Shown here: positions 1-24,214 of the stretch, in pieces | How positions within the stretch are numbered: position 1 is the stretch's first letter | How the letters are laid out: the number at the start of each line of letters is the position of its first letter | Source of the DNA: a virus | DNA: 24,214 nt | IMG/VR virus record: IMGVR_UViG_3300046477_000228 | Span: 1 to 24,214 of that record | Strand: one strand, 5' to 3' | Notes under the pieces: model-generated | Databases searched by the model: none | What the model saw: only the letters and a program-made list of their open reading frames with translations | What the model was told of the DNA's origin: nothing | Program-made: the position numbers and the translations under genes

Positions 1-18
1 AAAATAGAGGAGGACTTT

Positions 19-648
19 ATGAAACAAGCCATCATCTTGGGTGGCGGCGCAAAGGCGCGCTGCTTTGATTTCCAGTTGGCGGAGGATGATGACGTTGAGA
101 TTTGGGGCATCAATTTTTCGGTGAAGGATTGGGTGCCGCGCTACGACCGTATGTTCAATGTTCATCGTTACACGCTACTCAAGAAATACGGCTACCCCTG
201 CTGGCGCGATGCGGTCTGGGCGTTGGAGCATCCTAAAACTCGTATCGTCCTGGCCGACGACTGGCCGGATAAGCGCATGGCTCACGCCGAGATATTTCCA
301 CGCGCTCAATTGCAGGCGAAATATCCGCGTGGCGAATATCACTGCAATAGCTGCGATTGGCTGATTACTCTTGCTCTTTACGAGGGCTTCGGGGCGGTGC
401 ATCTGCACGGCTTCGCCCTTGAGCGCGAGGGCATGATGGAGCAGACGAGCGCCGCCAAGTGCGCGGAGTATTGGGTCGGGTACGCCGAGGGTTTAGGCAT
501 GAAGGTGCATGTCGGCGAGGACAGCGCCATGTTTGGCGTCTACCATCTGACAAAGACGAATCGGGTGTATGGCTATGATGACAGCCCTGCCTACGAAGAT
601 CGCACGTCGGAAGGTAAAGACCCGCCGTATCGCTATGACGACTATTGA
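19..648 (+). CDS. Rossmann-like, possibly glycosyltransferase-type phage protein (first of two paralogues)
   Basis: This 209-aa protein starts at ATG 19 behind a strong AGAGGAGG site. Residues 5-31 look like the first beta strand, glycine-rich loop (ILGGG, 6-10) and second strand (EIWGIN) of a Rossmann fold. Similar openings occur in DUF115/MptE-like proteins and GT42-type sialyltransferases, where the loop binds a nucleotide or nucleotide-sugar. It is a paralogue of the protein at 7562-8539: both carry an (I/V)FPR-x-x-L-x-A block at residue 92, a mid-protein helix-strand ending in GF or GVD, and a C-terminal YGY motif. No signal peptide or membrane segment is visible. The tail after residue 185 is acidic and Tyr-rich. 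It lies just upstream of the prohead protease gene. A role in modifying a virion or host glycan is inference only; the exact family is not recognised with certainty. Confidence 0.6.
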   Translation: MKQAIILGGGAKARCFDFQLAEDDDVEIWGINFSVKDWVPRYDRMFNVHRYTLLKKYGYPCWRDAVWALEHPKTRIVLADDWPDKRMAHAEIFPRAQLQAKYPRGEYHCNSCDWLITLALYEGFGAVHLHGFALEREGMMEQTSAAKCAEYWVGYAEGLGMKVHVGEDSAMFGVYHLTKTNRVYGYDDSPAYEDRTSEGKDPPYRYDDY

Positions 649-745
649 TTGGGAAAACCTAAAACACCCGATGACATGGATCGCGCTCGGCGGTACGCTG
701 TTCTGGATCATGCTCATCGTACAGATCATCATAGGTGGCAGATGA
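635..745 (+). CDS. 36-aa single-pass membrane peptide
   Basis: A short ORF begins at ATG 635 inside the last codons of the upstream gene and ends at TGA 743-745. The product has a polar N-terminus (MTTIDWENLKHP) followed by one strongly hydrophobic stretch of about 20 residues rich in Ile, Leu, Trp and Met, then a short GGR end. That is the pattern of a single transmembrane helix. The upstream Shine-Dalgarno match is weak, so translation would rely on coupling to the preceding gene. It fills the space before the next gene at 762. Function is unknown; tiny membrane proteins are common in phage accessory spots. It could also be a chance ORF. Confidence 0.45.
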   Translation: MTTIDWENLKHPMTWIALGGTLFWIMLIVQIIIGGR

Positions 746-761
746 GAATAGGGAGAAGGTC

Positions 762-950
762 ATGAACAAGGAAACCGAACTATTGCTGTTAATTGCTGCG
801 CGGGCGCTGTATGGCGTTGGGGGGACGGCGTGGCCCGATAATTATGTTCAGCAAATCGAGGATAGAATTGCGTGGGTAAGGGCAAGGATCGAGGAACGTA
901 CCGAGGAAATACCGCACGACAGCGCTTCGCGTGGAAGGCGCTGGTCATAA
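762..950 (+). CDS. Small hypothetical protein
   Basis: The 62-aa product from ATG 762 has a GGGAGA site at 751-756, five bases upstream. A GTG at 735 would add nine residues but has no convincing ribosome site and would overlap the membrane peptide, so ATG 762 is preferred. The sequence starts with a short hydrophobic helix (ELLLLIAARALYG) and continues with a charged helix rich in Glu and Arg, ending in a basic RGRRWS tail. No family is recognised. It sits 21 bases before the phosphatase-protease fusion and is presumably co-transcribed with it. Confidence 0.5.
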   Translation: MNKETELLLLIAARALYGVGGTAWPDNYVQQIEDRIAWVRARIEERTEEIPHDSASRGRRWS

Positions 951-971
951 TCTGGGACGGGAGAGGGTAAA

Positions 972-2684
972 ATGCCGATCAGGTTTATTGAAGCCGTCGA
1001 GCATGTGGGGGATAGGGCCGTCAGCGATGAGGCATTGGTAAAATATCTGCGCGAGCACGCACCCAATCTCGCTGATATGGTCGAGAGAGAATTAGGCAAA
1101 AACTTTAGCGTTGGCGATGTACATGTCGCATCCGCTGGCGGCGATGACGATAAGGACGAAAAGAAGAAAAAGAAAAAGCCCGAACCGCCCATCAGCGTTG
1201 CGTATGAGTTCGATCACCGAATGAAGGTGGACCGGGACCGGGAGGCGGCGGAAGTCGCGAAGCTCGGCCCGCTAGGGTCGCCGCGTATACTCGGCAGTGA
1301 TGGCTTCGATCCGAACACCGCGACCTTCGATACCCACGGCAGTTCCAACGAAGCCTTTGATTGGTGGGTTCAACAGGTCAAGGCGGCGGAAGCCGATCAA
1401 GTCAACAAGCTCAAGCTGAAGCAGAAGACCTCGCTTGAAGCCACGCCGAACGAACTCAAGGCGCTTACCGAGGCGTTAAACAGTAACCCGTTATTGCGCA
1501 GCGCATTGCAGCAGGCGTTGGCGGCGTCGATTGGCAAGGCGGCTGATCGTACCATTACTGTTATCCGTCACGGCGCAACGCATCTAAACAACAAGGACAC
1601 ATCGGTTGATCGCGTTCGCGGTTGGACAAACGTTCCGCTTTCGCAGGAAGGGCGCGACGAAGCGCAAAAGCTGGCCGACAAGATGGCGAAAGAGCCGCCC
1701 GATCATTTGGTGACGTCCGACCTCAATCGCGCGCACGAAACGGCGAAAATGATCGCCAAGGCTACCGGCAAAAAGATTGATGATGTTAGCGAGGGCTTCC
1801 GGCCGTGGAACGTTGGCGAGTACGCAGGCAAGACCTCGAAGGAAGCGGTGCCGATCCTGTGCCGCTATGCAATAGAGAAGCCCGATGAGAAAATTCCAGG
1901 CGGCGAAAGCTTCAACGATTTTCGAGGCCGATTCTTCAAAGCACTTGCGGGCGCTGTTGCTAAGTTTTCTGGTCGCTTAGCGGTCGTTACCCATCACCGA
2001 GGCGAGCGATTGCTTAGTGCATGGCAAGCGGCGGGCTTCCCGGCAGACGGGACCATTGACGGGAAGGAGTTTTCCAAGAAGGGCGAGGGAACGGCCGGGT
2101 ATGAGGACTTAGAGATACCACCTGACCGCCTGGACGCCGCAGCGCAGGCGACAGTAACCAAGTGGATTAACCCGCCAGAGGACTTCAACAAGATTTGGGA
2201 GGGCGGTGACGATATTCCAGAGGCAGACGAAGATTGGTTCAAGAGAGCAAAGCTTGTCTTGCCGCCAGCGCCAATTGAAAAGACCATGACCTTCAACATC
2301 GCGAAGGTTGATGACGAGCAGCAAATTTTCTACGGTTGGGCTTACGTCAGCGAGGAGAACGGCAGCATTATCGTAGACAAACAGGATGATTATATTCTGC
2401 CGGAAGATTTGCTTTCGGCTGCGGAAGACTTCACGCTGCAGGGCGGCAAGCTAGGCGACATGCACGACAAGCGAAACGTGGGCAGAGTAGTTGCGTCGTT
2501 TGTAACAACGGAGGCGTTATGCAAGACGTTCGGTATCAGTATGGCCGACGAAAGACGCGGGTGGATTCTCGGCTTCAAAGTAGACAACCCGGAAGTGTGG
2601 AAGAAGATCAAGGACGGGGAGCAACTAGAGTTAAGCATAGGCGGCAAGGGCGAGCGCGTCGAAGTAGAATTGACAGTAGTATAG
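972..2684 (+). CDS. Histidine phosphatase domain fused to XkdF-like prohead protease
   Basis: This 570-aa protein starts at ATG 972 behind GGGAGAGGG. Residues 1-190 are charged and partly low-complexity, with a Lys run near 63-70. Residues 195-400 form a histidine-phosphatase (phosphoglycerate-mutase-like) domain: RHG at 199-201 with catalytic His200, then a LSQEGRDEAQ helix, an SDLNRAHETA block with the conserved Arg, a Glu in EGFRPWNVGEYAG, and the second catalytic His at 341 (VVTHHRGE). All expected active-site residues are present. From Met439 the sequence matches the XkdF / peptidase S78_2 type of phage prohead protease: YGWAYV, a VDKQDD segment, MHD with His498, and LSIGG with Ser555. 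The protease call fits the position upstream of the scaffold and capsid genes. XkdF proteins are usually stand-alone and shorter. The fused phosphatase is unexplained; a capsid-internal enzyme released during maturation is one hypothesis. Confidence 0.8.
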   Translation: MPIRFIEAVEHVGDRAVSDEALVKYLREHAPNLADMVERELGKNFSVGDVHVASAGGDDDKDEKKKKKKPEPPISVAYEFDHRMKVDRDREAAEVAKLGPLGSPRILGSDGFDPNTATFDTHGSSNEAFDWWVQQVKAAEADQVNKLKLKQKTSLEATPNELKALTEALNSNPLLRSALQQALAASIGKAADRTITVIRHGATHLNNKDTSVDRVRGWTNVPLSQEGRDEAQKLADKMAKEPPDHLVTSDLNRAHETAKMIAKATGKKIDDVSEGFRPWNVGEYAGKTSKEAVPILCRYAIEKPDEKIPGGESFNDFRGRFFKALAGAVAKFSGRLAVVTHHRGERLLSAWQAAGFPADGTIDGKEFSKKGEGTAGYEDLEIPPDRLDAAAQATVTKWINPPEDFNKIWEGGDDIPEADEDWFKRAKLVLPPAPIEKTMTFNIAKVDDEQQIFYGWAYVSEENGSIIVDKQDDYILPEDLLSAAEDFTLQGGKLGDMHDKRNVGRVVASFVTTEALCKTFGISMADERRGWILGFKVDNPEVWKKIKDGEQLELSIGGKGERVEVELTVV

Positions 2685-2716
2685 CGCACTGGTTCTGCGA
2701 CACGCACGTTCAGACG

Positions 2717-2926
2717 ATGCTCGTTCATCCAACCGACAGGTGTGGGCGGCTCTACAGCGGAAGCCGCGCCTATTGCCCAAAATGTCGTAGCGAGATTAAA
2801 CCGCATAAGTACAGCGCCCGATGGAGCAAGTTAGGTGAAAACAATCATCGATCCAATGGAGCGATTGCTCGTCGTCGGAAAAGAGAATTCGCAGTTGCAC
2901 GAAGACTTGAGAAAGCTGCAAAATGA
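2717..2926 (+). CDS. Possible small Cys-containing, basic protein
   Basis: A 69-aa reading from ATG 2717 contains a CG...YCPKC pattern suggestive of half a zinc ribbon, followed by a very basic helical C-terminus rich in Arg and Lys. The same frame stays open upstream, where it overlaps the end of the protease gene and includes a further Cys (HWFCDTH), but no start codon there is better. No Shine-Dalgarno site precedes 2717, and the 3' part overlaps the better-supported gene at 2835. It may be a genuine overlapping gene, a decayed one, or chance. Confidence 0.3.
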   Translation: MLVHPTDRCGRLYSGSRAYCPKCRSEIKPHKYSARWSKLGENNHRSNGAIARRRKREFAVARRLEKAAK

Positions 2927-3029
2927 GCACTATCACTTCGTCAAGGCGCTAATGGTCATATCCAAGATGCCGAATGAAGCGGCGGCCATAGCGACCAGGG
3001 CGTTGCAACTAAGGCCGCTCGATGTCTAG
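2835..3029 (+). CDS. Small helical hypothetical protein
   Basis: The 64-aa product starts at GTG 2835, supported by GGAG at 2823-2826 with eight bases spacing. An in-frame ATG at 2856 lacks a ribosome site. The protein is predicted to be mostly helical: a charged heptad-like stretch (KENSQLHEDLRKLQNEHYHF) followed by an Ala-rich helix. Its stop region overlaps the ATG of the next gene at 3022, implying translational coupling. It lies in the accessory patch between the protease and scaffold genes. No family is recognised. Confidence 0.5.
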   Translation: MKTIIDPMERLLVVGKENSQLHEDLRKLQNEHYHFVKALMVISKMPNEAAAIATRALQLRPLDV

Positions 3030-3285
3030 GGACGCCTCGACCTATCGCGGTAGTCGTCGCAACGCTTGTCTACGCGAGCGACCAAAATCGACGTGGGGGC
3101 CGGATTGGTATTACAGCGCTCACAATAAGGACGTGCATCGTTATGAGCCTGCTATGCGCGTGACGCGCAAGAAGGCGACGACTAGCGGCGGCGTTCATGA
3201 GCTATTGAAGCGCGGGGATTATGCCGGTGCTACGCGAGCGTTTTTCGCACCGCGCGTTCAGCGTGGCGCGCTTAAGGGAGAGTGA
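3022..3285 (+). CDS. Small basic hypothetical protein
   Basis: The 87-aa product begins at ATG 3022, eight bases inside the end of the preceding gene. It is rich in Arg, Lys, Tyr and Trp: the N-terminal half reads like a basic, possibly disordered segment, and residues 58-75 (HELLKRGDYAGATRAFF) look like a helix pair resembling one TPR-like repeat. There is no catalytic motif and no membrane segment. The next small gene follows after four bases with its GGGAG site inside this gene's end, so the genes form one transcript. Function is unknown. Confidence 0.45.
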   Translation: MSRDASTYRGSRRNACLRERPKSTWGPDWYYSAHNKDVHRYEPAMRVTRKKATTSGGVHELLKRGDYAGATRAFFAPRVQRGALKGE

Positions 3286-3288
3286 AAC

Positions 3289-3399
3289 ATGGTGAAGTTT
3301 CTTAACGACCTGTTGTTCGGTTTGGCGTTCGGCATCGGCTTTGCGATTGCAGCCAATGTGTTAAACTTCATTGGTACATTTCTGCACGCTAGTCATTGA
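3289..3399 (+). CDS. 36-aa single-pass membrane peptide with glycine-rich helix
   Basis: A short ORF from ATG 3289 to TGA 3397-3399 has a good GGGAG site at 3276-3280. The product is mostly one hydrophobic helix containing a G-x3-G-x-G pattern (FGLAFGIGFA), which is typical of packed transmembrane helices, with a short polar N-terminus and a HASH end. The stop codon directly abuts the first base of the tRNA gene at 3400, so the mRNA must be cut there for the tRNA to mature. It is the same length as the peptide at 635-745 but not clearly related to it. Function is unknown. Confidence 0.55.
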   Translation: MVKFLNDLLFGLAFGIGFAIAANVLNFIGTFLHASH

Positions 3400-3476
3400 T
3401 GCGCGGTGGAGCAGCCCGGTAGCTCGCTTGGCTCATAACCAAGAGGTCGGCGGTTCAAATCCGCCCTGCGCAACCA
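3400..3476 (+). tRNA. tRNA-Met (CAU), initiator-like, CCA encoded
   Basis: A complete 77-nt cloverleaf can be folded by hand. The acceptor stem 3400-3406 pairs with 3466-3472 (seven pairs, one G-U), with discriminator A3473 and encoded CCA 3474-3476. The D stem GAGC/GCTC is 3409-3412 with 3422-3425. The anticodon stem CTTGG/CCAAG is 3427-3431 with 3439-3443, with loop CTCATAA and anticodon CAT at 3434-3436. The T stem GGCGG/CCGCC is 3449-3453 with 3461-3465, with loop TTCAAAT. Initiator traits are the A11-U24 pair, the D loop AGCCCGGTA and the A-rich T loop. Two traits differ: base 1 is T and pairs with A72 instead of a C1xA72 mismatch, and only two of the three G-C pairs at the base of the anticodon stem remain. 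A stand-alone initiator or a hybrid elongator are both possible. Confidence 0.93.
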
Positions 3477-3492
3477 AATCTGAGGTAATCAC

Positions 3493-3654
3493 ATGGTGCA
3501 ATTTGTGCAGAGCAACTTGGCTGTGAAATTACTACAGCGGCTTATGGCTAGAGATGCGATTGTTTGGGCGAACGCAAACAAACGGCATCCCCCACCGGAG
3601 GCGCTAAGAATAGTAAATGAGTGGAGAGCTGAGGTTCGGCAAAAGAAAAGATGA
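3493..3654 (+). CDS. Small basic hypothetical protein
   Basis: A 53-aa ORF starts at ATG 3493, seven bases after GAGG (3482-3485), and ends at TGA 3652-3654. The product is helical with a hydrophobic first half (QSNLAVKLLQRLMARDAIVW) and a strongly basic end (AEVRQKKR). It lies between the tRNA and the oppositely oriented regulator, whose stop codon is ten bases away. No family is recognised; the size and charge would allow nucleic-acid binding, but no motif shows it. Confidence 0.5.
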   Translation: MVQFVQSNLAVKLLQRLMARDAIVWANANKRHPPPEALRIVNEWRAEVRQKKR

Positions 3655-3664
3655 TTGGCATTTT

Positions 3665-3919
3665 TTATAGACGAAGGTAGTCAATTACGACTGGACTGAT
3701 GCTGTAATAAACGCGTGGCGCTCTAAAGTCAGATTCGCCTACGTAACGTTCCGCCTCACGAATTAAGATTTCCGCGTCTGTGAGTCGCTTCAGTGTCGAA
3801 GCGATTACGGATGGCGATAATCCGCACCCGTTCTGAATCTCAGTAAACCAATGTTTCTCGACGGTACTGCCTATTATGAAGGTGAGTATCGTGCGCGAGC
3901 TTTGATCCCATAAAAACAT
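3665..3919 (-). CDS. Winged-helix DNA-binding regulator (PadR/MarR-like, small)
   Basis: This 84-aa protein is the only convincing minus-strand gene. Residues 23-50 read as a helix-turn-helix: a first helix (HWFTEIQNGCG), a turn LSPS, and a recognition helix VIASTLKRLTDAEIL. A wing follows with a basic RAPRVYYSIS strand at 67-75. The spacing from GLSPS through SxLKRLxxAxxL to PRxYYxIS is typical of PadR- and other winged-helix regulators. Its start overlaps the region before the scaffold gene, so it could act on the capsid operon or on itself, but no operator is evident. The start codon lacks a clear Shine-Dalgarno site. It is convergent with the 53-aa gene upstream. Target and ligand are unknown. 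Confidence 0.6.
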   Translation of the reverse strand: MFLWDQSSRTILTFIIGSTVEKHWFTEIQNGCGLSPSVIASTLKRLTDAEILIREAERYVGESDFRAPRVYYSISPVVIDYLRL

Positions 3920-3986
3920 GACGAATCATAGTGTCGCTAGGGGCTTAGCGCAATTGTCTTTATTTTTGAGAATTGGGCGGGAACCA

Positions 3987-4934
3987 ATGCCGCGACAACT
4001 AAAGAACCTTCGAATCGATGAAGTCAGTTCGGTTGATCGGGGCGCGGGCAAGGGTGTTCGGGTTCTGCTCATGAAGCGAGATGAACTTGCAGGCTCTGAC
4101 GGTAAGCGAGAAATACACGCGCTCAAGGCGCTTGAGCTTGCTCTTACTTCCATCATTGGCACTGGCGATACCAACGCCGCGTCTGTCGAAAAGACGGTCG
4201 AGTGCTTCAAACAATTCCACGCCTTCCTAAACGACGACTCTAAGGAGAAAACCATGCCGCTCGATGTCAGCAAGGAAGACCTTGAAACCCTCATCAAAGG
4301 CGTCGTCGCGGGCGCGCTCAAGGAAGCCGGTGTCGTCAAGGAAGATGTCGATAAGAAGAAAGACCCAAAGCCGGTGGCTGATGACAACGAGCCGGATGAA
4401 GACGACGCAGCCAAGATGCTAGACAAAATGTTTGGCGAAGGCAGCGCGAAAAAGATTGCTGAGCTTATGAACAAAAAGGCACCAATCGAGCCGGTTCAGA
4501 AATCAGAAGAACTCGCCAAGCGCGATGCGGAGATTGTTGATCTGCGCAAGCACGTTCACGATCTAACCGAACGCCAAGCGCGTGAGGATTTTGCCAAGCG
4601 CGCTACCTCTCTCGGACTGGTCAAGGAAGACGGCGAGAAGCTTCGCAAGGCTTATGCAGGCGATGTCGCCGCGCTCGGCTGGATGGAAGAAACCATTCGC
4701 AAGCTGCAAACGCAGGTCGAGAAGGCCGGTCTGTTCAACGAGATTGGCGACAATCGCGGCGGCGCAGCCAATATCACTGCGCACGACGAATTGCTCGCCA
4801 AGGCGAAGGAAATCCAAAAAGCCGATCCTAAGCTCACGGAGGCTTCGGCCTACGTTCGAGCGATGGAGGTCTACCCGGAAATCGCTAAGCGCGAGTCTCA
4901 GGAGCGATTGGCTAAGGTGCAGAAGCTGGCCTAA
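3987..4934 (+). CDS. Capsid scaffold-like protein (long form)
   Basis: The chosen start is ATG 3987, preceded by GGGCGGGA. An in-frame ATG at 3918 adds 23 residues but lacks a ribosome site and collides with the minus-strand gene. The 315-aa product opens with LKNLRIDEVSSVDRGAGKG followed by VLLMKR, an opening seen in proteins encoded between XkdF-type proteases and capsid genes. The rest is charged and mainly helical: an acidic Asp/Lys/Pro linker around residues 115-140, then a coiled-coil-like segment (KRDAEIVDLRKHVHDLTERQ) and a helical C-terminus. Composition, length and position between protease and major capsid protein fit an internal scaffold cleaved during head maturation. An internal start at 4254 would give a shorter form. 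Function is inferred from position and composition, not from a catalytic motif. Confidence 0.65.
   Translation: MPRQLKNLRIDEVSSVDRGAGKGVRVLLMKRDELAGSDGKREIHALKALELALTSIIGTGDTNAASVEKTVECFKQFHAFLNDDSKEKTMPLDVSKEDLETLIKGVVAGALKEAGVVKEDVDKKKDPKPVADDNEPDEDDAAKMLDKMFGEGSAKKIAELMNKKAPIEPVQKSEELAKRDAEIVDLRKHVHDLTERQAREDFAKRATSLGLVKEDGEKLRKAYAGDVAALGWMEETIRKLQTQVEKAGLFNEIGDNRGGAANITAHDELLAKAKEIQKADPKLTEASAYVRAMEVYPEIAKRESQERLAKVQKLA
4241..4247 (+). promoter_or_regulatory. Strong internal Shine-Dalgarno for a nested in-frame scaffold start
   Basis: TAAGGAG lies six bases before an in-frame ATG at 4254, well inside the scaffold gene. It is a better ribosome site than the one used for the full-length start at 3987. 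Initiation here would give a 226-aa protein beginning MPLDVSKEDLETL, lacking the N-terminal domain. Phage lambda uses the same arrangement (scaffold Nu3 nested in gene C). That the site is used here is inference. Confidence 0.55.
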
Positions 4935-4961
4935 CGGCGGCGAAAACAGGAGCTAACGTCC

Positions 4962-5438
4962 ATGGCATTGCAAGACCCGCTTATCCGCCTCGGCTGGCTG
5001 ACGCTTTCGACGCTCGACGATGCGCGCAACTCGACCGTGACAGGAACCACATTGAACGGCCCGCAAGGTTCGGGGCAGTTCTATTGGGTCTACACCAGCA
5101 CGCTTAACAGCTTGCAGTGTCGCCTCGGCAGTTCGGGCATCACGCCGTCATCTCTCGTTTCGGTGATTGGCATCTTGCAGAACAAGCCCGGTCCTGGTGA
5201 AGCGGCCGACATTGGCTTCCTTGGAATCTCCAAGGCCATTGCTGGCTCGACCAGTCTGACGATGGGCAATCTTATTCAGCCATCTTCGGCACCAACGGGA
5301 CAGAGCGGCGAACTCGTCGTCTTTGCTTCCGGCAATGGTCCGCCGATTGGCTATGCGCTCGAAGCGCCGACAAGTACCGGCGCGCTGTTCACAGTAATGG
5401 TTAACGCCAGCGGCGCTCGCGGCTCGACCATCACCTAA
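4962..5438 (+). CDS. Probable capsid decoration protein
   Basis: This 158-aa protein starts at ATG 4962 behind AGGAG. It is rich in Ser, Thr, Gly and Ala, has no predicted membrane segment, and reads as beta-rich throughout. The C-terminal half (SLTMGNLIQPSS to FTVMVNASG) resembles in pattern the beta-sheet layout of small head-decoration proteins such as the DUF2190 type: a value-setting strand, an exposed loop, then an IGYALE strand and a final FTVMV strand. It sits between the scaffold-like gene and the major capsid gene, the usual slot for decoration proteins. A direct family match cannot be claimed, so the call rests mainly on position and composition. Confidence 0.55.
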   Translation: MALQDPLIRLGWLTLSTLDDARNSTVTGTTLNGPQGSGQFYWVYTSTLNSLQCRLGSSGITPSSLVSVIGILQNKPGPGEAADIGFLGISKAIAGSTSLTMGNLIQPSSAPTGQSGELVVFASGNGPPIGYALEAPTSTGALFTVMVNASGARGSTIT

Positions 5439-5493
5439 AGCGAAGCGGGAACACATAGCGACGGCCGCAGGGCCGATTTAACAGGAGGGACTC

Positions 5494-6501
5494 GTGCCCC
5501 AACCGACTCTTCAAGACGTTCACGTACAGGCAGCCCTTACGAACGTCGCGGTGGCCTACTTCCAAAGCGAGGACAATTACGTCGCGGACAAAGTGTTCCC
5601 GATGGTGGGTGTCCAATTCCAGGCGAACAAGTATTTCGTTTGGCAAAAGGCGGACTTCTACCGCGACGAAGCGCAGCTTCGAGCAGACGGTGCCGAGAGC
5701 GCAGGTTCCGGCGTCAGCTTGAAGACGCAGAGTTACGCGGCTGAAGTTTGGGGTCTCCATCAAGATGTCGGCCCACAAGTTCGCGCCAACGCCGACCCGG
5801 CAGTTGATGTCGATGTGACGGTTACGCGCGTTCTGATGCAAAAGCTTCTCATCCGGCGCGACCGCTTCTTCATGACCCAGTATATGAAAACTGGCGTCTG
5901 GGGCACGGACGCAACCGGAACAGCAAGCACTAGCGGCGGATCACCCGCAACGACCACTCCGGTGTTCTGGGACGACGATGCGAACGGCGATCCCTTTACC
6001 GACATTGCTTTTGGTCAAACCACGATCCTGCAAAATACCGGCTACATGCCGAACAAACTCACGATTTCGTGGAACGTGTATCAAGCGCTCCGCAAACACC
6101 CTCTGATTGTTGATCGTATTAAATATACGATGGCGACTTACGCAGGCACGATCACGCCGCAATTGCTCGCGCAGGCTTTCGACATCGCGGCCATCGTAGT
6201 GTCAAAAGCCGTCTACAACACCGCGTCGGAAAACGTCACCGCGTCGATGAGCTTCGTCGCCGGTAAGAACGCGCTGCTTACCTATTCGCCGCCAGCACCG
6301 GGCCTAATGGTCCCGTCAGCAGGCTACACGTTTGGTTGGACCGGCTTCACCGGACTCAACAGTCTCGGCATTCGCATCTCGCAAATCCCGATGAACTGGC
6401 TCGGCATGGGCTTGGTCAGGATCGAGGGCGAGATGGCGTTTGACATGCAGGTGGTGTCATCCGACCTCGGCTTCTTCTACAGCGCCATCACGCAGGTCTA
6501 A
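5494..6501 (+). CDS. Major capsid protein (HK97-fold type)
   Basis: The 335-aa product starts at GTG 5494 after a near-perfect AGGAGG at 5483-5488. Its layout fits a phage major capsid protein without a long N-terminal delta domain. A helix-and-loop opening includes VADKVFPMV. An extended E-loop-like region covers KYFVWQKADFYRDEAQLRAD. The P-domain helix TVTRVLMQKLLIRRDRFFM follows. The A-domain stretch PNKLTISWNVYQALRKHP is typical of capsid proteins that test well positions for dimer contacts. Then come IVVSKAVYNTA and GKNALLTYSPPAPGLMVPSA. The final strands (VVSSDLGFFYSAITQV) are also typical. Position after the scaffold and decoration genes and the strong ribosome site both suit the most abundant virion protein. 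Confidence 0.88.
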   Translation: MPQPTLQDVHVQAALTNVAVAYFQSEDNYVADKVFPMVGVQFQANKYFVWQKADFYRDEAQLRADGAESAGSGVSLKTQSYAAEVWGLHQDVGPQVRANADPAVDVDVTVTRVLMQKLLIRRDRFFMTQYMKTGVWGTDATGTASTSGGSPATTTPVFWDDDANGDPFTDIAFGQTTILQNTGYMPNKLTISWNVYQALRKHPLIVDRIKYTMATYAGTITPQLLAQAFDIAAIVVSKAVYNTASENVTASMSFVAGKNALLTYSPPAPGLMVPSAGYTFGWTGFTGLNSLGIRISQIPMNWLGMGLVRIEGEMAFDMQVVSSDLGFFYSAITQV

Positions 6502-6528
6502 TCGCTAAACTGAAACAGGTTAAGGAAA

Positions 6529-6948
6529 ATGGCGAACCTCGCGGTTAGAGCAGAGCCGTATCACAACCGGATGAAACTTGATGAGATTGGCGGTGGCCGA
6601 GTCATCAGGCGCTTCCAGCGCGGCGACAAATGGCTGAACGTAGGCGCGTATCTGACGCGCGACGAAATTCTCAGCATTAATCCGACTAACCGATCTTCGC
6701 TTATAGGCAATTACATTGACGTTTGGCCGCAGTCTCCCGATGCGCCATCGTCGGGTGGTCGGGTGGTTGCCTCCTCTTCCACGCCTGCCGCTGCGGTTAT
6801 CGGGACCGGGCGGCACGTTGTGTCGCTCGGTTTCGGTAAATTCAAAGTCTATGAGGGCGTCCTGCTTACAGACGAGCCGGTGACGCGCGCTGAAGCTTAT
6901 GCGTTGGCCGGGAAACCAGAGCCAAGGCGAGGCGAAAAGGAGCATTAA
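6529..6948 (+). CDS. Hypothetical structural-region protein
   Basis: The 139-aa product starts at ATG 6529 behind AAGGA. Residues 25-60 (RRFQRGDKWLNVGAYLTRDEI then NRSSLIGNYIDVWP) match a pattern I recognise in small phage proteins next to capsid genes, in which a short beta domain ends in a helix containing NR(R/S)(A/S)LI and an IDVWP or similar edge. A Ser/Ala/Pro linker follows at about 65-85, then a second small domain (GKFKVYEGVLLTDEPVTRAEA) and a charged tail. A head accessory or connector role is possible. No family name can be assigned. Confidence 0.5.
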   Translation: MANLAVRAEPYHNRMKLDEIGGGRVIRRFQRGDKWLNVGAYLTRDEILSINPTNRSSLIGNYIDVWPQSPDAPSSGGRVVASSSTPAAAVIGTGRHVVSLGFGKFKVYEGVLLTDEPVTRAEAYALAGKPEPRRGEKEH

Positions 6949-6949
6949 C

Positions 6950-7492
6950 ATGGCGACCGGCCCTTCTGGCTTCGTTGAAAGAATTAAAGGTAAGGTCGCG
7001 CAAGCTGTCGGCGGCCTGTATGTCGGCGGTGTTCAGGTTAATGCAACCGGCCTGGATCAGAACACTGCGGTTGGAACTGGCACGGTCTACACCTCGACCG
7101 GATCATCGTCATCGACTGCCGCTTATATTCCAACCACCATTAGCGCAGGCTTCGGCCTGAAGCGGTTGCAACCGACCAGCACGCAGCCAATCTTCCGCCT
7201 TCCACCTCCGGTACAGGGCGGTGGTTGGACGACTATCGTTTACTCGACGGTCAATGGCTCGACCGGGCTTATTCTGACCATCTCGACTGACGGCAGCGTG
7301 GTCTTCGAGGGCGTAGGGTCTTCTGGCTCGACGGCAAGCTTTGCCGGTTCGGGCGGCTCGACGCTCAGCAACTGCTTGAAGTCAACGCAATCGCATCAGA
7401 TCGAGCTTCAATCAATCTCGACAGCCAAGTGGTTGTTTGCGGGCGTCGTGCCTTCGACGGTCGCTCCGCTGACGTTCTCGACCTCTAGCTAG
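6950..7492 (+). CDS. Ser/Thr/Gly-rich probable virion protein
   Basis: ATG 6950 is chosen because AAGGAG at 6937-6942 is seven bases upstream; a longer frame from 6899 would overlap the previous gene. The 180-aa product opens with a short helical, basic stretch (GFVERIKGKVAQAVGGLYVGG). It then becomes a beta-rich, Ser/Thr/Gly-rich chain with a PPPV-x-GGGWTTIVYS motif and a hydrophobic SLSN-like finish. Composition suits an exposed virion protein, for example decoration or fibre material. It is the first of several such proteins in the block between the capsid gene and the connector. No family is recognised. Confidence 0.5.
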   Translation: MATGPSGFVERIKGKVAQAVGGLYVGGVQVNATGLDQNTAVGTGTVYTSTGSSSSTAAYIPTTISAGFGLKRLQPTSTQPIFRLPPPVQGGGWTTIVYSTVNGSTGLILTISTDGSVVFEGVGSSGSTASFAGSGGSTLSNCLKSTQSHQIELQSISTAKWLFAGVVPSTVAPLTFSTSS

Positions 7493-7499
7493 GGACGCA

Positions 7500-7555
7500 T
7501 GGCCTGTAATTAAGCTAGGCCGCATGGTACACCCGAGGCCCCCAACCTCAGGAGG
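7500..7555 (+). other. Two small inverted repeats before the second Rossmann-type gene
   Basis: In the 69-base gap before the gene at 7562, GGCCT (7501-7505) can pair with AGGCC (7517-7521). Separately, GAGG (7535-7538) can pair with CCTC (7546-7549), immediately before the AGGAGG ribosome site at 7550-7555. There is no T-run, so this is not an ordinary terminator. It could be a weak translational control element or an mRNA processing site, or mean nothing. Confidence 0.25.
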
Positions 7556-7561
7556 CAGAAG

Positions 7562-8539
7562 ATGGGTGACAAAGTTGCGATCCTCGGCACGGTGCCAAAC
7601 TCTCGGTGCATGGCTCCCTACGACGACCCGTCATGGGACATTTGGTGTTGCTCTGGCGGCAACAGCCAACAGGCCGCGCCACCGCGTATAAACGAGTGGT
7701 ACGAGATTCATTCGATTGTTGATCTGCACGCGCCAGAAAATAAGGGCTGGTATCCGCCCTACGTTGCGTGGCTCAACGCGCAAAAGTTTCCTGTTTGGAT
7801 GCAAGAAAAGAACGACGACATTCCGCGCGCATCAGTATTTCCGCGCCGCGAGTTAATGGCGCGATTCGGTCCCACAAAGACAAAAACTAATTGGTTCACC
7901 TCGACCCCGGCTTGGATGTTCGCGCACGCCATTGTGCGCGGCTACACGACCATAGGAATCTTCGGCGTCGATATGGCGGCGGCAGAGGAACATTATACCG
8001 GACAGAAGGCTGGCTTGCTGCGCTGGTTTGAAATCGGGCGTGAACTCGGAATCAACGTAGTCGTGCCACTGGAGTCTTCGCTGGCGTTTCACTATCCGCT
8101 ATACGGCTACGCCGAATCCTCGCGCATGGGCAGACATTTGCTCGTTCGTGAAACCGAAACGAAAGCGCAGATTGCTCACTGGCAGAACCAAGAGATGCAG
8201 ATCAAGCAGAGGATTTTCGCGCTATCCGGTACGCTTGAGCAGTTGACCTTTGATCGGCGCACGTTTGTCTCAGGCATAGACGACGCCGACATTAGCGATG
8301 AGGAAATGCGTTTCACCGCGCGGCTGCCGGTATCGAGCGACCCGCCAGAAGTCGCACAACCCACGCAGATGACTTCGCCGTCTGCGCAGGCGGTGTCGCT
8401 CACATCGACTGGTTCGCTGCAAATATTAAACAATAGCTCGCGCACGCCTACCGCTGCGGACTTCGCCGACAATCCTGACGCCGCTCTATTGATGCCGCGC
8501 AACAAGGCGAACGGGCCAATGCCAAAGGAGCAGGAGTAA
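7562..8539 (+). CDS. Rossmann-like, possibly glycosyltransferase-type phage protein (second paralogue, extended)
   Basis: This 325-aa protein starts at ATG 7562 with AGGAGG seven bases upstream. Residues 5-185 repeat the layout of the protein at 19-648: a first strand with ILGT, a WDIWCC second strand, a Trp/His-rich segment, VFPRRELMARF at 92-102, a helix leading to IGIFGVDMA at 131-139, and HYPLYGY near 177-183. The fold resembles DUF115/MptE-like and GT42-like nucleotide-sugar proteins. Unlike its partner it carries a C-terminal extension: a coiled-coil-like helix (about 195-240, with IAHWQNQEMQIKQRIF), then a Pro/Ser/Thr-rich disordered tail to residue 325. The extension could anchor the domain to another protein or to the virion. 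The enzyme role is inference; no catalytic residue can be pinned. Confidence 0.6.
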   Translation: MGDKVAILGTVPNSRCMAPYDDPSWDIWCCSGGNSQQAAPPRINEWYEIHSIVDLHAPENKGWYPPYVAWLNAQKFPVWMQEKNDDIPRASVFPRRELMARFGPTKTKTNWFTSTPAWMFAHAIVRGYTTIGIFGVDMAAAEEHYTGQKAGLLRWFEIGRELGINVVVPLESSLAFHYPLYGYAESSRMGRHLLVRETETKAQIAHWQNQEMQIKQRIFALSGTLEQLTFDRRTFVSGIDDADISDEEMRFTARLPVSSDPPEVAQPTQMTSPSAQAVSLTSTGSLQILNNSSRTPTAADFADNPDAALLMPRNKANGPMPKEQE

Positions 8540-8542
8540 GTC

Positions 8543-8881
8543 ATGGCGCTTCTGCACGTTGTCGAATTTGGCGGATATGCCAGCGGCAGAAATTTCTCTG
8601 TCGTCCCATCTATGGGGCCTATCCAAACTCAAACCATCACCGTTGGCTCGACCGTTTCGACGTTTGCGCTATCATCGGCAACGCGTTTGATTTTCGTCGA
8701 TACGGATGGCGGGGTTTTTCTTAACGTCACGTCATCCGCCTCGACAGTCAGCGCATCAGGCGGCAGCAGCGGCACGGTTCTGACCAGCACTGCCGGGGCC
8801 GCCTATCGCATACCGGCGAACATCGCGCCGTTCCCGATCTACGTTAATCCGTACTCGCGCCTCGTTGCGGTATCGACATGA
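8543..8881 (+). CDS. Small beta-rich phage structural protein
   Basis: The 112-aa product starts at ATG 8543, four bases after the previous stop, with GGAG sites in the upstream gene's end. After a short N-terminus it shows alternating beta strands: TQTITVGSTVSTFALSSAT, RLIFVDTDGGVFLNV, then a Ser-rich loop and a PFPIYVNPYSRLVAV finish. This ATRxxxxxTDGxxxLxV plan with a Ser/Thr loop is familiar from small phage head-region proteins of unknown role. Its stop overlaps the start of the next gene (ATGA), showing coupling. Decoration or fibre-associated functions are possible. Confidence 0.5.
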   Translation: MALLHVVEFGGYASGRNFSVVPSMGPIQTQTITVGSTVSTFALSSATRLIFVDTDGGVFLNVTSSASTVSASGGSSGTVLTSTAGAAYRIPANIAPFPIYVNPYSRLVAVST

Positions 8882-9060
8882 TGGAACTTAAAGGGAAGAT
8901 GGAAACAACTTACGTGTGGACGTGCGCGGATTGTGGCACCAAGAACTCGCGATGCGACGATAAGCACTGCATGTCGTGCGGCAAGGAAATAACGGCGGAG
9001 AAATATCTGCGGCACTTCAAATTAACGCCAGAGCCGATGCGGCTAGGGTTCGTCGTCTAA
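8878..9060 (+). CDS. Zinc-ribbon / RanBP2-finger-like small protein
   Basis: The 60-aa product begins at ATG 8878 in an ATGA overlap with the previous stop; ATG 8881 is an alternative. Residues 14-35 contain W-x-C-x2-C-x3-N, then C-x2-C (WTCADCGTKN and HCMSCGKE). The second pair is one residue further from the Asn than in the classic RanBP2 zinc finger. Four cysteines in this arrangement strongly suggest a bound zinc. The rest is a short helix and a hydrophobic tail (MRLGFVV). It is sandwiched between beta-rich structural genes. Its function is unknown; it may bind RNA or protein, or be an assembly helper. Confidence 0.6.
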   Translation: MMELKGKMETTYVWTCADCGTKNSRCDDKHCMSCGKEITAEKYLRHFKLTPEPMRLGFVV

Positions 9061-9073
9061 AAGGAAAGAGGCT

Positions 9074-9604
9074 ATGGTCACTTCAACATACAACAAGTTC
9101 AACAGCGCGGTTCTTGGCTTCGCCAATGGGCTGTTTCGTGTCTCATCGATCGGTGACACCTTTACCTTTCTGCTGACAAACACCGCTCCGACCTCAACGT
9201 GGATGACATCGACGGACAACACCGCGATTTCATCCGGCAATGGGTACGGTTCCTCAGGCGGTACTTGCGCCATCGCATCGAGCACGCTTGGTAGCACGAC
9301 TGTAGTGCCAACGCCGGTCATTGTGCTCGGCTCTACCTTCACGTTCACCGCGTCGTCTGCCGCGAGCACGGCGGGAATCGGTCCGTTCCGATACACGATG
9401 TTTGCCGATTTGAGCACCAACCTTATCATCAACTCGACTACCTCGACCGGCTATTGGACGTTCGGATTGAGCACCGTCAATCACTCGGCAACGGCAGCGT
9501 GGCTTATCTCCTGGTACGATTACGGCAGCAACATAACGTTGACGCCCGGTGAGACGTTTACGATTTCGCCAGATCCATCGAGCGGCATCTTCCAGATCGC
9601 ATAG
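9074..9604 (+). CDS. Ser/Thr-rich beta-sandwich-like probable virion protein
   Basis: The 176-aa product starts at ATG 9074 behind AAGGAAAGAGG. It contains an opening motif (NKFNSAVLGFANGLF), then beta strands separated by Ser/Thr/Gly loops (STDNTAISSGNGYGSSGG), and a second half resembling a jelly-roll-like sheet (FRYTMFADLST, AAWLISWYDYGSNITLTPG, FTISPDP). The phrase LISWYDYGSNITLTPGETF is typical of phage particle proteins whose final strands carry a G-x-T-F-x-I pattern. No signal peptide or membrane helix is present. Adjacent genes of similar composition suggest a set of decoration or fibre subunits. No family is recognised. Confidence 0.5.
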   Translation: MVTSTYNKFNSAVLGFANGLFRVSSIGDTFTFLLTNTAPTSTWMTSTDNTAISSGNGYGSSGGTCAIASSTLGSTTVVPTPVIVLGSTFTFTASSAASTAGIGPFRYTMFADLSTNLIINSTTSTGYWTFGLSTVNHSATAAWLISWYDYGSNITLTPGETFTISPDPSSGIFQIA

Positions 9605-9624
9605 AGGGAGGCTGTGAGTATTCA

Positions 9625-10128
9625 ATGCCTTTCTTTTATGATCTTGAACACCGCTCGACATCTTCGACGGCTTCGCTAACCGAAGTCGTATCGCCGCATC
9701 TGACCGTGCGGTGCGGCGCTAACATTGATCCTGTCGCCATCACCGGCATGTTTGCTGCGGCACAATTTGGCACTGTCGGCGGCGGCGCGTTTCGTTTGAA
9801 GGATAATACCTCGACAACCAGCGGTACGACCGGGGGTACGGGCCAAACTCCGCGTCCAAAGCATCCGCGCAACCCGGCTGCACTATCAACTTGGAACAAT
9901 GACGCCAGCGCCATCACCGCTGGCGGTGCGCTGAACGTTCGCATCGGTGTCGGCTTCGCTCAGACTGGCGGCATGGGCGGCTATGTGCCAATCGTCCCGC
10001 AATCTGCGGTGCAGATACTGACAGGCTCTACGCTCGCGGCTGGCGTGCAAGACTTGTTATGGACCTCCATCGCCTTTTCGACCGGCGCGACGTTTGATTG
10101 GACTGTGGAATTTGGGGAAGGAATCTAG
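9625..10128 (+). CDS. Beta-rich probable virion protein
   Basis: The 167-aa product starts at ATG 9625. GGGAGG lies 14 bases upstream, longer than usual, but no better in-frame start exists. The sequence has beta strands such as SLTEVVSPHLTVRCG, a Gly/Ala-rich middle (FGTVGGGAFRL), a disordered Thr/Gly/Pro linker with PRPKHPRNPA, and a C-terminal sheet ending FDWTVEFGEGI. It belongs to the run of Ser/Thr/Gly-rich proteins between capsid and connector genes and is followed after only three bases by the next gene. Function is unknown, probably structural. Confidence 0.45.
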   Translation: MPFFYDLEHRSTSSTASLTEVVSPHLTVRCGANIDPVAITGMFAAAQFGTVGGGAFRLKDNTSTTSGTTGGTGQTPRPKHPRNPAALSTWNNDASAITAGGALNVRIGVGFAQTGGMGGYVPIVPQSAVQILTGSTLAAGVQDLLWTSIAFSTGATFDWTVEFGEGI

Positions 10129-10131
10129 ACA

Positions 10132-10491
10132 ATGACTGCATCGCACGCCGACAGCTTCAATCTATCAATCAACGGAACGTTTCAGAACCGCGTACAGGTT
10201 TCGCTGATTTCGGCATGCGTAAACATTTCGTCCGAAGGCTGGACCGTCGCCTTTCATCGCGAGCGTGCGTCATTTTGCGCGCAGGTTCTTCAATCGCCAG
10301 CCTTGTTTGTTCCGCTGTTTTCCAATGCTGCCGCGACCGATGCCAACGTGCTTTCCGATGCTACTGCGGGCGGCACCATCGTATTGACCTCCACCAATAG
10401 CTCGACGGCGCAGGCGGCGGTGACTGACACGCATATTGATACCGCCGTCGCATCCATGTTCAATGCTTTCATAAGGGAGCCGGGTAGTTGA
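10132..10491 (+). CDS. Conserved-looking small phage protein of unknown function
   Basis: The 119-aa product starts at ATG 10132. The N-terminal half (RVQVSLISACVNISSEG then RASFCAQVLQSP) is helical. The C-terminal half has ATDANVLSD and a final TDTHIDTAVASMFNAF helix. I recognise the combination of an N-terminal helical domain, an ATxANVxxD step and a DxxIDxxVxSxxNAF finish as a recurrent uncharacterised protein in phage structural clusters. The stop overlaps a TTG start of the next gene. A head or fibre accessory role is a guess. Confidence 0.5.
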   Translation: MTASHADSFNLSINGTFQNRVQVSLISACVNISSEGWTVAFHRERASFCAQVLQSPALFVPLFSNAAATDANVLSDATAGGTIVLTSTNSSTAQAAVTDTHIDTAVASMFNAFIREPGS

Positions 10492-10781
10492 ACGATCTTC
10501 GCCTTAGCAAGTTTTGGAATCGGGAGGTCGAGTTTGGCTTGCCTGATTGTCGCTTGCGTCATGGCGAACGTCAGCCGGTGTTGCTGCATGGTACGCGCTT
10601 GGCCGTTGATGCTGTCTTTTGCGCGAACTGCGGTACGCTTGAAGGCTACGCGACCGTAGAGACGCCGCATATTTTCTTTATCTGTGATACCTGTGTCGGT
10701 TGCAGCGGCAAGCCTAGCGGTCTTACCGAAGTCACCAAGAAACAAATGGCAGAACGAGGACTGCGCGTCGTTCCGGTCTAG
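10488..10781 (+). CDS. Zinc-ribbon-like small protein, TTG start
   Basis: The 97-aa product starts at TTG 10488 in a TTGA overlap with the previous stop; AAGGGAG at 10473-10479 supports this unusual start. Residues 44-73 contain FCANCG, then FFICDTCVGC, giving C-x2-C and C-x2-C-x2-C clusters about 20 residues apart, the pattern of a treble-clef or ribbon zinc site. A basic N-terminus (NDLRLSKFWNREVEFGLPD) and a Lys-rich C-terminal helix flank it. It lies among fibre-like genes. Function is unknown. Confidence 0.55.
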   Translation: MNDLRLSKFWNREVEFGLPDCRLRHGERQPVLLHGTRLAVDAVFCANCGTLEGYATVETPHIFFICDTCVGCSGKPSGLTEVTKKQMAERGLRVVPV

Positions 10782-10789
10782 GAGACAAA

Positions 10790-11197
10790 ATGGACCGGAT
10801 CGGCCCTTCGAACTGTCCCGCATGTTGTGGTCGCGAGTGCTACGGCGGCGGCAATAAACGCTGCGTGCAGCGCGACCGAAAGGTGAGCCGAATCGCTGGC
10901 GTTCTCGACAGCTTCGGCGGTATTCGCGTTGTGGTTACGCACAAGCGCCAATTCAAACATCATGTAGGCACAAGCGAATTTCTCTGTATCGTCCCCGACA
11001 AATTTGTGCATGAGCCGATTGCCTGGAACGATATTCCTTTCGTCGTGGCGCTCGGTCATCTTGCGGTCGAAGCTTTCATTAAAGCAAACGCACACACAAA
11101 CGATCCAAATAAGCAGGACGCAATTCGTGCTTGGAAATCGCGGCAGACTTGGCGCGATCAACGCGCGCTCGATATTTCTAAGATCGTATTTGCATGA
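10790..11197 (+). CDS. Cys-rich N-terminus hypothetical protein
   Basis: The 135-aa product starts at ATG 10790 behind AGGAGA. The first 25 residues contain five cysteines (NCPACCGRECYGG and RCVQRD), compatible with a zinc-binding knuckle. A mixed alpha/beta domain follows: GIRVVVTHKRQFKHHVG, EFLCIVPDKFVHEP, and a long helix VALGHLAVEAFIKANAH. The end is a basic helix. The stop overlaps the ATG of the glycine-rich protein gene (ATGA), so the two are translationally coupled, and a chaperone role for that protein is conceivable. No family is recognised. Confidence 0.45.
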   Translation: MDRIGPSNCPACCGRECYGGGNKRCVQRDRKVSRIAGVLDSFGGIRVVVTHKRQFKHHVGTSEFLCIVPDKFVHEPIAWNDIPFVVALGHLAVEAFIKANAHTNDPNKQDAIRAWKSRQTWRDQRALDISKIVFA

Positions 11198-12255
11198 CCG
11201 TAGTTTTTCTCACAAGCGCCTCGACATCGCCGTGGTCGCTGCCCGGTAACTGGGCCAACGCTGGTCACACCGTTGAACTTGTCGGCTGTGGCGGCAACGG
11301 TGGCGCTGGAACAAAGGGCGCGGGCGGTTTATCTGGATCAGCCGGATCGGGTGGTGGTTATCTCAGTCTTACGTCCCCGTCTGGCACGTTGGGATCAACT
11401 ACCGCATTTGCGGTCGCAGCTAGCAATTCTAACTCAGGCAGCCTCGACGCAAACGCGACGTTCTGGGAAGGCACGACAACTACAAACACCTACGAAGGCC
11501 AGTGCGGCGAAGCGGGAATTAGCCCTAACGTTGCAGGAGACGTACTTGCTGGCGCTGGTGTTACGAACGGAACGCCTTCCCCAGTCACCTATACCACAGC
11601 GGCGAATTCAGGCGGGCTTGGCACTGGCTATAATCAGAGCGGTGGCGAAGGAGCGGCGGGCGGGACAGGGAGTGGTGGTCCTAGCGGCGCTGGTGCCGCT
11701 CTTACTGCGCCCACGTCTACTACTGCTGGCGGCGCAGGCGGCACTGGATCGAACGGTGGTACAACTAATGGAGCAACTCTTACCGTCAGCGGCAGCAATG
11801 GCGGCGATGGACACAGCGGCAGCGGTCATGGCTCAGGATCGACTAGCACCACATCACCGAACGGCACTGCTGGCACTACAGGCGGCGGTGGCGGTGGTGG
11901 TTGTTCAAGTGGCACCTCTACTGTGGGTCAGGTTGCCAGCGGCTTAGGTGGCGGAACGCTAGGCAACGTTTCTGATTGGGTGCAAACCTCCGATAGTTCA
12001 CACGCTGGCGCTGGTGGGGGCGGTGGCGGCGGTGGCCGTATGACGGGCAACGTTACGGCGACTTCGCTAGGTGGGGCGGGAGCGAACTATGGCGGCGGTG
12101 GCGGCGGTGGCGGCGGTTGTCGCGGTACTTCCTCGACAACAACTGCTGGCCTTGGAGGCGGCGGCCTAATCGTCATTACCTACACGGCGACTGTTGCAGC
12201 AGCGCCTACATTCTGGATGACGCTGCTTATCCCTACGCAATTGTATCGGTGGTGA
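11194..12255 (+). CDS. Glycine-rich adhesin / tail-fibre-like protein
   Basis: The 353-aa product starts at ATG 11194, coupled to the upstream gene. Residues 14-45 (PWSLPGNWANAGHTVELVGCGGNGG) match the opening of the glycine-rich phage fibre domain, in which a strand with VxxxGxGG leads into a poly-Gly body. Most of residues 35-330 is Gly/Ser/Thr, with several runs of seven to nine glycines, ending in GGGGLIVITYTA, the usual closing strand of this domain. In phage adhesins such as the S16 gp38 type, such Gly runs fold as a sandwich of polyglycine-II helices and bind receptors on hypervariable loops. The C-terminal tail is hydrophobic (FWMTLLIPTQLYRW). It may form a head fibre or tail fibre tip together with the repeat protein that follows. 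Confidence 0.7.
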   Translation: MTVVFLTSASTSPWSLPGNWANAGHTVELVGCGGNGGAGTKGAGGLSGSAGSGGGYLSLTSPSGTLGSTTAFAVAASNSNSGSLDANATFWEGTTTTNTYEGQCGEAGISPNVAGDVLAGAGVTNGTPSPVTYTTAANSGGLGTGYNQSGGEGAAGGTGSGGPSGAGAALTAPTSTTAGGAGGTGSNGGTTNGATLTVSGSNGGDGHSGSGHGSGSTSTTSPNGTAGTTGGGGGGGCSSGTSTVGQVASGLGGGTLGNVSDWVQTSDSSHAGAGGGGGGGGRMTGNVTATSLGGAGANYGGGGGGGGGCRGTSSTTTAGLGGGGLIVITYTATVAAAPTFWMTLLIPTQLYRW

Positions 12256-12256
12256 G

Positions 12257-15103
12257 ATGACCAGCATTTTAACGATGCTGTATCGAACTCCCGTCGCGCC
12301 GTTGCGTGCGCGGCAGCTTCTTTATTACAGCAACGTCGATGTCAGCCAGCCTCCAATCACTGCGTTCACAATCTCGCTCGGCACCGGCACGTACAGCGTT
12401 GCGAGCGAATCCGAAACACTGAAGAAGACATCGCTTGTTAATACGCAGGCGGGAACCTACGCGCTTACGCCGGATGGTTTGCTTAATATCAACAAAGGAT
12501 CGAAGGCATCGCTTCTCGCTGGCACGTATTCATTTGTGCCTGATGCACAGCTTAACGTAACTAAAACATGGCTCAATAAAGCACAGGCAGGCGTCTACTC
12601 GCTCAACGGTCAGAACGCGGTGCTCAAAAAGACCAGCGTGCAAAATATTCAGGAGGGTTCCTACGCACTCACTCCCGATGCGCTGCTAAACATCAATCAT
12701 GGCTACAAGGTTTCGATCTTCGCTGGCAATTATACTGTCACCGGCGAGAACGCGACATTCAAAAAGACCTCGATCCAGACTGCGCAAGCAGGCGTCTATT
12801 CGCTGACTGGCGAACAAGAAAGACTGCTCAAGGCAAGCTCGAAGAAAATACAAGAGGGCGCGTACACGCTCGCTGGCGAGAACGCGACACTTATCAAAAC
12901 GAATTCGCTCAAGGTGCAAACGGGATCATACTCGGTTGCGGGCGAGCAAATTCTGCTGCGCAAGACCAGCGTCCTCAATATTCAAGAAGTGCCGTATGCG
13001 CTGACTGTCGAGTCAATTACGCTAAGTAATATTGTCGCGTTTACGATGAGTATTGGCACCGGCACGTACACGCTCACTCCCGAAAATCTAACGCTGATTA
13101 AAACGTCAAAGGCTGGTCTTCAGGTCGGCACGTACAGCCTTACCGACGAACAACTGACGTTGTTGAAGAAATCCAAGCTGCAAAGCACGACCGGCACCTA
13201 TGTACTGACCGGCGAACAACTGACATTGAAGGCTGGTCGCACGACGAAGCCGCAGGCTGGTTTTTATAATCTTACCGGCGAGAACGCGGCGCTAAAGAAA
13301 ACGAATCTGCTCAACATGCAGGCCGGGTTCTATGCGCTTACCGGCGAGTCGATTGCCTTTACGTTCTCTGGTGCTGGCGCTTTCGCCATGAACATCGGTA
13401 CGGGTGTCTATCTGTTGACAGACGAAACGGTGACGCTGCGCAAAACGTTCAACCTTAATTTGCAGGAAGGCAAGTATCTAAAGGACGGCTTCTCCGGTGG
13501 CCGAGATTTCAACGGCTCCACGGATTCCATTCAGACCGCAGGATCATCAACAACTTTTAACCCCGCACCATTCACGATGTTGGCGTGGATATATCCGACT
13601 GTGAGTTCCGGTTCGTCAGTGATGGGCTACGGTGGCACTGACGCAACAACAACTCATCAGCTTTATTTAAGTCAATCGCCGGGGCCGCATTTCCGTGCGA
13701 ACTTTCATATCAACGGAGAGGCCGAAATCGGCTCGCCGTCTTCGATCATTGCGTTTCAATGGACGCCTATCGTAATAACTCTAGCTAGCGACGGTGTTAC
13801 CATAAGCATCTATCTCAACGGGGTGTTGGACGTAACTGGTACGCTATCGTCGCCGTATATCCCGGCAGCTACGCCATTTTTTGTCGGCCTCGATAGCGTT
13901 GCTAATGCTGACTTCTTCAAGGGCGGCGTTACTGAAGTGGCATTGTGGAATACGGTTTTAACCGGGACTCAGATCACTAATCTTGCGGCTGGTCGTCGTG
14001 CAAACACGATAGGTGCTAACGCAAACTTGGCTCTCTATTGGCCGATACTTGAACAGTCTCCCGAACCAGACAAATCGGGCGGCGGCAATGACGGCACGGT
14101 TGCTGGAACGACCGTCACGGCTGGTCCTCCGCAATTGGACCCGTACAATCCAGTCGGATACGAAACGCTGCTTAAGGGTTCGCAACAGAAACAGCAGTCC
14201 GGTTCCTATGCCGTCACCGGCGAGAACGAGAGATTGTTAAGGAAGGCGCTCGAAAATAATCAAACTGGTTTCTACGCACTCACTGGTGAGAACGAAGCAT
14301 TAAAGATAGGGCGCAAGCAATCTGTGTCGGAAGGTTTGTATGCTCTGACTGGCGAGAACGCGCGGCTGTTGCTTGGTAGATTCGATGCTCTGCAATCCGG
14401 CTTCTATACGCTTGTTGGCGAAAATCAGGGACAGAGAGCGACCCGCCTAAGCGCAAACTCTACCGGATTCTACAATCTCACCGTTGAATCAATCACGCTA
14501 ACATTTTCTGGAACGAACGCATTTAGCATTTCATTGGGGACCGGCACATACTCGCTAACCGATGAGAATTTAACGCTGACGAAGACCTCGAAAGCGGGAC
14601 TTCAGGTCGGCGTCTACAGCCTCACAGACAACCAGCTAAGTCTGCTCAAGACCTCCAAGCTATCGAACACTACCGGCGTTTATACGCTCACCGACAACGC
14701 GCTGACGCTCAGCACTAAGCGTTTGATGAAAGCGCAGACTGGCTTCTACAGCGACACGGTCAACGCCCTGATGACTAGCTTTGGTCATGCGATTGCCCCG
14801 CAAACAGGGTTCTATAATTTCACAAGTGCGCTGTCGTTTCGAAGGAAGGCGTTGTTTGCCACAGCCACCGGCTTTTATACCGTCAGCCGTAACGGGCTAA
14901 ATCTCGTTTTTTCTGCGGCGGCAACGGCGGCAATTATCTCCTCGCCTACCTTGCTTGGCTCCGATGTCGGCATCACGCTTTCCGGCAGCGAAGCCTCTAG
15001 AACCTTGCTCGGAACAGACGTGGGCAGTACCATCACCGGAGGCGATTCCGCACCGACGCTTCTTGGTGACGACGAAGTGCCTGGAATTAAGGGGTCCGTC
15101 TAA
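12257..15103 (+). CDS. Giant repeat protein with embedded LamG-like domain
   Basis: This 948-aa protein starts at ATG 12257, two bases after the previous stop. Residues 44-404 hold 16 copies, and residues 649-888 about 11 copies, of a 22-residue repeat with consensus G-x-Y-x-L-T-(G/D)-E-(N/Q)-x2-L-x-K-x-S-x4-Q-x. Between them, residues 411-630 form a LamG/concanavalin-like domain (GFSGGRDFNGSTDSIQT, FTMLAWIYPT, VGLDSVAN, FKGGVTEVALWNTVLTGTQI, LALYWPILEQ), a fold that commonly binds sugars. The C-terminus ends in three copies of an about 18-residue LLG-(S/T/D)-D-V-G repeat. The N-terminus (MTSILTMLYRTPVAPLRAR) could be an attachment peptide. It is likely a surface fibre carrying a carbohydrate-binding head. 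Repeats of this look are, to my recollection, seen in other phage proteins but have no well-described fold. Confidence 0.75.
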   Translation: MTSILTMLYRTPVAPLRARQLLYYSNVDVSQPPITAFTISLGTGTYSVASESETLKKTSLVNTQAGTYALTPDGLLNINKGSKASLLAGTYSFVPDAQLNVTKTWLNKAQAGVYSLNGQNAVLKKTSVQNIQEGSYALTPDALLNINHGYKVSIFAGNYTVTGENATFKKTSIQTAQAGVYSLTGEQERLLKASSKKIQEGAYTLAGENATLIKTNSLKVQTGSYSVAGEQILLRKTSVLNIQEVPYALTVESITLSNIVAFTMSIGTGTYTLTPENLTLIKTSKAGLQVGTYSLTDEQLTLLKKSKLQSTTGTYVLTGEQLTLKAGRTTKPQAGFYNLTGENAALKKTNLLNMQAGFYALTGESIAFTFSGAGAFAMNIGTGVYLLTDETVTLRKTFNLNLQEGKYLKDGFSGGRDFNGSTDSIQTAGSSTTFNPAPFTMLAWIYPTVSSGSSVMGYGGTDATTTHQLYLSQSPGPHFRANFHINGEAEIGSPSSIIAFQWTPIVITLASDGVTISIYLNGVLDVTGTLSSPYIPAATPFFVGLDSVANADFFKGGVTEVALWNTVLTGTQITNLAAGRRANTIGANANLALYWPILEQSPEPDKSGGGNDGTVAGTTVTAGPPQLDPYNPVGYETLLKGSQQKQQSGSYAVTGENERLLRKALENNQTGFYALTGENEALKIGRKQSVSEGLYALTGENARLLLGRFDALQSGFYTLVGENQGQRATRLSANSTGFYNLTVESITLTFSGTNAFSISLGTGTYSLTDENLTLTKTSKAGLQVGVYSLTDNQLSLLKTSKLSNTTGVYTLTDNALTLSTKRLMKAQTGFYSDTVNALMTSFGHAIAPQTGFYNFTSALSFRRKALFATATGFYTVSRNGLNLVFSAAATAAIISSPTLLGSDVGITLSGSEASRTLLGTDVGSTITGGDSAPTLLGDDEVPGIKGSV
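12386..13468 (+). repeat. First 22-residue tandem repeat array (about 16 copies)
   Basis: Sixteen successive 66-base units, with a few 12-base expansions, encode the G-x-Y-x-L-T-G-E-N repeat. The protein pattern is regular while the DNA copies have diverged, so the array is old and under protein-level selection. One unit has lost its lead Gly (VPYALT). Confidence 0.85.
14201..14920 (+). repeat. Second 22-residue tandem repeat array (about 11 copies)
   Basis: Eleven further units of the same repeat follow the LamG-like domain. The middle copies resemble units of the first array more closely than their own neighbours (see the block containing KTSKAGLQVG), which points to block duplication within the gene. 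The last units are degenerate (GFYNFTSALSF, GFYTVSRNGL). Confidence 0.8.
14941..15100 (+). repeat. C-terminal three-copy LLG-D repeat
   Basis: Three short units of about 18 residues each begin with TLLG(S/T/D)D and alternate with Gly/Ser/Thr-rich linkers (TLLGSDVGITLSG, TLLGTDVGSTITGG, TLLGDDEVPGIKG). The acidic, Gly-rich look could bind Ca2+ or form a terminal beta element; neither is shown by the sequence. Confidence 0.6.
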
Positions 15104-15943
15104 ATGACTGCTGCGCAAAATCAAGATTTTGTCACCTACGCTGGCGATGTTGTGAACCCCGTATTCACGGTCGTTGGCTCTGATGGCGTGACGCCTATCG
15201 ATATATCCGGCGTGACACAGATCACTTGGAAGGCGCAGCGCAACTCGGCAGACGGGCCGGTGTTGTCCAAGACAAAAACTGGCGGGCAAATTAGCTTTGT
15301 TAATACCGGCACGGACGGAAAGTTCAAGGTGGCAATTCTAGCTACTGACACGTCGCCGCTATCAGACTGGTATCAGCATTTTTCTTCGATAACGGACGCG
15401 CTAGGAAACATCACCACCATCGAAGTCGGCCGCATGCAAGTTGGCTTGTTGCCGACTTGGACGTGGGTGCCGAGCTTAGTCGGCGTCGAGGCGCTCTATA
15501 CCGTTCGTCAGATCATCGGGGATACGGCGCAGAGCGACCAGCTACTTACTGATTCTCAAATCAACTGGGCGATAAGCGAGTATAGCAACGAGTGGCTCGC
15601 CGCCGCCGAATGCTGTCGCAATCTATCAATTCAATTTGCGCGGCAAGTAGACATTGGCGAAGGGCCGATGAAGAAAAACTACAGTCAGAAATCCAGACAG
15701 TACGCCTCTCTGGCACGCGACCTTGAGCAACGGGGCTTCGCGCGCGGCGGCGTAACGGCCTATGTCGGCGGTGTTAGCATCACAGACAAAACGGCACAGG
15801 TCACAGACAGCGACCGCGTTCCGCCGCAGTTCGTCATTGCCATGCACGATAATCTGCTACCGGAATCCCCGGTTGGCTTGCAGACCAATGCCAATCTCGG
15901 CGAGCCGCAGAACTTCGGCGGCGTGACCGGGCCGGTGCCGTAA
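15104..15943 (+). CDS. Head-tail connector with N-terminal Ig-like (BppU-like) domain
   Basis: The 279-aa product starts at ATG 15104 directly after the previous stop. Residues 1-115 form an Ig-like beta domain (FVTYAGDVVNPVF, ISGVTQITWKAQ, GKFKVAILATDTSPL, WYQHFSSITDALGN, TIEVGRMQV), as in the N-terminal domain of BppU-type baseplate proteins. Residues 128-212 match the gp6-like head-tail connector: YTVRQIIGDTAQSDQLLTD, INWAISEYSNEWLAAAECC, FARQVDIGEG, SRQYASLARDLEQRG. The connector sits below the portal ring. An Ig-like domain could project from the neck or neighbouring capsomers. The C-terminal tail is Pro/Asn-rich and probably extended. It begins the head-completion genes and is coupled by a TAATG overlap to the next gene. 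Confidence 0.75.
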   Translation: MTAAQNQDFVTYAGDVVNPVFTVVGSDGVTPIDISGVTQITWKAQRNSADGPVLSKTKTGGQISFVNTGTDGKFKVAILATDTSPLSDWYQHFSSITDALGNITTIEVGRMQVGLLPTWTWVPSLVGVEALYTVRQIIGDTAQSDQLLTDSQINWAISEYSNEWLAAAECCRNLSIQFARQVDIGEGPMKKNYSQKSRQYASLARDLEQRGFARGGVTAYVGGVSITDKTAQVTDSDRVPPQFVIAMHDNLLPESPVGLQTNANLGEPQNFGGVTGPVP

Positions 15944-16419
15944 TGGCTGGCGAAGTCACTATCAAGGTTGATGATACCGGCGCACGCTTGAAGCTCGGTC
16001 GCGTGCCGGTCGAAGTGCGCAATAATCTACGCAACGTCATTCCCGGCCTGACCAGAAGACTAGCCGCGCTTGTCAACTCCAAAATCTCTAGCGAACTCAA
16101 ATCGCATAAGACCTTGGCTGTTGCGGAGCAGATGGTCGAGAACACGAAAGAGATTTATGGCCGGGTCCAACTGACCTCGCCAAGCGCCAACGGCTTACTG
16201 CCAACCTATCTGGAATATGGAACGAAGGCGCACGAGATTGCCGGAAATCCAATACTTGCCTTCTATTGGGACAAGGTGGGCGCTAACGTGTTTTTCCGCA
16301 GCGTGCATCATCCCGGCACGAAGGCTTATCAATTTATGTCGCGATCATTCGCGGAAATGCGAAATGAGGTCGTTCAGAAGGTCGCGGAAGCCGCTAGAGC
16401 GGGAGCGCGGAACGCCTAA
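15943..16419 (+). CDS. HK97 gp10-like head-tail joining / tail protein
   Basis: The 158-aa product starts at ATG 15943 (TAATG overlap). It shows the HK97 gp10 signature: an N-terminal helix region, a central LTSPSANGLLPTYLEYGTKAHEI block (the YGT-x-x-H hallmark), and a VHHPGTKAYQFMSRSF block in place of the usual HPGT...PFL. The C-terminus is a long Ala/Arg helix. In HK97-like phages this protein joins tail and head or helps complete the tail tube. The next gene again begins with a TAATG overlap, so the neck genes form a tightly coupled set. Confidence 0.8.
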   Translation: MAGEVTIKVDDTGARLKLGRVPVEVRNNLRNVIPGLTRRLAALVNSKISSELKSHKTLAVAEQMVENTKEIYGRVQLTSPSANGLLPTYLEYGTKAHEIAGNPILAFYWDKVGANVFFRSVHHPGTKAYQFMSRSFAEMRNEVVQKVAEAARAGARNA

Positions 16420-16961
16420 TGGCGACCACCTACGAACAGGTCATGGACGCTCTGCTCGCCTACCTTCAGGCCCAGATCGCCAGCAATACGTTCCTGTCTT
16501 ATCGGCGCGGAATCGTCTTATGGCCGGAACTCTCGAAGACGGTAGGCGGCGCGCCAGTGATTCGGCAGCCCGCGCTGTTTTTGTTCGATGGAGTGTTCTT
16601 GAGCGGCAGCGGCACTATCCATTACGAGCGCGGCCACAGAGCCGTGCCAGCGGTTCGCATCATGCATCGCACTATCTGCCTATACGCTAGGACTCCCGTA
16701 GCCGGTGGCCTTCCTGGCGGGTTTACGGGTGGTTTGGCGGTCCAGAACACTGTCACTAGCCAAGCGAGCATCCTGCACCCGCTCATCCAGGCGGTCGAGG
16801 CGGCAATGGAGATACCTGACAACCCGGAAACTGGTACTTTGACCCTAGGTGGATTAGTGGCATATTGCCGGTTATCGGGCGAGGGTATCCTTGTTTCACC
16901 CGATATAGACGAAGAAGGGCAAGGGATGGCGACTCTGCCCGTCGAGATAAAGATACCCTAG
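16419..16961 (+). CDS. Probable tail terminator / tail completion protein
   Basis: The 180-aa product starts at ATG 16419. Helix QVMDALLAYLQAQIASN, then FLSYRRGIVLWPEL, PALFLFDGVFL, ICLYARTPVA, a helix LHPLIQAVEAAMEIPDNPETG, and the end sheet (ATLPVEIKIP) match the alpha/beta plan of tail terminator proteins of siphophages and of the equivalent gene in alphaproteobacterial prophages. Such proteins cap the tail tube and connect it to the head. Position between the gp10-like protein and the tail-tube gene agrees. The PVAGGLPGG-rich loop at about 90-100 is unusually Gly-rich. Confidence 0.65.
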   Translation: MATTYEQVMDALLAYLQAQIASNTFLSYRRGIVLWPELSKTVGGAPVIRQPALFLFDGVFLSGSGTIHYERGHRAVPAVRIMHRTICLYARTPVAGGLPGGFTGGLAVQNTVTSQASILHPLIQAVEAAMEIPDNPETGTLTLGGLVAYCRLSGEGILVSPDIDEEGQGMATLPVEIKIP

Positions 16962-16986
16962 AACCCCTCAAGGAGAGGTCGCCATC

Positions 16987-17823
16987 ATGGCAGTCGCCCC
17001 GGCAATTTTCGGTCCCGGCCTTTTAGTCCTGACGCGCACAGACATCCTCGGCCCCGCGATCAACGTTGGCTTCGTCAACGAATTCAGTCTCGACTTCACC
17101 GGCAACACCAAACAGCTTTTTGGGCAGAACCAATATCCGCTGGTTGCCGCGCGCGGGACGATTAAAGCGGCGGGTAAATTCAAATCAGCCGTTGTGTCTG
17201 GAATCGCGATGAATGCCGCGTTCTACGGCAACACTTTTAGCACCGCGAGTTTTTCGGCCGGGATTGGCGTGTATAGCTGGAACATCGCTTCGACGTTCAG
17301 CCTGTCAACGACATCGACGCAGTTTCAGGTCGGTTCGTCCTTGACCTTCGATGCTGACCTCGGCGTGACGTATGCAAGCTCGGTAGGCGGATCGAGCTTC
17401 GCTGGACTTCCGCTACAGCGCGTATCGACCGGCAGCGAAGGCTTGGGCAAATATAGCATCGGCAGCACGACGCCCGGTCTTTACAATTTTTCGTTTACCG
17501 AAACGACCGTCGCAGCCATTCCGGTTCCAGTCAAAATCACCTACACGCAATCTGGCTCGACTACCTCGTCCACATTGAACCAGACCTCTCTGACGGTCAC
17601 TAACCAGCCAATAGGCTTCACGCCGACATTCCAGTTGGACTACTACACGGCGCTGAGCCAACCGACAGCACAACCGTTTGGGGTGCGCGTCTACTCCGCC
17701 GTCGCGGCCAAGCACATGATGGCCTTCAAGTTAGAGGACTTCATGTTGCCGGAATTTGACTTCGACATCTTCGCGAACAACGTAGGACAGGTTTACACCA
17801 TCGTCCTGCCAAGCATTTCGTAA
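16987..17823 (+). CDS. Major tail (tube) protein
   Basis: The 278-aa product starts at ATG 16987 after AAGGAGAGG. It opens with a strand pair typical of tube proteins (PAIFGPGLLVLTRTD, NVGFVNEFSLDFTGNTKQLFGQNQYPLVAARG, KAAGKFKSAVV), a pattern I recognise in alphaproteobacterial phage tail-tube genes. The middle, about residues 95-205, is a Ser/Thr-rich beta region (LTFDADLGVTYASS to PVKITYTQSG) that may be an outward Ig-like insertion. The C-terminus resumes the tube fold (FKLEDFMLPEFDFDIFAN). It lies directly upstream of the tail assembly chaperone and tape measure genes, as expected. Confidence 0.85.
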   Translation: MAVAPAIFGPGLLVLTRTDILGPAINVGFVNEFSLDFTGNTKQLFGQNQYPLVAARGTIKAAGKFKSAVVSGIAMNAAFYGNTFSTASFSAGIGVYSWNIASTFSLSTTSTQFQVGSSLTFDADLGVTYASSVGGSSFAGLPLQRVSTGSEGLGKYSIGSTTPGLYNFSFTETTVAAIPVPVKITYTQSGSTTSSTLNQTSLTVTNQPIGFTPTFQLDYYTALSQPTAQPFGVRVYSAVAAKHMMAFKLEDFMLPEFDFDIFANNVGQVYTIVLPSIS

Positions 17824-17849
17824 GCGGGCGTCTTTTAAGAGGAGGAGAA

Positions 17850-18140
17850 ATGGCGAAGCGAACAGCAACAATTACGCTGGAAGGAGTCCCGTATCTAGTT
17901 CATGCCTTCAATATGCGCGAGCTTCAGGAGGTTGGACAAATGCTCGGCAACGGAACGGTGCCAATCGTTAGCGGCATGAAAATCATCGGCCTCGCCATGC
18001 AACGATCCGATCCAAAGTGTCCCAACATAGATGAAATCGAACCGACGATAAATGAACTGAACGAGGCGACCGCAACAATACTTCAGCTTTCCGGCATTGA
18101 GCAAACAAGCCCTCAGACGGCGGCACCGGCCGGAAGTTAG
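17850..18140 (+). CDS. Tail assembly chaperone, short form (gpG-like)
   Basis: The 96-aa product starts at ATG 17850 behind AGGAGGAG. It is a small alpha/beta protein (TATITLEGVPYLVHAFNMRELQEVGQML), followed by an acidic helix (IDEIEPTINELNEATATILQL) and a Ser/Thr/Ala/Pro tail. The size, acidity and place between tail tube and tape measure genes are those of gpG-type chaperones, which coat the tape measure before tail assembly. The tail of this frame overlaps a second open frame that continues to 18430 without a usable start codon, indicating a programmed frameshift extension. Confidence 0.8.
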   Translation: MAKRTATITLEGVPYLVHAFNMRELQEVGQMLGNGTVPIVSGMKIIGLAMQRSDPKCPNIDEIEPTINELNEATATILQLSGIEQTSPQTAAPAGS

Positions 18141-18430
18141 ACGAGGACTATTGGAGTGATCTTTACGGCTGGCTAAAATTCGATGCAGGGTGCTCGCTCG
18201 AAGAAATCGACAACATGACCCTACATGATGTCCGCCGTATATTTCATTATGCTAAAACTCACCCCTCGCTTCGGGCGCTAGTCGGACTTTGCGCCGCCGC
18301 GCTCGGTGTCAAGCTTCCAGAATTAGAAACAAAGTCTGATAAGCCTAGCTACATGACGGCGGGGCAGTTCGCCGCGCTGGTGCAGGCGACGGGCGGGCGC
18401 GTTCCTGGCGTGGGACCGATGGGATCGTAA
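18101..18430 (+). CDS. Tail assembly chaperone extension (gpT-like) reached by -1 frameshift
   Basis: This frame is open from 18101 to 18430. The conserved-looking part begins well before any start codon: LDEDYWSDLYGWLKFDAGCS is encoded upstream of the first ATG at 18215, and no ATG, GTG or TTG lies between 18101 and 18215 in this frame. It is offset by -1 from the gpG-like gene and overlaps it by 40 bases. The content (SLEEIDNMTLHDVRRIFHYA, then ALVGLCAAALGVKLP) is typical of the T extension of a G-T fusion, which recruits the tail tube subunits to the tape measure. The fusion would be roughly 190 aa. No canonical slippery heptamer is seen; AAGCCCT at 18107-18113 is the best candidate. The coordinates give the open frame, not an independent gene. 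Confidence 0.75.
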   Translation, partial: ANKPSDGGTGRKLDEDYWSDLYGWLKFDAGCSLEEIDNMTLHDVRRIFHYAKTHPSLRALVGLCAAALGVKLPELETKSDKPSYMTAGQFAALVQATGGRVPGVGPMGS

Positions 18431-20287
18431 ATGGCTGATGATGTCCAAATTACCGTAGGTGTTGCGCTAGATCAGCTTAATAGCTCGATAGCGAAGGCGC
18501 AGCAAAGTTTCGCGTCGTTCAAATCTGCGATTACCGAAGTCGTCGCTGCGGGCGGCCTTGCTCTGTTCATTGATAAGATGGGCGAGCTTGCCGAACAGAT
18601 CGAACGCTCATCGGCAATTCTCGGCATCTCGACCGCATCATTTCAAGAACTTGGATTGATGGCTCGGCTGACTGGCGGCAGCGCAGAGCAGATGACGACT
18701 TCTCTAGAGCGCATGCAATTATCCGCGCAACGCGGCGAGCTTGCTACTTCGGCGCAGGGCAAGGCGTTGCGGGCGATGAACATAGATGTTCAGCAGTTCG
18801 TCAGTTCCGCCCCGGACGAGCAAATGAATAAGCTTGCCGACGCTGTCAAACGGCTAACAGATCAGGGGTTAAATCCGCTCAATGCTGTTCTATTGATTGC
18901 GGGGCGCGGCGCGGCTGGCTTGATGCCTCAGTTGCAGCGCGGCCGGGAAGGTATGGACGAATGGCGTCAAAGCATGATCAACACCGGCACGGTCATAGAA
19001 GACAAGATCGTTAAGTCGCTGGCCGAACTAGAGCAGAAGATGACGATGGCGAAGGCGGCGATCACTAATATGGGCGCTGCCCTTTTGGATTTGATAGCGA
19101 CTCCGTTTGGCGAACTTGTCGAGGCGATAGGTAAGTCGGCTGGCGCAATCGCCAAGCTCGCGAGTGCTGGTCTGCTTGGTGAGTACGCAGTAAGAGCGCT
19201 TCAGTATTCGATTCAGGTTTTGCTTAAGGGTATGACTGAGGAAGCGGCGTCGGACAAATTAAATGCGATCATGAAGCAGGCCGACGATCTGTATCAGGCA
19301 GCCGTCAAGCTTCAGACAATAACAGTTAAGCCGCTCAATCTCGGTCTTGGCGATCAGTCTGGAAAGCTGATAGGCGCGGAAGCGGAAAATTGGGTCAAAC
19401 GAATACAGGCAGCCTACAAAACAGAAGAAACTCTAATAAACAGTGCAGCCACTTTGTTCGGCATGTCAGAGAAACAGAAGACCGACATACTACTGACCGA
19501 ATTACAAAAACGCGAGGACATGGAAGTGGCGGCGTTGGCAAAGGCGCGTGATGCCAACAAGTCAAACCCGCTTGAGTATAAAAAATATGAAGATCAAATC
19601 ACGTTGATAAAAGCCAAGGCGACTGAGGATAGAACAAAGCTTGTTACCAGAGAGCTAGAGGCCGAACAGAAAATATGGACGCAGGCGGCGGACACCATCG
19701 CTGGCGCGTTCAACTCTCAGCTTCACGGCCTATTGTCGGGGACGACTACTTGGGCGCAAGCGATGAAGAATATCGCGGTGAGTCTGATCGAGAGTATGAT
19801 TTCAGAAATCGTCAAGCTCGGAGTCGAGTGGGCCGTTAATATGGTTTTCATGGCAACGGCTGGAAAGGGGATGGCGGCGGCAGCGGCGGCGTCGTTTGTG
19901 TCGAGATTGAACGCGGACGCCGCACTGGTCTTCGGCGGCGTGTTTGCCAATATGGCCCCCGAACTCGGTCCTGCGGCAGCCGGTCCTGCGGCAGCAGCAC
20001 AAGCGGCTGTTGAAGCGCAATTAGTAAACGTCCCCAAGTTTGCGGTTGGCACCGATTACGTGCCTCAAGACATGCTCGCGATGCTGCACCAGGGCGAGCG
20101 CGTCGTACCAGCGGCACAGAACACAACCAACTTCGGAAATCAAAGCCTGTCTCTAAACGTTAGCGCGATGGACGGCAGATCGGTCGCTAATATGTTCTTC
20201 AACAATCGCGCTTTCATGCAGCAAATGCTTAATCTGCTTGCTCGTAACAACCCGTCCAATGTCTCGCGCTTGGTGGGGTCGGTCTGA
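18431..20287 (+). CDS. Tail tape measure protein
   Basis: The 618-aa product starts at ATG 18431 immediately after the previous stop. It is mainly helical with coiled-coil-like N-terminal stretches (QLNSSIAKAQQSFASFKSA), hydrophobic helices (VVAAGGLALFID; ALLDLIATPF) and an Ala-rich hydrophobic zone near 470-530 that could cross the membrane on ejection. The C-terminus has the FAVGTDYVPQDMLAMLHQGE motif (about 537-556), the GTDYVP-x-D-x-x-x-L-x-x-GE-x-VVP end block found in lambda-, HK97- and GTA-type tape measures. Tape measures set tail length at about 0.15 nm per residue in well-studied phages, so a tail near 90 nm is inferred. The gene ends in a TGATG overlap with the distal tail protein gene. 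Confidence 0.88.
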   Translation: MADDVQITVGVALDQLNSSIAKAQQSFASFKSAITEVVAAGGLALFIDKMGELAEQIERSSAILGISTASFQELGLMARLTGGSAEQMTTSLERMQLSAQRGELATSAQGKALRAMNIDVQQFVSSAPDEQMNKLADAVKRLTDQGLNPLNAVLLIAGRGAAGLMPQLQRGREGMDEWRQSMINTGTVIEDKIVKSLAELEQKMTMAKAAITNMGAALLDLIATPFGELVEAIGKSAGAIAKLASAGLLGEYAVRALQYSIQVLLKGMTEEAASDKLNAIMKQADDLYQAAVKLQTITVKPLNLGLGDQSGKLIGAEAENWVKRIQAAYKTEETLINSAATLFGMSEKQKTDILLTELQKREDMEVAALAKARDANKSNPLEYKKYEDQITLIKAKATEDRTKLVTRELEAEQKIWTQAADTIAGAFNSQLHGLLSGTTTWAQAMKNIAVSLIESMISEIVKLGVEWAVNMVFMATAGKGMAAAAAASFVSRLNADAALVFGGVFANMAPELGPAAAGPAAAAQAAVEAQLVNVPKFAVGTDYVPQDMLAMLHQGERVVPAAQNTTNFGNQSLSLNVSAMDGRSVANMFFNNRAFMQQMLNLLARNNPSNVSRLVGSV

Positions 20288-20928
20288 TGTCTACACAAGT
20301 GCTGACCAGCACTACCTTCATTGGAATAGACATCGCCATCAATCGCAAGGCGACGTTTCTAACGAGGACGCAGGAGAACGTATCTGGCAAGGAGACTCGC
20401 GTAAGTCTTCGCACCATCGCGCGCTATACGTGGGACATGAAGTTCAACTTCCTACGTGCGAGCGTGAGCACATCATTGGAGTTCAGCAACTTTGCTGCTC
20501 TGTTCAATACAGTCGGCGGCAGCTTCGACACCTTCCAATGGCTCGACCCTGAAGATAACGTCACGGCGTTAAGCACGCTTTCGTTTGTTTCGTCAGCGCC
20601 ATCTGTCTTTCAGTTGCAGCGGGCGGTCGGTAATTCCACGACATACGATCCTATATACGCGCCCTCGACCGCCGCGCTTCTGGTGTTCGCCGTAAACAGC
20701 AGCGGACAAAGTTCTGCTAGCACTATCGGCGTCACGGTCAACTATTGGGGGTCGAGCGCGCCAGGAACTATTTTGCCAAGCACATTCAGCCCAGGAAGCA
20801 GCGCGTCATTGGTCACTACGTTCTCCTATTATTGGCCTGTCCGTTGGGACAGTGACGACCTGCAATTAGACCGCTTCGGCTTCGGCTGGTATGAAATCAA
20901 GAAGATGTCGTTCACATCGGTGATCTAA
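20287..20928 (+). CDS. DUF2460-type distal tail protein (GTA gp12-like)
   Basis: The 213-aa product starts at ATG 20287 within a TGATG overlap. It carries the features of the DUF2460/TIGR02217 family: NRKATFLTRTQENVSGKETR near the start, IARYTWDMKFNFLRAS, FNTVGGSFDTFQWLDPEDN, and an ending with DDLQLDRFGFGWYEIKKM. In Rhodobacter gene transfer agent the equivalent protein gp12 is the distal tail ring that joins tube and baseplate hub. The middle Ser/Thr-rich region (about 115-165) is more variable. It is followed by the DUF2163 hub protein gene with start and stop overlapping, so the tip proteins are made in coupled fashion. Confidence 0.88.
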   Translation: MSTQVLTSTTFIGIDIAINRKATFLTRTQENVSGKETRVSLRTIARYTWDMKFNFLRASVSTSLEFSNFAALFNTVGGSFDTFQWLDPEDNVTALSTLSFVSSAPSVFQLQRAVGNSTTYDPIYAPSTAALLVFAVNSSGQSSASTIGVTVNYWGSSAPGTILPSTFSPGSSASLVTTFSYYWPVRWDSDDLQLDRFGFGWYEIKKMSFTSVI

Positions 20929-21812
20929 TGAAGCCCACCAATGCGACACTTAACGCCATTCTGGCAGGGCGGCAGTTCTTCAACGCCGATCTGATTACCT
21001 TCACGCTGCAAAACGGCAGCACGCTGCGCTTTTGTTCCGGACAACAAAACATCGTTTTCGGCGGAAGCACGTTCTCGGCTGGCGGTTTGACCGGCCCTTA
21101 TTTCGACCGCAAGGACAACCGGGCAAAAGTAGTTTGGAATCTCGGCGTTGGCACCGACACGCTGGTCATTGACGTATTGCCGGGTAGCGCACTCGTCAGC
21201 ACTTTTAGTTGGTGGAATGCAGTTCGGCTTGGTCTGTTTGACGGCGCAGACTTTGAGCTTGATCGCGCCTATTCGACCGCCGCCTATGTGGTGCAGAGCG
21301 GGTGCGCACCGATGCTGTTTAAGGGTCGCGTGGCTGAGGTAAACGCTGACCGCGCCATTATTACATTCTCGATCAACGATTATAGGGAATTACTCAATCA
21401 GCAGATGCCGCGCTGGCTCTATGCGGCCAACTGTCAGAACAACCTCTATGACGCCAGTTGCACTCTCATCAGTTCCAATTTCCAATCCACCGCCACGGTT
21501 GCGGCCGGGTCGAGCAATACCTTCATCGTCACCAGCACGCTAGCGCAGGCGTCGGGCTACTTCGACAACGGCAAGCTTTTATTTACCAGCGGTCAAAACA
21601 ATGGGCTGATGTTTGCGATTAGTTCATGGAATCTGGGAACGAACACGTTGACGCTAGTAGCTCCGACTCCTTACGCGCCGGTTGCGAGCGACCAGATTAC
21701 TGTCAATCCCGGCTGCGATCTTTCGACGGGGAGCGGTGGATGCTCCAAGTTCAGCAACATCGCCAACTTTCGTGGCATGCCGTATATCCCCGATCCGGGG
21801 CAGGCGATATGA
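20928..21812 (+). CDS. DUF2163-type baseplate hub protein with four-Cys site (GTA gp13-like)
   Basis: The 294-aa product starts at ATG 20928 (TAATG overlap). Residues 1-165 match the DUF2163 N-terminal domain (LNAILAGRQFFNADLITF, SAGGLTGPYFDRKDNR). Residues 165-294 match the Phage_BR0599 C-terminal domain ending in GCDLSTGSGGCSKFSN, NFRGMPYIP. Cysteines 169, 178, 263 and 272 are in the positions that in GTA gp13 and lambda gpL hold an iron-sulfur cluster, so a cluster here is likely. The hub trimer links the distal tail ring to the baseplate. The stop is in an ATGA overlap with the peptidase gene. Confidence 0.88.
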   Translation: MKPTNATLNAILAGRQFFNADLITFTLQNGSTLRFCSGQQNIVFGGSTFSAGGLTGPYFDRKDNRAKVVWNLGVGTDTLVIDVLPGSALVSTFSWWNAVRLGLFDGADFELDRAYSTAAYVVQSGCAPMLFKGRVAEVNADRAIITFSINDYRELLNQQMPRWLYAANCQNNLYDASCTLISSNFQSTATVAAGSSNTFIVTSTLAQASGYFDNGKLLFTSGQNNGLMFAISSWNLGTNTLTLVAPTPYAPVASDQITVNPGCDLSTGSGGCSKFSNIANFRGMPYIPDPGQAI

Positions 21813-22267
21813 CCAGCGCGCAGGAGTCTTATGAACGCGGTCGATTTGTGGGGGCGGCGCTGTCCTTCCTCGGCACGCCCTATCATCATGCTGGCCGTAT
21901 CAAAGGCGTAGGCGTCGATTGCGCAACGCTGCTCGTAGTTGCAGGGCATGAGGCGGGGCTAATTGATGAAATCAAGCTACCGGAATATTCGCCGCAATGG
22001 ATGCTCCACCGCAGCGAGGAGCTTTACCTAGAGATTCTAAATCAGCACTGCAGGGAGATAGAGTCGCCCGCCATAACCGGCGACATCGCTATCTGGAAGA
22101 TTGGCAGAACCTACTCTCACGCCGCCATAGTGGTAGAGTGGCCGCAGGTTGTTCATGCCGTCATGAATCGCAAGGTTGCGACGGATGATGTTGAGAAGAC
22201 CATGTGGCTCAAATTCGATGAGAACACGCCAAGGCCAATGAAGCTGTTTTCGTTCTGGGGACGGTGA
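21809..22267 (+). CDS. NlpC/P60 tail-tip peptidoglycan peptidase (GTA gp14-like)
   Basis: The start ATG 21809 overlaps the previous stop; a longer frame from 21626 would lie inside the hub gene and is rejected. The 152-aa product has the NlpC/P60 pattern: a first helix, then LGTPYHHAGRIKGVGVDCAT with catalytic Cys38, a Pro-containing helix region, GDIAIW at 91-96, then YSHAAIVV with His104 and VVHAV with His116 as the third polar residue. These enzymes cut peptide bridges of the cell wall, here at the tail tip for genome entry. The gene ends in a TGATG overlap with the large baseplate protein gene. Confidence 0.88.
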   Translation: MTSAQESYERGRFVGAALSFLGTPYHHAGRIKGVGVDCATLLVVAGHEAGLIDEIKLPEYSPQWMLHRSEELYLEILNQHCREIESPAITGDIAIWKIGRTYSHAAIVVEWPQVVHAVMNRKVATDDVEKTMWLKFDENTPRPMKLFSFWGR

Positions 22268-24214
22268 TGGGCTGGCTGTTCAAATCAAACAACAAGGTTC
22301 CGACGCGGGCGGCTGGCATAACGCTGCAAACCAGCGTCTACGGCAAGCCCGTCGCCATTATCTACGGCACCACGCGCGTGTCGGGAAACATGCTTCTCTA
22401 CGGTAATTTTAATGCGGCTCTAGTTAATCAAGGGCAAGGCAGCGGCAAGGGCGGATTGTTCTCGCCATCGAACGCTGGAAGTCAGTCGTACAATTACAGC
22501 GCGGCGTTTGCTTTTGCGCTCGGCGAAGGACCGATCAACGGTATCGGCACGGTTTGGAAAGATAAAAAACTAAAGACGCTCGCGCAGGAAGGCTTCACGC
22601 TATTTACCGGCACCTATCCGCAGTCGGCGTGGGGCACGAGCGTTTCGTGGAAATACAAAGACGCGTCCGGTAGCACTATTAGCGGCACCGCCGCCCCGCT
22701 TGGCTACAACGGAATTGCCTACGTGGCTGATGCAAGCTTTAATCTTGGCAACAACACGTCGATCCCCAACCTTCAATTCGAGGTCAAAGGAATCCTCAGC
22801 ACTTCGGTCGGTAGCACCGCCGTCTTCGATGCTGATCCGTCCCAAATCCTGACAGACATTCTAACAAATACTCATTACGGTCTTGGCTTCCCGTCTGCGC
22901 GTATTGGCGACCTGTCGGCATGGCAGAATTATTGCTTTGCTACCGGGCTTCTAGTGTCGCCCGCCTACGATACGCAGCGCACCGGGGCCGACATCATCAC
23001 GGAATTAGCTATGGCAACTAACAGCGCGCCGGTCTGGTCGAGCGGCGTACTGACAATGGTGTCCTATGGCGACACGACTATATCGGGGAACGGCAAGACT
23101 TTTACGCCAAGTCTGACGCCGATATACGCGCTCGGTGATAATGATTTTTTGCCAAGCCCGCAATCGGCGGGAAGTCTCGGCGGGGCGTCGGGGCCGGTGG
23201 TGATGATTCGCAAACGGCCTAGCGACAAGATCAATAGCATTAAGGTCGAGTATCTTAACCGCGCTGCGAATTACGCGCCTGCCATTGCCTACGCCAACGA
23301 CCAAGCCCTGATTGACCTCTACGGGACGCGCACCAATGGATCACAACAGTTTCACTTGTTCTGTGACGGAACAGCAGCAAATCTTTCAACTCGACTTCAA
23401 CTTCGACGTCAGAGGGTTTCCAACACCTATCAATTCGATTTGGATGCGCGATACGTCCTGCTCGACCCTATGGATATTGTGTCCCTGACAGACACAAATC
23501 TAGGACTGAGCAACCAACTTGTCAGGATTACCGGGATTCAGGAGAACGACGATGGTACGTTCTCTTTCACGGCGGAAGAAGTCTTGTCCGGAACCGGGTC
23601 GGCACCGCTCTATAATTTCAGTACCCATGTTCCCTATAACTCAAACCCTGCCACTGTCGCTGGCAATGTTAATACGCCAATCATTATCGAGCCGCCTTCC
23701 GCAGTATTTGCGCAGGGCGGCCCGCCGCAGATTTGGATTGGCGCTTCATCCACTGATGTGACGTGGGGCGGGGCAAACGTTTGGCTGAGTCTCGACAACA
23801 CTAATTATACTCTGGTCGGACAAATCATCGGTGCTGCGCGGCAGGGAACGCTGACGGTGGGATGCTCAAACTATACCGGCAGCAATCCAGACAACACAGA
23901 TACGTTGTCGGTCGATCTTACGACGAGTCTTGGAACGCTTCAGAGCGGCTCGGCGCTTGACGCCGCGCTAGGTCATACTCTTTGTTTGGTCGATAGCGAA
24001 TTGTTATCGTTTCAAACGGCCACGCTTACCGCCGCGAATATGTACAATCTGACGGTGCTCTATCGCGGGCTGTACGGCACGTTGCCAAACGGACATTTAA
24101 CTGGCGCGAACTTTACGAGATTAGATAACGCGATTTTCAAGTATGTGCTGCCTCCGCAATATATCAATCAGACCGTTTTCGTGAAACTGCAATCCTTCAA
24201 TCTCTACGGCGACG
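22267..24214 (+). CDS. Large baseplate / tail tip protein, 3' end beyond the window
   Basis: The gene begins at ATG 22267 and stays open to the last base, giving at least 649 residues. The N-terminus (GWLFKSNNKVPTRAAGITLQ, then SVYGKPVAIIYGTTRVSGNM) and the segment TELAMATNSAPVWSSGVLTM match the phage tail protein type Phage-tail_3, related to GTA gp15 ('megatron'). Following the hub and peptidase genes, it forms the baseplate centre and usually carries receptor-binding or glycan-binding parts downstream. Beta domains with an FxVKGI-like pattern and a later Ig-like stretch near 23760-23940 are visible. The TIM-barrel domain of true GTA gp15 was not recognised in the part seen. The C-terminal receptor region is missing from the window. 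Confidence 0.85.
   Translation, partial: MGWLFKSNNKVPTRAAGITLQTSVYGKPVAIIYGTTRVSGNMLLYGNFNAALVNQGQGSGKGGLFSPSNAGSQSYNYSAAFAFALGEGPINGIGTVWKDKKLKTLAQEGFTLFTGTYPQSAWGTSVSWKYKDASGSTISGTAAPLGYNGIAYVADASFNLGNNTSIPNLQFEVKGILSTSVGSTAVFDADPSQILTDILTNTHYGLGFPSARIGDLSAWQNYCFATGLLVSPAYDTQRTGADIITELAMATNSAPVWSSGVLTMVSYGDTTISGNGKTFTPSLTPIYALGDNDFLPSPQSAGSLGGASGPVVMIRKRPSDKINSIKVEYLNRAANYAPAIAYANDQALIDLYGTRTNGSQQFHLFCDGTAANLSTRLQLRRQRVSNTYQFDLDARYVLLDPMDIVSLTDTNLGLSNQLVRITGIQENDDGTFSFTAEEVLSGTGSAPLYNFSTHVPYNSNPATVAGNVNTPIIIEPPSAVFAQGGPPQIWIGASSTDVTWGGANVWLSLDNTNYTLVGQIIGAARQGTLTVGCSNYTGSNPDNTDTLSVDLTTSLGTLQSGSALDAALGHTLCLVDSELLSFQTATLTAANMYNLTVLYRGLYGTLPNGHLTGANFTRLDNAIFKYVLPPQYINQTVFVKLQSFNLYGD

What the first reader, a model, noticed from the sequence alone, without database searches (positions are those of the whole stretch)
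972..2684. Complete histidine-phosphatase domain fused to a prohead protease
The protein combines an intact phosphoglycerate-mutase-like active site (RHG with His200, an SDLNRA Arg block, a Glu, and His341) with an XkdF-like protease domain at 439-570 (His498, Ser555). Prohead proteases act inside the growing capsid and cleave themselves and their substrates, so the phosphatase could be released into the capsid and ejected as a cargo enzyme, or could act on a phosphorylated capsid or nucleotide substrate during assembly. I know of no described role for such a fusion. The two halves and their residues are seen in the sequence; the cargo idea is inference.
Basis: partly seen in the sequence, partly recalled or inferred. 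Interest (0 to 1): 0.78.

Follow-up and report, generated by a model that had tools for sequence, protein, structure and literature searches.

The report
Phosphatase riding on phage capsid protease
In an uncultured bacterial virus a phosphatase-like enzyme is built into the protein-cutting enzyme that matures the virus shell, behind a short stretch resembling the start of the shell protein; in a sister virus the same slot holds a known enzyme that disarms bacterial immunity, so this may be a way of loading enzymes into the virus head.

Summary
One uninterrupted 570-aa frame (972-2684) holds a branch-1 histidine phosphatase (HP) domain and an XkdF/S78_2 prohead protease. HP-XkdF single frames recur in at least four other phages, and the joined HPs are not one clade (p-AU 5e-8). 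One correction: the active site is not intact. R199, H200, R253 and H341 are present, but the canonical acid Glu is P278. In this phage HP clade that position is Pro/Thr/Ser/Ala in 52 of 53 members, against Glu in 13 of 13 comparison HPs. The HP also sits on portal C-termini, beside head genes and in polyvalent proteins.

(1) In 29 of 31 XkdF proteins of this capsid family a ~14-aa motif (GDVHxxxALGN) before the protease resembles the major capsid protein N-terminus (DVHVAAALTN); a profile from one finds the other (AUC 0.99). The HP lies between motif and protease; phages without HP usually have a short spacer there. (2) In a sister phage the slot holds the anti-CBASS enzyme Acb1, which elsewhere is fused to portals, as HP is.

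Best reading: a modular head-borne effector, possibly injected. Packaging, substrate and activity are untested.

The parts
972..2684 (+). HP-XkdF fusion protein, 570 aa
   Evidence: One open frame; two Pfam domains
972..1151 (+). N-terminal module, aa 1-60: helices (aa 3-41 in the model) then the capsid-like motif
   Evidence: AF2 helices; similar 'YLR(E/D)HAP(N/E)LA...GDVH' in L132 and related in L156
1104..1151 (+). Capsid-like motif FSVGDVHVASAGGDDD (aa 45-60), followed by a K-rich run; predicted disordered
1542..2171 (+). Histidine phosphatase domain, aa 191-400 (Pfam core 195-346); pocket R199, H200, R253, H341; acid position is P278
2172..2294 (+). Linker aa 401-441, mostly predicted disordered (411-442); candidate processing region (inferred)
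2295..2663 (+). XkdF/Peptidase_S78_2 prohead protease domain aa 442-564, H498 and S555
3918..4934 (+). Putative scaffold gene (inferred from position; relative in L043)
   Evidence: phrog_17741, function unknown
5494..6501 (+). Major capsid protein (phrog_1005)
   Evidence: E 6e-77
5503..5550 (+). Capsid protein N-terminal segment PTLQDVHVQAALTNVA (aa 4-19), the segment that the XkdF-protein motif resembles

Best explanation
The gene makes a three-part head protein: an N-terminal capsid-like tag (short helices plus a GDVHV motif resembling the capsid protein's own N-terminus), an inserted effector (here a histidine-phosphatase-fold domain), and the XkdF prohead protease. Shown by comparison: the parts, their order, recurrence of the fusion, and exchange of the middle part between phages (HP, Acb1, ParB-like, ChaB, or only a spacer). 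Inferred: tag and/or protease bring the protein into the procapsid; proteolysis frees the HP; it is packaged and enters the next host with the DNA; there it acts early on a phosphate compound, most likely in counter-defence or host takeover, as T4 Alt does after packaging by a capsid targeting sequence. Because the usual acid Glu is replaced, likely substrates have a good leaving group (phosphohistidine, acyl phosphate, pyrophosphate or nucleotide), or another residue supplies the proton.
For: Recurrence: HP and XkdF in one frame in the window, L043, L057, L086/L133, L087/L088/L135, L134, L136, with the joined HPs rejected as one clade (p-AU 4.7e-8). Head association: same HP clade on portal C-termini (L042, L053, L054, L061), as a free gene among terminase/portal/capsid genes, and in polyvalent proteins with LPD38 and Zeta toxin or ART-PolyVal. 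Capsid-like motif in 29/31 XkdF proteins against 66/1158 background ORFs; profile trained on XkdF motifs finds capsid N-termini, AUC 0.986; HP always between motif and protease. Slot exchange: Acb1 (E 2.6e-32) in L150 with the same motif and protease; Acb1 has HP's three placements: portal C-terminus, free gene by the portal, XkdF protein; the Acb1-bearing Pam3 portal is a solved structural protein (8hds). Precedent: T4 capsid targeting sequence and Alt (PMC9026906).
Against: No experiment and no cultured phage with this HP fusion. The canonical proton donor is missing, so activity is unproven; in L057 the RHG motif itself is degenerate (SHA). The motif may be a protease site rather than a tag. 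For the window alone the pairwise motif match is not significant (p 0.45); the case rests on the family. Matching D/non-D states of the two motifs trace to one event on the capsid tree.
Confidence: 0.5

Rival explanations
1. The HP works in the producing cell, either on a head component during assembly or against a host immune signal raised there, and is not delivered to a new host.
For: Fusion to an assembly protease puts it in the assembling head. A prohead protease (phage Bas13) is reported to interact with a CBASS sensor (PMC12409349), so an immune-signal enzyme joined to the protease (Acb1 in L150) could act on the spot.
Against: The same HP clade occurs in large polyvalent proteins, a class thought to be delivered on invasion (PMC5512222), and on portal C-termini; no phosphorylated head substrate is known to me.
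Confidence: 0.25
2. The domain is no longer a phosphatase: with the acid Glu replaced by Pro/Thr/Ser it is a phosphate- or nucleic-acid-binding module with a structural role.
For: Acid position changed in 52 of 53 phage members; RHG lost or not aligned in several giant proteins and degenerate in L057.
Against: R253 and E312 are invariant (53/53), H341 is 52/53, and RHG is kept in the closer relatives, which is unexpected if catalysis is lost. Donor residues vary across HP families (PMC12051542).
Confidence: 0.17
3. The capsid-like motif is not a tag but a shared cleavage or recognition site of the XkdF protease, in the capsid protein and in itself; the HP then stays attached to the protease.
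For: Found in the protease's own protein and its likely substrate; disordered in the model. Compatible with a head-borne HP.
Against: It sits at residues 8-11 of the capsid protein, where cleavage would remove very little; many XkdF proteins of other capsid families lack it.
Confidence: 0.35
4. Assembly artefact or chance read-through joining two genes.
For: Metagenomic contig; the second contig stops at aa 378, before the protease.
Against: The same two domains are in one frame on independent contigs from other samples, one phage in two assemblies (L087/L088, one residue different).
Confidence: 0.01

Closest known systems
XkdF / Peptidase_S78_2 phage protease (PF14550)
   Same: Domain, His/Ser positions and gene place between MuF-like and scaffold/capsid genes
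   Different: Carries a capsid-like N-terminal motif and an inserted HP
Histidine phosphatase superfamily branch 1 (PF00300; PhoE, CobC, glucosyl-3-phosphoglycerate phosphatase)
   Same: Fold and R-H-R-H pocket
   Different: Canonical acid Glu replaced by Pro (RPW motif); head-protein fusions
Phage polyvalent proteins (Iyer et al. 2017, PMC5512222)
   Same: Effector domains mixed on head-associated phage proteins; the same HP clade occurs inside such proteins
   Different: The carrier here is the prohead protease; neither a phosphatase nor XkdF is mentioned in the main text of that paper
T4 internal proteins and Alt with capsid targeting sequence cleaved by gp21
   Same: Works-like comparison: short N-terminal segment, prohead protease, delivered enzyme
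   Different: No sequence relation claimed; here the segment resembles the capsid protein and the cargo is fused to the protease itself
Acb1 fused to portals (Pam3, Rhizobium, Pseudomonas and Synechococcus phages)
   Same: Same set of carriers: portal C-terminus, free gene by the portal, XkdF protein
   Different: Different enzyme fold and chemistry (2H phosphoesterase)

Membership tests
Histidine phosphatase superfamily, branch 1 | HP fold and profile match | tested here: met
   Pfam 1.8e-29; AF2 plus Foldseek
Histidine phosphatase superfamily, branch 1 | RHG nucleophile with R-H-R-H phosphate pocket | tested here: met
   R199, H200, R253, H341
Histidine phosphatase superfamily, branch 1 | Acid Glu at the PhoE E83 position (usual, donors vary by family) | tested here: not met
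   P278; P/T/S/A in 52 of 53 relatives
Histidine phosphatase superfamily, branch 1 | Phosphatase or mutase activity | not testable with these tools
   Needs an assay
XkdF / S78_2 prohead protease | Profile match with His and Ser | tested here: met
   Pfam 1.4e-16, H498, S555
XkdF / S78_2 prohead protease | Place in the head operon before scaffold and capsid genes | tested here: met
XkdF / S78_2 prohead protease | Proteolysis of head proteins | not testable with these tools
   Needs virion proteomics
Polyvalent proteins | Several effector domains on one phage protein near head genes | tested here: inconclusive
   Window: one effector plus the protease. Relatives L134 and L087 carry HP, ParB-like and ChaB
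Polyvalent proteins | Present in the virion and delivered into the host | not testable with these tools
   Inference only
Capsid targeting sequence of the T4 type (works-like) | Short N-terminal segment needed for head incorporation and cleaved | not testable with these tools
   A motif is present; its function is untested

The most novel reading that the evidence does not exclude
XkdF-type prohead proteases of this capsid family are a general loading dock: a peptide imitating the capsid protein's N-terminal arm takes the protease into the procapsid, and exchangeable enzymes inserted behind it (HP, Acb1, ParB-like, ChaB) are packaged and injected as early anti-defence effectors. The HP clade would then be a new class of counter-defence phosphatase with a changed active site.
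Probability: 0.33. Interest if true: 0.9.

Novelty: new variant of a known kind. Interest (0 to 1): 0.74.

Why it matters
If true, the prohead protease is a carrier as well as a maturation enzyme, and a simple signature (capsid-like motif, insert, XkdF) would let one read candidate head-borne effectors straight from phage genomes. It names a phage phosphatase clade with a changed catalytic position whose substrate may be an immune or regulatory phosphate compound, and it makes testable how phages without a T4-like core might load enzymes into their heads.

Tried and rejected
XkdF alignment A4 was too diverse for a scan; a single L043 query was used instead. The matching D/non-D states of capsid and XkdF motifs looked strong (Fisher 1e-6) but come down to one event on the capsid tree, so they were dropped as evidence. 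The genome-contig scan gave one further clade member (L173, an uncultured bin) and otherwise ordinary Bacillota HPs, so no host was learned. A PDB search for the capsid protein gave only 3bjq and nothing on N-terminal processing. PADLOC found nothing. A scan for more Acb1-XkdF frames found only L150 itself. No paper in the library held XkdF with histidine phosphatase, or phosphoglycerate mutase with prohead protease; histidine phosphatase with portal protein gave two papers whose titles do not concern such a fusion. Assembly artefact and a single origin of the fusion were rejected.

Full report
What is there. The window is a 24.2-kb IMG/VR virus record. ORF 972-2684 encodes 570 aa. Pfam finds His_Phos_1 at 195-346 (1.8e-29) and Peptidase_S78_2/XkdF at 442-564 (1.4e-16). 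Downstream are a scaffold-like gene (3918-4934) and the major capsid protein (5494-6501, phrog_1005, 6e-77). A second contig, identical over aa 1-378, shows a portal end and a MuF-like gene upstream. AlphaFold2 with 32 rows gives the HP at pLDDT mostly 90-98, the protease mostly 80-88, and disorder at 43-84 and 411-442. Foldseek against the PDB returns HP enzymes.

The active site. By alignment with PhoE, R199, H200, R253 and H341 form the pocket; the acid Glu aligns with P278 in FRPWNVG. Over 53 distinct phage relatives that position is P 39, T 6, S 4, A 3, E 1, against Glu in 13 of 13 comparison HPs (Bacillota genomes and cell-like phage-collection contigs); R253 and E312 are 53/53 and H341 52/53. 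The phage HPs separate from the comparison HPs with support 100/99, though the comparison set is small and was found by similarity. Donor residues are said to vary across families (PMC12051542).

Where the HP goes. A scan with the window HP and its first relative found 66 viral contigs. Single-frame HP-XkdF proteins: L043 (686 aa), L057 (855 aa) and, from XkdF and capsid scans, L086/L133 (873 aa), L087/L088/L135 (1029 aa or a cut copy), L134 (1180 aa), L136 (1047 aa). L134 holds ParB_N, HP, ChaB and XkdF. Forcing the XkdF-joined HPs into one clade is rejected, p-AU 4.7e-8: the window's HP belongs with solo HPs of other phages (L020, 63% identical), L043/L086 lie elsewhere, L057 elsewhere again. 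The same clade is found on the C-termini of SU10-type, Mu-type and Phage_portal proteins (L042, L053, L054, L061), as a free gene among terminase, portal and capsid genes (L022, L030, L040), and inside polyvalent proteins with LPD38 and Zeta toxin (L017/L018) or ART-PolyVal (L027). In L074 the HP is on a 1038-aa frame with a 2H phosphoesterase, overlapping the start of the XkdF frame. In 42 HP contigs searched, XkdF is present only in three, where it is fused or adjacent; the HP follows head proteins rather than XkdF as such.

A capsid-like motif. The window protein has GDVHVASAGG from aa 48 and the capsid protein has QDVHVQAALTN from aa 7; a DNA pattern for DVHV occurs only at these two places in the window. 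In contigs with related capsid genes (46), 29 of 31 XkdF proteins (window included) carry such a motif before the protease, against 66 of 1158 background ORFs. A profile trained only on the XkdF motifs ranks capsid proteins, at their N-termini, above 1187 other ORFs with AUC 0.986. In many relatives without HP the frame's first Met lies shortly before the motif (for example L149, L152, L155), so the motif is near the N-terminus, as in the capsid protein. In all 6 HP cases tabulated the order is motif, HP, protease; the distance from motif to protease is 395-751 aa with HP, and 34-336 (median 98) without. On the capsid tree HP+ and HP- phages interleave. Cautions: the pairwise match for the window alone is not significant; the matching D/non-D state is a single event; many XkdF proteins of other capsid families lack the motif.

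What else fills the slot. L150, same capsid family, has motif, ParB-like segment, Acb1 (PF23474, 2.6e-32) and XkdF. Acb1 degrades CBASS cyclic oligonucleotides (PMC10419184). In cultured phages Acb1 lies on the portal C-terminus (for example Rhizobium RHph_I72 and Synechococcus Ssp-JY39, both HxT motifs present; most of 35 matching records are annotated there as portal or head protein) or as a free gene between portal and minor capsid protein (Yong-M3-232). The Pam3 portal, with the Acb1 segment in its sequence, is a deposited structure (8hds). HP and Acb1 thus share three placements. Other XkdF proteins carry ParB-like or ChaB segments or hydrophobic Gly/Ala stretches.

Mechanism. Shown by comparison: parts, order, recurrence, exchange. 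Inferred: targeting by the motif and/or the protease, cleavage, packaging, delivery, early action on a phosphate compound. The T4 capsid targeting sequence and Alt are the functional precedent (PMC9026906). Action in the producing cell stays open, notably because a prohead protease is reported to interact with a CBASS sensor (PMC12409349).

Novelty. Effectors on head proteins are a known kind of thing (polyvalent proteins, T4 internal proteins). New here, as far as the held library shows, are the HP clade with the changed acid position, the prohead protease as carrier, and the capsid-like motif.

Noticed in passing
L182 2687-4525; L183 2618-4468; 35 records of the phages collection: Anti-CBASS Acb1 domain on the C-terminus of portal proteins of cultured phages (Rhizobium, Pseudomonas, Synechococcus, Pseudanabaena Pam3; PDB 8hds), most annotated simply as portal or head protein.
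   Followed up: partly
L150 1881-3398: Acb1 fused to an XkdF prohead protease with the capsid-like motif; no second example found.
   Followed up: partly
L094, L095, L099, L109, L111, L113 (XkdF frames): XkdF proteins with long hydrophobic Gly/Ala-rich N-terminal segments sharing GLQVANIAGDAVANRVLAR; possibly membrane-active cargo.
   Followed up: no
L022, L028, L043, L057, L065, L086, L155, L156; MuF-like gene of L002: A small CxxC...C...C segment (like YHCKDCSMFLQPDSCTLVMGKINADGWCKHY) recurs in HP, XkdF and MuF-like proteins of these phages.
   Followed up: no
window 3400-3476: A tRNA-Met (CAT) gene lies inside the head operon, between the protease and scaffold genes.
   Followed up: no
window 19-648 and 7562-8539: Two weakly similar proteins (25% identity, E 9e-6) flank the head genes; no Pfam or PHROG match.
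   Followed up: no
window 12257-15103: 948-aa protein with many diverged repeats of the GxYxLTxENxxLxKTS type; not detected as DNA tandem repeats.
   Followed up: no
L101-L107 (XkdF frames): XkdF joined to a long C-terminal part in one frame, with a DVHV motif and K-run near the C-terminus instead of the N-terminus.
   Followed up: no
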